Source of the DNA: Thermoplasmata archaeon | GTDB taxonomy: Archaea > Thermoplasmatota > Thermoplasmata > Thermoplasmatales > Thermoplasmataceae | Assembly (NCBI GenBank): GCA_021810045.1 | Contig: JAJZJR010000008.1 | Span: 1-64,000, forward strand | DNA length: 64,000 nucleotides | Direction: 5' to 3' | Part shown: in pieces, positions 1 to 64,000 of the stretch | Layout: each line of letters begins with the position of its first letter | How positions within the stretch are numbered: position 1 is the first letter of the stretch | Program-made: the position numbers and the translations under genes | Notes under the pieces: generated by a model | Told to the model about the DNA's origin: nothing | Seen by the model: the letters and a program-made list of their open reading frames with translations, nothing else | Database searches by the model: none

Positions 1-73
1 CTACATATTTTAGATGTATTTTTTCCTAGGGCTTTGGAAGGCCCACTTGAAGAGACATAGTTCATCAGGATTC

Positions 74-115
74 AGAGTATTCCCTTAAAACTTTAATCAA
101 ATCCCGACCGGTCCA
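74..115 (+). repeat. 42-bp direct repeat, left copy
   Basis: This copy matches the segment at 2039-2080 at 40 of 42 positions. The two mismatches lie in the middle, at repeat positions 20 and 25. It ends in CAAATCCC followed by the palindromic stretch GACCGGTC and CA, which resembles the 3' end of a tRNA gene. No complete tRNA could be folded here. The two copies bracket exactly the two-gene AbiE-like module, so they look like attachment or duplication boundaries of a mobile unit. The repeat is seen; the att role is inferred. Confidence 0.8.
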
Positions 116-138
116 CTAGTTTTTATTAATTGAAGTTT

Positions 139-211
139 TATCACTGATAGGTATTTAAGGTATCTGTGTTAACAGATAGTTATCAGTGATACATTAATAA
201 GGTATCACTGA
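139..211 (+). promoter_or_regulatory. Nested inverted repeats, probable operator of the AbiE-like operon
   Basis: TATCACTGATA (139-149) and its exact reverse complement TATCAGTGATA (181-191) flank an inner palindrome ATCTGT-GTTA-ACAGAT (162-177). A third, partial copy TATCACTGA lies at 203-211, just ahead of the ATG at 226. A TATA-like TATTTAA (152-158) sits between the outer arms, so a protein bound to the arms would cover the promoter. AbiEi-type antitoxins are known to repress their own operons by binding inverted repeats in the promoter, and the downstream gene encodes such an antitoxin. Confidence 0.65.
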
Positions 212-225
212 ATACAGATAAAAAG

Positions 226-1260
226 ATGGAAAAAGATATCGAGCTGATCAATCGGTTTATACTTGAGAAACTCCGGATCTCACCCGATGCAAAAATAGAA
301 TTGGCGTATCCAGTATCTGTCGGAGAAAGGGAATTACTGATAGATTTAGCAATTGAATCCAGAGGCACTCTGACCCTTGTTGAAATCAAGTCTAGAATAA
401 ATGAAGACACAATATACAGAATATATACCCTTTCACACTTAATAAGTAAACAAGTGGTGGGTGAGAAAGATATAAGATTGGTTTGTGCTGGAAAATCACT
501 GAAGTACAGCACCCAAGAACTTGCCACCAAGCTTGGTGTAGAGACTTTACTTATTCCTCCAAAATTGTATCAGCACTTGTCACCGAGGACAACTACCTCA
601 GAGGCGAATGCCCCTTTCAAGAAAATGAAATCAAGCACGTCAAGACTCACGTCCGAAAAGGCATGGAAAATTGTCTGTTCCTTACTGATTGACATGCCGT
701 CCAATATCCTTTCTGTTTCTAAGAAAACCGGTGTTTCATATGGGTGGACAAACAATATTATTCATAAACTTGAAGACTCTGGAATAATAACTGTAGATTA
801 CGGCTTAAGAATCAAAGACCTGGACAGACTTTTCAATTTGGTCTCGTGGGAAAGAGCCCTTGAGGGCTTGCTCCTGGAGACAATGAACACTAATTTCAGT
901 ACAGCAACCCAGTGTATAAGTGAGGTTGCGCTCAATCTCAACAGGCTTGGAATTGATTATGCTTTCACGGCCCATTCATCTGCCGTTTCATATGGTTCGT
1001 CCATAATGAGAGAAGATACAGCATATATCTACCTCCCAAATCCATCCGACAGAGAGGTCATCAGGTCCTTTTCTGAGAGGGGCGCTGGCGGATGCCGCTT
1101 GAAGGTGTATGTACCCGAGAGAGATATCATGAAATCTTCCACCATGTTTAATGGTATTCGGATTGTTGACGTGTGCCAGAACATACTTGACCTTGCAGGA
1201 TTAGGCATGGATGGACGGATCGCCGCGAAGGATCTGGTGATTAAGAGTGGGAAATTATGA
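226..1260 (+). CDS. AbiEi-like antitoxin with N-terminal PD-(D/E)XK-like domain
   Basis: The 344-aa protein appears to have three parts. Residues 30-90 carry a restriction-nuclease-like signature, D40 followed by E53-x-K55 on predicted strands (IDLAI, LTLVEIKSR). Residues about 145-200 look like a winged helix (ILSVSKKTGVSYGWTNNIIHKLEDSG). Residues 215-344 resemble the C-terminal domain of AbiEi antitoxins, ending in a VDVCQNILDLAGLGMDGR motif. In type IV abortive-infection systems the antitoxin counters the nucleotidyltransferase toxin encoded next to it and represses the operon. The toxin-like gene overlaps its 3' end by 14 nt. The nuclease-like fusion is unusual for AbiEi; whether it cleaves DNA is unknown. 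Assignment rests on motifs and gene order only. Confidence 0.65.
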   Translation: MEKDIELINRFILEKLRISPDAKIELAYPVSVGERELLIDLAIESRGTLTLVEIKSRINEDTIYRIYTLSHLISKQVVGEKDIRLVCAGKSLKYSTQELATKLGVETLLIPPKLYQHLSPRTTTSEANAPFKKMKSSTSRLTSEKAWKIVCSLLIDMPSNILSVSKKTGVSYGWTNNIIHKLEDSGIITVDYGLRIKDLDRLFNLVSWERALEGLLLETMNTNFSTATQCISEVALNLNRLGIDYAFTAHSSAVSYGSSIMREDTAYIYLPNPSDREVIRSFSERGAGGCRLKVYVPERDIMKSSTMFNGIRIVDVCQNILDLAGLGMDGRIAAKDLVIKSGKL

Positions 1261-1993
1261 GGGTGGAGAGACCACTCTGGCCAGAGATTCGTTCGAAGAG
1301 CTCAAGTACATTTTCGACTGGAGCATAGCTAACAGTAATTATAGGCCAGGTGATATCATTCTCATAGGCGGATGGGCAGTCCATTCGTTTAATCCTTGGA
1401 AATATTCGCTTGACATCGATTTTATTGCAACTGGTCGTTTCAAGGAGGCATTGAAGAGACATCTGTATTCGACCCGGGATTACAGGAAAGAAAGAGATTA
1501 TTCAGGAAACACACTATATTTAAAGAGTTTAGATTCTGGAGAAATCTATCTTGACTTTCTACCAAAAAAAGATCAATTCCACGGAACTGGCAAATCACTC
1601 AATTTGGTGGAGATAGAATACGAGACCGCCCCCAGAAATATTTCCTATTCCTTCGAGCATGAGTTCCAAGTTATAGTCCCAGAGATCTCGATGCTCCTCT
1701 TGCTAAAGTTAAAAGCTGCATGGGACAGACACTACGACTTATCGCTTGATACTACACTGGACAAGGATCACTTGAATGGTAAATTCACCAAGGATTGTGG
1801 TGACATCATTGCTTTACTTCAGAGTGATTCATTTCAGTTCGCCAGATTTGATTGGTTGTCTTCAATCATGTCTGGATTTGATTTCTTGCGAGATTTCCTG
1901 GAGCAGGGAATTATAGCGGACAATTCGACTTTTGACAGTATTTCTCATAAGGAAGGCAAGTCACTAATCAAAAAGTTGTTGTCTCTTATTTGA
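1247..1993 (+). CDS. AbiEii-like nucleotidyltransferase toxin
   Basis: The 248-aa protein has the nucleotidyltransferase signature GG(41-42)WAVHSF followed by S-x-D56-I-D58-F and a third acidic residue D103 in IYLDFL. These form the catalytic triad of the DNA polymerase beta-like superfamily. A later lysine/arginine cluster (KLKAAWDR near 154-161) and KDCGDIIALL (182-191) match the K-R-KD-D pattern of AbiEii/AbiGii toxins, which transfer nucleotides to tRNA or proteins. The start is GTG at 1247, inside the antitoxin gene, giving a 14-nt overlap typical of translationally coupled toxin-antitoxin pairs; the ATG overlapping the antitoxin stop is in another frame. It lies between direct repeats. 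It could instead be a housekeeping MNT-type enzyme, but the antitoxin neighbour argues for a TA system. Confidence 0.7.
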   Translation: MGNYEGGETTLARDSFEELKYIFDWSIANSNYRPGDIILIGGWAVHSFNPWKYSLDIDFIATGRFKEALKRHLYSTRDYRKERDYSGNTLYLKSLDSGEIYLDFLPKKDQFHGTGKSLNLVEIEYETAPRNISYSFEHEFQVIVPEISMLLLLKLKAAWDRHYDLSLDTTLDKDHLNGKFTKDCGDIIALLQSDSFQFARFDWLSSIMSGFDFLRDFLEQGIIADNSTFDSISHKEGKSLIKKLLSLI

Positions 1994-2038
1994 TGAAATC
2001 TTAAATTCAATTGTCAAAAGGCTATTGGAGGATGTCTA

Positions 2039-2080
2039 AGAGTATTCCCTTAAAACATTAAGCAAATCCCGACCGGTCCA
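2039..2080 (+). repeat. 42-bp direct repeat, right copy
   Basis: Right-hand partner of the repeat at 74-115, 40 of 42 bases identical and in the same orientation. It begins 45 bp after the AbiEii-like stop codon and ends 8 bp before the point where an unshifted vapC reading frame would stop (2088). The unit enclosed with one repeat copy is about 1.97 kb. Confidence 0.8.
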
Positions 2081-2101
2081 TTTTAGGCTATCCGAACAGC
2101 T

Positions 2102-2479
2102 TCAGACCTGAGTCTTTGAAAACTTCAAATGTTCATCTAAAGTGTAAAGTGAACATCCATTGTTTATTGCTACTGACGCTATAATTGCGTCAATTCTGGG
2201 AACAGATTTACTTTTTCTTTCAGCAGTTAATTCCAGAGAAGCAGATCGTTCACTGCCACCTTTACTGTATCCAGGTGTTGGAATCTGCAGAACTAAGTGA
2301 GAATCTATGGAATACTTGTCAATACAATAAAGCACCTCGTTCAAGTTCACCGAGCTTTTACAGTATCTTTCTCCACTTTCGATGATTTTAAGCATAAGTG
2401 ACTCTCCTTTATCTGACTTCTTGTCCAGCACCTCAATGATGATGTCCGTGTCAAGAAGAATCAATTTCTCTTCTCCCAC
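2102..2479 (-). CDS. vapC: VapC-like PIN ribonuclease toxin with frameshifted C-terminus
   Basis: The 125-aa product has the PIN-domain pattern: acidic LLDTDIIIE at the N-terminus, a central SVNLNEVL glutamate, RIDAIIASVAINNG and a C-terminal LYTLDEHL. VapC toxins are Mg-dependent endoribonucleases. The start is GTG at 2479, overlapping the end of the vapB remnant by 19 nt. After DEHL the frame runs SKTQV and stops. Restoring one T in the run at 2127-2129 gives instead a typical VapC tail (F-E-V-F-K-D-S-G-L-K-L-F-G) that stops at 2088. The four acidic PIN residues remain, so activity is not excluded, but the gene is probably decaying together with its antitoxin. Confidence 0.75.
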   Translation of the reverse strand: MGEEKLILLDTDIIIEVLDKKSDKGESLMLKIIESGERYCKSSVNLNEVLYCIDKYSIDSHLVLQIPTPGYSKGGSERSASLELTAERKSKSVPRIDAIIASVAINNGCSLYTLDEHLKFSKTQV

Positions 2480-2673
2480 CGTTTCTTTTCTGTCTCTCTG
2501 ATAAGATTCCCCTTATCCTCAAATTCGACGCTCCCTCTTAGGGACGAAAGGAGTTCATTTTTGCTCTGTGATTTGACCAACCTGTCCAGAAGGTCACTGA
2601 AGCTTTCGTTTTCCTAGTTGAATTCCATTAATTCATCATATGCGGACTTCTTAATGGCGATAGTTTAAGGCAT
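2461..2673 (-). pseudogene. vapB: VapB antitoxin remnant (two in-frame nonsense codons)
   Basis: Conceptual translation from ATG at 2673 to the TGA at 2461 gives 70 residues: MP-stop-TIAIKKSAYDELMEFN-stop-ENESFSDLLDRLVKS and a charged tail ending ETEKKRWEKRN. This matches the archaeal DUF217/VapB antitoxin pattern (TISVK..AY..L...K...ESFSD.I..L). Codon 3 is TAA (2665-2667) and codon 20 is TAG (2614-2616); both probably arose from lysine or similar codons by single substitutions. No in-frame ATG follows the second stop. The end overlaps the vapC start, the usual vapBC arrangement. Sequencing error at two separate codons is possible but less likely. Confidence 0.75.
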
Positions 2674-2684
2674 AACATATGTTT

Positions 2685-2696
2685 ATGTTTAAACAT
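2685..2696. promoter_or_regulatory. Perfect 12-bp palindrome ahead of vapB remnant
   Basis: ATGTTTAAACAT is a perfect palindrome 12 bp upstream of the vapB start on the minus strand, in an AT-rich stretch that could also hold the TATA box. VapBC complexes usually bind palindromes at their own promoters, so it may be the old operator. Such a short AT-rich palindrome could also be chance. Confidence 0.3.
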
Positions 2697-2760
2697 CATT
2701 TTAACTTTCATGCACCTATTGGCAAAATTGCTCTATTATCTCATGTCTGAAGTATCCCCA

Positions 2761-2876
2761 TGACGCCCTCTCCCCATGTGAGACGGGGATTCCTGCTTCT
2801 GCGATCGGATGTTGTCCTTCCCCATAGTGTCCTAATCTCCACAGCCTTGAATTTTAGCAAATGAAATATTGTGGTT
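2761..2876 (-). mobile_element. IS200/IS605-type tnpB tail and right-end hairpin (remnant)
   Basis: On the minus strand one frame reads NHNISFAKIQGCGD, a stop, then DTMGKDNIRSQKQESP and HMGRGRHG. The CGD followed by S-x-KQE pattern is typical of the C-terminal end of TnpB/OrfB proteins, after their zinc-finger and RuvC domains. It overlaps a hairpin, TCCCCGT-CTCAC-ATGGGGA (2771-2789), ending in GGGCGTCA, as in right ends (and guide-RNA region) of IS605-family elements. The rest of tnpB is absent. This is a fossil of an insertion; the family call rests on motif memory and is moderate. Confidence 0.5.
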
Positions 2877-2923
2877 CACCATATCTCTCCCAGAGGATCA
2901 GGCAAAAGGCCTGCAATGTGTAA

Positions 2924-3745
2924 ATGAACTATTTGAGACTGATGAAATACCCGGGAGCAAAAACATCCATTATTCCAGATATTGAAGATGTTTTCAGGAG
3001 ATCCGGAAAAAGACTTTTCATAGACGTTTTCGGAGGTTCAGGCTCCGTTTCCCTGAATATGCAATACGCAACAGTAGTTTACAATGATCTGGACCCAGAG
3101 CTGGTAAACCTGTTCAGGGCCATTCAGTACGATTCAGATCTCCTCAAGGATCTTCTGCTTGAATCACTGGATATATATGATTTCAAGAGGGGCAGGAAGA
3201 ATCCTCCGGCCAGCAAGATCCCAAGGTATGAAGCCATCAGGAAACCTTCCCTGTCAGGAAACAAATTTGGAAAGATTCCTGATGTGAAAGCAGCTGCTCA
3301 GACGGTTCTCAGATTTACAATGAGTTTTGGAGGAATGGGAAGCACATATGGAACCAATGAAAAGTCCTCAAAGGGATACCTGAGGAAAACAATCTCAATG
3401 CTTCCCAGGATAAAAGAAAAAGTCTCATTATGGACCATTGAGAACCTTGACTTCAGGGATCTCATCAGCAGGTACGATTCAAAAGGTGCATTCTTCTATC
3501 TTGATCCTCCATACAGTGAAAAGAAATGGTACAGCACAAATTTCCGTGAAAGTGATTATGGGGCCCTCATAGCTCAGCTCAGAAATATCAAGGGGACATA
3601 CCTGATGACTGTTGATGCCCATGATGATTTGCTTGAGGACATATTCGGAGAGCCTGATTACATCAAGTCCTACGAGAACAGGAACCAGAATCCCAACAGC
3701 GGAAGAAAACCTCCCAGGATGAAAGCTTTCTACACCAATGTATGA
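2924..3745 (+). CDS. Dam-like (D12 class) adenine-specific DNA methyltransferase, solitary
   Basis: The 273-aa protein starts with KYPGAKTSI, the conserved D12-class opening. It then has motif I FIDVFGGSG (32-40, SAM binding), YNDLDPELV (53-61) and catalytic motif IV DPPY at 194-197. These enzymes put a methyl group on adenine N6 in duplex DNA. No restriction endonuclease gene is adjacent, so it is an orphan. Length is normal for Dam/DpnM. A second ATG seven codons in (2942) is an alternative start. It lies at the boundary of the accessory patch, next to TA and IS remnants, which suggests horizontal origin, though its base composition does not stand out by eye. Confidence 0.85.
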   Translation: MNYLRLMKYPGAKTSIIPDIEDVFRRSGKRLFIDVFGGSGSVSLNMQYATVVYNDLDPELVNLFRAIQYDSDLLKDLLLESLDIYDFKRGRKNPPASKIPRYEAIRKPSLSGNKFGKIPDVKAAAQTVLRFTMSFGGMGSTYGTNEKSSKGYLRKTISMLPRIKEKVSLWTIENLDFRDLISRYDSKGAFFYLDPPYSEKKWYSTNFRESDYGALIAQLRNIKGTYLMTVDAHDDLLEDIFGEPDYIKSYENRNQNPNSGRKPPRMKAFYTNV

Positions 3746-3809
3746 GTAAGAGATGCTGTCTTCTCGAGGCAGAATAAGTAATAATTATTACAAAGTCCTA
3801 TCCGGAGTA

Positions 3810-4574
3810 ATGCCTCCAGTAAACTTCAACATGGTTTCCAGCGGGAGCAAAGGAAACTGCAGCCTCATATGGGATGGCGATACCCTGCTGGTCTTTGACT
3901 TCGGAATAACCATGAAAAGGTTCAGGGAAAGGCTGGAAAAACTTGGAATTGAACATAAGGAATATTCGCTGTTCATAAGCCATGAACACAGTGATCATTC
4001 CAGGGGGGTCAGCATGGTAAAGAAGCATCACAGATTTGATCTTTATTCAAGGGAGGCCACACTGGATGCATTGAGGTTCAGGGATGGTTTTTCCATACAT
4101 GACTCAGTGGCCATCGGCAACTTTCTCGTTAAGGCAATATCTGTCTCACACGATGCCGCTGATCCCGTGGGTTACGTCATCCAGTCGGGGCAGTCGCGAA
4201 TATCAGTAGTATCTGATCTTGGCATAGTATCTGAGGAACTTATCAGGGAAACAAAGCACTCGGATATACTTGCATTCGAGGCAAATCATGATATTGAAAT
4301 GCTGAAGTACGGGAGATATCCTGAAATGCTTAAGCGCAGGATCCTGAGCAACCATGGGCATCTCTCAAATGAGCAGTCAGCGGAAGCAATTGCCTCAATA
4401 ACAGGAACAGATACCAGAATTGTTCTTACACATCTTAGCCAGGAAAACAACACTCCAGATGCTGCATACTCCGCCATAAGGAATTACCTGGATAACAGGA
4501 ATATAGTGTATGGGTCCATCGAATGTGCCTCCCAGGAGTTTGGATCTGCCCATTACATTCTGGAAAAAGATTAA
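3810..4574 (+). CDS. Metallo-beta-lactamase-fold hydrolase (YycJ/WalJ-like)
   Basis: The 254-aa protein has the MBL metal signature SHEHSDHSRG (H58, H60, D62, H63 from the chosen start), later SHDAADPVGY, SDLG and NHGHLSNEQ, and a LTHLS motif. This pattern fits the compact YycJ/PhnP-like branch of MBL hydrolases that often act on nucleic acids or phosphodiesters; the substrate is unknown. The frame is open back to 3753, but the ATG at 3810 has GGAG six bases ahead (3803-3806) and begins close to the conserved VSSGSKGNC strand, so it is preferred. It follows the methyltransferase by about 65 bp. Confidence 0.75.
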   Translation: MPPVNFNMVSSGSKGNCSLIWDGDTLLVFDFGITMKRFRERLEKLGIEHKEYSLFISHEHSDHSRGVSMVKKHHRFDLYSREATLDALRFRDGFSIHDSVAIGNFLVKAISVSHDAADPVGYVIQSGQSRISVVSDLGIVSEELIRETKHSDILAFEANHDIEMLKYGRYPEMLKRRILSNHGHLSNEQSAEAIASITGTDTRIVLTHLSQENNTPDAAYSAIRNYLDNRNIVYGSIECASQEFGSAHYILEKD

Positions 4575-4603
4575 TTTTTTAATGTCGGGCAAATGACACC
4601 AGC

Positions 4604-5476
4604 ATGAGTGATGTGGGCTTCATTGGTCTGGGTAAAATGGGACTCCCCATTCTTAAGGCCATTATGGAGAAGTTTGAAGTCAAGGCAGTTTACAACAGAA
4701 CAAAATACAAGGCAGAGGGGCTCAAGGGTGTGAAGATTGCGGATGACCCATTCTCTGTAGCTTCAAGCTGCAACATAATCTTCACCATAGTAAGTGATGA
4801 CAGGGCCTGTGACAACGTATTTTTCGGGGATAAGGGTATTGAGAGGACAATTAGGCCTCAGAGCCTCGTGGTAAACATGAGTACAGTATCACCAGAGTTC
4901 AGCCTTTATGCCGCAAGAAAGTTCCAGGATCTGCACTGCACCTATCTAGAGGCTCCGGTACTTGGGAGTACTGAACTTGCAGGGCAAAAGAAGCTGGTAT
5001 CCCTTGTGTCCGGCCCGGAAAACGCATACAGGACTGTGGAGAAAGTCATTGATACTTATTCAGAAAAAGTATTCTACATGCCAACTCCGGGAAATGCCAT
5101 CAAGATGAAACTCATTGCAAATCTGGTCATGGCAGTAAATCTGGCAGCTGCAGGTGAAGGTCTTCTTATGGCTGAAAAGGCAGGAATCGGGAAGGAACTG
5201 GCACTTGACATACTTGGCAACAGTGGGGCAGAATCAAGAATAGTCACATTCAAATCAGAAACAATCAAGGCAGGAACCTATGAACCGGAATTCCTGCTCA
5301 AGGACATGGTCAAGGACCTGTCATATGCATCAGATCTTTCAAGAAGCATTTCTTCACCCATTCCAATTGGAGCAAATGCCATCCAGTATTACATCGCAGC
5401 CATGTCAATAGGACTGGGCAACCTGGATTTTGCCTCTGTGGTACGTTCTTTCAGGTTTCTCATAGGGAGCTCTTAG
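4604..5476 (+). CDS. NAD(P)-dependent beta-hydroxyacid dehydrogenase (3-hydroxyisobutyrate dehydrogenase family)
   Basis: The 290-aa protein shows the N-terminal Rossmann motif GFIGLGKMG (5-13), an STVSPE substrate-binding segment near 93-98, EAPVLGSTELA near 116-126 and the catalytic lysine K169 in KLIAN. The C-terminal all-helical domain has KDMVKDLSYA. Length is the family's usual. Members reduce or oxidise 3-hydroxyisobutyrate, tartronate semialdehyde, glyoxylate or succinic semialdehyde. Which substrate applies here cannot be read from the sequence. It is followed after 7 bp by the peptidase gene and is probably co-transcribed with it. Confidence 0.8.
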   Translation: MSDVGFIGLGKMGLPILKAIMEKFEVKAVYNRTKYKAEGLKGVKIADDPFSVASSCNIIFTIVSDDRACDNVFFGDKGIERTIRPQSLVVNMSTVSPEFSLYAARKFQDLHCTYLEAPVLGSTELAGQKKLVSLVSGPENAYRTVEKVIDTYSEKVFYMPTPGNAIKMKLIANLVMAVNLAAAGEGLLMAEKAGIGKELALDILGNSGAESRIVTFKSETIKAGTYEPEFLLKDMVKDLSYASDLSRSISSPIPIGANAIQYYIAAMSIGLGNLDFASVVRSFRFLIGSS

Positions 5477-5483
5477 GTGCATC

Positions 5484-6224
5484 ATGGCTGGATTGGTCAC
5501 AACACTGAACTACGCAATTATTGCCGTTGCGGTTGTCTCCCTCATCTATGGTTCCTACACGGATATAAGGAAAAGAACCGTGAAGGCCCTTCTGTTTGTA
5601 CCCCTGATAATACTCGGGCTGGCAATGAACATTTTTCTTCATGCACCGTACATGTTTATTGTTTCAGGCACCCTTATTTTCCTGTTCTCATTCCTTGAGC
5701 CAGACACTTACGGATATGGGTTCATGGGCGTCATATTCATGGTGGTTTCCATCGTGACTATATACCTGTATGGATTTCACTGGGGGTTCCAGCTGCTCAT
5801 CATTTCCGTTGTCTATTTAATGGGATTCACCGAACGCTTCTTCGGTATAGGCGACATAAAAGGCATCATTGCAGTGATGTTTGCATCATCTCTTTACACC
5901 CCGGTGGCCGGTACTTTACTGAGCGGTAACTTTGCCTACGTACAGATACCCACTTCTCTTGCTTTGCTTGTTGACATTGCGATATTCTCTGTTATTTTCC
6001 TCGTATATGCTGTTTATCTGGCGGGAAAGCATGGTTCAGTGCACATAAAGGGTGAGGCCCTGGCCATTGAATACAACAGTGACCTTGCTGAAAAAAATCC
6101 TGATGCATACCGGATATCAGAAAGAGATGGAGTCAGGTACATGATATATCGGATTCCATTCATGGTGGCTGTCCTTCTTGGATATGTCATGTTTGTGATA
6201 ATGGGCTCACCAATTTTCTTTTAG
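5484..6224 (+). CDS. Preflagellin/prepilin peptidase (A24 family, FlaK/PibD-like)
   Basis: A 246-aa polytopic membrane protein with about six hydrophobic segments. The two catalytic aspartates of A24 aspartyl peptidases are visible: D27 in SYTDIRKRTV and D124 in FGIGDIKG (GxGD motif). These enzymes cut class III signal peptides of archaellins and pilins. The region after residue 180 is a longer soluble insertion before a final membrane helix. It has no pilin or archaellin genes beside it and starts 7 bp after the dehydrogenase gene. Confidence 0.85.
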   Translation: MAGLVTTLNYAIIAVAVVSLIYGSYTDIRKRTVKALLFVPLIILGLAMNIFLHAPYMFIVSGTLIFLFSFLEPDTYGYGFMGVIFMVVSIVTIYLYGFHWGFQLLIISVVYLMGFTERFFGIGDIKGIIAVMFASSLYTPVAGTLLSGNFAYVQIPTSLALLVDIAIFSVIFLVYAVYLAGKHGSVHIKGEALAIEYNSDLAEKNPDAYRISERDGVRYMIYRIPFMVAVLLGYVMFVIMGSPIFF

Positions 6225-6261
6225 TGGTCAAATTTTTAGTATTCCAATACATTTTCAACCT

Positions 6262-7518
6262 ATGCCTTCTTTGCTTATCAAAAACGCATCCCAGATTCTA
6301 ACAATGGCAGGAGCCGGCTGGGAACCCCTCACTGGAGAAAAAATGTCCAGGATGAGGATCAGGAAAAATGCAGTAATTCTCATCTCGGATGGAAAAATTG
6401 TTGAGGTAGCCGACAAAGACAAGGCTGACACCCTAAGGGAAAGGTATAACGCAATAACAATAGATGCAAAGGGCAATGCAGTTCTTCCAGGGCTCGTGGA
6501 TTCCCATACCCATATTGTATATGGAGGTACAAGGGAAGACGAATTCTACATGAAGGTAAAGGGAAAAACATACCTGGAAATCCTTAGTTCCGGAAATGGA
6601 ATATACCGGACTGTTGAGGACACAAGATCCCTGAGCAGGGATGAAATATTTTCAGAGACACTTAAACGCATATATGATTCAATATCCACAGGAACAACAA
6701 GCATGGAGATCAAGACCGGTTATGGCCTGACTCTTGAATCAGAGATGAAAATGCTTGAAGTTACAGAGAGGCTGGCCGATCTGGGTATCATGAATATCGT
6801 CCCCACATTTCTCCCGCTTCATGCAATTCCCAAAGGTTCCACAGATCGTTCTTATGTGCATGAGGTGGTTGAAAAAATGCTCCCAAAATTCAAGGGTAAA
6901 ACCAAATTTGTGGATTCCTTCTGCGACAAGGGAGCATTTTCGCCGCAGTCCACTGAGGAATTCTTCATCGCTGCAAAGGAAATGGGCTTTCAGCTGCGTA
7001 TGCACGCAGATGAACTTGGGGATATCGGATGCCTTGATCTCTGCGACAGGTTCGACATCAGGAGCGCAGATCACCTGCTCTACACAGATGATCACGGAAT
7101 AAGGAAACTTGCTGAAAACAAAACAGTGGCAACGTTCCTGCCCATCACCGCTTTCAACATAACAGACGGAATGTACCCTGACATCAGGAAGTTCATCAAA
7201 GCCGGCGTTCCTGTTGCAATTGCATCCGACTGTTCACCGGTTTCGTACAATTCCAACCTGCTCTTTGCAATTTATCTTGCAGTCAGGTATTGCCATGTAT
7301 CCATAGAGGAAGCACTGAATGCCGCAACAGTGAATGCAGCCTATTCACTGGGCATACTGGACAGTGCCGGCTCCATTGAACCGGGTAAGAGGGCTGACAT
7401 CATCATTCTTGCTGTGGATGACTATAGGAAGATACCCTATCAGTATGGTTCACGCCTTGTTGACACTGTGATAAACAACGGGGAAATTGTGATGAGGAAC
7501 GGCGTAATGGAACTCTAA
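6262..7518 (+). CDS. hutI: Imidazolonepropionase
   Basis: The 418-aa amidohydrolase has the metal motif DSHTH (H82, H84) followed by IVYGGTREDEF, then EIKTGYGL, a MHADEL segment near 250 and ASDCSP near 324, in the order expected for HutI. It hydrolyses imidazolone-5-propionate to N-formimino-L-glutamate, the third step of histidine degradation. HutH and HutU are not in the window. In a peptide-using acidophile it would feed histidine carbon into glutamate, used by the decarboxylase and oxidoreductase genes found elsewhere here. Confidence 0.93.
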   Translation: MPSLLIKNASQILTMAGAGWEPLTGEKMSRMRIRKNAVILISDGKIVEVADKDKADTLRERYNAITIDAKGNAVLPGLVDSHTHIVYGGTREDEFYMKVKGKTYLEILSSGNGIYRTVEDTRSLSRDEIFSETLKRIYDSISTGTTSMEIKTGYGLTLESEMKMLEVTERLADLGIMNIVPTFLPLHAIPKGSTDRSYVHEVVEKMLPKFKGKTKFVDSFCDKGAFSPQSTEEFFIAAKEMGFQLRMHADELGDIGCLDLCDRFDIRSADHLLYTDDHGIRKLAENKTVATFLPITAFNITDGMYPDIRKFIKAGVPVAIASDCSPVSYNSNLLFAIYLAVRYCHVSIEEALNAATVNAAYSLGILDSAGSIEPGKRADIIILAVDDYRKIPYQYGSRLVDTVINNGEIVMRNGVMEL

Positions 7519-7562
7519 TCGTGTAAAACCAGTTTACATTCCAGATTAAATACCTCTTAATA

Positions 7563-8606
7563 TTGGATTATAATGTGTGGCCAGTGATCAAGACCTTCGA
7601 CGATGTCATGGAAAAACTTCAGGAACTCAATGCCAAAAAAGTGCTCCTCCAGCTTCCAGACGGTTTAAAACCACACGTGTTCCAGTACTTCAACAGATTA
7701 TCTGAAAAGTATTCGGTTGTGGTAAGCTCAGATCCCTTCTACGGTGCATGCGACATAAGCACTCCCGATGTATACGGGGATGTTGACTGCATTGTCCAGC
7801 TTGGGCACTCCGAGATACCCAACATTAAATATCCAAAACCAATGATTTTCATGGAGTACCGTGTTGAGAAGGACATCCAGATCGACGAATCCGTTTTCCA
7901 GCCTCTCCGGGATCTGGGTTACAGCAAGATAGGATTGCTCTGCTCCATTCAGTACATTGACCAGATGCAGAAAGTGGGGGCATTCATGAATTCAATGGGT
8001 TTTGAAGTTGTGGTGGGAAGACAGGACCAGAGAATGAAGTATCCGGGCCAGGTTCTTGGGTGTAATTTCTCTGCAGCCCATTCAATTTCTGCTGAAGTTG
8101 ACTGTTATGTTGTGGTCAGCACAGGAAAATTCCATGCCATTGGTGCGCAACTTGCCTCAAGCAAGGATGTGTTCGTACTGGACATGCACGAGAGAAGGCT
8201 TAATGAAATACGTCCCGAAACTGACAGGTTTCTCAGAAGAAGGTATGCAAAGCTGTACAAGGCCAGGGATGCAAGAAAGATATGCGTAGTCGCTGACACA
8301 AAAATCGGCCAGTACAGGATAAAACTTGCAAACAAGATTGTGGAACAGGCAAAATCCATAGGACTTGAGCCGGTATTGCTCAATACCAACGATGTGAGGC
8401 CAAGTGACTACGAGAACATGAGATGCGATGCCGTGGTTTTCACCGGCTGCCCCAGGGTTTCACTGGACGAGGGCGACAAATTTCCGATGCCAATCCTGAC
8501 TCCACCTGAATTCCAGCAGATATTCGGCATAAAGGACAACAGCCGTTATGTCATGGATGAAATAGTTGGAGTAGATGAAATTGTATCACAGGATTTTACC
8601 GATTAG
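7563..8606 (+). CDS. dph2: Diphthamide synthase Dph2 (3-amino-3-carboxypropyl transfer)
   Basis: The 347-aa protein has three widely spaced cysteines, C63 (YGACD), C167 (LGCNF) and C296 (TGCPR), that in archaeal Dph2 hold the non-canonical radical SAM [4Fe-4S] cluster. It transfers the aminocarboxypropyl group of SAM to the histidine of elongation factor 2. The frame opens with TTG at 7563; a GTG at 7575 about 25-30 nt after TTAAATAC (7545) is a good leaderless alternative. The 3' end overlaps the convergent methylthiotransferase gene by 21 nt. Confidence 0.92.
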   Translation: MDYNVWPVIKTFDDVMEKLQELNAKKVLLQLPDGLKPHVFQYFNRLSEKYSVVVSSDPFYGACDISTPDVYGDVDCIVQLGHSEIPNIKYPKPMIFMEYRVEKDIQIDESVFQPLRDLGYSKIGLLCSIQYIDQMQKVGAFMNSMGFEVVVGRQDQRMKYPGQVLGCNFSAAHSISAEVDCYVVVSTGKFHAIGAQLASSKDVFVLDMHERRLNEIRPETDRFLRRRYAKLYKARDARKICVVADTKIGQYRIKLANKIVEQAKSIGLEPVLLNTNDVRPSDYENMRCDAVVFTGCPRVSLDEGDKFPMPILTPPEFQQIFGIKDNSRYVMDEIVGVDEIVSQDFTD

Positions 8607-9791
8607 ATAGGTATCTGCATGTTCAACAATCTCAACATGAAGTCTCCTGTAGAGTTCATGCTCTCCTTCTATGACTACAGGCCTGTAAGAGGAGTCCCTT
8701 CCAACAGAGGTTCCAGGTTTCCCTTTCTCCGTTATCATGATGTCTTCTTGAGAACCCAGTAATGATTCTAATCGTTCATTAAGGATCTCCTTGTGGATAT
8801 GGGAATACTCACGGGTCCATTTCTTGACAAGGTTAGAGGACGGGACCTTGCTTTCGTAATCTGGAGTATACGGCCTTGGGGAAAACCTTGTTATATTCAC
8901 AATTTCCGGTCTGGTCTCCAGGAGCAATTCCTCTGTAAGCCTGAAACTGTCCTCATCCTCGCCATGGTAACCTGAAATTATGTCCGTGGATATGGTCCCA
9001 TCAGGAAATCTTGATCTGAATTTTCTCACAATGTCCCTGAAAGCCTGGGCATGATATTCCCTGTTCATGAGGTCCAGAATGCGATCATCACCGCTCTGCA
9101 CGGGAATGTGGAGAAATTTGTAGACACGGGTTTCATCCATCCTGTCAAGCAGGGCATCAATTATATCACTGGTATTCTTTGGTTCCATCATCCCGACCCT
9201 GAGCATGAATTGGCTGTCTATTGACAGAATATCTCCAACAAGTTCGGGAAGAAGATGATTCAGGTCCCTGCCGTAGGCAGCAGTATCAAGTGATGATATC
9301 CTGACTTCCCGGATACCGCGATCCAGCTGCATCCTGATCTGGTTCACTATCTTCCCAGGGGATCTTGAAACGAGTTTTCCCCTTGCAACACGGGAAATGC
9401 AGTAGTTGCAGCTCCCTGTGCATCCCTGGTTAATCGGGATCCCATCAAATATTGACGGTTCCCTGATCTCAACATCATCAAGTGCTCCACTGTAGAAAGA
9501 CCTGAAGTCCTTGGGCTGAAGCACTTCAATTTTCTCGCTGTCAAGAGAACCACCGCTCACTGATGGAAGACATCCCAGGACTTTCACTCTTGAATTCCTT
9601 GAAAGGTCTTCAATTCTTGACATCATTTTGTCCTGTGTATGCTTGATTACCACACAGGTCCCGATCACACTGAGATCAGCCTCATCCGGTTTTTTCACCA
9701 GCTCAGCGCCTTCGCTGATCATCTTGTTGACGTAAAGTCCCGCCTCAGATTTTGAAAGCGTGCACCCATATGATTCAAAATAAATCTTCAA
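8586..9791 (-). CDS. tRNA t6A37 methylthiotransferase (e-MtaB/CDKAL1-like radical SAM)
   Basis: The 401-aa protein has the full MiaB/MtaB layout. The N-terminal UPF0004 domain carries C10, C46 and C74. The radical SAM motif is C124-x3-C128-x2-C131. A C-terminal TRAM-like segment follows from about residue 335. It adds a methylthio group to t6A37 in ANN-decoding tRNAs. Length and cysteine spacing fit the archaeal/eukaryotic clade. Together with the neighbouring dph2 this is a small translation-modification locus, although the genes converge. Confidence 0.92.
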   Translation of the reverse strand: MKIYFESYGCTLSKSEAGLYVNKMISEGAELVKKPDEADLSVIGTCVVIKHTQDKMMSRIEDLSRNSRVKVLGCLPSVSGGSLDSEKIEVLQPKDFRSFYSGALDDVEIREPSIFDGIPINQGCTGSCNYCISRVARGKLVSRSPGKIVNQIRMQLDRGIREVRISSLDTAAYGRDLNHLLPELVGDILSIDSQFMLRVGMMEPKNTSDIIDALLDRMDETRVYKFLHIPVQSGDDRILDLMNREYHAQAFRDIVRKFRSRFPDGTISTDIISGYHGEDEDSFRLTEELLLETRPEIVNITRFSPRPYTPDYESKVPSSNLVKKWTREYSHIHKEILNERLESLLGSQEDIMITEKGKPGTSVGRDSSYRPVVIEGEHELYRRLHVEIVEHADTYLIGKIL

Positions 9792-9887
9792 TGCAGACTC
9801 CGGTTTCTCTGGAAAATTAATAATGGCTATTAGTGTTTTTGTACAGTTTCAGGCAATAAGGATATGTAAAAAAGAGGGGGGCCTGGA

Positions 9888-11264
9888 TTAAAGTCCAGGT
9901 ACTCCGCTTGCCATGACTTTGTCAAATTCCTCTTCTGATATTTTACCGGTTGCAAGGGCAAGTGCCTTGATGGATTTTCCGGTTTTCAGGGCTTCCTGGA
10001 CAATCTTTGCAACATTGTCATATCCAAGGATCGGGTTCAGAAGCGCAGCAGATCCGAAACTCTTGCTTCTGTGTTCCTTGCAGTTCTCCCTGTCCGCGTC
10101 AAGCCCATCAATGAGTTTGGTCCTGAACATTTCAAGTCCATTGGCAAGTATATCCTCAGACCTCGTGAGTTCGTAGTCAATATGCGGCATCATTACATTG
10201 AGCTCAAGCTGTCCTGCCTGGGCAGATATGTTCAGGGCCTGCTGTGCTCCGAGAACGGAGTGACATATCATGTTCATTGCCTCTGCAATGGAGGGATTGA
10301 TTTTCCCCGGCATGATGGACGAACCCTGCTGTACAGCTGGAATCTTTATCTCATGTATGCCTGCACCGGGTCCGGAGTAAAGGAGCCTGATATCATTTGA
10401 AATCTTTGTAATGTCGATTGCAATGTTTGCAACGGCATTCATTGCCCGTGTGAAATCAGTCATGAATTCCATTATTCCCGGGAGATTCAGACTCTTCCTG
10501 TAGTTGGATCCTGTGTATTTCCTGATCTCGTTGACTACATTCTCCTGGTAGTTTGGTGCGGTGTTTATTCCAGTCCCTACAGCTGTCCCGCCAATGTTCA
10601 GCTCCAGGAGTCCCTCTGCCGCAATTTCAAGCTCCTTGAGGGTTTTCTCAAGTGTATATGCCCATGCAGACAGTTCTATGCCAAGAGTAACAGGAGCAGC
10701 ATCCTGAAGGTGCGTTCTCCCTGGCTTGACTACATCACCAAGTTCTTCTGCCTTTGCCTTCATGGATTTTATGAGAAGGGATACCTTTTCCTGGAGTTTT
10801 CTGGCCTTTCTGTAAGCTGTAAGTCTTATGAGTGTGGGATAAACATCATTTGTTGACTGGCTCATGTTTACATGGTCGTTAGGGTGGATGTAGGAATATT
10901 CTCCTTTTTTCCTGCCAATCACCTCAAGTGCTAGATTGGCAATAACCTCATTGGAATTCATGTTGTATGAGGTTCCTGCACCTGCCTGAAAGACATCAAC
11001 CACGAACTGGTCATGGAGTTCTCCCTTGAGAATTCTGTCACATGCCTTCACAATGGCATCTGCCTTGTCCTTGGGCAGTTTTCCCCCCAGATTGTTCGCA
11101 ATGGCAGCAGATCTCTTTATTGTAACAATGGACTCAATATGGTCTGAGTCTGCTGTGTGGCCGGTTATCTGAAAGTTTTCCCTGGCCCTGTGTGTGTTTA
11201 TGCCGTAATAATGGGTATCTTCTATCTCCACATCTCCTATAACATCGCTCTCTGTTCGGGACAT
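9888..11264 (-). CDS. aspA: Aspartate ammonia-lyase (fumarase/aspartase family)
   Basis: Reading from ATG at 11264 gives 458 aa. TESDVIGDVEI near the start, YYGINTHRARENF, the signature GSSIMPGKINP and the C-terminal KISEEEFDKVM are aspartase-like rather than class II fumarase-like. Aspartases release ammonia from L-aspartate to give fumarate. The frame is open 15 codons further upstream (11309), but a TATA-like AATATATAT about 24 nt before 11264 supports a leaderless transcript from that ATG. It diverges from the oxidoreductase operon. Class II fumarase activity is the main alternative. Confidence 0.85.
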   Translation of the reverse strand: MSRTESDVIGDVEIEDTHYYGINTHRARENFQITGHTADSDHIESIVTIKRSAAIANNLGGKLPKDKADAIVKACDRILKGELHDQFVVDVFQAGAGTSYNMNSNEVIANLALEVIGRKKGEYSYIHPNDHVNMSQSTNDVYPTLIRLTAYRKARKLQEKVSLLIKSMKAKAEELGDVVKPGRTHLQDAAPVTLGIELSAWAYTLEKTLKELEIAAEGLLELNIGGTAVGTGINTAPNYQENVVNEIRKYTGSNYRKSLNLPGIMEFMTDFTRAMNAVANIAIDITKISNDIRLLYSGPGAGIHEIKIPAVQQGSSIMPGKINPSIAEAMNMICHSVLGAQQALNISAQAGQLELNVMMPHIDYELTRSEDILANGLEMFRTKLIDGLDADRENCKEHRSKSFGSAALLNPILGYDNVAKIVQEALKTGKSIKALALATGKISEEEFDKVMASGVPGL

Positions 11265-11282
11265 ACAGAGTAAATTCCTGAA

Positions 11283-11293
11283 AAATATATATT
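11283..11293 (-). promoter_or_regulatory. TATA box of aspA
   Basis: AT-only stretch AATATATATT on the minus strand centred about 24 nt before the ATG at 11264, the spacing of a leaderless archaeal promoter. It decides the start choice for the aspartase. Confidence 0.5.
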
Positions 11294-11382
11294 GTTTCGT
11301 AAGAGCCAAAAACTCAAGGCAAAAAGGTTTCCGGTTATCCCATAAGAATTAATAAGTGTCATAAATATACCAAAGATTTGAA

Positions 11383-13122
11383 ATGAAGACCGAAGAGGTA
11401 GTTATAAGGGTCGGCGGTGCAGCCGGAGACGGAGTACAGTCTGCGGGATTAATTATCGCTAAAACATTTTCAAGAAGCGGACTGCATGTCAATACATACA
11501 ACTATTATCAGAGTATTATCAGAGGCGGACAAAGCTGGTACCAGGTAAGGGCCAGTGATTCCAAGGTAAGATCACAGGGCGATGGCCTTGATATTCTCAT
11601 AGCACTTAACAAGGATGCACTTGAAAGACACACCAATCCAATGTTGAACGAAGGCGGGGCATCACCCCTGGGAAAAGAGGGTGTAGCAATTTTTGACCAG
11701 TCCATCAAGGACTTCAAAAAAGAAGACTGCGATTATGTCCAGATGCCTCTTGGTGACATAGCATCCAAATACAGCAAAAATGCACTGATGAAAAATACAG
11801 TTGCAATAGGTGCTGCAATGGCAGCAATAGGAATAAACTTCGAAGTTCTCGCTGGCGTTATAAGAGACCAGTTCGGAAACAAAGGCTCAGTTGCCGAGGA
11901 AAATGTCAAGGCAGCAAAGGAAGGTTATGACCAGTACCTGGCCACTTACAAGAAGCTGCCCATATCACTCAAGACCTCAAACAAGAAATACTACCTCATG
12001 AGTGGTGGAGAAAGCCTCGCACTGGGAGCTGTAAATGGCGGCCTCAAGATGTACGTGGGATATCCAATGACACCTGCATCGTCCGCACTTCACTATCTGG
12101 CAAACCACCAGAAGGATTTTGACATTTTCGTTAAGATACCTGAGGATGAAATTTCAGCCATCAATATGGCAGTTGGTGCCAACTATGCCGGCGTACGTGC
12201 AATGACAGGTTCCTCCGGAGGAGGTTTTTCTCTTATGGTGGAAGCACTGGGCATGGCTGGAATGATGGAAGTTCCACTGGTTGTTTACGAATCACAGAGA
12301 GCAGGGCCTTCAACAGGTCTTCCCACAAAAACAGAACAGGGAGATCTCAACCTTGTTCTCGGTGCTTCACAGGGTGACTTCGAGAGAATCATTCTTGCAC
12401 CCAGAAATGTGGAAGACGCATTTTACCTTACAAGGGAAGCAATGAATCTCGCCGAGAAGTACCAGACACCTGTTATCGTAATGTCTGATCTCTTTGTAGC
12501 AGAACATTATGAAACCGTTGAGGAATTCGATCTCAACTTCAAGATAGAAAGAGGCAAGATCACAGACAAAGCCGTGGATGGATACAAGAGATACGAGTAC
12601 ACAGATGACGGCATATCTGCAAGATCATTCCCCGGAACACCAGGAAATATGCATAACGAGGATTCCGATGAACACAATGAATTCGGTGATGTAGTAAGCG
12701 ATGCAGTCACAGACCCTACTCTCAGGGTAGAGTCCATGAAGAAGAGGATGAAGAAACTCAAGAACTACATCAGGGAAATGCCTCCAACACCAACTTACAG
12801 ATACAATGACGCAGAAATAGCACTGGTTCAGTGGGGAGGAACACAGGGCGTCGTGGAGGAAGTTGTTGATATCCTCAGGGAAAAGGGCCACAAAGTCGGC
12901 CTTGTGGAAATTAACAGGCCATATCCAATGAACCCTGACATTGAAAAACTTCTTTCAGGAAAGAAGAAGATTGTCGTGATTGAAAACAACTATTCAGGGC
13001 AGATGAACAAGCTTCTCAGATCTGAATTCCTTGTGAAAACAGAACTGATTACTAAGTTTGACGGCGAAAGCTTCTACCCTGGTGCCCTCGCGGAGGAAGT
13101 AGAGGCAGTAATTAAGAGGTGA
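11383..13122 (+). CDS. 2-oxoacid:ferredoxin oxidoreductase, alpha subunit (gamma-alpha fusion)
   Basis: The 579-aa protein joins the gamma domain (residues 1-190; RVGGAAGDGVQSAG, the SIIRGGQSWYQV loop) to the alpha domain, which contains GYPMTPASS near residue 226, the YPITP-type motif that binds CoA and substrate. This fused two-subunit form decarboxylates 2-oxoacids (pyruvate, 2-oxoglutarate and branched-chain oxoacids) with CoA and passes electrons to ferredoxin. The beta subunit gene follows immediately. It is central to amino-acid and sugar catabolism in Thermoplasmatales. Substrate preference cannot be read off. About 118 bp separate it from the divergent aspA start. Confidence 0.93.
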   Translation: MKTEEVVIRVGGAAGDGVQSAGLIIAKTFSRSGLHVNTYNYYQSIIRGGQSWYQVRASDSKVRSQGDGLDILIALNKDALERHTNPMLNEGGASPLGKEGVAIFDQSIKDFKKEDCDYVQMPLGDIASKYSKNALMKNTVAIGAAMAAIGINFEVLAGVIRDQFGNKGSVAEENVKAAKEGYDQYLATYKKLPISLKTSNKKYYLMSGGESLALGAVNGGLKMYVGYPMTPASSALHYLANHQKDFDIFVKIPEDEISAINMAVGANYAGVRAMTGSSGGGFSLMVEALGMAGMMEVPLVVYESQRAGPSTGLPTKTEQGDLNLVLGASQGDFERIILAPRNVEDAFYLTREAMNLAEKYQTPVIVMSDLFVAEHYETVEEFDLNFKIERGKITDKAVDGYKRYEYTDDGISARSFPGTPGNMHNEDSDEHNEFGDVVSDAVTDPTLRVESMKKRMKKLKNYIREMPPTPTYRYNDAEIALVQWGGTQGVVEEVVDILREKGHKVGLVEINRPYPMNPDIEKLLSGKKKIVVIENNYSGQMNKLLRSEFLVKTELITKFDGESFYPGALAEEVEAVIKR

Positions 13123-13127
13123 AAAAA

Positions 13128-13973
13128 ATGGTTACAATAGCTGATTACAAAGGAAAGGTAAAGCCGGACTGGTGCCCTGGATGTGGAAATTTTGCACAAC
13201 TTTCTGCAATCAGTGCAGCACTGGCTGATCTCAAGATAGAGCCAAAGGATGTTGTTATTTCATCAGGTATAGGGTGCTCAAGCAACCTTCCTGAATTCAT
13301 TAACCTGTATGGATTCCATGGAATCCATGGAAGGTCCCTCCCGGTTGCTTCTGCCATCAAGTGGGCAAACGAAAAGCTCACTGTACTGGCATATGGAGGA
13401 GACGGAGACGGCTTCTTCGAAGGTACACAGCACTTCTACCATACTGCCAAGAGAAACGTGGATATTACATACATCGTTTCAGACAACCAGATCTTTGGCC
13501 TTACAACAGGCCAGGCTTCACCAACCTCCCAGATTGGAATGAAGACAAAATCCACGCCTGAAGGAAATATAGAGAAACCCCTGAATCCTTTGACAATTGC
13601 ACTTACAGCCGGGGCATCCTTTGTTGCAAGGGCTTTCTCCGGGGATGCTCTGCACCTAAGGGAAGTCATAAAGAGAGGAATACAGCACAAAGGATTCTCC
13701 TTCATCGATGTATTCAGTCCATGTGTTACATACAACAAGATCAACACATATGACTTCTTCAGGCAGCGCGTATACAAACCAGAGACTGATGTGAAAGACT
13801 TTGACAAGGCATACAAGCTTGCACAGGAATGGGGAGAAAAGATACCAATAGGTGTATTTTACGAAGTTGATGCAAAGAGATACGAAGACTCTGATCCCGT
13901 CATAGCATCCTCACCACTTATTGAGAAACCACCTGTAAAACTTACCCCTGAAGTACTTTCAGAATTTCTCTAA
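13128..13973 (+). CDS. 2-oxoacid:ferredoxin oxidoreductase, beta subunit (TPP-binding)
   Basis: The 281-aa protein has C16-x2-C19 (WCPGCGN), C50 (GIGCSSN) and a later cysteine in SPCVTYN for the single [4Fe-4S] cluster, and GGDGDGF (90-96), the thiamine diphosphate and Mg motif. The frame is open from a GTG at 13119 that overlaps the alpha stop, but the ATG at 13128 has a perfect GAGGTGA ribosome site (13116-13122) ending 5 nt ahead, so I start there. It forms one operon with the alpha subunit. Confidence 0.93.
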   Translation: MVTIADYKGKVKPDWCPGCGNFAQLSAISAALADLKIEPKDVVISSGIGCSSNLPEFINLYGFHGIHGRSLPVASAIKWANEKLTVLAYGGDGDGFFEGTQHFYHTAKRNVDITYIVSDNQIFGLTTGQASPTSQIGMKTKSTPEGNIEKPLNPLTIALTAGASFVARAFSGDALHLREVIKRGIQHKGFSFIDVFSPCVTYNKINTYDFFRQRVYKPETDVKDFDKAYKLAQEWGEKIPIGVFYEVDAKRYEDSDPVIASSPLIEKPPVKLTPEVLSEFL

Positions 13974-14008
13974 TTTTTATATTTATTTTTTACAAATTTC
14001 TATTTTTC
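13974..14008 (+). terminator. Oligo-T terminator after the oxidoreductase operon
   Basis: Several T runs (five to six T each) directly follow the beta-subunit stop codon, as in archaeal intrinsic termination. No hairpin is needed or seen. Confidence 0.5.
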
Positions 14009-14061
14009 CTTGAAAATGAAGCTATTTTTCATGCATAATGAGTTACATTACTACAAGAACA

Positions 14062-14072
14062 TTTATATACAT
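14062..14072 (+). promoter_or_regulatory. TATA box and ribosome site of the solute-binding protein gene
   Basis: TTTATATACAT lies about 40 nt before the ATG at 14111, and GGAGG (14100-14104) sits at the ribosome-binding distance. This gene therefore has a short leader with a strong Shine-Dalgarno site, unlike the many leaderless genes in the window, fitting high expression. Confidence 0.6.
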
Positions 14073-14110
14073 AAATTCCAATTGGCTCAGAATTCTATCG
14101 GAGGAAATAG

Positions 14111-17100
14111 ATGGAAAATCAAGGAAATAATGACAAGAATCCGGCAGAACCACAGGTAACGCCTGGGGTCGTCCCTCCAAGGAGACCTTCCGGCAGTGGA
14201 AAATGGATAGCAGTGATAGTCGTCCTGTTAGTAGTGATCGGCGCACTCGTTGTTCTGACACAATACCACCCAAGTGGTTCTTCCGCAAAAGTAGTTTCGG
14301 CTGCGAGTGTGGCTACTCTAAATCAGCCATACAATTTGACTCTGCAGTCGAATGGCGTGTATAAATCGTTGACAGTAAACTGGGGAGATTCCCATGTTCA
14401 GACTTTTGAATATCAGGGAAGCAACAAGGTAACACTACACCACGTGTATAATTCTCCAGGGTCTTACTTCATCTCTTACAGTTACAATTATGGCGGTTCT
14501 ACCTTCACTAATTATCAGACTCTGATACCGGTGCATATAACTGCCTCAATCAGTGCTGTATCACCATATGAATCATATGGTCTTCTCGAACTTCAGAACC
14601 ATACAAGCAACCCAATTGTGAACAACACAATGATTTTCAACCCTGGAACAAATCTGAGCTTCATTGCAGGTTTCTTTAACCAGCCTCTTGACGGAGCGCA
14701 CATGGTTATTGGCCAGACTCTCCTTGTCTACCACAACGGTACACTTGTGAACGAAACTGTACTTCCATATTACTTCAGCCAGTCCGCAGGCGAATACCAG
14801 CTTGCAGCATCTGATGCGATTCAGAACATTTCACTGGGAACTGGATACTACACACTGGGAATGCAGACAACAACCGGCGTGCCAATGACAACAACAGATG
14901 TATCAACAACTGTTACCAACACAACAATGCTCAACTATTCCAAGGGCACAGCAGTCACATATGGAAACGCAACAACACTCCATTATGGTACTAGCATGAA
15001 TTACACAACTGTACCTCCTGTTATATCATACATGATGAACAACACACGCACAAGCTCAACCGTTCAGACAGTTGGTGCAACTAACGTCACATACACATCA
15101 GCAAACGTCACATACGACAACCAGACAAACCTTACACTTCCGTTCGCAAAGGATATCACTGTTGGAGCTGGAACAAACTTCACCCTTGAATCCGGAAATG
15201 CAACAGTTGCATTCATAAACAACGGATCAGCATCAAGCTACAACGCATCTAAGACAACTACACTCAATTTCAACAACACAACAGCTTCATATGTGCTCTT
15301 CAACAACACATCATACAAGTTTGCTCAGGCAACAACTTTCCAGGTCTTAACCGCAGATCCAAATGCGTTCTTCAATGTAAGTGGCAGTTCAAACTACTTC
15401 ATTTACGGGCCAAAAGCAACGGTCACAATGTGGAACACCAACAACCAGACATATAATGCAAACAGCACACTAACCTACACAAACCCTGCTACAAAAGTTG
15501 TCTATGAGACAGCTACAAACGCAACAATAACTCTGGAAATACCAGGTGTCAGTGCACCCCTTAACGTAGGAGAAATTGACCCAAGCCAGGGTATGTACAC
15601 AACAACATATTACTACGATGTAGTTGCTGTAAAGAACGCAGACCAGTACGTGGCACCAGTTAGTGGAGCTTCATTCACAAGTGCAGAAGTTGTTGCCGGC
15701 GGTTACACAACCCTCGACCCACAGATCGCATTCTTCACTGTAGACAGTGAAATTCTCATAAACACGATGATGCCACTGGTTAACTACAATGGTTCATCAG
15801 CTAGCTCATTCGTGCCCGCAGTTGCTTCAGCTGTTCCATCACTCACAAACGGCGGAATCACAAACAACTCATCCAACTACACCTTCCATGTTAGGAGCAA
15901 TCTGAAATGGCAGGACGGTTCACCCGTGACAGTTTATGACGCATACTATGGTCTTGTAAGACTCATGCTCTTTGCAAATGCTGCACCAGGAACTGGCAGT
16001 TATCTGCTTGGTAACTATCTGCTTCCATTCACATCATCTGGAGCATTCAACACATCATATGCGGACATAACACATGCAATAACATACAGCAACTCTACAA
16101 ACAACATAACACTGCACTTCAAGCAGCCCGTACCATCTTCTGTGGTATTCCAGCTCATTGCAGCAAGCGAAGCAGACCCAATTGATGCAAACTGGCTAAT
16201 GGCACACGGTGACGGAATACAGTTCACACCATCCGGATTCGTGAATTATTCTGCAACCGGAAACCTTGCAAACTATAACACATATGTACAGAACCACATC
16301 ATGGCCGATGGCCCATATGAGGTTTCATACAACCTGCCAGGATCACAGATTGTACTCACTGCAAACCCGAACTTTGTGTCTCCCGGAACATTTGATCCGC
16401 CAGCCTCAATAAAGACGGTTTCGATACAGTACTTCTCAACGCCTTCAACAGCGTTCCTGGAACTTAAATCAGGAGCTGCACAGTCTGCTACAGGACTCCC
16501 GGCAACACCATACTGGCCACAGCTTGAGAGTATGGCAGGAGTAGTTAACCCCGGTATATCTACACCAAGTCAACACCCATCCTTGCAGATACATGGATTC
16601 CCGACTCTGGGTATATACTTCTTTAACTTCAACCTGAACACAAACACAAAGATGCTGAACACACTGGTACACAACGAGAACCTGCCTTCAACACTGTTCG
16701 TTAACCCGAACGTAAGAAAGGCATTTGCATATGCATTCAACTATTCAAACTACCTGAATGTCAATATCGGAAATGCACTGTACAACACAACATTCTCCAC
16801 TGGATACGCAGGAATGCTTCCACCAGGAATGCTGTACAACCAGAGCATATCTCAGTTGACAGCTGAAGGCCTGCACTTTGCAAATGACCAAAACAACGGT
16901 CTTACGAATGCAAGCATCCAGAACGTTACAAAATACTGGGGCTATTTCGTGCATGGCAATGATCCGAATGCATCTGATAACTTCAGCGCAATGGGTCTAA
17001 CGTGGAAGGGTGCACCTGGAACAAGTGACGTCCAGTACAAAGGTAGCAATCTGGTAATACCTATATTCGTACCAATCGGTGACCAGCCTGACACTGCGGC

Positions 17101-17689
17101 TGCAACAACCTGGGGCAACGTACTGTCACAGGTAATCCACGGTGCATCATTCCCTGTAGTTGCTGTAACATACACGCAGATCTTCCAGACATATGCCATA
17201 GCTGGAGGCAACCCAATGCCAATCAGCTGGGGTGGATGGTCTCCTGACTTCGTGTATCCAACTGACTATGAGGCATCAATGTCCATGCCACTGAACTCAT
17301 CTACCTACATGGGACCAGCAAGCTATAACCCGTGGTTCCTTGGAGGCGGAAACAGCTCTTCTGCTACACTGTACAACCCAACATACAACTATACAGAACA
17401 GAATTTCACAAATCAGATGATCAGTGCATACAACAATGCCACATCAGCACAGAACGCAACCAACGCGTCCGCACAGAAACTCTGGTTCCAGCAGGTAAAC
17501 AAATATATCGTAAACCAGACAATGCAGGTATATCTCTACCAGACTTACCTATACTGGACAATCAGTTCAAAGATTAGCGGCCATGACATAGTGCAATACC
17601 AGGAAAACCAACTGGTAGGAGCTGGTCAGGAACTGACGTATAATCTGCTGAACTATAAATCCAACGCGGCATACAACTCTGGCGTGTAA
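14111..17689 (+). CDS. Giant membrane-anchored peptide-binding protein of an ABC importer (SBP family 5)
   Basis: The 1192-aa protein begins with a cytoplasmic Pro/Gly-rich tail and one membrane helix (about 32-50), then a PKD-like beta domain (60-140, VNWGDS and VYNSPGSYFIS). A long Asn/Thr-rich region (150-510) is dense in N-x-S/T sequons. Residues 515-1190 form a family-5 solute-binding domain (LDPQIAFF, HVRSNLKWQDGSPVTVYDAYYGL, ADGPYEV, RKAFAYAFNYSNY). Typical family members have 500-600 residues, so it is about twice as long. It should capture oligopeptides outside the cell for the importer encoded convergently at 19-24 kb. The ATG follows a GGAGG site. Confidence 0.85.
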   Translation: MENQGNNDKNPAEPQVTPGVVPPRRPSGSGKWIAVIVVLLVVIGALVVLTQYHPSGSSAKVVSAASVATLNQPYNLTLQSNGVYKSLTVNWGDSHVQTFEYQGSNKVTLHHVYNSPGSYFISYSYNYGGSTFTNYQTLIPVHITASISAVSPYESYGLLELQNHTSNPIVNNTMIFNPGTNLSFIAGFFNQPLDGAHMVIGQTLLVYHNGTLVNETVLPYYFSQSAGEYQLAASDAIQNISLGTGYYTLGMQTTTGVPMTTTDVSTTVTNTTMLNYSKGTAVTYGNATTLHYGTSMNYTTVPPVISYMMNNTRTSSTVQTVGATNVTYTSANVTYDNQTNLTLPFAKDITVGAGTNFTLESGNATVAFINNGSASSYNASKTTTLNFNNTTASYVLFNNTSYKFAQATTFQVLTADPNAFFNVSGSSNYFIYGPKATVTMWNTNNQTYNANSTLTYTNPATKVVYETATNATITLEIPGVSAPLNVGEIDPSQGMYTTTYYYDVVAVKNADQYVAPVSGASFTSAEVVAGGYTTLDPQIAFFTVDSEILINTMMPLVNYNGSSASSFVPAVASAVPSLTNGGITNNSSNYTFHVRSNLKWQDGSPVTVYDAYYGLVRLMLFANAAPGTGSYLLGNYLLPFTSSGAFNTSYADITHAITYSNSTNNITLHFKQPVPSSVVFQLIAASEADPIDANWLMAHGDGIQFTPSGFVNYSATGNLANYNTYVQNHIMADGPYEVSYNLPGSQIVLTANPNFVSPGTFDPPASIKTVSIQYFSTPSTAFLELKSGAAQSATGLPATPYWPQLESMAGVVNPGISTPSQHPSLQIHGFPTLGIYFFNFNLNTNTKMLNTLVHNENLPSTLFVNPNVRKAFAYAFNYSNYLNVNIGNALYNTTFSTGYAGMLPPGMLYNQSISQLTAEGLHFANDQNNGLTNASIQNVTKYWGYFVHGNDPNASDNFSAMGLTWKGAPGTSDVQYKGSNLVIPIFVPIGDQPDTAAATTWGNVLSQVIHGASFPVVAVTYTQIFQTYAIAGGNPMPISWGGWSPDFVYPTDYEASMSMPLNSSTYMGPASYNPWFLGGGNSSSATLYNPTYNYTEQNFTNQMISAYNNATSAQNATNASAQKLWFQQVNKYIVNQTMQVYLYQTYLYWTISSKISGHDIVQYQENQLVGAGQELTYNLLNYKSNAAYNSGV

Positions 17690-17705
17690 TAAAATAATAT
17701 ACCAA

Positions 17706-17735
17706 TTTTTTATTTTTTTATCTTTTTTAATTTTA
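17706..17735 (+). terminator. Oligo-T terminator after the binding-protein gene
   Basis: Three T runs of five to seven residues within 30 nt, starting 16 nt after the stop codon, form a strong archaeal oligo-T terminator. Confidence 0.55.
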
Positions 17736-17797
17736 CAAAAGTATTTCTTTCGTTTTCTATTCTCTTATATATCATAGTTCCACACTAGGAGATGTGT

Positions 17798-18643
17798 ATG
17801 TTACCAGAGATCAAGGCAAGGAGATACAAGGGCGGTGCAAGCCAGATCCGTAAACTACTATTGATACTGAAAGCAGACAGACGTCTCCAGGCAGCGTTGA
17901 TTTTAATTATTGTAGGTGGCCTTTTGACAGGTTTTTCCAGCGAATATATACCTCCTTTCGTTTCTCATCAGACTTATACAGTTCAGATGAACAATTATCC
18001 ACATGATGGGATAAAAAATTATTCTCCAAATCTTAATTTGTACGCAGAGGCACCTAATTATCCTATATACCTTAATATCGATGACAGTCAGCATGCAAAA
18101 ATATTCTACGAAGTATATTACGCAACTGCAATAGGTTATGGCACAAAAACACCAATTATGAACGGATCAATAAGCAGTCCGTATACAATCACCATATCAA
18201 ATACCGTTTATCAAAAGTATTACATACTCTACCTCAGTGCCCCAAATAACACATATTTCCAGGTTTCTGTCACTCTTAGTCAGACTGTGTATCAATATCC
18301 GCCAGCCAACTACTATATGTTGGCTCCGGGAATAATGGCCATACTCATTGGTATGGTCTTAGTGGGTGCAAGTTTTATTAGAATACACTCTGACAAGTTA
18401 AAATATTATTCTAATCTGAAACTGGAGGATTCAGAAATAGAATATCTCTTCAAACCATCAAAGCAATTAGGGACTCTCCCCTGGATAGGGAAGATTATCA
18501 TCGGTTTTGCATTTACGGCACTAGGTTTCATTCTGTTTGGGAATGGATTTCTTCTCTCATGGATTGGAATAGTCTTCATCCTTGCAGGGATTGCCATGAT
18601 GCTCAACGGGGTAGTGCAAAAAATGTCTACAGGCAGGGTCTAG
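17798..18643 (+). CDS. Membrane protein of unknown function (peptide-transport locus)
   Basis: The 281-aa protein has one N-terminal membrane helix (about 35-55), an extracellular Tyr/Asn-rich beta-type domain (60-170) with several N-glycosylation sequons, and three more C-terminal helices. The frame also has an ATG two codons earlier (17792), but AGGAG at 17787-17791 is well spaced only for 17798, and TATA (17764-17773) supports its own promoter. I do not recognise a family. Its position between the binding protein and the transporter operon suggests a role in the same uptake system. The stop overlaps the convergent small membrane gene by 4 nt. Confidence 0.7.
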   Translation: MLPEIKARRYKGGASQIRKLLLILKADRRLQAALILIIVGGLLTGFSSEYIPPFVSHQTYTVQMNNYPHDGIKNYSPNLNLYAEAPNYPIYLNIDDSQHAKIFYEVYYATAIGYGTKTPIMNGSISSPYTITISNTVYQKYYILYLSAPNNTYFQVSVTLSQTVYQYPPANYYMLAPGIMAILIGMVLVGASFIRIHSDKLKYYSNLKLEDSEIEYLFKPSKQLGTLPWIGKIIIGFAFTALGFILFGNGFLLSWIGIVFILAGIAMMLNGVVQKMSTGRV

Positions 18644-19050
18644 TTCTTTTCTTTTTTCTGCTGTTCCAGTTTTTCTCTTTCTACATCTGATTTTTTCTGG
18701 TAGCGTTTTTTAATGGCCTCTTCTCCAAAGAGCTTGAAATAGAGTTTTATCTCATAATAAATGAGAAAAGCATCTATGAATATGGAGAACAGGATTACGT
18801 ATAATGTGTAGATTGGTACCCCTGAAACAATCACATCAGGTGTTATATTCTGTATAAATGGTTCCTGGTAGAGATAGAATACTACCACCCCATCTAAAAA
18901 TAAAGATAAAAAAATGAAGAAACCTTTGAAGAAATCTTCAAAGATATAGAGGAATATCTGCTTCCTGGTAAGATCCTTTGAAGTGAATCTCTCCTCGTCT
19001 TCCTGGGTCTGACCTCTCTCTCTAATCTGTGGACGTTGCAGTAGAGGCAT
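18640..19050 (-). CDS. Small two-helix membrane protein, last gene of the peptide transporter operon
   Basis: The 136-aa protein has a charged N-terminal tail (1-30), two long hydrophobic helices (about 31-60 and 78-105) and a Lys/Glu-rich C-terminal tail of coiled-coil type. It overlaps the 3' end of the upstream ATPase gene by 29 nt, so it is probably translationally coupled with it. No family is recognised. It may be an accessory subunit of the transporter. The ATG at 19050 is the only clear start before the first helix. Confidence 0.6.
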   Translation of the reverse strand: MPLLQRPQIRERGQTQEDEERFTSKDLTRKQIFLYIFEDFFKGFFIFLSLFLDGVVVFYLYQEPFIQNITPDVIVSGVPIYTLYVILFSIFIDAFLIYYEIKLYFKLFGEEAIKKRYQKKSDVEREKLEQQKKEKN

Positions 19051-20479
19051 TCTCCATTACTTCTTCCTTGGTCTCTTCTATAGGCTTGTCGTAAAGCAGA
19101 CAGGAGACAAAATGGCCTTTCCTTACTTCCTTCAGTGTAGGTACATCAGGTTCCATCTGAACAACTCGTATGGTTGTACCATCTTCAAGGAATTTAACAC
19201 TCTCTATGGACTTGAACATTATTCCCGCTCCACTTGAAGCCTCTTTTTCAACAAGCTCATTGAAAAGTGCCAGTACAGGCTCTCTGTTTGGAACAGGTGC
19301 ACTGAGTACTATGTCAAGAGAGTTTGCTTCCTCGTCCGTTACTATCTCCGTGATGGCGGGGAAGTCTTTTGCCTCAGGATTCCTGTAAGGTTCAAGCATT
19401 GACCTTATAGGTCCCGCAATATCTCTCGGAGACCATCCACAGTTCTTCATTGCCTCAGGGCATCTGGGGTGGAAGTAACAGCCTTTCGGCGGATTGGCTG
19501 GACTTGGTATTTCTCCTTCAAGGATGATTCTTCCTTTTCTTTTACCCGGATCTATTGAAGGAATTGCTGACAGTAGTGCTTTTGTATAGGGGTGGAGCAT
19601 TTCAGTAAACAACCTATCTGTGTCTGTCAACTCTGCAACTCTACCAAGATACATAACAGCAACTCTGTCTGCCATCAGCCTGATGACATTAAGGTGATGT
19701 GAAATGAAGAGATATGACAGGCCAAGTTCATTTTGGATTTCCTTAAGCATATTCAGGATCTGAGCCTGGACAGAAACATCCAGAGCGGATGTAGGTTCAT
19801 CAAGCACAAGGAGTTTTGGTCCAATGCCGATTGCTCTTGCAATTCCTATTCTCTGTCTCTGACCTCCACTGAATTCATGTGGGAACCTGTATAGGTGGTC
19901 TTCGCTCAAACCTATTTCCTCAATGAGTTCTTTCTCTTTTTCAAAGATCTCATCAGAACTCATTTCTGTGAGAAGTTTCATTGGTTCAGCAATGACATCC
20001 TTTACGAGCTTTCTTGGATCAAGTGAACTGAAAGGATCCTGGAAAATTGGCTGCATGAATTTCCTGAAATCCTTCATTTTTCTTGACGACATTCTAGTGA
20101 GTGAGTTTTCATTCCGAATCTCATCAAGATCTGCTTCCAGTGTTTCCATTTCCTTAATTTCTTCAGCCGATGGATTTTCTATTTCGTGTAACCTGTCAAG
20201 TTCCCCTTCCTTTTCGATGACTTTGTTCATTAAATCTTCCGGTAGGTTGAAGTAAACATCACCAGCGGTTGCATCTATTAGCCTGAGTACAGTTCTACCG
20301 AGGGTAGTTTTCCCACAGCCTGTTTCTCCTACAACACCGAGTGTTTCGCCCTCTCTTAAAGCGAAGGAAACATCATCCAGTGCTCTAACACTACCTCCAG
20401 ATTTGAGGAGGTTGGAACTGATTGGGAAGTATTTTTTCAGGTGAGATACGTAAAGAAGTACCTTTTTTGATTCAGACAT
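19022..20479 (-). CDS. Oligopeptide ABC transporter ATP-binding protein, OppF/DppF type
   Basis: The 485-aa protein has Walker A GETGCGKT (51-58), Q-loop PIFQDPFSSLDPRK, signature FSGGQRQRIGIARA, Walker B LLVLDEPTSALD and a C-terminal oligopeptide-transporter domain with the cysteine set GCYFHPRCPEAMKNC. It powers peptide import with the partner ATPase. About 60 extra residues (a Glu-rich helical hairpin near 80-140) sit between Walker A and the Q-loop, and a 100-residue extension follows the OppF tail; typical length is about 320. It begins right after the stop of the OppD-type gene. Confidence 0.9.
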   Translation of the reverse strand: MSESKKVLLYVSHLKKYFPISSNLLKSGGSVRALDDVSFALREGETLGVVGETGCGKTTLGRTVLRLIDATAGDVYFNLPEDLMNKVIEKEGELDRLHEIENPSAEEIKEMETLEADLDEIRNENSLTRMSSRKMKDFRKFMQPIFQDPFSSLDPRKLVKDVIAEPMKLLTEMSSDEIFEKEKELIEEIGLSEDHLYRFPHEFSGGQRQRIGIARAIGIGPKLLVLDEPTSALDVSVQAQILNMLKEIQNELGLSYLFISHHLNVIRLMADRVAVMYLGRVAELTDTDRLFTEMLHPYTKALLSAIPSIDPGKRKGRIILEGEIPSPANPPKGCYFHPRCPEAMKNCGWSPRDIAGPIRSMLEPYRNPEAKDFPAITEIVTDEEANSLDIVLSAPVPNREPVLALFNELVEKEASSGAGIMFKSIESVKFLEDGTTIRVVQMEPDVPTLKEVRKGHFVSCLLYDKPIEETKEEVMENASTATSTD

Positions 20480-22042
20480 CTAATTTTCAACCTCCTTTGA
20501 ATAAAGGAAACATGCAACCTTATGGTTTTCCTGGACTTCCACTAGAGCTGGCTTCTTTTCAGCACATATATCCATCTTAAATTTGCATCTGGGATGGAAC
20601 CTGCAGCCGCTTGGTGGAGTAATCAGATTTGGCACTGAGCCGGGAATGGATTCAAGCTTTATCTCATTTCTTGACTTGACATCTGCTCTCGGGATAGAAC
20701 TGAGCAGTCCGGTTGTGTATGGGTGCAATGGGTTGTTAAACAGCTCTGATGCCGGTCCCTCTTCAACAAGGTTGCCTGCATACATAACTCCAAGTCTTTC
20801 ACACATTTCCGCTATAACTGCAAGATCATGTGTGATGAACAATACTGAAGTTCCAGTGACCTTATTCAGGTCTCTTATTAGATCCAGTATCTGGGCCTGA
20901 GTTGTGACATCAAGAGCTGTTGTAGGTTCATCAGCAATAAGCATCATTGGGTTAGAGGCTATTGCCATTGCAATCATTGCTCTCTGCTGCATACCTCCGC
21001 TTAACTCATGCGGGTACGAATCATAAACCCTTGTGGGCTCAGCTATGTTAACAAGGGTAAGCAGTTCCAAAGCTCTCCTTCTGGCCTCATCTTCAAAAAC
21101 AGCTTCATATTTCTTCCTGAAAAATCTCCTCTTCCAAAGGAATGACGAGAAATCCTTCTTCAGGTTGTATCTAAGGTTAGAGATCTGCTGCTCGAGAAGT
21201 GCGATTCTGTTCTGGTCATTCTGGGATTCTGCCTCCAACAGTTTAAGGGTCAGATTGAAGAGTTCCTCCTCACGCTTGTAATAATCTCTCATTGTAGATA
21301 TGACATTTAGATCATTACCCCGTTTCTTTCCCATTATTACCTCGGATAATTCTCTGACTGTCATTTCCCGGTCAGCACCGCTTCTAAGTATGTTTACAAT
21401 TTCGTCTTCAGCCACAGGAACAGCGAATTGTCTTGTCCAGCTATTTACGAGAGGCCTGAAATCTCCCTTTTCATCCTTTATCTGTTCATAAAAGCTCTTT
21501 ATATCTGCTTCAGTAAGGCTCTCTCTTCTTATGATTGAATTAGCGATCTCAACCCTGTTGTGGAGAAGAATATTTTCTGTTATCTGTTTTCCAATAGAAA
21601 TAACAGGGTTCAATGCCAATGAAGGCTCCTGGAAGATCATTGCGATCTTATTTCCCCTTATTTTCGAGATAACAAAATTATGTCTTTTAATTAGTTTCTT
21701 GTTTCTTTTGACCCTTACATCTGTTTCTGATTTTACGTCGATCTTGGCAAGCCTTGGCAAGTCGTTAAGGATGTTGTAATCGTCTATGCGAATAGATCCG
21801 GAAATTATTCTTCCTGGGGGATCCGGTATTAGGTCCATGATTGATGTTGCAGTAACGCTCTTTCCACAACCGCTTTCTCCAACCAGACCAAACACTTCAC
21901 CCTTCTTAACTGAGAGTGAGACGCCATCAAGTGCTTTAACAATCCCCTTAGAGGTAAAGAACCTGGTAACGAGATTCTCCACTCTGAGGTATTCCTCGCC
22001 ATCGTTTTTTGTTTTTATCTGTTCTTGCTGTTCTTCTACCAT
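20480..22042 (-). CDS. Oligopeptide ABC transporter ATP-binding protein, OppD/DppD type
   Basis: The 520-aa protein has Walker A GESGCGKS (55-62), Q-loop MIFQEPSLALNP, signature ELSGGMQQRAMIAMA, Walker B LLIADEPTTALD and the oligopeptide C-terminal motif GCRFHPRCKFKMDIC. Between the Q-loop and the signature lies an insertion of about 170 residues, predicted helical with a coiled-coil segment (ALLEQQISNLRYNLKK), making it nearly 200 residues longer than usual OppD. The insertion falls in the helical subdomain that contacts the permeases. It is directly adjacent to the OppF-type gene. Confidence 0.92.
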   Translation of the reverse strand: MVEEQQEQIKTKNDGEEYLRVENLVTRFFTSKGIVKALDGVSLSVKKGEVFGLVGESGCGKSVTATSIMDLIPDPPGRIISGSIRIDDYNILNDLPRLAKIDVKSETDVRVKRNKKLIKRHNFVISKIRGNKIAMIFQEPSLALNPVISIGKQITENILLHNRVEIANSIIRRESLTEADIKSFYEQIKDEKGDFRPLVNSWTRQFAVPVAEDEIVNILRSGADREMTVRELSEVIMGKKRGNDLNVISTMRDYYKREEELFNLTLKLLEAESQNDQNRIALLEQQISNLRYNLKKDFSSFLWKRRFFRKKYEAVFEDEARRRALELLTLVNIAEPTRVYDSYPHELSGGMQQRAMIAMAIASNPMMLIADEPTTALDVTTQAQILDLIRDLNKVTGTSVLFITHDLAVIAEMCERLGVMYAGNLVEEGPASELFNNPLHPYTTGLLSSIPRADVKSRNEIKLESIPGSVPNLITPPSGCRFHPRCKFKMDICAEKKPALVEVQENHKVACFLYSKEVEN

Positions 22043-22048
22043 GATAGT

Positions 22049-22999
22049 TTACCTTCTTAATTTGGGGTCAAGTACATCTCGCAATCCGTCTCCCAAGAGA
22101 TTAATTGATATTGTAAATAACAGGATGAAAATTCCAGGAATAATCACTGGCCACCATAGTCCTGCTCCAAGCCAGTTCTGCCCCTGATTTATGATATTTC
22201 CAAGTTCCGGGAAATATGGATCGCTTATAACACCAAGGAAGAATAGCACTGCAAAGAGCTGCATGATGGTTCCCAAATCCAGTGATATCTGTACGAAAAT
22301 AGGTGAAAGCACGTTTGGAAGTACATGGGAGAATATATTTCTGGCAGAAGACGCTCCAGATGCAGTAGCTGCTTCAACAAATTTCATTGATTTTATGTAA
22401 AGTGCCTGTCCTCTAGCAAGCCTTGCGTATATTGGCCACCATATGATCAGAAGAGCATAAACTGCCATAATGATATATCTACCAAGGAGGAAGATAAAGG
22501 CAAGGGCAAGTATCAGGAAAGGAACACTGAAGAACACATCGGTTACCCTCATGAGTATTTCATCAATGTATCCACCTTTGAAACCAGCGATGGCTCCAAC
22601 CAATGTGCCTATTCCAGCACCTATCATCACTATAAAGAGCGAATATCCCATATCAAACTTGATAGCAGCAAGTGATATTGGAAGCAATGGGAATTGGAGT
22701 GAATACATCTCAGTATAGCCAAGAAGTCCCGCAAATCCATGTGAGAATGAGGGGCCCACTGGAGTTACACTTACAGGGATCCCGAAAGCAAGTAATGAAT
22801 TTGTACTTGAAACACCAAGATATCTCGGATAAACCACATCGAGCATTGCAATTATGAAGTAGATAATGGTGATCACCATTCCTACCAATGCGAGTTTGTT
22901 CTTGACCAGAAGCCTGAGTGTGTGGGAATAATCTTCAAGTTTTGGATGTCTTTTCTTAACAGGCATTTGTTTGGCCTGAGCAATAGTTGTATCTACCAT
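22049..22999 (-). CDS. Oligopeptide ABC transporter permease, OppC/DppC type
   Basis: The 316-aa protein has an N-terminal helix, five further membrane helices and the permease EAA loop (EAATASGASSARNIFSHVLPNV). The GxxxA-rich assembly motif (GTLVGAIAGFKGGYIDEILMRVTDVFFSVP) is typical of OppC. It makes the pore with OppB. It starts 9 bp after the OppB stop and ends 6 bp before the OppD start. Confidence 0.93.
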   Translation of the reverse strand: MVDTTIAQAKQMPVKKRHPKLEDYSHTLRLLVKNKLALVGMVITIIYFIIAMLDVVYPRYLGVSSTNSLLAFGIPVSVTPVGPSFSHGFAGLLGYTEMYSLQFPLLPISLAAIKFDMGYSLFIVMIGAGIGTLVGAIAGFKGGYIDEILMRVTDVFFSVPFLILALAFIFLLGRYIIMAVYALLIIWWPIYARLARGQALYIKSMKFVEAATASGASSARNIFSHVLPNVLSPIFVQISLDLGTIMQLFAVLFFLGVISDPYFPELGNIINQGQNWLGAGLWWPVIIPGIFILLFTISINLLGDGLRDVLDPKLRR

Positions 23000-23008
23000 T
23001 TTATCACC

Positions 23009-24091
23009 TTAATACCTTATCCTCGGGTCTATGAACGCATAGGCTATATCCACAATCAGGTTGGCCGCCATTAGTGTTATTCCAAAGACAAATGTTGTTC
23101 CAAGAACACCGTAGATTGCAACATTTGTAATGGCACTCAGGCTAAGCATTCCCATTCCATAGTAGCCAAAAACCTCCTCGACTACAACCACTCCGCCAAG
23201 GAGTGAAGCAAAAAGCAGTCCAAGAACTGTTATAGTAGGAATAAGTGCATTCTTTCTTATGTGTCTCTTAATAACAAGTGACTCAGGAACTCCCTTGGAT
23301 CTTGCAGTCTTGACATATTCCTGGTTTGCTGAATCCACCATTCCTGCTCTTATGAATCTCAATATACCTGCCAGCAGGGAAAGGGTTAACGTAACAACTG
23401 GAAGGATCAGGTAAATAAATGAACTGTATGCAAGGGCCCAGTCTCCGTGTATCAGGGCATCAAGTAGTGGGAGATGCGTTGGACTTGTAAGTCCTGTTGA
23501 AGCATTAAACCAGGGTGGTGGGATTGCACCTATGGCATTGAATGAGAATTTGCCGGCAATTGGCAAAACCCCAAGAGGATTGCCGACTATAACATTCTTC
23601 CCAAATACCAGCTGTAAAAGTAATGCGAGCAGGAAAATGGGCATGGCGTAGAAAGTAAGTGAGAATACTCTGCCTGTTTGATCAGCAATTGAATTAGGTC
23701 TGGCTCCAATGTATGTACCAAGTGGGATTGCTATTATAATAGAGAGTATGGTTGCAAAGATTGCCAGTTGCAATGTTGCCGGGAAGTAAAGCTCTATTCC
23801 ACTCAGAACAGGCCCTGTATATATGCTTGTACTCATTGTCCCCCAGCTGCCAGTAAAGAGGGCCTTAATATAGAAGAAGTACTGGATAAATATTGGATAA
23901 TTGAGCCCAAGAGCGGCTTTAGCTTGTTCTATCTGAACACTGACAGGCACCGACGATTTAGGATTGATGTATCTTGCTACGAGATAAGTATCGGGAAACA
24001 TTCTCAAAAGGAAGAAAATCAAGAGAATGAGACCGAAAAGAGTTGGTATCAGCAGCAATAGTCTCCTAATGATAAAATATCTTAGCTCCAT
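23009..24091 (-). CDS. Oligopeptide ABC transporter permease, OppB/DppB type
   Basis: The 360-aa first gene of the operon. The N-terminal MELRYFIIRRLLLLIPTLFGL is the classic OppB start, and the EAA loop YVKTARSKGVPESLVIKRHIRKNALIPT is complete. About 60 residues between helices (163-220, FGKNVIVGNPLGVLPI and following) form a long external loop. A GAGGT ribosome site lies about 7 nt ahead of the ATG. Confidence 0.94.
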   Translation of the reverse strand: MELRYFIIRRLLLLIPTLFGLILLIFFLLRMFPDTYLVARYINPKSSVPVSVQIEQAKAALGLNYPIFIQYFFYIKALFTGSWGTMSTSIYTGPVLSGIELYFPATLQLAIFATILSIIIAIPLGTYIGARPNSIADQTGRVFSLTFYAMPIFLLALLLQLVFGKNVIVGNPLGVLPIAGKFSFNAIGAIPPPWFNASTGLTSPTHLPLLDALIHGDWALAYSSFIYLILPVVTLTLSLLAGILRFIRAGMVDSANQEYVKTARSKGVPESLVIKRHIRKNALIPTITVLGLLFASLLGGVVVVEEVFGYYGMGMLSLSAITNVAIYGVLGTTFVFGITLMAANLIVDIAYAFIDPRIRY

Positions 24092-24119
24092 ATATCTGAC
24101 CTCACCAAATTGTAATTTT

Positions 24120-24129
24120 GATATATAAC
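24120..24129 (-). promoter_or_regulatory. TATA box of the peptide transporter operon
   Basis: GTTATATATC on the minus strand about 30-38 nt upstream of the OppB ATG, with GAGGT at 24099-24103. The rest of 24130-24313 is AT-rich and shows no further feature I can name. Confidence 0.55.
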
Positions 24130-24313
24130 TTTTTTTTAGAGACCCTATTACATTGGTTATTTGATAAAATTAACCTTAGAAGCTGTTTATTGGGGTAGAA
24201 TTTCAACATATTCCCGTTTATGGGAAAAATCTAGATTTATTGTTTATAAAACTAATAAGTTGGCCGTTTAGAAAAACAATTAAAAATAAAGGGAAATATG
24301 TATAAAAATAAAC

Positions 24314-25249
24314 TCAGCTGGTGGCTGCTGGTGTAATATATCCGGGAGATGGCTTGAGTTTCTTCATGTGGTTGAACCACCATATCTTCGAGACAAGTTT
24401 AACGTCCTCAAACGGGTTCTCTATGGAAGGTTCCCTGAAACACTGTGTAAAACAGTCATTGCATTGATTGTCGAATTTTTCCCAGTTGGGTTTCTTGTTA
24501 AGGACTACCTCCATATGGGTGAAGCAAGGGTGAACCTTTCCACGGTAATCCGTGTAATATGTTGTCTGTCCAGCTTTACACGGAGAAACGGTTTTTCTGT
24601 CCAGGTAGTCAACAGCTTCCTTGTAGTAGCTTCTCGTGTTTCCGAATACGTGGTCATTGTAATGATCTGCAGCATATGAGAAGGCCTGCCTGACCATTTT
24701 GTTCTCAACTTCAAAGTCCTGGAAATAATAAGAACTCTGATCAGGGAAACACATAGATAGGGGTACACCAAGTTCATCATTGGCGTATTCCACCATATCC
24801 TTCACCTTGAAGTAATTGAAATTGGTCACAAGAGCGTTTGCGGTGAGAACCTTTACCTTATCCCTTGATTCTTTTATGGTCTTGACAACAGTATCGAAAA
24901 TCTTAAGGCCCCTGTATTCGTTGTGTTCTTCAGGAATATTACTGTCAACAGAAATGGTCATGCCATCAAGATATGGAATGATCTTCTTCAGTACATATGG
25001 GTTGGTTCCATTTGACGCAATGTGTGTAATAAAGTGGTTTTCCTTAAGCTTCTTCACAATTGATTCTATGGACTTGTTGAGGGTTGGCTCTCCTCCGGTC
25101 AATGAAACAATCTTGATCTTATTCTTCTTCATCTCCGCAATGTGTTTGTCAATGAGTTCTTCTGGAAAGAAGATTTTGCCCTGCCAGGCGTTACAACTCT
25201 TACACCTGAGATTGCAAAAATAGTCAATGTTCCATATCATCGTCTTCAT
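24314..25249 (-). CDS. Radical SAM protein with SPASM-like C-terminal cysteines
   Basis: The 311-aa protein has the radical SAM motif C12-x3-C16-x2-C19 (YFCNLRCKSC), SLTGGEPTL (glycine motif) and ISVDS. A C-terminal cluster of cysteines (SPCKAG, VHPCFTH, NQCNDCFTQC) suggests a second iron-sulphur site as in SPASM/Twitch enzymes, which modify peptides or cofactors. The substrate is unknown and no peptide substrate gene is evident nearby. It resembles in layout, but not closely in sequence, the radical SAM protein at 57596-58600. Confidence 0.8.
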   Translation of the reverse strand: MKTMIWNIDYFCNLRCKSCNAWQGKIFFPEELIDKHIAEMKKNKIKIVSLTGGEPTLNKSIESIVKKLKENHFITHIASNGTNPYVLKKIIPYLDGMTISVDSNIPEEHNEYRGLKIFDTVVKTIKESRDKVKVLTANALVTNFNYFKVKDMVEYANDELGVPLSMCFPDQSSYYFQDFEVENKMVRQAFSYAADHYNDHVFGNTRSYYKEAVDYLDRKTVSPCKAGQTTYYTDYRGKVHPCFTHMEVVLNKKPNWEKFDNQCNDCFTQCFREPSIENPFEDVKLVSKIWWFNHMKKLKPSPGYITPAATS

Positions 25250-25357
25250 ATTGGTGCTCAGTAATAATCACAATTAATAAACTTGTTGAGAGGAGATCGC
25301 TGAAAAAAATACACTTTCTTGGTTGTTAAAGTGAACATATTGACTGGAAAACAGTTA

Positions 25358-25918
25358 TTAGAACAGATCGCCAAGGTCCCTGTTCACAGGCTGCTCAAGC
25401 CAGTAAGTCATGAAAACATCATCAACATATTTGCCGTCTATGACAAACTGACCCTTTCTGGCCCCTTCAACAATAAATCCCATGCTTTCATAAAGGGCAA
25501 TTGCGTTTGTATTTGAGGAAAAAACCTCCAGGTTGAGTTTCTTGACGTAATTTTCTCTGCACCATTCTATTCCAGAGGAAATGAGTTTCTTTCCGAGACC
25601 TTTTCTTCTGTGTCCGGATTTTATTGCAATACCAAGGTTTGCAGTGTGCCTGTTTTTCCTGTACATTCCCCTTTGAATTGTGAGCACTCCTACTATTTCT
25701 CCATCCTTATCCGCAACAATGGTCAGATCATCAGGGCTTCTGATCCTCTCCTGTTCACCTCTTTCTGTAAGGAGGTAGTATTCACTTACCAGGTAAACCC
25801 GTTCATCCATGACGTTCTGCATGCAGTTTATGACACCTTTTGCGTCCCTTGGGTCAGCCCTGCGTATCAAATATTCGCCAAAAACTGATTCTTCCGGGCT
25901 TTTACCTTTCCACAGCAT
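25358..25918 (-). CDS. GNAT-family N-acetyltransferase
   Basis: The 186-aa protein has the GNAT core: LTIVADKDGEIVGVLTI, the acetyl-CoA pyrophosphate loop GHRRKGLGKKLI (R/Q-x-x-G-x-G/A) and NTNAIALYESMGF. Such enzymes acetylate protein N-termini, amino acids or polyamines. The acceptor cannot be assigned. It stands alone on the minus strand. Confidence 0.85.
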   Translation of the reverse strand: MLWKGKSPEESVFGEYLIRRADPRDAKGVINCMQNVMDERVYLVSEYYLLTERGEQERIRSPDDLTIVADKDGEIVGVLTIQRGMYRKNRHTANLGIAIKSGHRRKGLGKKLISSGIEWCRENYVKKLNLEVFSSNTNAIALYESMGFIVEGARKGQFVIDGKYVDDVFMTYWLEQPVNRDLGDLF

Positions 25919-26006
25919 AAAAACACTACTTTATTCCTAAAGAGTCAATTGAAATAATTCTTTCCCCTATTTCAATCAATTAACGAAATAATACGTATCC
26001 CTAATG

Positions 26007-26333
26007 TTACTTCTTCACAAGTGAATTCTTGAGGTTGTGATACATTTCAGTCATCTGTTCTGCCAGTTCTCTTGCCTCATCAGCAATCTTCTCCTTGTTG
26101 TCTATAAATTCAGGCGTGAGTATTGCTCCCTCTCTTGATGGGAGTATCAAACCTTCTTTTTCAAGGACTCTGAGGGAATACCTGATCTTGTGTTCAGGGA
26201 TACCTGTTTCATGTGATATCTTTATGATACCTACAGGCTGCTCTCTGAGCAAAGTCTGAATAATAGAAAGGTGTCTCCTTACAGTTTCCAGATCGGTCTT
26301 TATTTCCCTGAACAATGAACTTGAACTTTCCAT
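26007..26333 (-). CDS. Winged-helix transcriptional regulator
   Basis: The 108-aa protein contains a clear wHTH (residues about 18-75): HLSIIQTLLREQPVGIIKISHETGIPEHKIRYSLRVLEKEGLI, followed by a wing and a C-terminal amphipathic helix likely for dimerisation. It resembles small archaeal single-domain regulators. Target genes are unknown. It faces away from rtcB. Confidence 0.75.
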   Translation of the reverse strand: MESSSSLFREIKTDLETVRRHLSIIQTLLREQPVGIIKISHETGIPEHKIRYSLRVLEKEGLILPSREGAILTPEFIDNKEKIADEARELAEQMTEMYHNLKNSLVKK

Positions 26334-26407
26334 GAGACCTTATGGCTATCTGTAATATATTTATTATCAGATTATGAACAAAATCAGAGCAAAGGATGTC
26401 TTAAAAT

Positions 26408-26629
26408 TCATGGAAAAATTTTATTGCCATTTTCAGTAATAATGGGGTTTTCCTGACAGTTTAACAGGATTCTTATTTTTTCTTCCCTATTCTGAATATA
26501 TGTCTGGAATTTTGACTTGTCCTCATAATGATCCATTATGTTCAGAGCATTATTTCTCAAGGAAATCTGTAGTTTAATGTCAAATTGCATTCTTTCAGAT
26601 AAGCCGGAAAGTTCTATTTCCTTTGTCAA
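26408..26629 (-). CDS. Possible small protein of unknown function
   Basis: A 73-codon frame opening with TTG in the 413-bp gap between the wHTH gene and rtcB. The product is charged and helical (MQFDIKLQISLRNNALNIMDHYEDK), more protein-like than a random frame. No ribosome site or homologue is recognised. An opposite-strand frame (26538-26732) overlaps it and looks less convincing. If this is not a gene, the gap holds only the promoters. Confidence 0.25.
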   Translation of the reverse strand: MTKEIELSGLSERMQFDIKLQISLRNNALNIMDHYEDKSKFQTYIQNREEKIRILLNCQENPIITENGNKIFP

Positions 26630-26746
26630 CAGGAATGTGAACTTGATAATGGGTATTAAGGTTTTCAGGCAGTTGGTATGTACCTTGAAAAAAACAGAAA
26701 TTCTGCATACAGTACATGTAAGATTATACTAACTGGAGAATGAGAA

Positions 26747-28216
26747 ATGGTAAATTGTAATCAGCGATATACAAACCAAATGCCAGAGATCAATGTCAGG
26801 GAGATTGACAATTACACTTACATGATAGATAAGTCACATGACAGCCGGATGAATGTCCCGGGTATCATATATTCAAGCCCAGGAATGATGAAGGACATAA
26901 GAAACGATCAATCACTTCAACAGGTTGTCAACGTTGCAATGCTCCCGGGAATTGTGAAAGCTTCCATGGCCATGCCGGATATTCACTGGGGATATGGATT
27001 CCCAATAGGTGGAGTTGCGGCCTTTGATTCAGAAGAGGGTATTGTTGCACCAGGCGGGGTAGGTTATGACATTAACTGCGGTGTGTCACTGGTACGTACC
27101 AGTTTGATTTATGAGGAGATAAAGCCCAAGATCCGGGAACTCACTGACCTTCTGTTCAAAAAAGTTCCATCCGGAATGGGGAGCACAAGTACAAAGATCA
27201 CTGAAGGCGATTTGGAAACAATCCTTTCATCCGGGGTCCAATGGTGCCTGGACAGGGGAATGGCAACAAAGGATGATCTAAGATTTACTGAAGAAAACGG
27301 GAATCTGAAAGAAAATAGTCCCGGAAATGTTTCACCAGAAGCCAAAAAACGTGGTTTAAAGCAAATTGGAACACTTGGGGCGGGCAACCACTTTCTTGAA
27401 ATCCAGAGAACCGATAATATATTTGACAGAGAAACTGCAAATTACTTTGGGATTAAAGAAACAGAGCAGATTACTGTGATGGTCCATACAGGATCCAGAG
27501 GGCTTGGACACCAGGTTGCAACTGATTTTATAAGGAAGCTGAACACCCTTGGAGAAGGAGTTATAGCTCACCCCGTTGACAGGCAACTGACTTCGGCAAG
27601 GATAGATTCTGCAATAGGAATGGCATACATAGGTGCTATGAATTCAGCAGCAAATTACGGTTTCGTCAACAGGCAGGTAATTGTCAATAATATTAGGGAA
27701 GCTTTTCATGAGGTCTTTCCAGGTTCCGAAGTGAAACTTGTTTACAGTCTCGCCCACAATATGGCAAAAATGGAAAGGCATCGTGTCAACGGCGATGAAA
27801 GAAAACTCCTTGTGCACAGAAAAGGTGCAACCCGGGCATTTCCTGGCAGTTTCTTCAGGGAAGAGAGTTTTTTCCATAAATATGGCCATCCGGTTCTGAT
27901 TCCAGGTGACATGGGAACAGCCTCTTATCTTCTTGTGGGAAAAGAAGGCAACGATCAGAAGTCATTTTCATCAAGTTGTCATGGTGCTGGCAGGAAGCTG
28001 AGCAGAACAAAGTCTGTTGAAGCTTTCAAGAGCAGGGAAGTAGTTTCAAAACTGGAATCAAAGGGAATATATCTGAGGGCACAGAATGTCAGGGTAATTT
28101 CTGAAGAGGCTCCCGGCAGTTACAAAGACATTGATGATGTAATTGCCTCCGTTACAGGAGCTGGTTTGACTGTTCCTGTTGCAAGACTTACGCCACTGGG
28201 TGTTGTAAAAGGTTAG
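26747..28216 (+). CDS. rtcB: RNA-splicing ligase RtcB
   Basis: The 489-aa protein carries the RtcB hallmarks: MPDIHWGYGFPIGGVAAFD, PGGVGYDINCGV with metal ligands D108 and C111, GTLGAGNHFLEIQ, VHTGSRGLGHQV, and the GMP-accepting histidine motif SCHGAGR near 415. It joins 2',3'-cyclic phosphate and 5'-OH RNA ends, as in tRNA intron splicing, using GTP and Mn. GGAG lies 8 nt before the ATG. No intein is present. The archease partner is not in the window. Confidence 0.96.
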   Translation: MVNCNQRYTNQMPEINVREIDNYTYMIDKSHDSRMNVPGIIYSSPGMMKDIRNDQSLQQVVNVAMLPGIVKASMAMPDIHWGYGFPIGGVAAFDSEEGIVAPGGVGYDINCGVSLVRTSLIYEEIKPKIRELTDLLFKKVPSGMGSTSTKITEGDLETILSSGVQWCLDRGMATKDDLRFTEENGNLKENSPGNVSPEAKKRGLKQIGTLGAGNHFLEIQRTDNIFDRETANYFGIKETEQITVMVHTGSRGLGHQVATDFIRKLNTLGEGVIAHPVDRQLTSARIDSAIGMAYIGAMNSAANYGFVNRQVIVNNIREAFHEVFPGSEVKLVYSLAHNMAKMERHRVNGDERKLLVHRKGATRAFPGSFFREESFFHKYGHPVLIPGDMGTASYLLVGKEGNDQKSFSSSCHGAGRKLSRTKSVEAFKSREVVSKLESKGIYLRAQNVRVISEEAPGSYKDIDDVIASVTGAGLTVPVARLTPLGVVKG

Positions 28217-28342
28217 GTCTCCTCTTTATGAAATTCTGAAAACAGCGTCGCTGTGCTGAAACTAATAATCACTTTGAATATAATCTGAAAGGCGGAGACA
28301 TTCTGATTAGGTATAAATTATCTAATTTGGAGTTTGATCGCT

Positions 28343-28353
28343 AATATTTATAT
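28343..28353 (+). promoter_or_regulatory. TATA box of the large surface protein gene
   Basis: AATATTTATAT, 20-30 nt ahead of the ATG at 28373 with no ribosome site between, indicates a leaderless transcript. Confidence 0.55.
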
Positions 28354-28372
28354 GATTCCGTTCCTTTAGCCG

Positions 28373-31324
28373 ATGCAAACGAGGAAGATAGCATTGCACA
28401 GAAACAGCTTGATCGCAATAGTAATGACGCTTCTTGTATTAGGGAGCGCCTTAGCCATAGCAGGAAATAGTACAGCTATTAGTCCTCAGGTGGAGAAGGT
28501 GAATTACAACGCCTTATACTATCTGGGTGGTAGCACATATGGGCCAGCAAACAGCACATTAACGACTGTTACAGTAACTACTTTGAACGGAGTATACGTA
28601 GCATCGAACACAGGTGCAACAGGTAATTTTACGCTTCCGTATGGTAGCTATGTATTCAGCACAAGCCCGTATGAGGCCGTATCAAATGGTGCCCCAATCA
28701 TTGCAAATGGGGTCTCACAGATAGTTAACGTAACTTCCTCAACATCTCAACCAGTTAGGGTAAATATACCAATTTATCAGGCTGATCAGGCCACTGTCCA
28801 TATAAATAATATAAGCTATGACACATCTGCTGCAGTAACATTCGTTACACCACAGGGATACACATTCGCCAAGGGAACTGTTAACTATACAAACTACAAC
28901 CTCACTGAGAATCTTCCAGTTGGGAACTTCTATGTAAACACAGTTTATGGGGGAAAAACTTACAGCAATTTGATAAATAACAACCCCGCTCAAAGTTCAG
29001 TAAATGTCATTCTAAATAAAACAAACTTCTTTGGCTTCGTAAATTCAAATGCAACTGGAAACACAATCAGCAATTTCAATATTGTAGATTTGAACCTAAC
29101 AACAAACACATACACAGTCCTTTCATTCACTAACGGATATTATCAGGTTGACAAATTGAACGCTCCAAACAATGTTTACACACTTGAAGCCAATGGATAT
29201 GATCCACTTAACATAACAAACAATGCCCCTGGAGAACACAGCTTCAAGCTTAATGAATCTTCAAGCAACATATATTACAACTATGCTCTTGCAAGCAATC
29301 CTAAATATCTCAATCTCACAGTAGATTACTCAATAGGAAATTCAACAACTATATCGTTCCTTAGCAACTCTTCAGTAGGGTCGCTCTATTGGCAGTACAA
29401 ACTTGACAAACTCTCAACTCCTGCTGCACAGAGCTCACTCAATGCAACATTGAAAGAGATGTTCGGTCAGTATACAGATAACTCATTCGTTGTTTCTGGA
29501 TACAACTACAATGCAACTGGCACTTATGGGAAGATCATCTCTGAAAGCCTTGGTCCAAATGGCTTCACCGCTAAGGTAAACTTTACCTTCCAGAATCCTG
29601 ACATTAAGGCATCAGATATTTCAAATGGTTTTTCTGTCAAGTTGTACGCGCAGGGCACACAATATATGCCAGGTTCGTTATATAGTGTATATAATTTGAC
29701 ATATACTGTTGCAAACGTCTCATTATCCTCACCAGCCAATGTAGCAAGCAAATTCATATCACCGGTTTCACTCAAACCACAGGCAACAAGTGGATTCCTG
29801 ACACTTACTTTCAAAAAAGTACTGTCTCCACAGGTTACTGCTTCAGAGATTCAATTATACTGGAACAATACAAACCCAACCAATTACCTCCTTGGAAGCA
29901 ACAGCACATCTGCAGCATTCATTGTACCTGAAAATATGCCAATTTCATTCAATCTTTCAAATGCTTTCTACAATCCTGTAACTGGAACCAGCAATTATCA
30001 GGACTCTATCTACTATGAGTGGAACGTAAATGGGCAGTCTTCCGGTCAATTAACGGGAAGTGCTGGCTATAATTACACTTACACAAATGGTTTTACAAAA
30101 TTCGGGAACTACACTGTATCAGTTACCTTTGAGAGCTCTGCTGGTGCAAGAAACACAACAACGTTCAATGTGTTTGCCTACAATGCAACACCTACTTCAA
30201 AACTAAATGTAACCTATAGTGCACAAACACTGTTCCCAACCGCTACAGTTTCCAACACTGTTAATATAACAGTACCACAATCAAAGGTTGTCCAGTTCAG
30301 TGGATACGGTTCTTACCTGAATATCCCCAATACTTCATACAAGGCACCTCTGATTTACAACTGGTACTTCCCTGGATACACTAACAGTGCAATGAATGTG
30401 ACACAGACTTTCAACACACCTTACATTGCAAACAAACAGCTAATCACAGGATACCTTAACGTAAGCTCTGCAGTAGGCAAAATCACCAGCACAATGCTCC
30501 TGATTAATGTCACTGACACAACTCCACCAAGTGCACAGCTAACAGTTCAGAACACAAATCACACAACAATAGCACAGCCAATTGCAGGTCAGACTGCAAT
30601 CTTCACTGCAAACGGTTCATCAGACAAATACTTCGGAACTGACCTTTACTACAACTGGAGCATTGTATATGCAAACGGCACAAATGTACCGGCGGGAAGC
30701 AGCACCTATCAGCTCCTTGGAAACAGTACAAACCAGTCCTACATTATGGTGAAGTTCTACACACTTAGCAGCCTTATAGTTTCACTTAAGGTTACAAACA
30801 AAGCGAATGTATCAGCATACAGCAACTTCACAACCTCAATGGTTGTAGTATCACCAAGACTTGTTGTACAGAATGTGTACTTCCCAACACAGCCATCTCA
30901 GGGAGCAAAGGCAACTGTTTATCTTAACATTTCAAACAATGGTACAGTGGATGCAAATTCATTCTATATCATTGCAATCGTTAATGGCAAGATCGTAAAC
31001 AACCAATCCTATGGGCCTCTCCCAGTTGGAACAACAAAGCAGTTTGAATTCAACTTTACATCCCCTTCGCAGGGTAATGTACAGGTGGAATTCGAGGCAA
31101 TAAATGCCTCACAGCCCTCATTCTTTGCAAAGAATGGCGCCCTTACAGTGACCCAGAAAGTAAGCCCACCCAGCTACCAGACACCGCTTATCGTTGGGGG
31201 AGTAATACTGATAATTATCGTTATCGGGGCTGTATACTACAGGTTGAGTTCAAGAGGAACAGCAAAGCCTAAGGAAACAAAAAAGCAGACTCCTGCAAGA
31301 AAGACTGAAGAGAAGAAGAAGTAA
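28373..31324 (+). CDS. Large secreted surface protein with PKD/CARDB-like domains and C-terminal anchor
   Basis: The 983-aa protein has a signal peptide (about 12-32), a long Asn/Thr/Ser/Tyr-rich beta-type ectodomain with dozens of N-x-S/T sequons, PKD-like segments (545-620 YYEWNVNG, 660-720 YNWYFPG, 735-820 YYNWSIVY), a CARDB-like domain (about 840-930, NISNNGTVDANSFYIIAIVNG), one membrane helix (about 938-957) and a Lys-rich cytoplasmic tail. It is probably a glycosylated cell-surface protein; Thermoplasmatales lack a wall, so such proteins form the glycocalyx. Ligand or function is not known. Confidence 0.75.
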   Translation: MQTRKIALHRNSLIAIVMTLLVLGSALAIAGNSTAISPQVEKVNYNALYYLGGSTYGPANSTLTTVTVTTLNGVYVASNTGATGNFTLPYGSYVFSTSPYEAVSNGAPIIANGVSQIVNVTSSTSQPVRVNIPIYQADQATVHINNISYDTSAAVTFVTPQGYTFAKGTVNYTNYNLTENLPVGNFYVNTVYGGKTYSNLINNNPAQSSVNVILNKTNFFGFVNSNATGNTISNFNIVDLNLTTNTYTVLSFTNGYYQVDKLNAPNNVYTLEANGYDPLNITNNAPGEHSFKLNESSSNIYYNYALASNPKYLNLTVDYSIGNSTTISFLSNSSVGSLYWQYKLDKLSTPAAQSSLNATLKEMFGQYTDNSFVVSGYNYNATGTYGKIISESLGPNGFTAKVNFTFQNPDIKASDISNGFSVKLYAQGTQYMPGSLYSVYNLTYTVANVSLSSPANVASKFISPVSLKPQATSGFLTLTFKKVLSPQVTASEIQLYWNNTNPTNYLLGSNSTSAAFIVPENMPISFNLSNAFYNPVTGTSNYQDSIYYEWNVNGQSSGQLTGSAGYNYTYTNGFTKFGNYTVSVTFESSAGARNTTTFNVFAYNATPTSKLNVTYSAQTLFPTATVSNTVNITVPQSKVVQFSGYGSYLNIPNTSYKAPLIYNWYFPGYTNSAMNVTQTFNTPYIANKQLITGYLNVSSAVGKITSTMLLINVTDTTPPSAQLTVQNTNHTTIAQPIAGQTAIFTANGSSDKYFGTDLYYNWSIVYANGTNVPAGSSTYQLLGNSTNQSYIMVKFYTLSSLIVSLKVTNKANVSAYSNFTTSMVVVSPRLVVQNVYFPTQPSQGAKATVYLNISNNGTVDANSFYIIAIVNGKIVNNQSYGPLPVGTTKQFEFNFTSPSQGNVQVEFEAINASQPSFFAKNGALTVTQKVSPPSYQTPLIVGGVILIIIVIGAVYYRLSSRGTAKPKETKKQTPARKTEEKKK

Positions 31325-31327
31325 TTT

Positions 31328-31352
31328 ACTTCTTTTTTTAAAATTTTTTATC
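31328..31352. terminator. T-rich/A-rich terminator between convergent genes
   Basis: Runs of T (31333-31339 and 31344-31350) separated by AAAA follow the surface protein stop. T runs on the plus strand fit its termination; argS ends 50 bp further on. Confidence 0.4.
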
Positions 31353-31403
31353 TGTAAATTTAATTTTCTTTTATTGCTTCGTTTTAAAAATAGAAATATA
31401 TTT

Positions 31404-33062
31404 TTACATTTCTTCAAGTATTTTCATACCAACGATATTGGCTGCGTCCTTGATTATGGTTCTATAGGCATTTATGATCAGTACACGCCTTTCCCTCTCT
31501 TCCTGCGGAGCGTTTATAACAGGACAGTTGGTATAGAAATCATTGAATTTTCTTGTTAATTCCAGGAGATAATTAGCTATATTTTCAGGCTTCAATCCCT
31601 TAAGTGATTCCGTGAGGACAAATGGATAAAGGTATAACTGCCTTATGAGAGCTCCCTCTTCCTTGTTGTAATCAGCCCCAATACTATGGCTCTGTCCCTC
31701 CAGTTTTCTCATTATGCTTGAAGCACGTGCATATGAGTACATGACGAATGGTGCCGAATCCCCCTCCAAATTCAAAGCCTCAGACCATTTGAAAACCATT
31801 GGCTTGTTGGCATTAAGTTTCAGGATATGGAATCTTATTGCAGATACGGCAACGCTCTGAGCAATTTCATTTAACTTTTCTTCAGGCAGCTCAGGGCGTT
31901 TTACTTTTACTACGTTGAGAGATTCCTCAACAGCTCTCTCGTAGAGTTCATCCAATGTCACAATCTGGCCTTTTCTTGTGGACATCTTTCCTGATTCCAG
32001 TGAAACATAGGAATAAAACACAAAGTCGAGCCTGTGTTCCTGGCTGAGAAGATCCTTGGTGACATACTCAATGTGCCCGGCATGCTCCTTATGGTTTTCC
32101 CCAAGGACATCAATTAGCCAGTCAAAATTCTGGAACTTGTAAAGGTGGTATGCAATATCTCTCAGGAAATACAGTGATGTTCCATCCTTCCTTGTTAAGA
32201 ACATCTTCCTGCCATTGCTCATGATGTATCTGGCACCTTCTTCTTCCTCAAGGTCTTCCTCAAGATCCTCCATAATCCTGTCAACGTCACCGGCTCTTAT
32301 GAGATCTGATTCCCAAGTATAATCGTCAATGTGGATACCAAGTCTGGACAAGGAAGCATTGATACTGTCAAGAACAACTGTACAGGCCTTCTTTATGCCT
32401 TCAATGGTCTCAGGCTCACCCTTCTCATAATCCCTGAGAATCTGTTCCACATCACTATTCATATCTGTGCCGGCTTCCATCTCCTCATTGGCTTTCTTAT
32501 AGCCTTCAAGGAGATCATATACTGTTGGGTTATCTGAATTAACAAATTTTCTGTATCCCGCGTAAAGTGACGCAACCTGCTTGCCTGAGTCATTGATGAA
32601 ATACTGTGTTGTCACCCGGTATCCGTATCTGTCAATGAGTCGGGCCAGAGAATCGCCTATTATGGAATTTCTAATCCTCCCGATATGTATGGGTCCAGTG
32701 GGATTTGTGCTGGTATGTTCCACAGAAACCCTCTCAGGGTCCTGGAAGATGTCAGGATATCTGCTGGTACCCTCCATTTCTTTCCATATGGCTTCCATGA
32801 GCTTTGATGGTTTTAATGTAAAGTTTACATATCCGCCGACAGATTCTATTTTTTCCATAAAATCCTCATTGCCAAGAACTTCCTTTACCTGTGAGTAGAC
32901 GGCATCCGGCGAAAGAGCTCTCTTCTTCATTACCTGAAATGCACGGAATGTTAGATCACAATGGCCGCTTCTGTCCAGAGCTATGTCTCCCTCATTCACT
33001 TCTGGGTACACTGCCCGGATGCTTTCAAAAATCTTCTTCCAGTAATCATCGAAGAGAAGCAT
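31404..33062 (-). CDS. argS: Arginyl-tRNA synthetase
   Basis: The 552-aa class I synthetase has the HIGH-type motif in SVEHTSTNPTGPIHIGRIRN (near 95-110), the KMSKS-type loop KMSTRKGQIV (near 360), and the C-terminal anticodon-binding DALR domain (FVMYSYARASSIMRKLEG). It charges tRNA-Arg. Length and domain order are normal. Confidence 0.95.
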   Translation of the reverse strand: MLLFDDYWKKIFESIRAVYPEVNEGDIALDRSGHCDLTFRAFQVMKKRALSPDAVYSQVKEVLGNEDFMEKIESVGGYVNFTLKPSKLMEAIWKEMEGTSRYPDIFQDPERVSVEHTSTNPTGPIHIGRIRNSIIGDSLARLIDRYGYRVTTQYFINDSGKQVASLYAGYRKFVNSDNPTVYDLLEGYKKANEEMEAGTDMNSDVEQILRDYEKGEPETIEGIKKACTVVLDSINASLSRLGIHIDDYTWESDLIRAGDVDRIMEDLEEDLEEEEGARYIMSNGRKMFLTRKDGTSLYFLRDIAYHLYKFQNFDWLIDVLGENHKEHAGHIEYVTKDLLSQEHRLDFVFYSYVSLESGKMSTRKGQIVTLDELYERAVEESLNVVKVKRPELPEEKLNEIAQSVAVSAIRFHILKLNANKPMVFKWSEALNLEGDSAPFVMYSYARASSIMRKLEGQSHSIGADYNKEEGALIRQLYLYPFVLTESLKGLKPENIANYLLELTRKFNDFYTNCPVINAPQEERERRVLIINAYRTIIKDAANIVGMKILEEM

Positions 33063-33115
33063 AATTTGCTCATTGTATGAGTTTATATGACGCTTTCTGT
33101 TATGGCAGTACCAGG

Positions 33116-34216
33116 CTAAACAACGGGACTGAATTCATACTGCTCTGTGAATGCCCTTAGGGCGCTCATTATCCTGTCATTGCTCATCTCAAAAACTGCT
33201 GGTTTTCCAAGCTCTTCCGGTACAACAAATTTCAGGTTGTGGTTTTCTATGTTGTATTTCTCATTGAGGGCCTTGAGAAGATTGTCTATGCCCACTTCCT
33301 TGACGCTCGACTTCTTTAGGCCATACTGGTCCATCGTGGATACAATTTTCTCTCTTACGTTTCTTCCAGAAAAACCGGATCTTTCGGCCAGAAACAGCTC
33401 AACAAGCATTCCTGCCGTAACGGCTTCAGAATATTTGGCCCTGCCCTTGGTTACATGCATTATCATGTCACCTATGGTTTTCCCGAAGTTCAAGGATTTA
33501 CGGTGCAATGGATCTGAATTTTCAGAAAGTTCCACTCTTGATTGTATGGTCTTTGAAAAAAGTCTGATCAGACCCTCGCTCTCCTTGAGTTCCTTGATAT
33601 CGTCATGGGAATGCAGCATAGTGAGCAGGGAATGGTCACTGAGCAAACCATATCTCAATATTTCTGTAATCGCATCCCTTAGATGGTCATTATCGGAACT
33701 TCTTGTGAAGTATGTGTCAATATCAATCTCTTTTGGGGCATATCTTGTTGCCATGGCATCCTCAAAATTGGAAAAGTTTATTCCATTCAGTCCTGAAACT
33801 GCATTGGAAACCTGGGCAAGCGGGGTTGTCGGAACCGGTATATAATCCAAACCACCTCTGTAAGTGGCAGCTATGAATCCCGATATGTCGCAAAGCCTTG
33901 GCCCTCCAAGTCCTATGATAAGGGAATCCGAGTTGATGTTCCTCTCTATCATCACCCGTATAATTTTCTGGTAATTCCTTATATTCTTCAGGTTCTCATC
34001 AAAGTTAAGTGTTATTTTTGTGTATTCTCCCCTTATTCCGGAGAGATCAGGAACATGATCGCCGAATTTTTCAAAACATTCACTACCGGCTATGAGAACT
34101 ACCCTGTCATATTTCTGTGAAGTTTCAATCAGTCTTTCTATAACATTATCGCCAACAACTACTGGGACATCGCTCGAATTTATTGTGATAATATTCCTTT
34201 CTGCATTGCTTCCCAT
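33116..34216 (-). CDS. AroB-like (sugar-phosphate cyclase family) protein lacking key catalytic residues
   Basis: The 366-aa protein follows the 3-dehydroquinate synthase fold along its length: LIIGLGGPRLCDISGFIAATYRGGLDYIPVPTTPLAQV (99-136), GINFSN, then AITEILRYG with the metal-ligand glutamate E185. The other active-site residues are changed. GGG is GGP (104-106), the D-x-S-V-GG-K segment reads S137-NAVSG-L143, NFGH is NFGK246, and the second histidine (HGEAV) is Y262-S-EAV. Normal AroB uses Glu and two His for zinc, so this protein should not bind it normally. It may have another reaction or be a pseudoenzyme. Glycerol-1-phosphate dehydrogenase is a less likely reading. No shikimate genes are adjacent. 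Confidence 0.7.
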   Translation of the reverse strand: MGSNAERNIITINSSDVPVVVGDNVIERLIETSQKYDRVVLIAGSECFEKFGDHVPDLSGIRGEYTKITLNFDENLKNIRNYQKIIRVMIERNINSDSLIIGLGGPRLCDISGFIAATYRGGLDYIPVPTTPLAQVSNAVSGLNGINFSNFEDAMATRYAPKEIDIDTYFTRSSDNDHLRDAITEILRYGLLSDHSLLTMLHSHDDIKELKESEGLIRLFSKTIQSRVELSENSDPLHRKSLNFGKTIGDMIMHVTKGRAKYSEAVTAGMLVELFLAERSGFSGRNVREKIVSTMDQYGLKKSSVKEVGIDNLLKALNEKYNIENHNLKFVVPEELGKPAVFEMSNDRIMSALRAFTEQYEFSPVV

Positions 34217-34500
34217 CTGTTGGTGCCTCTATAATAAATAGTATCGATCTAATAAATAATTATCCCTATATTGTTCAAGATAACACGATAAATAAGTTTT
34301 GGAACATGTATATTGTTTTAAGTCCAGATTAATGGATAATAAAATTAAATTGGCAGTTCCTTAAATTTCGCTGAGCATGTAATGGAATGTCACATAAATC
34401 CTGAATTTTACATTACTGGTGCGATTTTGTATTTTAACAAAATGGACTATTCTGAGATAACATTTTAATAAGTTATGCCAATTTCTAAATCCACTTATTA

Positions 34501-36360
34501 ATGACATTTCAAGGTTCTAAAAAATTCAATGATTTAGCCAGAAACGGTTACCTCAAAATTTCCAACCACGGCATGATAGTTAACAACAGAACAGCTGCTC
34601 TTGTTGGTCTTAACGGCACAATAGACTGGGCCTGTCTCCCGAATTTTAATTCCCCTCCTGTTTTCGACTCTATCCTTGACTCAGCTAAAGGAGGATATTT
34701 CTCGATCAGACCCAGGGATACTGATGGAGTTGAAGTGATACAGTACTACAAGGAGCTCACAAATGTGCTTATAACTGAGTTCATGCGTGACGGCAAAGTC
34801 TTCATGAGACTGACGGACTTCATCCCAATTTCTGATTTCCCCACTATAAGTTTTCCGGAGATACACAGGCTTGTGGAAACAAGATCCGATGAAGTCCCGG
34901 TTGAAGTGGCTTTCAAGGCTACCCTTAATTACGGAAAGAATCACATCGATCTGGAAACCAGGAAGAATGGTTTCATTTTCCAGTCACCGTCCACAAATGT
35001 TGGTATTGTAAGTGAGATACCGCTTAAGGCTGAGGATCATACAGTCACGGGAAGCATAACCCTTCCCAAGAGGTCGTCCAGATGGCTCGTTGCCCTTCAG
35101 GGTATATCGCATCTCGATGCCATAACGGACTACAAATCATATGAAAGACTGGAGGAAACTACTGAATACTGGCAGAAATGGAGCAATATAGGCACTTACA
35201 AGGGCATGTACAATAATGACGTGATTCGTTCTGCTCTCACCCTGAAAGGCCTTTTCTTCGAGCCAACAGGATTAATGGTTGCAGCACCAACTGCCGGGCT
35301 CCCTGAATGTATTGGCGGAGAAAGAAACTGGGATTACCGGTATACCTGGATTAGGGACACTGCCTATGTAATAGAAGCCCTTTCAATGATTGGTTACAAG
35401 AGAGAGGCAACGAAGTTCCTGTACGATATGATGGATATTATCCAGCGTGAGAAGACGATACGGACCATATATTCCATCAACCAGATGGATGATTTGGACG
35501 AGATAGAGCTGGATTATGACGGATACATGCAGTCTAAACCTGTGAGAATCGGCAATAAAGCCTCCACTCAACTCCAGGTGGATCAGTACGGCTCAATAGT
35601 CAATGCAATCCATGCTCTCAGTAATGCAGGAGGAATAATCAATTCATACCTGTGGAATTTTGTGGGCGAAACTCTTGACACACTTGGTGAACTCTGGAGA
35701 ATGCCCGATTCAAGCATATGGGAATTCAGGACGGAACCAAGGCATTACGTTTACTCCAAGATTGTTTCATGGTCAGCCTTCAACAACGCCATAGACCTTG
35801 GTAAGAAACAGGGATTCTCAGGACCATACAGGAAGTGGAAGTCCATTGCAGATTCAATTAAGGAAGATGTGATTAAAAACGGATACGATCCGGAACTCAA
35901 TTCCTTCGTCCAGTATTATGGCTCAAAGGAAACAGATGCTTCACTCCTCAGGATGCCATTAGTAAACTTCATCCCCGCGAATGACAGTAGATTCCTTGGC
36001 ACTCTGGAGAAAATCGACAAAGATCTGAGGGTCACGGATCACCTGCTCAAGAGGTACAGGGAGGACGATGGCCTGAAGGGGCGTGACAATGCTTTCCTGT
36101 TGCTCTCATTCTGGTATGTGGAGGTTCTCATACACCTTAACAGGCTGGACGAGGCGAGAGACATCTTCGACTCACTTATGGACAGGGCAAACCACCTTGG
36201 CCTCCTTGCGGAGGAGATTGATTTTGATACCGGTGAGCAGCTTGGGAACTTCCCGCAGGCAATAACGCACCTTGGGGTAATCAGGGCCGCTGTCCTTCTC
36301 AACATGGAATTCAAGAACACCCATAGATCCAACCCAAGAAGGTCTGCCGGTAAGCACTAA
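34501..36360 (+). CDS. GH15 glycoside hydrolase (glucoamylase or trehalase)
   Basis: The 619-aa protein has the GH15 layout: an N-terminal beta-sandwich (1-240, GMIVNNRTAALVGLNGTIDWACLPNFNSPPVFDSIL) and a C-terminal (alpha/alpha)6 barrel with GGERNWDYRYTWIRDTAY (near 270-288) around the general acid, and LAEEIDFDTGEQLGNFPQAITHLG, where the catalytic base is expected. Archaeal members include glucoamylases and the Thermoplasma trehalases. No signal peptide is visible, so it acts inside the cell, fitting trehalose or glycogen use. TTTTAATAAG (34464-34473) about 30 nt ahead supports a leaderless start. Confidence 0.9.
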   Translation: MTFQGSKKFNDLARNGYLKISNHGMIVNNRTAALVGLNGTIDWACLPNFNSPPVFDSILDSAKGGYFSIRPRDTDGVEVIQYYKELTNVLITEFMRDGKVFMRLTDFIPISDFPTISFPEIHRLVETRSDEVPVEVAFKATLNYGKNHIDLETRKNGFIFQSPSTNVGIVSEIPLKAEDHTVTGSITLPKRSSRWLVALQGISHLDAITDYKSYERLEETTEYWQKWSNIGTYKGMYNNDVIRSALTLKGLFFEPTGLMVAAPTAGLPECIGGERNWDYRYTWIRDTAYVIEALSMIGYKREATKFLYDMMDIIQREKTIRTIYSINQMDDLDEIELDYDGYMQSKPVRIGNKASTQLQVDQYGSIVNAIHALSNAGGIINSYLWNFVGETLDTLGELWRMPDSSIWEFRTEPRHYVYSKIVSWSAFNNAIDLGKKQGFSGPYRKWKSIADSIKEDVIKNGYDPELNSFVQYYGSKETDASLLRMPLVNFIPANDSRFLGTLEKIDKDLRVTDHLLKRYREDDGLKGRDNAFLLLSFWYVEVLIHLNRLDEARDIFDSLMDRANHLGLLAEEIDFDTGEQLGNFPQAITHLGVIRAAVLLNMEFKNTHRSNPRRSAGKH

Positions 36361-36444
36361 TCTTTCCATAACCAAAATTCTCATTTTCTCATTTGTCAGG
36401 CTAGCAGGTGTCCTTAATATCGGATTCACCAATGGAACAGCCCA

Positions 36445-36909
36445 ATGCATGGAACTCTCAGGATATTCAGAACATCAAAATTCAACTTGGAAGCCCTGGA
36501 AGAGTTCATAAGAATTTCACTTAGAAACCACGGGGAGGTTCATTTCCTGCTCACAGATGGAATAATGATCAATTTCAGGGAGGTCTTTCCTCCGGAAATC
36601 ATGCCCATGGTTATGGTTCAGAGGATACTCACATCATATCAGCTACAGAAAATTCTCATGGACTCCGACGATAATCCATACTACATTTCTGTTTCATCTG
36701 CTGTAATTGAAACCTGGCCTTCCTCAGTTATTGAAACCATATATGATATTATGAAGATTAAGACTCAGTACCGCGGTGCAATTGTCTTTCTGCACATTGT
36801 TGGCCAGAGAGGGGTTTTTGAGAAGTATCTTGGAAACAGGATACTTTCACGCAACAACGCTGCAGACAGGGGAGGTTTGTATTCATGGGAAGAACAGTTC
36901 CAACAGTAA
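36445..36909 (+). CDS. Small RecA-fold-like protein without Walker A, first gene of the PolB2 operon
   Basis: A 154-aa protein with no recognised name. The strand-helix order (VHFLLTDGIMINFREVF; MVMVQRILTSYQLQKIL; NPYYISVSSAVIETWPSSVI; GAIVFLHIVGQRGVF) recalls the middle of RecA/RadA-type proteins from Walker B onward, with the phosphate-binding loop missing. That comparison is by pattern and is tentative. CTTAATAT at 36413 about 28 nt before the ATG suggests a leaderless operon start. It overlaps the next gene by 25 nt. Position ahead of a PolB2 gene suggests a role in polymerase recruitment or regulation. Confidence 0.65.
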   Translation: MHGTLRIFRTSKFNLEALEEFIRISLRNHGEVHFLLTDGIMINFREVFPPEIMPMVMVQRILTSYQLQKILMDSDDNPYYISVSSAVIETWPSSVIETIYDIMKIKTQYRGAIVFLHIVGQRGVFEKYLGNRILSRNNAADRGGLYSWEEQFQQ

Positions 36910-37130
36910 GGCAGAGCATGGACGCCCTCACGGCAAAGCTCCGGCAGATGTCGCAGATCATGAACTCAGGAGACGCAGAACTTCTGAACTCCATACTCGT
37001 AAAGGGCAGGAGACATGCACATGAAGTATCGTTCTCGGACATGGATGTAAGTTACGGTTTCCTCATATCCATCATTATAGAGCTCGAAAGGGAAATCCGG
37101 GAACTCAAGGCAGGGAAACCAGATGAATGA
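36885..37130 (+). CDS. Small helical protein, second gene of the PolB2 operon
   Basis: An 81-aa, mostly helical protein (VRQSMDALTAKLRQMSQIMN, SYGFLISIIIELEREIRELKAGK) with a possible coiled-coil C-terminus. It overlaps the gene before by 25 nt and the polymerase gene after by 8 nt, so translation is coupled. It is not recognised. The tight packing suggests it forms a complex with the polymerase. Confidence 0.7.
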   Translation: MGRTVPTVRQSMDALTAKLRQMSQIMNSGDAELLNSILVKGRRHAHEVSFSDMDVSYGFLISIIIELEREIRELKAGKPDE

Positions 37131-39135
37131 TGTTATTGTAAACGCCACTGGAACTGATTCTATACGTCTTTGGTACCTAATGGACAACAGGTTATACTTC
37201 AGGAGATTCAGGAACCGTTCATGGATATTTGTATCCGGTACGCCATACGACATGGATTTTCTTTCACGACAGCTCGACGACTCCGGTCTTTACAGATACA
37301 GTGAAGTTACAAGAAACAATGTTTACGGTTCAGTAAATGGGTTGGAAATTCAGGTGAATCCATCCGGCATGAATGATCTGATCAGGGCAATTGAAAACAT
37401 AGGTCTTGGGAGGAAATACAGCATCTACAATGCTGACATAAATCCGGTTCTGAGGTTCATGTCAGAACGTAATCTCAGGTTTTTCCAGCTCTCATCACCG
37501 GAAGATCATGATCCATGGATTCCGCATGTGTATATAGGTGGAAAATCAAGATTGGGAACACCAGTAGAGGTAAGTATAGATGACAGGAAATATCATAATC
37601 TTAATACACAGTTCCTTGAAGATCTGTACGAGTCAATCAGGGAAAGTGTTATTGTTATATACAGCAACAGGGACAGGCTTTTTGAGAAACTCATAAGATT
37701 GCTGTCTTCCAATGGTTACAACATTGGGGCATCACGTGGAAAGACTGGCAGTACATACCAGTCATATGGCCAGGTGTATTACAGCAATCCAAGAATATGG
37801 CTTTCAAACAGGATTGCAATCGAGGCCGATTCATTCACCTACTCTGAAGCAGGGCTCCCTGGACTTATACAGATGTCAAGAATATCATCACTTCCCATGG
37901 TTACAGCCTCAACTGTAACAGCAGGAACAGCAGTGTCTTCCATGGAGGAATCCCATGCAATCCGGCATCAGGTCCTCATACCACTGTACAAGGATGATCA
38001 TGAACAGGCCAAGCCATCGGATATTCTCATGGAGACCGACAAGGGAGGAATGGTGCTCCAGCCTGATCCGGGCATCTATATGGATGTTTACGAGATAGAC
38101 TTTTCATCAATGTATCCAAGCATAATGGTGAACTACAACCTCTCACCGGAAACCATTGGTTCACAAGGTGATTTTCAGGTTCCCGGTCTTCCATACAGAA
38201 TCAATACAGAAAAACGCGGGTTTCTTTCAATGGCATTGGAAGAGCTTCTCAGGACAAGACTTTTCTACAAGTCAGTAAAGTCAAGGGACATTGTGTACGG
38301 GCAGAGAGATGCAGCCCTGAAATGGATGCTTCTCACTTCATTTGGATATACGGGATACAAGAATGCAAAATTTGGGAAGATCGAAGTTCATGAATCAATA
38401 ACTGCTCTTGGGAGATGGGCACTTTCAAGGGCTATATCCCTGTCCATAAAGCATGGGTTCGAGCCAATACATGGAATCGTGGACTCCCTTTGGATAAGGG
38501 GGAATGGAGATATCGAGGCACTTCTCAGGGATATAGAAAATGAAACGAAAATAGGCATTGTAATGGATGGCCATTACAGGTGGATTGCATTCATGCCTGC
38601 ACGTTCAGGTCTAGGCGCACTGAACAGGTATGTGGGACTCAGGGACGATGGCACATTCAAGGTTCGCGGCATAGAGGCAAGAAGATCAGATGTTCCGCAG
38701 ATATGCATCGATTTCCAGATGGATGCCTTGAACTTGATGAGGAACTGTACTACCAAAGAGGAAATATGGGAAAAGAGGGAGTTCATAAAGCAGCTTGAAA
38801 GGTCATATATCAAGGAATTGCCATTGAAACCAAGGGATAATTTCCGGTTAGGCATCCACATTACACGAAACATGGAGGAATACCGGGTTAACAATATACA
38901 GAAGAAACTTATGCAGGCATCGGAAAATATTGGCTATATGATCAATCCAGGTGATCGTGTGGGTGCAATAATCGTTAACAAAAACCAGGGAAAGATCGAT
39001 CTCGGTGACCAATACAGCGGTATTGATATCCAGTACTACAGAAGAATACTGGAACGTTCATTTGAGCCCATGGACTTCATAATATCTTCATGTTCCCAGG
39101 AAAGGAGGCAGATCACTCTTTCTAAATTCTTTTGA
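37123..39135 (+). CDS. Family B DNA polymerase, PolB2 type
   Basis: The 670-aa protein has motif A EIDFSSMYPSI (D326), motif B K400-WMLLTSFGYTGYKNAKFG and motif C HGIVDSLWI. Here the usual YGDTDS is altered but the second, metal-binding Asp is kept as D454. The N-terminal third, where the proofreading exonuclease normally lies, shows no recognisable Exo I-III acidic motifs and is short, as in PolB2 polymerases, which are thought to act in damage tolerance (Dpo2 of Sulfolobus is strongly damage-induced). Replicative PolB1/B3 enzymes are longer, near 770-900 aa. Retention of D326 and D454 leaves activity possible. It ends 14 nt inside the convergent Orc1/Cdc6 gene. Confidence 0.85.
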   Translation: MNDVIVNATGTDSIRLWYLMDNRLYFRRFRNRSWIFVSGTPYDMDFLSRQLDDSGLYRYSEVTRNNVYGSVNGLEIQVNPSGMNDLIRAIENIGLGRKYSIYNADINPVLRFMSERNLRFFQLSSPEDHDPWIPHVYIGGKSRLGTPVEVSIDDRKYHNLNTQFLEDLYESIRESVIVIYSNRDRLFEKLIRLLSSNGYNIGASRGKTGSTYQSYGQVYYSNPRIWLSNRIAIEADSFTYSEAGLPGLIQMSRISSLPMVTASTVTAGTAVSSMEESHAIRHQVLIPLYKDDHEQAKPSDILMETDKGGMVLQPDPGIYMDVYEIDFSSMYPSIMVNYNLSPETIGSQGDFQVPGLPYRINTEKRGFLSMALEELLRTRLFYKSVKSRDIVYGQRDAALKWMLLTSFGYTGYKNAKFGKIEVHESITALGRWALSRAISLSIKHGFEPIHGIVDSLWIRGNGDIEALLRDIENETKIGIVMDGHYRWIAFMPARSGLGALNRYVGLRDDGTFKVRGIEARRSDVPQICIDFQMDALNLMRNCTTKEEIWEKREFIKQLERSYIKELPLKPRDNFRLGIHITRNMEEYRVNNIQKKLMQASENIGYMINPGDRVGAIIVNKNQGKIDLGDQYSGIDIQYYRRILERSFEPMDFIISSCSQERRQITLSKFF

Positions 39136-40234
39136 ACATCTCCATGACTTTTTCCTCAAGTACACCAACAGGAACATCATTGATGCCTATCATTTTGGCA
39201 ACACCTTTCCTGTCGCCACGGCCAACAACCTTTCCTTCCACGATTCCAATGTTTTCCAGCCGCTTGATTATCCTGTAGACCATTGAGTCTGCACCTATAT
39301 CCAGGAAATACTGCTCGGAAACAACTCTTGACTCCCTTATTACGCATGCCATCTCAGTACTCGACTCATCCTTGAGACACCTGCATACGGCCAGGAGGAC
39401 ACCAAGTTCCTCAGGCTCAAGTTCACCAAGCTTGCTCTCAGTAACGTAAGGATTGATCATTGAACTGGCGGCCCTTATATCCTCACTCTCCAGCTTCTCC
39501 CCATCACGGTACTGGCATACATATGCAGATTTCTGAAGGAGTTCTATGGCAACCCTGGCACTCCCGAAGGGTTCAGCAACCTCACTTATATATTCCAGAG
39601 AAGATTCGTCGAAGGTTCCCTGTTCAAGTGCCATTCTTGCCCTCTCACTGAGGATCTCAAAAAGCTCGTCCTGTTTGTAACGGTTGAAAAGGATTGTCGA
39701 AAACACACCAAGAGATTTTTTGTCTCTTTCAGTCATGTAGATAGTGGGGTCCTCCATGGAAACAAGTATACATGAAATAGGGGCACCATAGACCTCATTT
39801 GCCCTGAGGAGGTTGTATAATCCGTCTTTGTCAAACTTGATGAGGTTAGTGGCTTCGTCAACTATGATTACGATATTCTTTCCTCGTTCCTCGCTAACCC
39901 TTTTCATGGACCTGAAAATCTCCGGAAATGACATGTTCTTGGTTCCGGTAACTCTGCCCATCTTGGACAGGGCATCAAGAACAAGTGCTCTCAGGCTGCT
40001 GAATGAAAGAGCATTCTGGTAAATCATGAAGAATCTCTTCTCTTCCCTGCTCAGATATCTCATGGTTGAGGTTTTGCCTGTACCAGAGTCGCCAAAGGCA
40101 AGAAGGTTGGAGGAAATACCTGCTTTGAGGGGTTCAAGCATTATTCTCCTAATGTTCTCTATCTGCTTCTCCCTGAACCTTAGTTTCTGCGGGACGTAAG
40201 AAAAATCAAGCGGATCCGGATTTTTAATGATCAA
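39122..40234 (-). CDS. Orc1/Cdc6-family AAA+ ATPase
   Basis: The 370-aa protein has Walker A GDSGTGKT (48-55), Walker B VIIVDEA (D126-E127), sensor motifs STILFNRY and PFGSARVAIELLQ, and a C-terminal winged helix (about 280-370). Family members bind origins and load MCM, or in Sulfolobus (Orc1-2) act as the DNA-damage transcription factor. The gap upstream (40235-40273) is only 39 bp, so there is no obvious origin beside it. Its convergent overlap with PolB2 suggests, but does not prove, a functional link. Confidence 0.9.
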   Translation of the reverse strand: MIIKNPDPLDFSYVPQKLRFREKQIENIRRIMLEPLKAGISSNLLAFGDSGTGKTSTMRYLSREEKRFFMIYQNALSFSSLRALVLDALSKMGRVTGTKNMSFPEIFRSMKRVSEERGKNIVIIVDEATNLIKFDKDGLYNLLRANEVYGAPISCILVSMEDPTIYMTERDKKSLGVFSTILFNRYKQDELFEILSERARMALEQGTFDESSLEYISEVAEPFGSARVAIELLQKSAYVCQYRDGEKLESEDIRAASSMINPYVTESKLGELEPEELGVLLAVCRCLKDESSTEMACVIRESRVVSEQYFLDIGADSMVYRIIKRLENIGIVEGKVVGRGDRKGVAKMIGINDVPVGVLEEKVMEMFKRI

Positions 40235-40273
40235 GATAATTGGATAGTAAAAAAGGGGGAATATAGGTTGTGA

Positions 40274-41953
40274 TTAGGCACCGCTAAGTGACGGGAGTGA
40301 AGTAAATTCTTTCTTGTGCTCGATTCCCCATCTCTTTACTTTTTCGATGTCTACGCCTCTCTTCTTTGCAAGGTTCTCAACGAACCTCATCATGAGATAT
40401 CCTCCGCCTGAGATGATTGCTCCAGTTCCCATTCTCGAGAATATGTTTCCGGAACTGTCCCTGAAGCCATCCCTTGAGGCCATCTTTGCGAGGTGCCTGT
40501 AAGATGCATAATAAACCGCAAGCTTATCAGCATCAAGAAGTTCAGTATTCAGGTTCCTGGATTTAATCCTTCCAAGAGGAACATTAACCAGGGGTGTAAC
40601 AGTGAACTCAAACGGTCTTCCGGCTGAAAACGAGTTGCTTAGCCTGTTGATCATTGCTATGGTGTCCCACTGATCCTCAACGGTTTCACCCTCCTGGCCA
40701 ACCTGTATTGTGAATGCTGGTCTCCAGTAGTTTGCTGTCTCAACGGCAACGCCCTTCCATACAATGTCTTCCCAGCTGCCGTCCGGTCCCACTTTGAGTG
40801 GCAGGGTCTTGTTGGGCATATGTCTCCTTGCAAGCTCATCACTGCCTGTTTCAACACCAGTCTGAATGCCAATCCAGTTTCTTGGTCCAGCCTTGAGAAT
40901 CTTTGACAGCTTCTCCATCATTTCGGGGTAACCGGCAGGTATTGATATTCTGCCATGTGTCGGGTTTGATGACTTGACACCTGGAACTGCCATGATGGCA
41001 CTGAACAGATCTTCCAGTGCCTCACTGTTTGGAGCATACATGGCCCCATGCTTGTATCCGAATGCCTCGTCGGATTGCAGCCATGCATTTGTCTGGCCAG
41101 CTCTTACATTAACCCTCACTTCATTTGTTATTCTTTCAATGGAATTATATCTTAACGGTCTCAGGGTAACTTCACAGAAATCGCATCCAACACCGCAGCC
41201 CCTCATCATCTCAACCATTCCTTTCATGGCCGGGGCAACAATTTCCGGTATGTCTTCTAGTCTTGGATATGCTGATTTTGAGATGCCTCTTGCAATAAAC
41301 AGGTCATCCTTCTTCACGACCTTCCTGAAGCTGTCATCGTAGGTCATGTAGCCACGGTGGAACAGCGTATTGTCAATACTGTCCTCAATTATCTGCTCGA
41401 ACAGGATATCCACAATATCATCAGTTTCGCCCTGGACAATGTAGTCGAATCTGTATTTGTCAATTTCTTCCCTCAGGATGGTGAACTCCCATACTCCTGG
41501 TCCACCAACAACTAGCTTAGCTTTCTTTCCTGCCCTGTGTCTGTTTATCCTGTCTATAAGGGAATCCCACTCGCGCCTGACCCAAGCAGACATCTCTCCT
41601 CCAAAGAGGGCGTAGTATGACATGGTGGTAGGGCCAATACCAAGTGGGTCCATTGTGGTAACGCCGATAATTTCCGTGTCATCGGTTATGAAGTTTTCTA
41701 GGTAGTCTTCGTGGGCAACAACAATATCCTTTCTGTCGTACTTTCTAAGTAATGCTGCCTCCAGTTTTCTCAACGAGTATGGGGCAAATACTGCTGCACC
41801 GTTTGGATGTACAGGGGGTGCAGGTCCCTTCAGGAATTTATATATTCTTCCAGGAACAGCCCTCCCTGGAGCACATGGAAGAAAGTCAAGAAGTGGAAAA
41901 TTCCTGTATTCATAACTTAATGTAGAATCTGATACTAATACTATTTTTGTCAT
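40274..41953 (-). CDS. B12-binding-type radical SAM protein
   Basis: The 559-aa protein has an N-terminal cobalamin-binding-like Rossmann part (IIGVTTMDPLGIGPTT, KLVVGGPGVWEF, IVQGETDDIVD) and radical SAM motif C253-x3-C257-x2-C260 (MRGCGVGCDFC), then GIQTGVETGSDELARRHM and a long C-terminal region. The family includes methylases, ring closers and the archaeal lipid enzymes GrsA/GrsB that make cyclopentane rings in tetraethers, which Thermoplasmatales do make. The link to Grs is an inference. GGAGG sits 11 nt ahead of the ATG and GAATATAAAT just further upstream. Confidence 0.8.
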   Translation of the reverse strand: MTKIVLVSDSTLSYEYRNFPLLDFLPCAPGRAVPGRIYKFLKGPAPPVHPNGAAVFAPYSLRKLEAALLRKYDRKDIVVAHEDYLENFITDDTEIIGVTTMDPLGIGPTTMSYYALFGGEMSAWVRREWDSLIDRINRHRAGKKAKLVVGGPGVWEFTILREEIDKYRFDYIVQGETDDIVDILFEQIIEDSIDNTLFHRGYMTYDDSFRKVVKKDDLFIARGISKSAYPRLEDIPEIVAPAMKGMVEMMRGCGVGCDFCEVTLRPLRYNSIERITNEVRVNVRAGQTNAWLQSDEAFGYKHGAMYAPNSEALEDLFSAIMAVPGVKSSNPTHGRISIPAGYPEMMEKLSKILKAGPRNWIGIQTGVETGSDELARRHMPNKTLPLKVGPDGSWEDIVWKGVAVETANYWRPAFTIQVGQEGETVEDQWDTIAMINRLSNSFSAGRPFEFTVTPLVNVPLGRIKSRNLNTELLDADKLAVYYASYRHLAKMASRDGFRDSSGNIFSRMGTGAIISGGGYLMMRFVENLAKKRGVDIEKVKRWGIEHKKEFTSLPSLSGA

Positions 41954-42087
41954 TGGACTTTTCCTCCGCTTAGGGTGTTAGATCATTTATATTCTTAAAT
42001 AGTTTGTTAATTGGAGCCTTAAAAAATCTTATTTTTTTACATAAACTGTTTGTTCAGTTTACTATAACATTTTTTTAAAAATACAAA

Positions 42088-43521
42088 TCACCACTCCACA
42101 TCAAGTATGTCGGATGCTTTCTCCCTCATTCTGTTAAGGCAATAGTTTGAGAATTTGTTCTGGTTGTAAACAGCTATTGGAAGATCAGATCCATGGGGCA
42201 AAAGTTTGGAACAGAAACCTTTTGCGGCCATTTCACTGATTCTATCCGCAATTTTTCCCTCATCAAGGCCAAGATCACTTATATTGGAAAAGAAATTGAA
42301 TCCTGTATGGTTGCTTCTCAGGATCGAATCATATATGCAGAACTCTTCCAGCGATTCCTGGTCAATGCTCTCTGCCATGTCTCCCAGCCTCATATGACTG
42401 GCAATACGCTTGGCTGGAATGTATATCCTCTTAAGCCCTCTGTACCCAAATACGCCAATTCCTGATTTCTGAAATGACTCAAAGTATTTTTCGAGAAGGC
42501 TGGTCAGCTCTGGGAAGCTTACAAGACAGTTTATTCTGTTCCATGTCTCCTCGGATACGCCAACAGTATTGATCATGGTCCGAATCACCTCGATAAGGTA
42601 ACTGTTCTCCGACTGCACTGTTGCCCGTATTATCCCGGTCCATGTTCTCCTGTGTCTTTCTATGGCCAGCATTGTCTTGGGCGCATAATATCCCAGAGAA
42701 CCCACAATTGCACCAAAATTAAACATGTTTGGATACTGGCTCATTATCTTTCTTATGGTATGCCTGTTCTTGAAAATGTAATCGTCTACAATCTCCTGTG
42801 CAACCATTGTGGTCTCATCATCATCTGAAAGTCCAAGGAAAGAGTTTCCGTCCGAATCAAGTCCGAGCCCCCTGTCAGGGAGTTTTTCCTCCTTAAGATA
42901 GCCAGCGGCTTTCAGGAGGATCGCTTCACGCGAGAGTTCCCGGTTTCTTTCAAAAATTGGTGCCTCATTATCATCCAACCGAATATATTTGCCATAATGG
43001 ATATTCAAACCGCTGATTGCTGTCCTGTAGATAACATTCTGTGCTTTCTTCAGGTCCAGTCCCTGATCCGTCACAAGTGCCTCGAATTTCTGCATATAGG
43101 TTGGCTTTGAAATGGTTTCTGATGTTTTCCTGGGTACAGTACTGAAATAAGGAAAATCTGGTTTCTTTGGTGCCATTCCCTTCAGGTACCTCTCAAATTC
43201 AGTGTGATCCTCATCAGGTAAATTCATTCTCATGACTTCTCCATGAAGCTTGAGTTTCAGCACATCTGAAGGTGCTGAGCCAAGTATAATTATGTCATCG
43301 ATTTCTCTGGCCCTGGAAACCCTGTTTATGTACTTTGATCTATCGCTATCAGGCATTATGAAAACTGCAACTTTAGGCTCATTGGATTTTTCCCTTAAAA
43401 CTGCCACATCAATAACGTCCTGCAGCGACTGGAATTTACAGTCGATCTTCACATCAAACCCGTAATATTCCAGCATGTCAGCAATAACATCCTTCGCCTG
43501 TTCTGTAAGGCTATTGCCCAT
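42088..43521 (-). CDS. Protein of unknown function, possible PD-(D/E)XK-like N-terminus
   Basis: A 477-aa soluble protein that I do not recognise. Residues 1-110 (AKDVIADMLEYYGFDVKIDCKF, VIDVAVLREKSNEPKVAVFIMP) have the helix-strand order of restriction-nuclease-like folds, though no convincing D-x(n)-E-x-K is complete. Middle segments are charged, and the C-terminal half is helical. A TATA-like TTATAAT about 25 nt before the ATG points to a leaderless message. It stands alone. Probably a lineage-specific gene. Confidence 0.65.
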   Translation of the reverse strand: MGNSLTEQAKDVIADMLEYYGFDVKIDCKFQSLQDVIDVAVLREKSNEPKVAVFIMPDSDRSKYINRVSRAREIDDIIILGSAPSDVLKLKLHGEVMRMNLPDEDHTEFERYLKGMAPKKPDFPYFSTVPRKTSETISKPTYMQKFEALVTDQGLDLKKAQNVIYRTAISGLNIHYGKYIRLDDNEAPIFERNRELSREAILLKAAGYLKEEKLPDRGLGLDSDGNSFLGLSDDDETTMVAQEIVDDYIFKNRHTIRKIMSQYPNMFNFGAIVGSLGYYAPKTMLAIERHRRTWTGIIRATVQSENSYLIEVIRTMINTVGVSEETWNRINCLVSFPELTSLLEKYFESFQKSGIGVFGYRGLKRIYIPAKRIASHMRLGDMAESIDQESLEEFCIYDSILRSNHTGFNFFSNISDLGLDEGKIADRISEMAAKGFCSKLLPHGSDLPIAVYNQNKFSNYCLNRMREKASDILDVEW

Positions 43522-43665
43522 GGCTAAAGTAGTGATTCATATTATAAATCCGTTGGCAGGTATTTAATGCATAAAGGATTTTTTCCACCATCTCGCATGA
43601 AAAGTCATGAATTATAAAATGTTCTGCCGTGTAAAATATATATCTCTCTAAATTTTCCTGTTCCA

Positions 43666-44244
43666 TTGATAACAAACTGGTTACTCATTAACGCTTCCCA
43701 GAATCCACAGAACCTGACAGGATTTCCCACCACGGGGTCCCTGAACAGTGTCTATTTTGTCCTCATATTCTTCGCCATAATTGTCACTATCAGGATATAC
43801 AGGGGTGTTAACGGTAGAGCTTACAGCACATATGGGGTTTTACGCCTTCCAGTGGTATATGTCATACTGACTCTCATAACGATTCTTGCAGTGGGAACAT
43901 TAGATCCAATTCTTGTGGCAACACTTGCACTCATTCCTGCGGGCTTTCTGCTGGGCTACAGATTCGGTACTAAGGTCAGGTTTTTCAACAGGAACAACAG
44001 GATCTACTATGCCAGATCCCCAATTATCATGGTCATTTGGCTCATCTCCTTCATCCTGAGACTGGTGGTAGAGGAAGCCATAAAGCCCTCAATAACAGTT
44101 TTCTTCATAGTAGATCTGATTTTGTGTGCAACAACTGGTGTACTCATAGGAGAAGCCCTCAATATTGTCCACAAGAAAAGGGAATACGAGGAAATACAGA
44201 AAAACGGGACCACAAAGGATAATGAATTCAGAATCAACGGATAA
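43666..44244 (+). CDS. Polytopic membrane protein (CcdC-like)
   Basis: The 192-aa protein has about five hydrophobic helices and a central FRYGT-type polar loop (GYRFGTKVRFFNRNNRIYYARSP), recalling DUF1453/CcdC membrane proteins. That likeness is weak. The start is TTG at 43666, supported by AAATATATATC (43632-43642) about 28 nt ahead and the lack of an earlier ATG. The C-terminus is charged and cytoplasmic. Function unknown. Confidence 0.6.
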   Translation: MITNWLLINASQNPQNLTGFPTTGSLNSVYFVLIFFAIIVTIRIYRGVNGRAYSTYGVLRLPVVYVILTLITILAVGTLDPILVATLALIPAGFLLGYRFGTKVRFFNRNNRIYYARSPIIMVIWLISFILRLVVEEAIKPSITVFFIVDLILCATTGVLIGEALNIVHKKREYEEIQKNGTTKDNEFRING

Positions 44245-44337
44245 TACGGAAAGAATTATCCCGTGGAGAAACCAGCATTCACCGTTAATATACCTTACTA
44301 AATAATTTTTAGTATATTGAAATAATATTTAACGGAG

Positions 44338-45891
44338 TTGCCTCAAGAATTTGAACCTGAAGGATTATGGTCTGGAAGAGATCTAGCTAATTGGGAAAGA
44401 GAAGCCTTCAAATTCTTCAAGCTGTGGGGGCCATTGCTTCTTGTCTCCGGGGCTGCAGGGGGACTTGGTGCAGTATTTTTCCGGGAACTTATAATACTCA
44501 ACGAGGATCTTTTCAAGGGAGTACTCCTTGCACACGGTCTTCCAATTGTTTTCCTTCCAGTGATTGGTGGCCTGATCGTTGGTCCCATTATATACAAATA
44601 CGCCAGTGAGGCATGGGGTCATGGCGTACCTGAGGTAATGGAGGCCCTGCGTTCCAGGGATGGGAAAATACGGACAAGGGTTGCCATTGTCAAGATTCTT
44701 GCATCTTCTGTTACAATAGGTTCAGGAGGCAGTGCAGGAAGAGAGGGACCAATTGCTCAGATTGGGGCATCAATTTCATCAGTTGTAGGACAGTTATTCC
44801 ATCTGGACCAGAGATCACTGAAGCTCATGGTTATGGCTGGTGCTTCGGCAGGAATCAGCGGTACATTCAAGGCTCCAATCGGCGGTGCACTTTTCGGTTT
44901 AGAAGTCCTTAACGGTGAGATACGAACAACGGATCTCATTGTAATGGCACTTTCCTCCATCGTAGGTTATATCGTTTCAGTGGCCATTCTAGGGCCAGCT
45001 CCAATATTCCTTGCCCAGGACATAGTGTTCCGGGACGTGGACATGCCATTCTACGCACTTCTCGGTGTTGTTGGTGGATTTGCTTCATACCTGTGGACAA
45101 GGGGGTTATATGGGGTGGAGGACCTTTTCACGAAATTCAAGGTTCAGAGAAAATGGTTCTCTCCATTTCTCGGGGCATGGGTTGTTGGAGGGATTGGACT
45201 GTTCTTCCCCCAGACACTGTTCCTTGGTTACCATTACATGAATCTTTTTTTCGCGGGTAAGTTTGCGCTGGAATATACTGGAAGTCTGGCCATATTCTTC
45301 CTCATGCTGTTTTTTGCCAAATTAGGTACCTCTGCTTTCACAATTGGATCGGGTGGCAGCGGAGGTGTATTCTCGCCTTCGCTTTTCATGGGTGCAATGC
45401 TTGGTGCAATATTCGGAATAGGTGTTGATGCTCTGTTTCCATCCATTTCAATTGGTTACAGATCATTTGCCCTTGTTGGGATGGCAGTCATATTTGCAGG
45501 TTCAGCAAAGGCCCCACTTATGTCAACCATAATTGTGGCGGAAATGTCGAAAAATTTCACACTTCTGCCTGCCCTTTTCGTTGCATCAATCATCAGTTAC
45601 TTAATCAGCGGACCGGGATCAATTTACTGGTTCAAGGTTCAGAGAACGGTGGGTCAGAACATTCCAGATAAATATCTGAACACTCCACAGCTTCCTGCAA
45701 TGGCATTGCTTGCATACAAGGCCTTTAAGTCAGCTAAGAATGACCGGCAGGCCAAGGCACTGGAAACCATCGGTAAACGCAGTGAAAGGGAAATTGTTGA
45801 CCGGGAAGGAAAAGCTTCGCAAACTGCGCCAACAGGGAAAGACTCCAGCCATCAGGAAAATAATGATGGGAAAAATGAAAGGAACAACTGA
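44338..45891 (+). CDS. ClC-family chloride channel or Cl-/H+ antiporter
   Basis: The 517-aa protein has the ClC selectivity-filter motifs: GHGVPE (95-99, GSGIPE-like), GREGP (134-138, with gating glutamate E136) and GSGGSGGVFSPSLF (GxFxP). About ten hydrophobic helices follow the expected pattern, then a charged Lys/Glu/Gln tail without CBS domains. In acidophiles such proteins help with acid stress by moving chloride and protons. The start is TTG at 44338; TATATT (44313) 25 nt ahead supports it. It ends 6 bp before the convergent unknown gene. Confidence 0.93.
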   Translation: MPQEFEPEGLWSGRDLANWEREAFKFFKLWGPLLLVSGAAGGLGAVFFRELIILNEDLFKGVLLAHGLPIVFLPVIGGLIVGPIIYKYASEAWGHGVPEVMEALRSRDGKIRTRVAIVKILASSVTIGSGGSAGREGPIAQIGASISSVVGQLFHLDQRSLKLMVMAGASAGISGTFKAPIGGALFGLEVLNGEIRTTDLIVMALSSIVGYIVSVAILGPAPIFLAQDIVFRDVDMPFYALLGVVGGFASYLWTRGLYGVEDLFTKFKVQRKWFSPFLGAWVVGGIGLFFPQTLFLGYHYMNLFFAGKFALEYTGSLAIFFLMLFFAKLGTSAFTIGSGGSGGVFSPSLFMGAMLGAIFGIGVDALFPSISIGYRSFALVGMAVIFAGSAKAPLMSTIIVAEMSKNFTLLPALFVASIISYLISGPGSIYWFKVQRTVGQNIPDKYLNTPQLPAMALLAYKAFKSAKNDRQAKALETIGKRSEREIVDREGKASQTAPTGKDSSHQENNDGKNERNN

Positions 45892-45896
45892 AAAAA

Positions 45897-47126
45897 TCAG
45901 AATTTAAGTGTGGCAGGATATGTTCCTTCCTTTGAGGATTCCCACTGCAAAGAACCCCTTACAAGTGACAGGATGTTCGGGCCCTCCTCGAGGGACAGCA
46001 TTATCCTGTTTTCATCCAGTTTCAAGCCAAGATCCCCACTGTTCAGGACTTCAGCCAGAACATCATCTCCTCTTTTTATTTCGGTGTACGCAACTTCACC
46101 CCGGGGAGTCCTGAATTTTGCTTTTGTCCAGTAAAGGTGAGAGAAGGTCATGGTGTCTGAGAAAAGTCTGAAGTAAAAATCAAGGTCTTCAGACATTTCT
46201 CCGCTGTTCCTGAATTCCTCAATCATATCCAGGAATGCCCTGTCTATTTCCTCTGCCTCACTTTCCCCTATTACATTGCTCATGAAGATAAGGTTGGCTG
46301 CGTAGTAACTACCCCGCTTCAGTTTTCTCAGGCTCACGAATCCATGTTTGCCTGTATGCACGATGATTCTGCCATTTTTGGAATATGCCTTAAGAACTGC
46401 CTCGGCCATCTGTTCAGGATATTTCCACCTGATTCCAAAATTGTCCGGGTATTTCCAGTTGAACCATTCCGGCAGTGCTTCCATTGCTATCTCCGCATAT
46501 TTGGAATAAATGGCTTTATGTCTCTCATTCCAGTAGTCCCTTGCCAGGAATGACTGAGGGAGCTCCCTGAATTTTGGTAGATCAATGGTGGATTCCCCGA
46601 ATACGAATTTGCTTATGGATGGATTATATCTTATTGCCCATTGGCCAGGCCCAACGAAGATTACATGGTTGTCCAGCAAAAGGAATCCGAGCACAGATGT
46701 TGAAATGAGATCATAGAGCAGCCTCTTTGGCTCAACAAGAACCAGATCTATGCCCTGGTCCCCGAATTTGATTCTGGCAGCTTCCAACTGCTCCTGTGCA
46801 TCTCTGTCCCACTGATCCACAGGGACCATTGAGACAAATCTGGCTTCTATAATCGGTAATTCGGACTGGGATTTGAGAAGGTTGTTAAGCTTGGTAACCT
46901 CTTTGATGAAAAGATCAATCTTGTTCTGTGACACCTGTGGTTCTCCGTCACATTCACAGAATGTGTAACCTTTGCTGCTTTTTATGAAGATGTCATGGTA
47001 GACCCCAAGGGTTTCCAGTCTTTGTACAACGTCCTCTCCTCTGGCTACGCATAAAGCAGCGTAAGCCAGCTCAAGGAGGGGGCCTTCTATTGTAAGGTGT
47101 CCTTCAAGGTCATCAAAGTCACTCAT
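45897..47126 (-). CDS. Protein of unknown function
   Basis: A 409-aa soluble protein that I do not recognise. An N-terminal segment (residues 35-75, YHDIFIKSSKGYTFCECDGEPQVSQNKIDLFI) looks like a strand pattern with acidic residues, as in restriction-like folds, but is not decisive. The rest alternates helices and strands, with aromatic-rich stretches (WFNWKYPDNFGIRWKYP). No membrane helix or signal peptide. It sits between the ClC and amidohydrolase genes on the opposite strand. Confidence 0.65.
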   Translation of the reverse strand: MSDFDDLEGHLTIEGPLLELAYAALCVARGEDVVQRLETLGVYHDIFIKSSKGYTFCECDGEPQVSQNKIDLFIKEVTKLNNLLKSQSELPIIEARFVSMVPVDQWDRDAQEQLEAARIKFGDQGIDLVLVEPKRLLYDLISTSVLGFLLLDNHVIFVGPGQWAIRYNPSISKFVFGESTIDLPKFRELPQSFLARDYWNERHKAIYSKYAEIAMEALPEWFNWKYPDNFGIRWKYPEQMAEAVLKAYSKNGRIIVHTGKHGFVSLRKLKRGSYYAANLIFMSNVIGESEAEEIDRAFLDMIEEFRNSGEMSEDLDFYFRLFSDTMTFSHLYWTKAKFRTPRGEVAYTEIKRGDDVLAEVLNSGDLGLKLDENRIMLSLEEGPNILSLVRGSLQWESSKEGTYPATLKF

Positions 47127-47255
47127 GCATTTTCTAGGCCCTTTTTTTATTTAATCTTTTTCCGGATTTTTGGCATCGTGTGAAATTATTGCACTCTAAA
47201 AAACGAAACCTTCACAAGCTTCATTCACCATAATCGGACATCTGGGGCGCAGAAA

Positions 47256-48665
47256 TTGTTTGATTTGGTCATCTATAATGCAAATATTTTCGAAAATGAT
47301 GATGCCGATACAGTTGCAATAAACAAGGGCAGAATTGCATATGTTGGAAAGGAGAAGAAGCTGGAATCAGCGTGTTCACTGGATATCAATGGCAAGACTC
47401 TCCTACCTGGCTTTGTGGATTCCCACACACATCTTCTCAATCTGGGTCTTGCCATGAACCGCCTGGACCTGTCGCAGTGCCGGACAAGAACGGCCACCCT
47501 TGAAAAAATCAGGGATTACGTCAAGAATTCAACATCAAAAGTCATTGTGGGATACGGATGGGATGAAACAGTATGGGGTGAGAGAGATTATCTCAGTCAC
47601 AAAGAACTGGACTTTACGGATCGCCCCGTGATGCTTTACAGGAAAGACATGCATATGGCTGTGCTCAACAGCAAGGCAATGGAAATATGTGGAAGAACAT
47701 TGGAAGGGGGCGTATTTTCCGAGGAATCCCTGAGAGAAGTGCAGTGGCTGTCAAAACCTGATGATCCTGAAGTAAATGCAGCCCTTAGACTGGCCGGAGA
47801 CAAGGCAGCATCTGAAGGTATCACAACTGTAAGGGACATTATGGAATTCGGGACAATGGGGGCCATTAAATCATGGGATTTTCCAGTGAGGGTATTCGGT
47901 GCACTTTACGATCGGGAGTATGCGGAACAGGACCTTACAAACAGAAATTGGTGGGGTATCAAAATATTCCTTGATGGGTCAATCGGTTCAAGAAGTGCAG
48001 CACATTGCGGTTGGCCAAAAGGGAACCTGAAATTCACAGATGAAGGTCTCAGGAATCATCTCCTGAAGTTTTGGAAGGCTGGCCTTCCCGTTGCAATGCA
48101 TGCCATTGGCGAGATTGCCGTAAAGCAGGCTGTAAAAGCTTTATCGAACCAGAAAGGGCACATGAGGAACAGTATTGAACACTTTGAGCTTGTTGAACCG
48201 GAAATACTTCAGGAAATAAGCAATTCCACGGTGATCTCAAGTCATCCGAATTTCCTCCAGTGGTCAAAGAGTGAAGGTTTGTACGAAAACACTCTAGGAT
48301 CAGGGTGGTTTGGAAAAGACAACCCCTTCAGAATCATTATTGATTCAGGAAAGAAACTGGCATTCGGATCTGATACAATGCCTATGGGACCAAATTATGG
48401 CATTGACCTGGCCATCAATTCCGGTCACAGCATGCAGAGGATACAACTTCATGAAGCAGTGAGAGCATATACTGAAGGCGGAGCATACCTGCTTCACATG
48501 GAAGACTGCCTGGGGAAAATCCAGCCAGGTTATATGGCGGATCTGGTGATTCAGGATGAAAAATACATGGAAGACACGAAGAACATCGGGGCTATGAAAC
48601 CCCTTGCAACATTAAGGGAAGGTGTTTTCACATTCAGTTCAACAGAATTCCAGGAAGTTCCATGA
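47256..48665 (+). CDS. Metal-dependent amidohydrolase (YtcJ-like, Amidohydro_3)
   Basis: The 469-aa protein has DSHTHLLNLG with the first metal histidines near 57-59, a WWGIKIFLDGSIGSRSA lysine/aspartate segment, MHAIGE, IEHFE, and FGSDTMPMGPN, in the order found in YtcJ-type exoenzyme amidohydrolases. These enzymes hydrolyse amide or cyclic bonds in small molecules; the substrate is not known. It begins with TTG at 47256 in a stretch without a good ribosome site. Confidence 0.85.
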   Translation: MFDLVIYNANIFENDDADTVAINKGRIAYVGKEKKLESACSLDINGKTLLPGFVDSHTHLLNLGLAMNRLDLSQCRTRTATLEKIRDYVKNSTSKVIVGYGWDETVWGERDYLSHKELDFTDRPVMLYRKDMHMAVLNSKAMEICGRTLEGGVFSEESLREVQWLSKPDDPEVNAALRLAGDKAASEGITTVRDIMEFGTMGAIKSWDFPVRVFGALYDREYAEQDLTNRNWWGIKIFLDGSIGSRSAAHCGWPKGNLKFTDEGLRNHLLKFWKAGLPVAMHAIGEIAVKQAVKALSNQKGHMRNSIEHFELVEPEILQEISNSTVISSHPNFLQWSKSEGLYENTLGSGWFGKDNPFRIIIDSGKKLAFGSDTMPMGPNYGIDLAINSGHSMQRIQLHEAVRAYTEGGAYLLHMEDCLGKIQPGYMADLVIQDEKYMEDTKNIGAMKPLATLREGVFTFSSTEFQEVP

Positions 48666-48741
48666 GACAATACCAGGAGACACCTACAGTGCTAAGTATA
48701 AATAAGATAAACTGATAGTCACTACTGGAGTATCTGTAATA

Positions 48742-49335
48742 ATGTCATTCTCACAGTTTAACATGTATTCTGCAAAGGATCCCTTCGAAGACAGGTTGCC
48801 CAAAAAACCTGGACGCATCAGTGATCAGGACAGGGTGGATCCTGAAAATGAACCGGAATATTTTCTGAGCCTTGACAGGAAAATGGACTACGACAAAATC
48901 TTTAATGTTGTAAAGAACACGGTAAGATTTGTTACAAGAAAGGAAAGGTCCGGTCTGGGTCTCGCACTTTCCGATTTGCCTGCAACTCTGGGAGCCTTCT
49001 GGCAGGTTGGAGGGAATTACATTGTCATGAACCAGGCCCTCATAGATGCAATGACCCGGCTCACAAGCTCCACAAGGGAATTCAATTCATTTATCTATAT
49101 GATCCTGACCCATGAGTATCTTCATTCTCTTGGATTCATAGATGAAATGGAGGCAAGAAAGATGACTGCAGAGGTTGCCCTGAAATCATTCGGCAAAAAT
49201 CATCCAGCCTTCACAATGAGCAATGGAGATCTCTGGACCCTCTACCCACAGCTTAGAACTATTGCAGGTGGTACAGGACAGAACATGAAAATTATTGGGA
49301 ACTTTGACAGTTCATCCACATCATATATAGCCTGA
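48742..49335 (+). CDS. Small HExxH zincin-like protein of unknown function
   Basis: The 197-aa protein has a charged N-terminus and, near residue 124, H-EYL-H128 within a helix (FIYMILTHEYLHSLGFIDEMEAR), the zinc-metallopeptidase pattern. E135 or E137 could be the third ligand. GGNYIVMNQALI just before it matches the edge strand seen in zincins. No signal peptide. GGAG and a TATA AAGTATAAATAAG (48694-48706) precede the ATG. Family not recognised. Confidence 0.7.
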   Translation: MSFSQFNMYSAKDPFEDRLPKKPGRISDQDRVDPENEPEYFLSLDRKMDYDKIFNVVKNTVRFVTRKERSGLGLALSDLPATLGAFWQVGGNYIVMNQALIDAMTRLTSSTREFNSFIYMILTHEYLHSLGFIDEMEARKMTAEVALKSFGKNHPAFTMSNGDLWTLYPQLRTIAGGTGQNMKIIGNFDSSSTSYIA

Positions 49336-49377
49336 TTTTCCAATACAGCCTTTTTTAAAAAGATAAAAACTGCATCC

Positions 49378-50322
49378 CTACTCGGATGCAATGTTTTCCA
49401 GCAGGTCAACATAATGGATGTCGATTTTCCAATCCTTGAATTCCTTGCTGGCGTTGTATATTACATTGAAGAATTCCGGCATGACCATCTCAGGAACCAC
49501 TGTGGCAATGGAAAATATTGGTCCAATGAGTTTCTGTTCAACCCCGAGTGTAACTATTGCACTGGATGAGGCCTGGTTAATGAAATACTGAACAAGAGGA
49601 TTTGAGAAAGCAGTCTCATAGATCCTGTCATCCTTCGATATTTCGTTTATCCAGTCTTCTTTTCCCCTTAGGAGGGCAGTCCTGTCATAGTAAACAGCTC
49701 TGATCTCATCTTCAAGAAGATACTTGAGTTCTCTGGTCCAGCTGACACCGAGGTTTTTCAGTACAGGATCGTTTGCAATCTTCATGTACGATGGTGGCAC
49801 TCTACTGTCTATTTCCACGTATTTCAGCGGGATTGCCGCAGATATTTCCCGGAATGTTGCAAGAAGGCCTACGCTTTTTCCAAGAAATCTTATGGCAAAC
49901 CTGCTGAAACTGACCATTCTCTCCTTTAATGACTCCCCGACCTTGTGTTCATCAACAGAATGGAACCTCATGTAAATGTAGTAATAGCCTCCATTGAAGA
50001 GAACTGCATCAATGATCACAGATGGAACTTTGTTCAGGGACTTGAAAGCTTCAAGAAATGCCGTTCCCTTGAGATCTCTTGTCAGCATAACCGAATCAGA
50101 TGTTATCTGGGGATCGTATTCCTTCAGAGACTGGTGTATCTCATCCTCATCAAGCCCCTCATTCTCGAAGTTGAAAATTGCAAAGCCTCCTTCCCTGGTA
50201 ACTCTTATTCTCACAATTGACGTAAGTCCATTCTCAAGCAGGAATTCCTCAAGGTTAGAGCTTCCGGCGAATGAAAATATGCACTGTCTGTCCAGTATCC
50301 CACTTATTTCCTTAATTATCAC
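49378..50322 (-). CDS. Protein of unknown function
   Basis: From the GTG at 50322 the protein has 314 aa; the frame extends to 50361, but a TATA-like AAATATATTC about 27 nt ahead of the GTG and the hydrophobic nature of the extra residues favour the shorter form. The sequence (RVTREGGFAIFNFENEGLDEDEIHQSLKEYDPQ; KDWKIDIHYVDLLENIASE) has alternating alpha/beta character with no catalytic motif I can name. The end lies near a T-rich stretch at 49345-49365. Confidence 0.6.
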   Translation of the reverse strand: MIIKEISGILDRQCIFSFAGSSNLEEFLLENGLTSIVRIRVTREGGFAIFNFENEGLDEDEIHQSLKEYDPQITSDSVMLTRDLKGTAFLEAFKSLNKVPSVIIDAVLFNGGYYYIYMRFHSVDEHKVGESLKERMVSFSRFAIRFLGKSVGLLATFREISAAIPLKYVEIDSRVPPSYMKIANDPVLKNLGVSWTRELKYLLEDEIRAVYYDRTALLRGKEDWINEISKDDRIYETAFSNPLVQYFINQASSSAIVTLGVEQKLIGPIFSIATVVPEMVMPEFFNVIYNASKEFKDWKIDIHYVDLLENIASE

Positions 50323-50374
50323 AATTAAGTAAAGTATACTCAGTTGAATATATTTGTGCAATACCTCTTAGAAG

Positions 50375-51226
50375 TCATGATTTAGGTTTCCTGGTAAGCT
50401 CCCTTATGGATTTCCAGTCCTCCTCGCTCAGGGATGAGAGAAAACCAAACTGTGAGGCATTTGATATTGCTTCCCCACCGTCTATGACAACTGCTTCTCC
50501 ATTGATGAACGATGCACCATCGCTTATCAGGAATGCTGCAAGGTCAGTCAGTTCATCGTGGGTTCCGAATCTCTTGAATGGAATCCTTTCAAGCATTCTG
50601 TCAGAAAGCTCTTTAGTGGGTGCCAGTCGGCTCCATGCTCCCTCGGTTGGAAAAGCTCCGGGGGCAATTGCAACATGCCTGATCCCGTACTTGGCCCACT
50701 CTGAGGCAAGAGACCTTGTTAGTGCAAGTACACCGCCCTTTGCAGCCGCAGAGGGTGCAACGTAAGCAGATCCTGTCGTGGCATAAGTTGTAACGATGTT
50801 GAGGACAGTACCCCCGTTCTTTCTTTCAATCCACCTTTTTCCAAGATCAAGGGTACAATAAAAAGTTCCATGGAGTACTATGTTAAGAATGCTGTCAACA
50901 GCATTGGGGGAGAGATACTCAACAGGGCTGATGAAGTTTCCAGCAGCGTTATTGACAAGCGTATTGAATTCCCCGGACTCCTTCTCCATAGCATCAACTG
51001 CTGAGTGTATCTCATCAGGATTCCTTACGTCTGCAACGTGATAGGTGGCCTCTATTCCGGCTTTCTTGAGGTCGTCAACAGTGGCTGTGAGTCTCTGCTC
51101 ATTTCTACTCATTATACCAATGGAAGCTCCAAGGGATCCGAATTTGAATGCCATTGATCTTCCAAGACCCGTTGCTCCTCCAGTTATGAGAATATTTCTG
51201 TTCTTAAGCAAGTCAGGGGAAAACAT
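50375..51226 (-). CDS. 2,4-dienoyl-CoA reductase-like short-chain dehydrogenase
   Basis: The 283-aa SDR has the NADPH-binding ITGGATGLGR, NNAAGNF (about 91-97), and the YATTGSAYVAPSAAAKGG segment, where the usual YxxxK is replaced by SAAAK. That replacement, with GAWSRL, IPFKRFGTHDELTDLAAFLISDGASFINGE, closely follows mitochondrial and bacterial 2,4-dienoyl-CoA reductases, which reduce dienoyl-CoA in the breakdown of unsaturated fatty acids. In an ether-lipid archaeon this suggests use of imported fatty acids or a different enoyl substrate. Ends 31 bp from the MFS gene start region. Confidence 0.8.
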   Translation of the reverse strand: MFSPDLLKNRNILITGGATGLGRSMAFKFGSLGASIGIMSRNEQRLTATVDDLKKAGIEATYHVADVRNPDEIHSAVDAMEKESGEFNTLVNNAAGNFISPVEYLSPNAVDSILNIVLHGTFYCTLDLGKRWIERKNGGTVLNIVTTYATTGSAYVAPSAAAKGGVLALTRSLASEWAKYGIRHVAIAPGAFPTEGAWSRLAPTKELSDRMLERIPFKRFGTHDELTDLAAFLISDGASFINGEAVVIDGGEAISNASQFGFLSSLSEEDWKSIRELTRKPKS

Positions 51227-51256
51227 AAGGGATAAGTGGTAAAAAGGCTAATTAAA

Positions 51257-52504
51257 TTATTTCAAAGGAACATTACCAAAATTTTCCTGTTTTGCCATCA
51301 TTGCAGTGATCCTGGGTGTGAAAAGAAACAGGAGCAGGGCCATAAACATCAGGGATGATCCGAGAAACATCCACATTGGTCCAAACCGTCCGCCGGTTGA
51401 ATCAACAATGAAACCTGAAAGTGGAGTTCCAACAATTGAACCGAAACTGATAATCATCATACTTGTTCCGCTGTAGGTTCCAACGTTTCCCTTAGGGGCA
51501 ATCTCTGATATCAGGGTGACGTAGTTGCTGTTCCAGGCAACTGCCGTGAATCCGATTGCCACAGCCATGATTGCAACTGCATAAATTGATCCGCCTGTAT
51601 TGGGAAATATGAAAAGCATAAGACCGGCCAGAGTCATGATGAGGGTGTAGTTTCTTATTCTATGCCCTCCGAAGAGCCTCATGGTGATGGATGGCCAAAG
51701 TATTCTTCCCATCACGGATCCGAGAAGGAGGACAATAAACATGGTCTCTGCAATAAGGACCTGGAAATTTATACTTGTAACATAAAGGACAAAGTAGGTA
51801 AAAACTGACTGCTGTCCCCATGAGAGAAAGGCTGTTATTGCACTTATGATCAGGACCCTTCTGTCACTGAAGACTTTTCTTACAGTGCCCCTGGTTTTTT
51901 CCCTGGTTGGTTTTTCAATGGATCCCTGTTTTTCCCCTCTTATCACAAGAGCTATCACCGCTGTAACTATGAATAAGGCCAGAAAAGCAGTCCTTAAGGA
52001 AAAATGAAGTGCAATAAGCGGCAAGGCTATGGCTGCAAGTATTGTTCCAATGGGCACACCGCTCTGTTTTATGCCCATTGGGGAAGCATGCCTGGGGAAA
52101 AAATGATCCATGATTGAACTGTTTGTGGCAGGTGTGACCATTCCATATCCAGCACCTACGAGATAATAGGCCCCAATGAGGAAAATATATGATTGTGCAA
52201 AATAGGCAAGAAGTGAACCAAGTGCAAGAATCCCGTATGAGATCTTCATTGTTCTCTGGGGGCCAAGGGAATCAACCACCAGTCCGGAAAGGAAAGATAC
52301 ACTCATGGACCCTATGAAAACAGCACTGGTTATGAGGCCCACTGAGGCTTCATTCAGAATAAACCCTAATTTAATGAAATGGGAAAGGGGAGCATAAGAT
52401 GAGTTGGTGAAATTCCCCATGATCTGCAGGATCATTATTTCAGCAAGGAACATGGTGCTGTTCCTTATTTTTTTAGATTTTTCCGTAGCTGGGTATTGAT
52501 ACAA
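51257..52504 (-). CDS. Major facilitator superfamily transporter
   Basis: The 415-aa protein has twelve likely membrane helices, the loop-2/3 MFS motif GLVVDSLGPQRTM and a fifth-helix MGIKQSGVPIG typical of NarK/CynX/OFA-type anion transporters. The start is TTG at 52504; an ATG at 52453 just before the first helix is an alternative. Substrate is not known. It is close to the reductase gene on the same strand. Confidence 0.85.
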   Translation of the reverse strand: MYQYPATEKSKKIRNSTMFLAEIMILQIMGNFTNSSYAPLSHFIKLGFILNEASVGLITSAVFIGSMSVSFLSGLVVDSLGPQRTMKISYGILALGSLLAYFAQSYIFLIGAYYLVGAGYGMVTPATNSSIMDHFFPRHASPMGIKQSGVPIGTILAAIALPLIALHFSLRTAFLALFIVTAVIALVIRGEKQGSIEKPTREKTRGTVRKVFSDRRVLIISAITAFLSWGQQSVFTYFVLYVTSINFQVLIAETMFIVLLLGSVMGRILWPSITMRLFGGHRIRNYTLIMTLAGLMLFIFPNTGGSIYAVAIMAVAIGFTAVAWNSNYVTLISEIAPKGNVGTYSGTSMMIISFGSIVGTPLSGFIVDSTGGRFGPMWMFLGSSLMFMALLLFLFTPRITAMMAKQENFGNVPLK

Positions 52505-52578
52505 AGTGCATAAAACTAAAGATTTTCAATGGCTCCACCTGATCACAGGCAGTGAATTCTGTCACTTCGTCTTTTTTA

Positions 52579-54003
52579 TCAGACGAATCTTCTGTAAACA
52601 AGTGAATGAAAGACTTTCTGCTGAAATCCATCATTCAGGAGCAGGAAGATGGCTATGGCATACATTACTGCAGCAGAGGCTAACAGGAATGGCATGTAGA
52701 AATAGGTCACAATCCCTGCTATGAGTGTAAATATGAATGGCAATGAAATGACGAAGAAGCTCAGGGTCCCTGACGGTGGCATATCATTCCTCACATACTG
52801 TTCCGGAAGGAGGAATCCTGAGATATAGAGGCCAAATACCGATGAAGGGAATGCAAGGACTACCAATGTTAATGTTATATCTGTTCCAAGTTTCAGAAAA
52901 AGAGGGTGACCTATTATGGCCATTCCAGCCAACGGGATAAGTGTTGGAGCCAGCAATATTGTGAGAAGCAGGGATTTTGCCAGAACATGGTTCCTGATAA
53001 ACCTTGTATCACCTATGGTGGACCCAAGAAGCCATATGCGTTCCTGCGAAAGTGATAAGGAAACCATGTTCCATATGATGAGGGAAGTGAAAAACGAGGC
53101 ATATATCAGGACTATATCGCCTGTTGCACCGTTGGTAGACCCAATTGGCGTATGAAACAGATAAACAAGTGCCACGGCAATAACAACATTAACCAGCAAT
53201 AAGTAAAGACCGGCTCTTTTTGTTCTGATTCTACCGTATCTGGGTCCTCTGGCACTTGTATAGTTTGCCATGATGGTAAAAGTGATCAGCAATCCCAGCC
53301 GGAATGAGGTTCTTTCAGGTCTTCTTCCCGCGAAATCGATGGGATCGGTAACGAGTTCTTTTCTTCTCTTCCTTACTATGCGGTAAGGTGCATATCCGAC
53401 TTTGCTTACTGAAAAGAACAGTGCAGCAAGGATTGCAAGTAGAAGGAGAGATGATGCAGCCAGGCCCCAAAGATACATTGAAGTTCCCACATTACCCATG
53501 GTAAGGGGATTTCCTATGAGGCTGCTGAAATTCAGCAGTGAAATCAGGAAAACCGCAAGGAGTGCTCTGTCAAATCCAGCGGAAATTGCAAGCATTGCTG
53601 TTAGTATGAAGGTGAAGTAAAGCAGCAAAGTCTCCATACCCATGAAAGCGGCTGGAACATTGAAGGACAGTGGAAAAATCAGTGTTAGTCTGTCAGCAAT
53701 AAGAATAATGGGTGAAACCAGGAGTACTATAAAGAAGAATATCCCACCAGTAAGTTTCCATCTGCTAACGCCGGTGATTAAAAGATTCTCAAGATCAGAA
53801 GGGATGAAAAATATCCTGCTGAAAATGAGGGAAATTAAAAGGAATACAGTGATTGCAGCATCCTGAATGGTGTTTGCAGGAAAACCTGTGGAGGAAAAAA
53901 CTGTCGGCCCCGATCCTTCAAAAGTGATGAGAACTGTTGGTATGGCCGTCCAGTACATCAGGATCACTGCAATATATCCTCCTAGAGGCACCCGGCTTTT
54001 CAT
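52579..54003 (-). CDS. ABC transporter membrane subunit (ABC-2 type, predicted)
   Basis: The 474-aa protein has about ten or eleven hydrophobic helices and no other clear motif. It lies 22 bp downstream of an ATP-binding gene on the same strand, so it most likely forms the membrane half of an exporter. Length is near that of archaeal ABC-2 permeases that carry two sets of helices. Cargo unknown. Confidence 0.75.
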   Translation of the reverse strand: MKSRVPLGGYIAVILMYWTAIPTVLITFEGSGPTVFSSTGFPANTIQDAAITVFLLISLIFSRIFFIPSDLENLLITGVSRWKLTGGIFFFIVLLVSPIILIADRLTLIFPLSFNVPAAFMGMETLLLYFTFILTAMLAISAGFDRALLAVFLISLLNFSSLIGNPLTMGNVGTSMYLWGLAASSLLLLAILAALFFSVSKVGYAPYRIVRKRRKELVTDPIDFAGRRPERTSFRLGLLITFTIMANYTSARGPRYGRIRTKRAGLYLLLVNVVIAVALVYLFHTPIGSTNGATGDIVLIYASFFTSLIIWNMVSLSLSQERIWLLGSTIGDTRFIRNHVLAKSLLLTILLAPTLIPLAGMAIIGHPLFLKLGTDITLTLVVLAFPSSVFGLYISGFLLPEQYVRNDMPPSGTLSFFVISLPFIFTLIAGIVTYFYMPFLLASAAVMYAIAIFLLLNDGFQQKVFHSLVYRRFV

Positions 54004-54025
54004 AAGGAAAAACAGTATATTCCGG

Positions 54026-54733
54026 TTAGGCAGTTTGCATCAGCCTCACAATCTTTGATTCCATGGAATCTTCCTCGGTACCGAAATCTGAGAGTTCTGC
54101 AAACTTCCCCCGCCACTTTATCTTTGCCGCTGAAAGAAGCATTATTTCCTGGGTAAGTCTTGTTGCGGTGGAGACAAGATGTGTGGATACAAGGATGGTC
54201 TTGCTGCTTCCATAAATATATTTAACAAGTCTTTCCTGAGTAGGAATGTCAAGATAATTTAATGGCTCATCCAGTATCAGGACATCTGGGTCATGAAGAG
54301 TGGCCATGCCAAGTGCAAGTCTCTGGGTGTTTCCCCTTGACAGCATGGCTGCCTTGGTCATGTCAAGGCCATGCAAATCAAACATATCTAAGGCCCATTC
54401 TGCAGCTTCCCTAACGTTTTCGGCTCCCCTCAGGGATGCCGAGTATTCAAGATTCTCCCTTACTGACAGGAGCCTGTAAGGCATGGGCTCTTCCGGAAGA
54501 TACCCTATTCTCCTTCTTATTTCCTCATCTTCCGGATCGCCATCCAAAACCCTCACGTTTCCGCTTGCGGGTCTGAGGATACCGCAGGCGATTTTGAATG
54601 CTGTTGATTTCCCTGCCCCGTTCTGCCCAATCAGGGAAATCTTATCGCCCTTCTCCAGTTTGAAAGAAACATCATCAAGCACATTTTCAAGGGAATATGC
54701 GAAAGACACATTCTGAAACTCAATATGTGCCAT
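54026..54733 (-). CDS. ABC transporter ATP-binding protein (exporter type)
   Basis: The 235-aa ATPase has Walker A GQNGAGKST (36-44), Q-loop LPEEPMPYRLLSVRENL, signature MLSRGNTQRLALGMATL (a variant of LSGGQ), Walker B VLILDEPLNYLD and H-loop VSTHLV. Small size fits exporters of the NatA/CcmA class. It is followed at 22 bp by its membrane partner. Confidence 0.92.
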   Translation of the reverse strand: MAHIEFQNVSFAYSLENVLDDVSFKLEKGDKISLIGQNGAGKSTAFKIACGILRPASGNVRVLDGDPEDEEIRRRIGYLPEEPMPYRLLSVRENLEYSASLRGAENVREAAEWALDMFDLHGLDMTKAAMLSRGNTQRLALGMATLHDPDVLILDEPLNYLDIPTQERLVKYIYGSSKTILVSTHLVSTATRLTQEIMLLSAAKIKWRGKFAELSDFGTEEDSMESKIVRLMQTA

Positions 54734-54872
54734 ATTATGTTTAAATGTTCTTAATATAAAATTGTTTACAATTTTTTCTATTTTGAATTATTCGGACAAA
54801 ACAGGGTCAGTCGGAGCCGGAGAGAAGCATATAAATCTCAGCTGTTCATGTAGAACTGTTCAGGTAGATTAA

Positions 54873-56039
54873 ATGGAATCGGGTGTAAAATTCAAGGTTT
54901 TCAGTGTTCCAGTTACAGCAGACCATGAAATTCTTGAAGAATGTGTTGGAATAATAAACAGCAAATTCCAGAGAGAGCATTTCCATCTGGTCATTTCCAA
55001 CGATGAAATAACTGTCTTTCTGAACATCCTTGATCTGGAAAAATTGAGGGCCATTGCATCAGATCTTGAAACAGAATATTCAATGGAAAAGGGGAATGCA
55101 CTCTCTATTATGGTCGAAAGAATAGCGTCCATCGGCAGTTACGGTATAAAAGCAGGCAAAAGATCCTTTGTACAATATAATCTGGAGAGAAAGGTGAGGG
55201 ACAGAAAGAAAAAGATCCAGGACAGAGGCTCCTATTATTATGCAAGGAACAGTAAATTCGCCATGAGCAGCAATCCTTTTCCTGAGGATTTACTTGATAC
55301 CATAACGGTTGCAGATTCTGAAGAGGCCATGAGGAATATCCCCGACAATAGTGTAGATCTCGTGTTCACCTCTCCACCTTACAACTTCGGCCTTGATTAC
55401 GGTGAACACATGGACGGCATTGACTGGAACAGGTACTTTGAAAAGCTCTTTTCAGTACTCGGAGAATGCATCAGAGTCACGAAATATGGAGGCAGGGTCG
55501 TAATAAATGTACAACCCCTCTATTCCGATTTCATACCTATACATCACATGATATCAGAATTCTTCATGAAAAACCAGATGATCTGGAGAAATGAGATTAT
55601 CTGGGAAAAGAACAACTACAATGCAAAGTATACTGCTTGGGGAAGCTGGAAAAGCCCAAGCAATCCATACCTGAAATACACCTGGGAATTTGTTGAGGTT
55701 TTCTCAAAGGGTGATCTTAAGCATCCCGGTGACAGGAATTACGCTGACATAAGTGACAAAGAATTCAAGGAATGGGTCAATGCCAGGTGGAGCATATCTC
55801 CAGAGAGAAACATGAAGGAATATGATCATCCTGCAATGTTTCCTGAAAAACTGGCAGAAAGGGTGTTAAAGTTATTCTCATTCCAGAATGATATCATTCT
55901 TGATCCTTTCAATGGTGTTGGCACCACGACCAAGGTAGCAAAGAAACTGAAACGCCATTTTGTGGGTTTTGACGTTTCTGAGAAATACGTGGAAACAGCC
56001 AGAAAACGACTTTCCGAGGTTGACAGCCACAATCTATGA
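54873..56039 (+). CDS. Beta-class DNA methyltransferase, solitary, with N-terminal extension
   Basis: The 388-aa protein has catalytic motif IV TSPPYN (166-171) ahead of the SAM motif I DPFNGVGTT (344-352), the order of beta-class N4-cytosine/N6-adenine enzymes. Residues 1-130 form an extra domain (helical and charged, KRSFVQYNLERKVRDRKKK) not seen in minimal enzymes. No restriction gene lies alongside. TATA GCATATAAATC (54826-54836) precedes the start. It is the second orphan DNA methyltransferase in the window, the other being at 2924-3745. Confidence 0.88.
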   Translation: MESGVKFKVFSVPVTADHEILEECVGIINSKFQREHFHLVISNDEITVFLNILDLEKLRAIASDLETEYSMEKGNALSIMVERIASIGSYGIKAGKRSFVQYNLERKVRDRKKKIQDRGSYYYARNSKFAMSSNPFPEDLLDTITVADSEEAMRNIPDNSVDLVFTSPPYNFGLDYGEHMDGIDWNRYFEKLFSVLGECIRVTKYGGRVVINVQPLYSDFIPIHHMISEFFMKNQMIWRNEIIWEKNNYNAKYTAWGSWKSPSNPYLKYTWEFVEVFSKGDLKHPGDRNYADISDKEFKEWVNARWSISPERNMKEYDHPAMFPEKLAERVLKLFSFQNDIILDPFNGVGTTTKVAKKLKRHFVGFDVSEKYVETARKRLSEVDSHNL

Positions 56040-56048
56040 TGGAAAAAT

Positions 56049-56930
56049 TTACATTACCGGAAGACTGGAACCGATCTGAACATTTCCATTCACTGTTGAA
56101 AGTACTACGGAAGTTCCTCCCCCATTCACGGTTCCTATAAGTTGTCTTGTATTTGAAACACTTGAAACAACTGTAATTCCCGAAACTGTCACACCTCCAT
56201 TAACAGTACTTGCAGAAATGGTAAGATTGGATGCCGGGTTTGAATAATAGTTGACGTTTCCATTGGTTGTAGACAGGGAAATTGATCCGGTTGAGGTTTC
56301 ATTGTTTACAGTTGCCCGGATATTTCCGTTTACCGCAGTACTTGATATTGCATTGAAGGAAAACACTGAGATATATGTGTTTCCATTGGTGTTATGAGTA
56401 CTGACATCCTGGACAGCGTCTCCCCTGACATTTATCTGTCCGTTGGTCGTTTCAAGTGAAATTTCACGTACCACATTTGGAACGTCTGCATTCAATGCTC
56501 CATTGGATGCACTTACTGAAATGGATTTGCTGATAGTATCCGCAGGCACGTAAATATCTGCTATTGCAGTTATGCCCCAGTATTGCGGTGTTGAAATCTG
56601 GAACTCATAATTCAGGTCCACCACAGAGACATTGATTCTGGCAAATGCCTTAACAAAAAAACTGGAAGATACCTTGAGGGTTGCATGCAAAGTATTGTTG
56701 CCGGAATCAATGATATTTATGGCACAATTTCCGGCTGTAACAGTAAGTGTATAATTTTGTGAGGGGTCATATACGCTTGTAGATGCTGATGCTGAACTGC
56801 TTGGACTCAATGTGAACGGCTCAAAATAGTTTGATAGAACAGCAGACATCAATACTATGCTGGCCGATACTACAAGCAGGGTAATCGCAATGACTTTGAG
56901 CGTCAGCATCAACTTTCCCTGCTGGCTCAT
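56049..56930 (-). CDS. Membrane-anchored surface protein with DUF4097-type beta-repeats
   Basis: The 293-aa protein has one N-terminal membrane helix (about 10-32), then a regular beta-solenoid pattern in which T-x-N-G-x-I/V repeats about every 20-25 residues (SLETTNGQINV, HNTNGNTYI, STAVNGNIRA, STTNGNVNYY, STVNGGVTV, STVNGNVQI). These are typical of DUF4097 putative adhesins. The active role is unknown. It lies 2 bp after the small membrane protein gene and likely forms a pair with it. Confidence 0.8.
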   Translation of the reverse strand: MSQQGKLMLTLKVIAITLLVVSASIVLMSAVLSNYFEPFTLSPSSSASASTSVYDPSQNYTLTVTAGNCAINIIDSGNNTLHATLKVSSSFFVKAFARINVSVVDLNYEFQISTPQYWGITAIADIYVPADTISKSISVSASNGALNADVPNVVREISLETTNGQINVRGDAVQDVSTHNTNGNTYISVFSFNAISSTAVNGNIRATVNNETSTGSISLSTTNGNVNYYSNPASNLTISASTVNGGVTVSGITVVSSVSNTRQLIGTVNGGGTSVVLSTVNGNVQIGSSLPVM

Positions 56931-56932
56931 AA

Positions 56933-57211
56933 CTACTCCTTCTTTGCTTTAGAAAGTTCATCAAGTTTACCTTCTATGTAGGAGAGTCGGCTGTCAAGGC
57001 TTGCCGGTGAATAGGTCTTCGTCTCCTTTTCTTCCCCCAAAACCTTGGCTACAGCCACGAACCAGAATATAGTTGCAAAGAAAACAGCTGCAAATGCCAC
57101 TCCAAGGCCACTGACTCCACCATATATGGCACCAACAATCACAAAAACTGACATGGCAGCCCAAATTGGGACACTAAGAGCCATGGCCAGTTTCACCCTG
57201 TCATCAGGCAT
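56933..57211 (-). CDS. Small membrane protein with C-terminal coiled coil
   Basis: The 92-aa protein has two membrane helices (about 10-30 and 37-58) and a charged C-terminal helix (SLDSRLSYIEGKLDELSKAKKE) that looks like a coiled coil. It precedes the DUF4097 protein gene by only 2 bp, so the two are co-transcribed. Not otherwise recognised. A strong hairpin lies just upstream of its start. Confidence 0.65.
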   Translation of the reverse strand: MPDDRVKLAMALSVPIWAAMSVFVIVGAIYGGVSGLGVAFAAVFFATIFWFVAVAKVLGEEKETKTYSPASLDSRLSYIEGKLDELSKAKKE

Positions 57212-57234
57212 ACATACCCCTCATGCAGGCCCTG

Positions 57235-57281
57235 GCCATGGACGGGCAGCACTCGCTGCCTTTTAGGGGTGTGTCCATGGC
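57235..57281 (-). other. Stable hairpin in the leader of the small membrane gene
   Basis: A nested structure: an outer 9-bp stem GCCATGGAC/GTCCATGGC (57235-57243 with 57273-57281) encloses a 6-bp hairpin GGCAGC-ACTC-GCTGCC (57245-57260) with one long internal loop (ACACCCCTAAAA in the minus strand). It lies 24-70 nt upstream of the ATG at 57211. On the plus strand the inner hairpin is followed by TTTT, but no gene ends there. A structured leader or small RNA is possible. Pairing is seen; function is guessed. Confidence 0.5.
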
Positions 57282-57595
57282 TCTTAACCTGCAATTAATC
57301 AACCCTGGTATTTATTTTACCGTTTACCCTGATACTTTAGCTGAAATACCATTATGAATGGACCATTTAGCCTCATAGACAAAAAAAGAAGAGGATAGGA
57401 CTCAACATTGTGGAAAATATCAGTTGATTTTAACATTGAATGGATTATCGGAAAGGCTACTTATTAATCAGAAATTACTGTTTCAGACTTAGGGAACAGT
57501 CTTTATTCAAAAATATGCAGTTGCATGTTGATATTAATTATTAAGTAAGTAAAATAATTCATAATGGTTAAATATAGTAATCAAACTAGACATCC
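57282..57595. other. AT-rich intergenic stretch
   Basis: No convincing gene. It should hold the promoter of the operon running left and that of the radical SAM gene; AAATATAGT (57570-57578) about 25 nt ahead of the ATG at 57596 is the likely TATA box of the latter. Nothing else was seen. Confidence 0.5.
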
Positions 57596-58600
57596 ATGGG
57601 GCTTTTTCAAAGCGTTGCCCTAAGAACTCTGGAAAGGAAGTTAAGAAACCTTTCCGGAGAGAAAACTCCCGTCATTGCAGGTCATAAGCTACTCTATACC
57701 TGCAACCTGCGATGCCATATGTGTCCTTTCTGGAGAAGACCTGACGAACAGCTCCTCTCACTGGATGAGGAGAGAAAGCTGCTTGATGCTGTGGCTGACT
57801 CGGGAGTTTCATTTATGGGGTTTGAAGGGGGAGAACCGTTCCTGAGGAAGGATATCAGTGAGATTCTGCGTATGTCACACGATAGGTTTCACACATCAAT
57901 CGTTACAAATGGTTGGATGCTCAAGGACCACCTGAAAGATGTGAAAGACTACCTAGATCACCTTTTTGTATCTATTGATGGAATCGGTCCAGTGCACGAC
58001 ACCCTAAGGGGAGTGGGAGGCTCATTTGAGAAGGCAAAGGCCGGAATAGCGGCTGCAACCGAGTATGTTCCCGTATCACTTAGCAGTACAATTACATCAG
58101 AAAATTATGGAGAGGTAAACGGAATTGTTGATTTTGCCAGGGAGATGGGGGTTTCAGTCTCCTTCCAGGTTGCCTATGATTATTCAACAGCAGAGAAGAT
58201 GTCGCCTGATTCAAAGAAACTCAAGGGTGCAATTATGGAACTCCTTGAACTGAAAAAATCAGGGGCACCGATCGTGGAATCCAGGGAATACTTCGAGTCT
58301 GTTATCAATTCATGGTACAATGGTATTTCCTGGAAATGCAAACCATGGCTTACCATGAATATTGATCCAATGGGAAGATTGGTTCTTCCATGTTATGTCC
58401 TTAATGAATACACAGGAGACAGGAAGGTGTGGGAAATTGACCTGAGAAAAGCATGGAATTCCGTCGACTGGGTAACCTATGAAACCTGCAATAAATGTGC
58501 CCTTTCCTGTTACCTGGAGCCATCTCTCTTCAACTGGGGCAACTTGGGCATGGTCAAGGAAAGGATAATCGAGAGCATAGTTTCTTACATGAGGGCATGA
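57596..58600 (+). CDS. Radical SAM protein with SPASM-like C-terminus
   Basis: The 334-aa protein has C36-x3-C40-x2-C43 (YTCNLRCHMC), FMGFEGGEPFLRKDI and FVSIDGIG, then C-terminal cysteines (WKCKPW, VLPCYVLN, ETCNKCALSC) likely holding a second cluster. The layout recalls MoaA/HpnH-type or peptide-modifying enzymes. No precursor peptide or partner is nearby; target unknown. The first 20 residues form a basic amphipathic helix. The start has only a leaderless TATA ahead. Confidence 0.8.
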   Translation: MGLFQSVALRTLERKLRNLSGEKTPVIAGHKLLYTCNLRCHMCPFWRRPDEQLLSLDEERKLLDAVADSGVSFMGFEGGEPFLRKDISEILRMSHDRFHTSIVTNGWMLKDHLKDVKDYLDHLFVSIDGIGPVHDTLRGVGGSFEKAKAGIAAATEYVPVSLSSTITSENYGEVNGIVDFAREMGVSVSFQVAYDYSTAEKMSPDSKKLKGAIMELLELKKSGAPIVESREYFESVINSWYNGISWKCKPWLTMNIDPMGRLVLPCYVLNEYTGDRKVWEIDLRKAWNSVDWVTYETCNKCALSCYLEPSLFNWGNLGMVKERIIESIVSYMRA

Positions 58601-58805
58601 AACATGGAGTAAACTGGTTGTATTCTTTCCCGGGCTGAGAATAAGTGCTCAAAGTTCTACAAAATTTTTTAATTCCACATTGAGTTTTTTTCTCTGAAGA
58701 AATCACAGGTTCTCTTTCTGTAGTATTTCCAAGCTATTATATTAATTATAGGAACTTTTTTATTAAATAATTTAATAATATGAACTGAAATGGATTGTGT
58801 AAAAG

Positions 58806-60200
58806 ATGGTTTCAAGGAAAGTAGATATTAATAAGATAAGAGACAGCAGGAAGAATTATGGAATGTATCACAGCAGATTCTCCACTGAAGAAGTACCAAA
58901 ATACAGTTTTCCAGAAAAATCCATGAATTCCAGAACAGTGTATCAGCTCATTCATGACGAGTTAAACCTGGATGGGAACCCTGATCTGAATCTGGCCACT
59001 TTCGTCACCACATGGATGGATCCAGAGGCAGACAAATTGATTATGGAAAATCTCCACAAGAACTTCATAGATCACTTTGAGTATCCGCAGGTAAAGAATA
59101 TTGAAGAGAGAATAGTAAACATTCTGGCCAAGCTTTTCAACGCCCCAGGAGAAAGTGATTTTGTAGGCACATCAACAATCGGTTCGTCCGAGGCAATCAT
59201 GCTTGGACTGCTTGCCCATAAATGGAACTGGAGGGAAAACAGGAAGAAGAATGGTCTTCCGTACGATAAACCGAACATAGTCTTCGGAGGGGACACCCAT
59301 GTATCCTGGGACAAGTTTGCAAGATATTTTGACGTTGAACCAAGAATCATCCCTATAGCCAAGGATCATTTCACCATTCTGGCTGAAGATGTCATGAAAC
59401 AGGTCGATGAGAACACAATAGCCGTAGGAGTGGTTCTTGGAACGACTTTTACAGGTGAATTTGACCCGGTTCAGGAGATCAACGACTCACTTGTAAAACT
59501 AAAGCAAGAGAAAGGGCTGGATGTACCAATTCATGTTGACGCTGCCAGTGCTGGATTCATCACTCCATTCTTCGAAAAGGATTTCAAATGGGATTTCAGG
59601 TTGGAGCAGGTCAGTTCCATAAACACATCCGGACACAAGTTCGGGCTTGTTTATCCGGGCCTCGGATGGCTTATTTTCAGAGATCACGATATGCTTCCCG
59701 AAGATCTCAAATTTTATGTGAATTATCTCGGTGATGAGATGCCCACCTACACACTGAATTTCTCCGAAGGGAGCTCAATGATCATCGCGCAATACTTCAA
59801 CGTAATGCATTTTGGCAGGGAAGGGTATTCCAGAATTGTGAAGAGGATGATGGGCAATGCTTCCTACCTGGCATCAAGACTGAAGGAAAGCGGGGAATTT
59901 GAAGTCATCAATGCAGCAAGCCACATCCCCGTGGTTACATTCAGATTTTCAGGGAATGAGGACTTCACACTTTTTGATCTCTCATACCGGGTTAGAGAAA
60001 GAGGATGGATTGTCCCTGCTTATTCACTTCCACCACATGCTGAGGAAGTGACAATAATGAGGGTGGTGGTAAGGGAAAACTTCACAAGGGATCTTGTTGA
60101 TATTTTTGTGGATGATCTTCTCAATGCAAAGAAGGCTCTGAAAGGCGGTTCAATAAAGACATCCCAGAGATCAGCAAGAGAAGGGCACTCTGTTTCATAA
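58806..60200 (+). CDS. gadB: Glutamate decarboxylase (PLP-dependent)
   Basis: The 464-aa protein aligns in layout with GadA/GadB: TFVTTWMDPEADKLI, VGTSTIGSSEAIMLG (near 120), HVDAASAGF with D245, and the PLP lysine K278 in NTSGHKFGLVYPG. It converts L-glutamate to GABA, consuming a proton. That could help pH balance, but no glutamate/GABA antiporter gene is present here. An alternative is an archaeal tyrosine/aspartate decarboxylase (MfnA), yet the long N-terminus with FATTWMDP-type motif favours glutamate. Confidence 0.88.
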   Translation: MVSRKVDINKIRDSRKNYGMYHSRFSTEEVPKYSFPEKSMNSRTVYQLIHDELNLDGNPDLNLATFVTTWMDPEADKLIMENLHKNFIDHFEYPQVKNIEERIVNILAKLFNAPGESDFVGTSTIGSSEAIMLGLLAHKWNWRENRKKNGLPYDKPNIVFGGDTHVSWDKFARYFDVEPRIIPIAKDHFTILAEDVMKQVDENTIAVGVVLGTTFTGEFDPVQEINDSLVKLKQEKGLDVPIHVDAASAGFITPFFEKDFKWDFRLEQVSSINTSGHKFGLVYPGLGWLIFRDHDMLPEDLKFYVNYLGDEMPTYTLNFSEGSSMIIAQYFNVMHFGREGYSRIVKRMMGNASYLASRLKESGEFEVINAASHIPVVTFRFSGNEDFTLFDLSYRVRERGWIVPAYSLPPHAEEVTIMRVVVRENFTRDLVDIFVDDLLNAKKALKGGSIKTSQRSAREGHSVS

Positions 60201-60322
60201 GGTCTCCCTTCATTCATTAGGGGGAAAATCAAATCGATTTTCTCATTTATTTTTCATTGAATGGGAAGATGCTATTCTTAATCGTGTTTCCGTTAAGTAC
60301 ACTTTAAAACAATATAGCTAAA

Positions 60323-60397
60323 TGCTCCGACCGGGATTTGGACCCGGGTCGTCGGCTCGAAAGGCCGAAATGCTTGGCCGGACTACACCATCGGAGC
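60323..60397 (-). tRNA. tRNA-Glu (anticodon TTC)
   Basis: Folds as a standard 75-nt cloverleaf: acceptor GCTCCGA/TCGGAGC with discriminator A, D stem with G10-T25, T11-A24, G12-C23 and T13-G22, anticodon stem TCGGC/GCCGA with loop CTTTCGA (TTC at 34-36), and T stem CCGGG/CCCGG with loop TCCAAAT. No intron and CCA not encoded. Position 55 reads C instead of the near-universal T. Confidence 0.95.
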
Positions 60398-60420
60398 AGA
60401 GTACAACCTACAGCCCACAT

Positions 60421-60432
60421 GCTTATATTTAA
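60421..60432 (-). promoter_or_regulatory. TATA box of tRNA-Glu
   Basis: TTAAATATAAGC on the minus strand, 24-35 nt before the mature 5' end, the usual distance for an archaeal tRNA promoter. Confidence 0.7.
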
Positions 60433-60472
60433 TTTTCTCAACAGAACTGGCCAATACTTGAGAATTTCTATT

Positions 60473-61507
60473 TCAGATCTTATATCTCAGAAGGGCGCAG
60501 TAGCCTCCAAAATTCTTTATGATATTCCCCTTTTCTCCTGTGAGGCTTATTATGTGGACTGATGTCCCGAAATTCTCAGCAAGTTCAAGAAGTTCCCTGC
60601 CCTGCTCTGACCTGAACTTTTCTTCAGAAACCATAAGAATTTCCACCGCACCCAGTTCAATTGCACTCTTGACGGCTTCATATCCGTATGAGGCCTCCTC
60701 AGTGGTCTTAAGTCTTTTGAGGAACTCTTCCACCAGCCTTGTATCGCCTGATAACCTGAAGTCCTTCAGTATTCCCTCAGATTCAGGAGAGTTCAGGAAT
60801 TCCCATATTGCCCCTTCATCAGAACGTGCAGTAGGGAAGGTCAAAAAAGAGAATTTAGACTGGAATGACTTGGCAAGCTGAACAAATTTCTCACGGGTAA
60901 ATCCACTTCCAAGAACAATTATGCTCGAGTCCTCGGGAAGAATTCTGGACAGACTCTCGTAGACTTCCCTTAAATATTTCTCCTCAGAATAATCTGAAGT
61001 GTAGTGTTTCCCTGTCTTATGGGAATCTATTTTTCCAAGTGACTGAATGCCATAACTCTTGAGGCTTTCAATAAACGCAGTCTCATCGTCGATGATTACG
61101 AAATAATATCTGTCGGAAAACTTATTCTCTACAGCTTCGTCGAACAGTTTCTTCTGTTGGGCACTCCATACATCTTTTGAAAGCATGAACGTGTCCCCGG
61201 GAGAAATTGCGAAGGACTGATGCTGACCAATCGCATCCTCAGAACCTGCGATTACAGTGCCTAAAACCCGTAATGTGCCGGAGAACTCCTGAAATTCTAC
61301 GCTTTCCACACTTATTGTCAGAGTTACGGGCTTTCTGGGCACCTCCTTTGACCTGGTCATGTCCTGCTGCTTCTCTAGTCTTCTCATTACAGTCATTTTC
61401 AGGCGGTCACCCGGAGAAATAATATTATGAAGGTACCAGAGGTCATCGTCTGCCTCGACATGCAGACTTATAAATTCAGGTTCCCTGTCTCCTTCAAGTA
61501 CCTTCAT
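60473..61507 (-). CDS. pelA: Pelota (Dom34) ribosome rescue factor
   Basis: The 344-aa protein has the three-domain pattern: N-terminal Sm-like domain (DDLWYLHNIISPGDRLKMTVMRR), central eRF1-like domain 2 (VIIDDETAFIESLKSYGIQ, GSGFTREKFVQL) and C-terminal domain 3 (AVKSAIELGAVEILMVSEEKF, FGTSVHIIS, NFGGYCALLRYKI). It binds the empty A site of stalled ribosomes with aEF1-alpha and splits them with ABCE1. The 5' end overlaps the upstream nuclease gene by 4 nt. Confidence 0.93.
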   Translation of the reverse strand: MKVLEGDREPEFISLHVEADDDLWYLHNIISPGDRLKMTVMRRLEKQQDMTRSKEVPRKPVTLTISVESVEFQEFSGTLRVLGTVIAGSEDAIGQHQSFAISPGDTFMLSKDVWSAQQKKLFDEAVENKFSDRYYFVIIDDETAFIESLKSYGIQSLGKIDSHKTGKHYTSDYSEEKYLREVYESLSRILPEDSSIIVLGSGFTREKFVQLAKSFQSKFSFLTFPTARSDEGAIWEFLNSPESEGILKDFRLSGDTRLVEEFLKRLKTTEEASYGYEAVKSAIELGAVEILMVSEEKFRSEQGRELLELAENFGTSVHIISLTGEKGNIIKNFGGYCALLRYKI

Positions 61508-61971
61508 GATTGGCTCCCTTTGGTGATTTCATTTATCTTCTTTAAAATTGCATCAAAATGACTTCCTTCCCAGTATACTTTTCCACAGTCTTTGCATACG
61601 AAAACCCTTTTCTGCAATAATCTGACCCCAGTAGGTAAATTTCCGGTGTAATCCTCGATTTTAGTCTTTATCAAAGAACCATTGCAGATGGGGCATAGTG
61701 TAAAATAAAGTTCCGGATCAGGCCTGAAAACAGCTGTAAAATCCTTCAGTTGTTCCAGGTAAATGTCAGATTCCATGTAAAAGGATTCTCTGTATCTGAG
61801 AGACAATTCCCTGTCTCTGGTCAATAGAAATAGATGGTTCTTCGTGCAGTGACTGATAATTTCATCATCGGAAAGGTCTGATGTGGCATATTCCACACTG
61901 AAACCCATAAGGCGAAGCCATCTTGTAAGTTTTCCCAGCATACTGTCAGCATAGAATTTCTCAGCTTTCAT
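61504..61971 (-). CDS. Mut7-C RNase-domain protein with zinc ribbon
   Basis: The 155-aa protein has the Mut7-C (PIN-like) nuclease part: FYADSMLGKLTRWLRLMGF with D9, SDDEIISHC and LLTRDREL (D53) forming the acidic centre, then a zinc ribbon C93-x2-C96 and C126-x2-C129. Such proteins are predicted RNases. The last base triplet region overlaps the pelota start by 4 nt (ATGA), so the two proteins are made together, suggesting joint action on stalled translation. Confidence 0.88.
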   Translation of the reverse strand: MKAEKFYADSMLGKLTRWLRLMGFSVEYATSDLSDDEIISHCTKNHLFLLTRDRELSLRYRESFYMESDIYLEQLKDFTAVFRPDPELYFTLCPICNGSLIKTKIEDYTGNLPTGVRLLQKRVFVCKDCGKVYWEGSHFDAILKKINEITKGSQS

Positions 61972-62058
61972 TATTGTCTCATCTGGTAACCCACAGTATT
62001 GTGGATATGGAAGAATTAATAATTTCAGGATATTAAATTATTTAAGGTTAACTGCAAA

Positions 62059-62634
62059 TCATTTCTTGCGGTTGAAGTAGAAGTAAAGCACAAAAGTTAC
62101 CGCTATGAGAGCAACTATGATGCCGGCATCTCTGTATTCTGCGGATAGAGACTTAACTGTAATCTTGGACCAGCTGAATCCCGGATAGGCTCCTCCATTC
62201 AGTGCCTGTATATTGGTTATGGCATTTCCGCCGCTTTTAACCAGTGAAAGATCATTTTTTGTTGCGTTAAAGGCCTTAGAGAGATTCTGCACAGTAGGTG
62301 AACCAATGTTTGAAAGTGAAACTATCAATGCATTACCGTAAGGGTTAAGGCCTGTATATGAAAGATCGAACACAATGAGATCCTCAGTGAGGTTCTGGCT
62401 CCAGTTATACTTCACAAAGTTGTGGTTGTTGAAGACATCCTGGAATAACACTTGCCACTGAGTGTTGGAAATACTGTCGTACGTTGATGTTCCATTGATG
62501 TAGTAGGTTATCGATGGTAGAGTAGCTGGCGGTGGTGTAAGCGTTGGTGTTTGAGCCGCAGATGAAGCTGGAGCTAATGCAATAAGGAATACTGAAAAGA
62601 ACGCTACTGCAGCGAGGACCTGTATCTTCTTCAT
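62059..62634 (-). CDS. Small secreted protein with C-terminal membrane anchor
   Basis: From ATG at 62634 the 191-aa protein has a signal peptide (MKKIQVLAAVAFFSVFLIALAPASSAA), an ectodomain of about 135 residues, a membrane helix (AGIIVALIAVTFVLYFYF) and a basic end NRKK. The frame is open to 62748 but the extra N-terminal stretch would block the signal peptide, and the AT-rich TATA-like region at 62659-62675 supports 62634. Family unknown; an Asn-rich surface protein. Confidence 0.75.
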   Translation of the reverse strand: MKKIQVLAAVAFFSVFLIALAPASSAAQTPTLTPPPATLPSITYYINGTSTYDSISNTQWQVLFQDVFNNHNFVKYNWSQNLTEDLIVFDLSYTGLNPYGNALIVSLSNIGSPTVQNLSKAFNATKNDLSLVKSGGNAITNIQALNGGAYPGFSWSKITVKSLSAEYRDAGIIVALIAVTFVLYFYFNRKK

Positions 62635-62740
62635 GAATACCTGGCATTGCCGAATACAAAATATTCTTAAAATACTTTCCCGACATATTTCAAAACTGTA
62701 ATTATCCATTGTTCCTATTTGCATATCAATCCGGGTTGTA

Positions 62741-64000
62741 TTATTCACTTGCAGACCCAGGATCCATAAGATAAATTACACCATCAGGGTCCTTTAACAG
62801 AACAATTTCGCGTGATTTCTGCATACTGTTTATTGTATCAGAAACAGTACTCTTCCTCAAACCTGATTTCCTTCCAATGCGATAAATTTCCTTCCTGGTT
62901 TTTCCCAGATTATTGCTGATCAATTCCTTTGACATCACTGTATCTGCCTTTCCCCAATATTTTCGGTAAAAAAGGAATGATGTGATGGAAAAGATCCCAA
63001 TGACTTCCGGAACAAATCCCAGTGAAAACACTCTTCTCTGTACTCTGATATTTTTGGAATGATAATGTACTGTCAGTACGAGCACGTGGTTACCGGGCAT
63101 TAAAAATGTCCAGAGAGAGTTGCCTGAGCCGATCCGCGTTCCTCCCATGCTCCATGTAACATTAACAGATTGCAGATCTTTTCCCTTTATTCCAGCTCTC
63201 AGATAGGTTATACCTAGAAAATTTTTCACTTCTGGATGAATCGATTTTATCTCGGGGAAATAGAAGCTTTTTACCATGACATAACCGGTTGAGTTCACAT
63301 TGCCACTTCGATCTGTGACTGTCATGGAAAGGCTGAAATTTCCATCTCCGCTCACTTCATAATGGAATATGCCGGTTGTATCATTACTTAAAATTCCTGT
63401 CTGATTGTTGATCAGTAAAACAACACTGGATAGTTCCACCGGGTCAGTTATATTGTATGAAACAGTGAGGTTTCTGGACCAGATCAACTCAGTAGGAGAG
63501 GCTTTTAGGGAAATTTCTGGTTTTTCCTTTGAGTAAATTAAATGAATAGATGTCTGATTGTAATCATGCCACCTGTTTAGTGCGTGAAGTAAAATATCGG
63601 TACTGAAACTATTGGTAATTATATATGGCTCATTTAGAGTTGTATTGTTATGGGTATTCCCATTCGTATTGTACCAGTAAGTGGTGTTGTCCTGGAACAG
63701 AAAGGGCAGACGTTCTATTGATGTATTGAAGTAAAGTGTGTCGTTTTCGGGTATGAGAGTGGGGATTGAATTATTTACAGAAATGATGAAGTGAATAGAA
63801 GTACTTCTGCCGCTATTTTCCTGGGCGTTAATGGATATATTGTAGAGACCATTTTCCTTGAATAGACCTGAAGATCTGTCTATGATGTAATTCAGATACG
63901 TGCCATTTTCTCTGTAAAATGCAACACTTTTATTCCTGTAGCTGTAATTGAGCCATAATCTGCTTGATACGTTGGTTTTTGCCTTAATCACAAGTGTTCC
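62741..64000 (-). CDS. Membrane-anchored wHTH protein, 5' end beyond the window
   Basis: The reading frame is open through the window edge (GTG at 63991 follows GGA ACA CTT in frame), so the N-terminus is missing. The visible 416 residues are an extracellular beta-rich, N-glycosylated part (to about 315), one membrane helix (SLGFVPEVIGIFSITSFLFYR, 321-341) and a cytoplasmic winged helix (TRKEIYRIGRKSGLRKSTVSDTINSMQKSREIVLL). It looks like a one-component surface sensor with a DNA-binding tail. Target and ligand unknown. Confidence 0.8.
   Translation of the reverse strand, partial: GTLVIKAKTNVSSRLWLNYSYRNKSVAFYRENGTYLNYIIDRSSGLFKENGLYNISINAQENSGRSTSIHFIISVNNSIPTLIPENDTLYFNTSIERLPFLFQDNTTYWYNTNGNTHNNTTLNEPYIITNSFSTDILLHALNRWHDYNQTSIHLIYSKEKPEISLKASPTELIWSRNLTVSYNITDPVELSSVVLLINNQTGILSNDTTGIFHYEVSGDGNFSLSMTVTDRSGNVNSTGYVMVKSFYFPEIKSIHPEVKNFLGITYLRAGIKGKDLQSVNVTWSMGGTRIGSGNSLWTFLMPGNHVLVLTVHYHSKNIRVQRRVFSLGFVPEVIGIFSITSFLFYRKYWGKADTVMSKELISNNLGKTRKEIYRIGRKSGLRKSTVSDTINSMQKSREIVLLKDPDGVIYLMDPGSASE

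Follow-up and report, generated by a model that had tools for sequence, protein, structure and literature searches.

The window analysed here, a stretch of 64,000 nucleotides from a Thermoplasmata archaeon, carries on its plus strand three open reading frames of 154 aa (36445-36909), 81 aa (36885-37130) and 670 aa (37123-39135). The first and second overlap by 25 nt and the second and third by 8 nt, exactly as the earlier note on this DNA had read them. The three genes are an iRadA-PPB2-PolB2 operon, which has been published as a PolB2 mutasome operon (PMC4104785, PMC11791011). In the first detailed analysis, Makarova et al. (2014, PMC4104785) placed PolB2 together with arCOG07300 and inactivated RadA proteins in predicted operons, with an arORC2 gene close by in many euryarchaea. 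The names iRadA and PPB2 were given by Timinskas et al. (2025, PMC11791011), where a PolB2:iRadA:PPB2(3) mutasome was modelled. Since the system was already published, its published features served as membership tests. The earlier note had described a mutasome-like organisation and proposed a new archaeal counterpart of the bacterial ImuA-ImuB-DnaE2 cassettes. The organisation was borne out; the new counterpart was not, as the operon was published in 2014 and modelled in 2025. It is a further member of the PolB2 mutasome family, and the novelty of the system itself is not supported. Upstream of the operon (34501-36360) lies a gene for an unrelated protein of ~620 aa, which by eye is like a glucoamylase-type glycoside hydrolase.

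The gene neighbourhood was surveyed at 79 PolB2 loci, which overlap with the genome set used below for the co-absence of PolB2 and Orc1/Cdc6. PPB2 was found directly upstream of PolB2 in all loci that hold upstream DNA, three of the 79 starting at the polymerase. The iRadA position was recognised by its profile in the near families, and in most of the distant ones it was occupied by Rad51-like or similarly placed open reading frames. The order iRadA-PPB2-PolB2 was kept in the relatives with upstream DNA, as the earlier note had expected of PolB2 homologues elsewhere. A chance layout could be excluded, because relatives have conserved each of the three genes. At one locus (L075:2818-3474), a single open frame matches both the iRadA and PPB2 profiles and represents an iRadA-PPB2 fusion, a kind that has already been reported.

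The first gene (36445..36909, + strand) encodes iRadA, a RadA/Rad51 core of 154 aa that has neither the N-terminal domain nor the ATPase motifs. The P-loop is absent in all 27 aligned orthologues, and the invariant residues in this set include D38-G39-I40, R60, Q66 and W91. The 154-aa protein, used as a single sequence or turned into a profile, found no informative match in Pfam, NCBIfam or PDB sequences, and a direct profile-profile comparison (hhalign) of this lineage's iRadA alone with RadA was not significant. An AlphaFold2 model built on the alignment of 27 orthologues (pLDDT 82.5, pTM 0.80) consists of alternating strands and helices. When this model was compared with the PDB using Foldseek, phage UvsX, mycobacterial RecA, XRCC2 and RAD51 were matched (probability 1.00, E-values of 2e-4 to 1e-3, TM ~0.5-0.6). 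KaiC and thymidine kinase were also among the matches, the RecA-like fold being common to other families. For distant positional orthologues from genomes of the Methanomassiliicoccales type, Pfam Rad51 scored above its cut-off (3.5e-6 and 1e-5). The near and distant iRadA profiles matched each other with an E-value of 2.9e-6 (hhalign probability 88%) and the distant set matched RadA with 3.6e-4 (37%), both E-values being those for a single comparison. The same bridge can be followed by eye from (I/V)QRILTxYQLxxIL in near iRadA, through VARAFTAYQL in distant iRadA, to VARAYNSHHQ in RadA. Taken together, the model and the Rad51-matching orthologues support a RecA-like fold for the 154-aa protein, a point on which the earlier note had made its proposal depend, and its description of a truncated RecA/RadA core without a P-loop holds. 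The kinship to RadA rests on the fold and the intermediates, because the direct comparison with RadA is not significant. Compared with the published mutasome, iRadA is very short here (154 aa, without a P-loop) and resembles the arCOG07763 class of 2014, inactivated RadA proteins that have decayed to the point where it takes a sensitive method such as HHpred to reveal their kinship to RadA (PMC4104785).

The second gene (36885..37130, + strand) encodes PPB2, an arCOG07300-type PolB2 partner of 81 aa with the N-terminus MGRTVPTVR. The protein had no match in Pfam, and the PPB2 profile gave only chance coiled-coil matches against PDB sequences. It is the position next to polB2 and the N-terminus that identify it: M1, G2 and R3 are invariant in 29 orthologues, R9 is conserved in at least 90% of them, and MGRT together with R3 and R9 is the published signature of the PPB2 arm (PMC11791011). 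The small helical protein of the earlier note thus carries the PPB2 signature.

The third gene (37123..39135, + strand) encodes the PolB2 catalytic subunit of 670 aa. It matches the NCBIfam equivalog for type B DNA polymerases (NF004416) above the cut-off, with an E-value of 3.9e-174; its AlphaFold2 model (pLDDT 87.5) matches archaeal PolB structures in Foldseek with an E-value of 2.8e-31. Comparison with the genome's own PolB3 showed that the exonuclease site has been lost: ExoI (DIE in PolB3) lies in a deleted stretch, and the YxxxD of ExoIII is absent. The metal-binding Asp residues D326 (motif A) and D454 (motif C) are both invariant in 17 PolB2 sequences. Motif C reads I452-V453-D454 (38476..38484, + strand), so that xxD replaces DxD (DTD in the genome's own PolB3); V453, D454 and S455 are invariant and I452 is conserved in at least 90% of the 17 sequences. 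A dead exonuclease with the motif A Asp and the second motif C Asp kept is what characterises the PolB2 group, and the earlier note had likewise read a polymerase without visible proofreading motifs whose altered motif C keeps its Asp. The conserved D(K/R) motif is found as D306-K307 (38038..38043, + strand), with D306, G308 and G309 invariant in the same 17 sequences; in PolB2, this motif is said to contact the PPB2 arm (PMC11791011).

At the C-terminus of PolB2 lies a PCNA-interacting (PIP) box, QITLSKFF (39109..39132, + strand), which fits the canonical QxxLxxFF. The strict PIP pattern was found in 24 of 80 PolB2 C-termini, where shuffled sequences gave an expectation of 2.3. No PIP box was found in the iRadA of this lineage, and in other orders some iRadA proteins carry a QTTLEEF-like box at their end. 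Such a distribution fits the published "shuttling" clamp motif, which is located on PolB2 or on iRadA but rarely on both (PMC11791011).

Convergent to polB2 and overlapping it by 14 nt is a gene for an Orc1/Cdc6 paralogue (39122..40234, - strand), which was identified by its Pfam matches (Cdc6_lid, 4.7e-17; Cdc6_C, 1.2e-7) and is a candidate regulator of the operon. The convergent arrangement is present in 49 of 49 loci of the window's family, the window counted, and is not present in the 14 loci of a sister family. An ortholog-grade copy of this gene is absent from all four PolB2-less genomes of the window's family; three of the four are incomplete, and missing contigs could therefore explain part of this absence. 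This gene had escaped the earlier note, as had the PCNA box of PolB2 and a conserved promoter box that is common to radA and other genes.

The locus thus has in common with the published PolB2 mutasome (PMC11791011, PMC4104785) the three families and their order, the MGRT arm, D(K/R), the xxD motif C, a clamp box on either PolB2 or iRadA but not on both, and the Orc1/Cdc6 neighbour. It differs in that the clamp box sits on PolB2, and in that the promoter box and the genes that share it are absent from the literature consulted. What the present analysis established is the identity of the genes, the RecA-like fold of iRadA, the state of the motifs, the kept gene order, the PIP enrichment and the lack of a detectable Y-family polymerase in this genome. 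On this basis, there is high confidence that the product of the operon is an error-prone polymerase complex for translesion synthesis, the PolB2 mutasome, whose activity, stoichiometry and role in damage tolerance would be those described by work on S. islandicus and by the published models. PolB2 would be the catalytic subunit and, lacking proofreading, would extend primers with distorted ends beyond lesions. iRadA, a RadA core without P-loop and N-terminal domain, would dock on PolB2 via a loop that resembles the RadA oligomerisation loop and lies just before D(K/R). One arm (MGRT...) of a PPB2 trimer would be inserted between PolB2, iRadA and DNA. For its attachment to PCNA, the complex would in this lineage rely on the C-terminal QITLSKFF of PolB2.

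Other readings of the operon were considered. PolB2 has previously been regarded as a catalytically dead structural protein (PMC4104785), which might regulate replication together with the neighbouring Orc1/Cdc6; the loss of the first Asp of motif C and the adjoining Orc gene both fit such a role. However, D326 and the second metal ligand, D454, are invariant, and the S. islandicus enzyme, which carries the identical IID change, retains activity and is required for mutagenesis induced by damage, according to the summary in PMC11791011 (see also PMC7390963 and PMC8764526). An inactive PolB2 is therefore very improbable and was ruled out on the kept metal ligands and the active homologue. Even less probable is a genuine analogue of ImuA-ImuB-DnaE2, its RecA-like protein being homologous to ImuA and acting without direct contact with the polymerase. 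The three-gene layout, the RecA-like partner and an error-prone polymerase are indeed alike. However, the bacterial cassette has a C-family polymerase and a Y-family-like ImuB, and no homology of these to PPB2 or PolB2 has been shown. At the present locus, neither DnaE2 nor ImuB was found: the polymerase belongs to the B family, and the middle protein has no Pfam match; small and helical, it bears the MGRT arm and the PPB2 signature, unlike the Y-family ImuB. As the 154-aa protein bridges to Rad51/RadA, the ImuA reading was rejected; the partner is an inactivated RadA rather than an equivalent of ImuA, and the parallel drawn in the literature is E. coli Pol V (UmuD'2C-RecA). Pol V also combines a polymerase with a RecA-family partner and a small subunit with an inserted arm, but its polymerase is of the Y family, its RecA is active, and its small subunit is unrelated.

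Another close likeness to the PolB2 mutasome of the window is Dpo2 of Saccharolobus/Sulfolobus islandicus, a PolB2 whose motif C is of the xxD type, whose exonuclease is dead and whose operon is damage-induced. The present enzyme differs in its euryarchaeal (Thermoplasmata) host and in having no detectable Y-family polymerase alongside. No match to PF00817 (Y-family polymerases) was found in the window's genome, which is 99.9% complete, and matches above the cut-off were found in only four of the 61 genomes searched. Since no Y-family match was found, PolB2 may be the principal or even the sole translesion polymerase in this lineage. What the lineage adds to the published family is a minimal iRadA and a PolB2-borne PCNA box, in most well-assembled genomes without a detectable Y-family polymerase. 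One genome without PolB2 (G023) has a Y-family polymerase (PF00817).

While the operon itself confirms a published family, the added value lies in the conserved promoter box and the small, testable set of genes behind it. The box is the tandem 15-nt element CTCATTTTCTCATTT (36380..36394, + strand), which ends 50 nt before the iRadA start and is invariant before the operon in an upstream alignment of six congeneric genomes. It is followed by a putative TATA-like box CTTAATAT (36413..36420, + strand), ~28 nt before the iRadA ATG, of which the TTAATAT core is invariant in the same alignment. In other box-bearing promoters, the TATA-like box is at the same distance, ~20 nt after the box. The transcripts from these promoters, including that of the iRadA operon, are probably leaderless, because the start codon comes ~27 nt after the TATA-like box. 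Genomes were searched for the pattern with the reversed pattern as a control. The exact 15-mer occurs five times in the window's genome and 38 times in 37 genomes, and with the required spacing to an ATG it was matched in 24 of 61 genomes; the reversed pattern gave 0 in both cases. Some of the matches outside the genus are not at recognisable genes. Tandem TCATTT precedes iRadA at many loci of the window's family, including those of Ferroplasma and Acidiplasma; several genera have a single unit or none, and in a sister family TCATTT repeats precede the PolB2 operon with a different spacing. Across the order, related TCATTT repeats are found before many further PolB2 operons. The exact box was looked for in the Orc1/Cdc6 promoter, and none was seen. 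The open-licence literature yielded no description of an element of this kind from Thermoplasmatales; within that literature, as far as could be checked, the box and its small gene set are undescribed.

In the window's genome, the other exact copies of CTCATTTTCTCATTT are at C40:72498, C43:65277, C50:12884 and C51:66576. Four orthologous families, some of which are missing in incomplete genomes, have their start codons 46-50 nt after the end of the box in the six congeners: the mutasome operon, a ~60-aa protein with the C-terminus KSWF or KTWF, a 55-aa AbrB/MazE-like protein and a ~61-aa protein without a known family. The AbrB/MazE-like protein (55-57 aa; PF04014, 9.4e-6) is preceded by the box at L135, L177, L168, L188, L179, L180 and L217, the last of which belongs to another genus. 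In four of the six congeners, the box is also found ~300 nt before radA, where it is unchanged in a leader that otherwise diverges. The genes behind the box are likely to have a shared regulator, with the PolB2 operon among the co-regulated set, and the set, which includes radA, suggests a small DNA-repair gene network or regulon.

DNA damage is the hypothesised inducing signal, because the cargo consists of the mutasome and radA and because the PolB2 operons of Sulfolobales are induced by DNA damage (PMC11791011). The convergent Orc1/Cdc6 is a candidate regulator because of its position and because Orc1-2 of Sulfolobus binds the damage response element ANTTTC, which lies at -44 to -39 from the transcription start site (PMC5817253, PMC9738581). 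The two elements are alike in being non-palindromic, T-rich and upstream of TATA, with an Orc1/Cdc6 paralogue implicated. ATTTTC occurs within the box, roughly 55-62 nt upstream of the start codon, the tandem 15-mer as a whole lying at ~51-65 nt; if the transcripts are leaderless, this is >10 nt farther upstream than the Sulfolobus element. It is tentatively proposed, with somewhat less than even confidence, that CTCATTTTCTCATTT marks an SOS-like damage regulon in Thermoplasmatales, which would be controlled by the convergent Orc1/Cdc6 paralogue and would correspond, in euryarchaea, to the Orc1-2 damage response of Sulfolobus. The putative members, under the same joint reserve, are the PolB2 mutasome, radA, the AbrB/MazE-like protein and two other small proteins.

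The box could instead be a general promoter element or the remnant of a mobile element and not a regulon operator, and the repeated flanks of TnpB-type insertion sequences do contain the box with one base changed (CTCATTTACTCATTT, or G at the middle position). This explanation is unlikely, given that each congeneric genome has just ~3-5 exact copies with none in the reversed control, that the five exact sites have flanks unlike one another, that the spacing of 46-50 nt is kept at four orthologous gene families, and that radA has kept the box in a diverged leader. The middle-base variants (CTCATTTACTCATTT or G; L139, L141, L142, L143 and L146, position 1501 in each) were set apart because they are located in near-identical repeated flanks of insertion sequences, some of them before a TnpB-type transposase gene. 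An insertion sequence may have taken over the promoter box, or the likeness may be a coincidence.

An Orc/Cdc6-driven damage programme has so far been characterised, in the literature consulted, in Sulfolobales. If the box is a damage operator, it would offer a test of such a coordinated response in euryarchaea, and three uncharacterised small proteins would become candidate repair factors. One box-preceded family of ~60-67 aa (L134, L190, L191, L171, L186 and L170) has the C-terminus KSWF, KTWF or RTWF, which is possibly a degenerate clamp-binding end.
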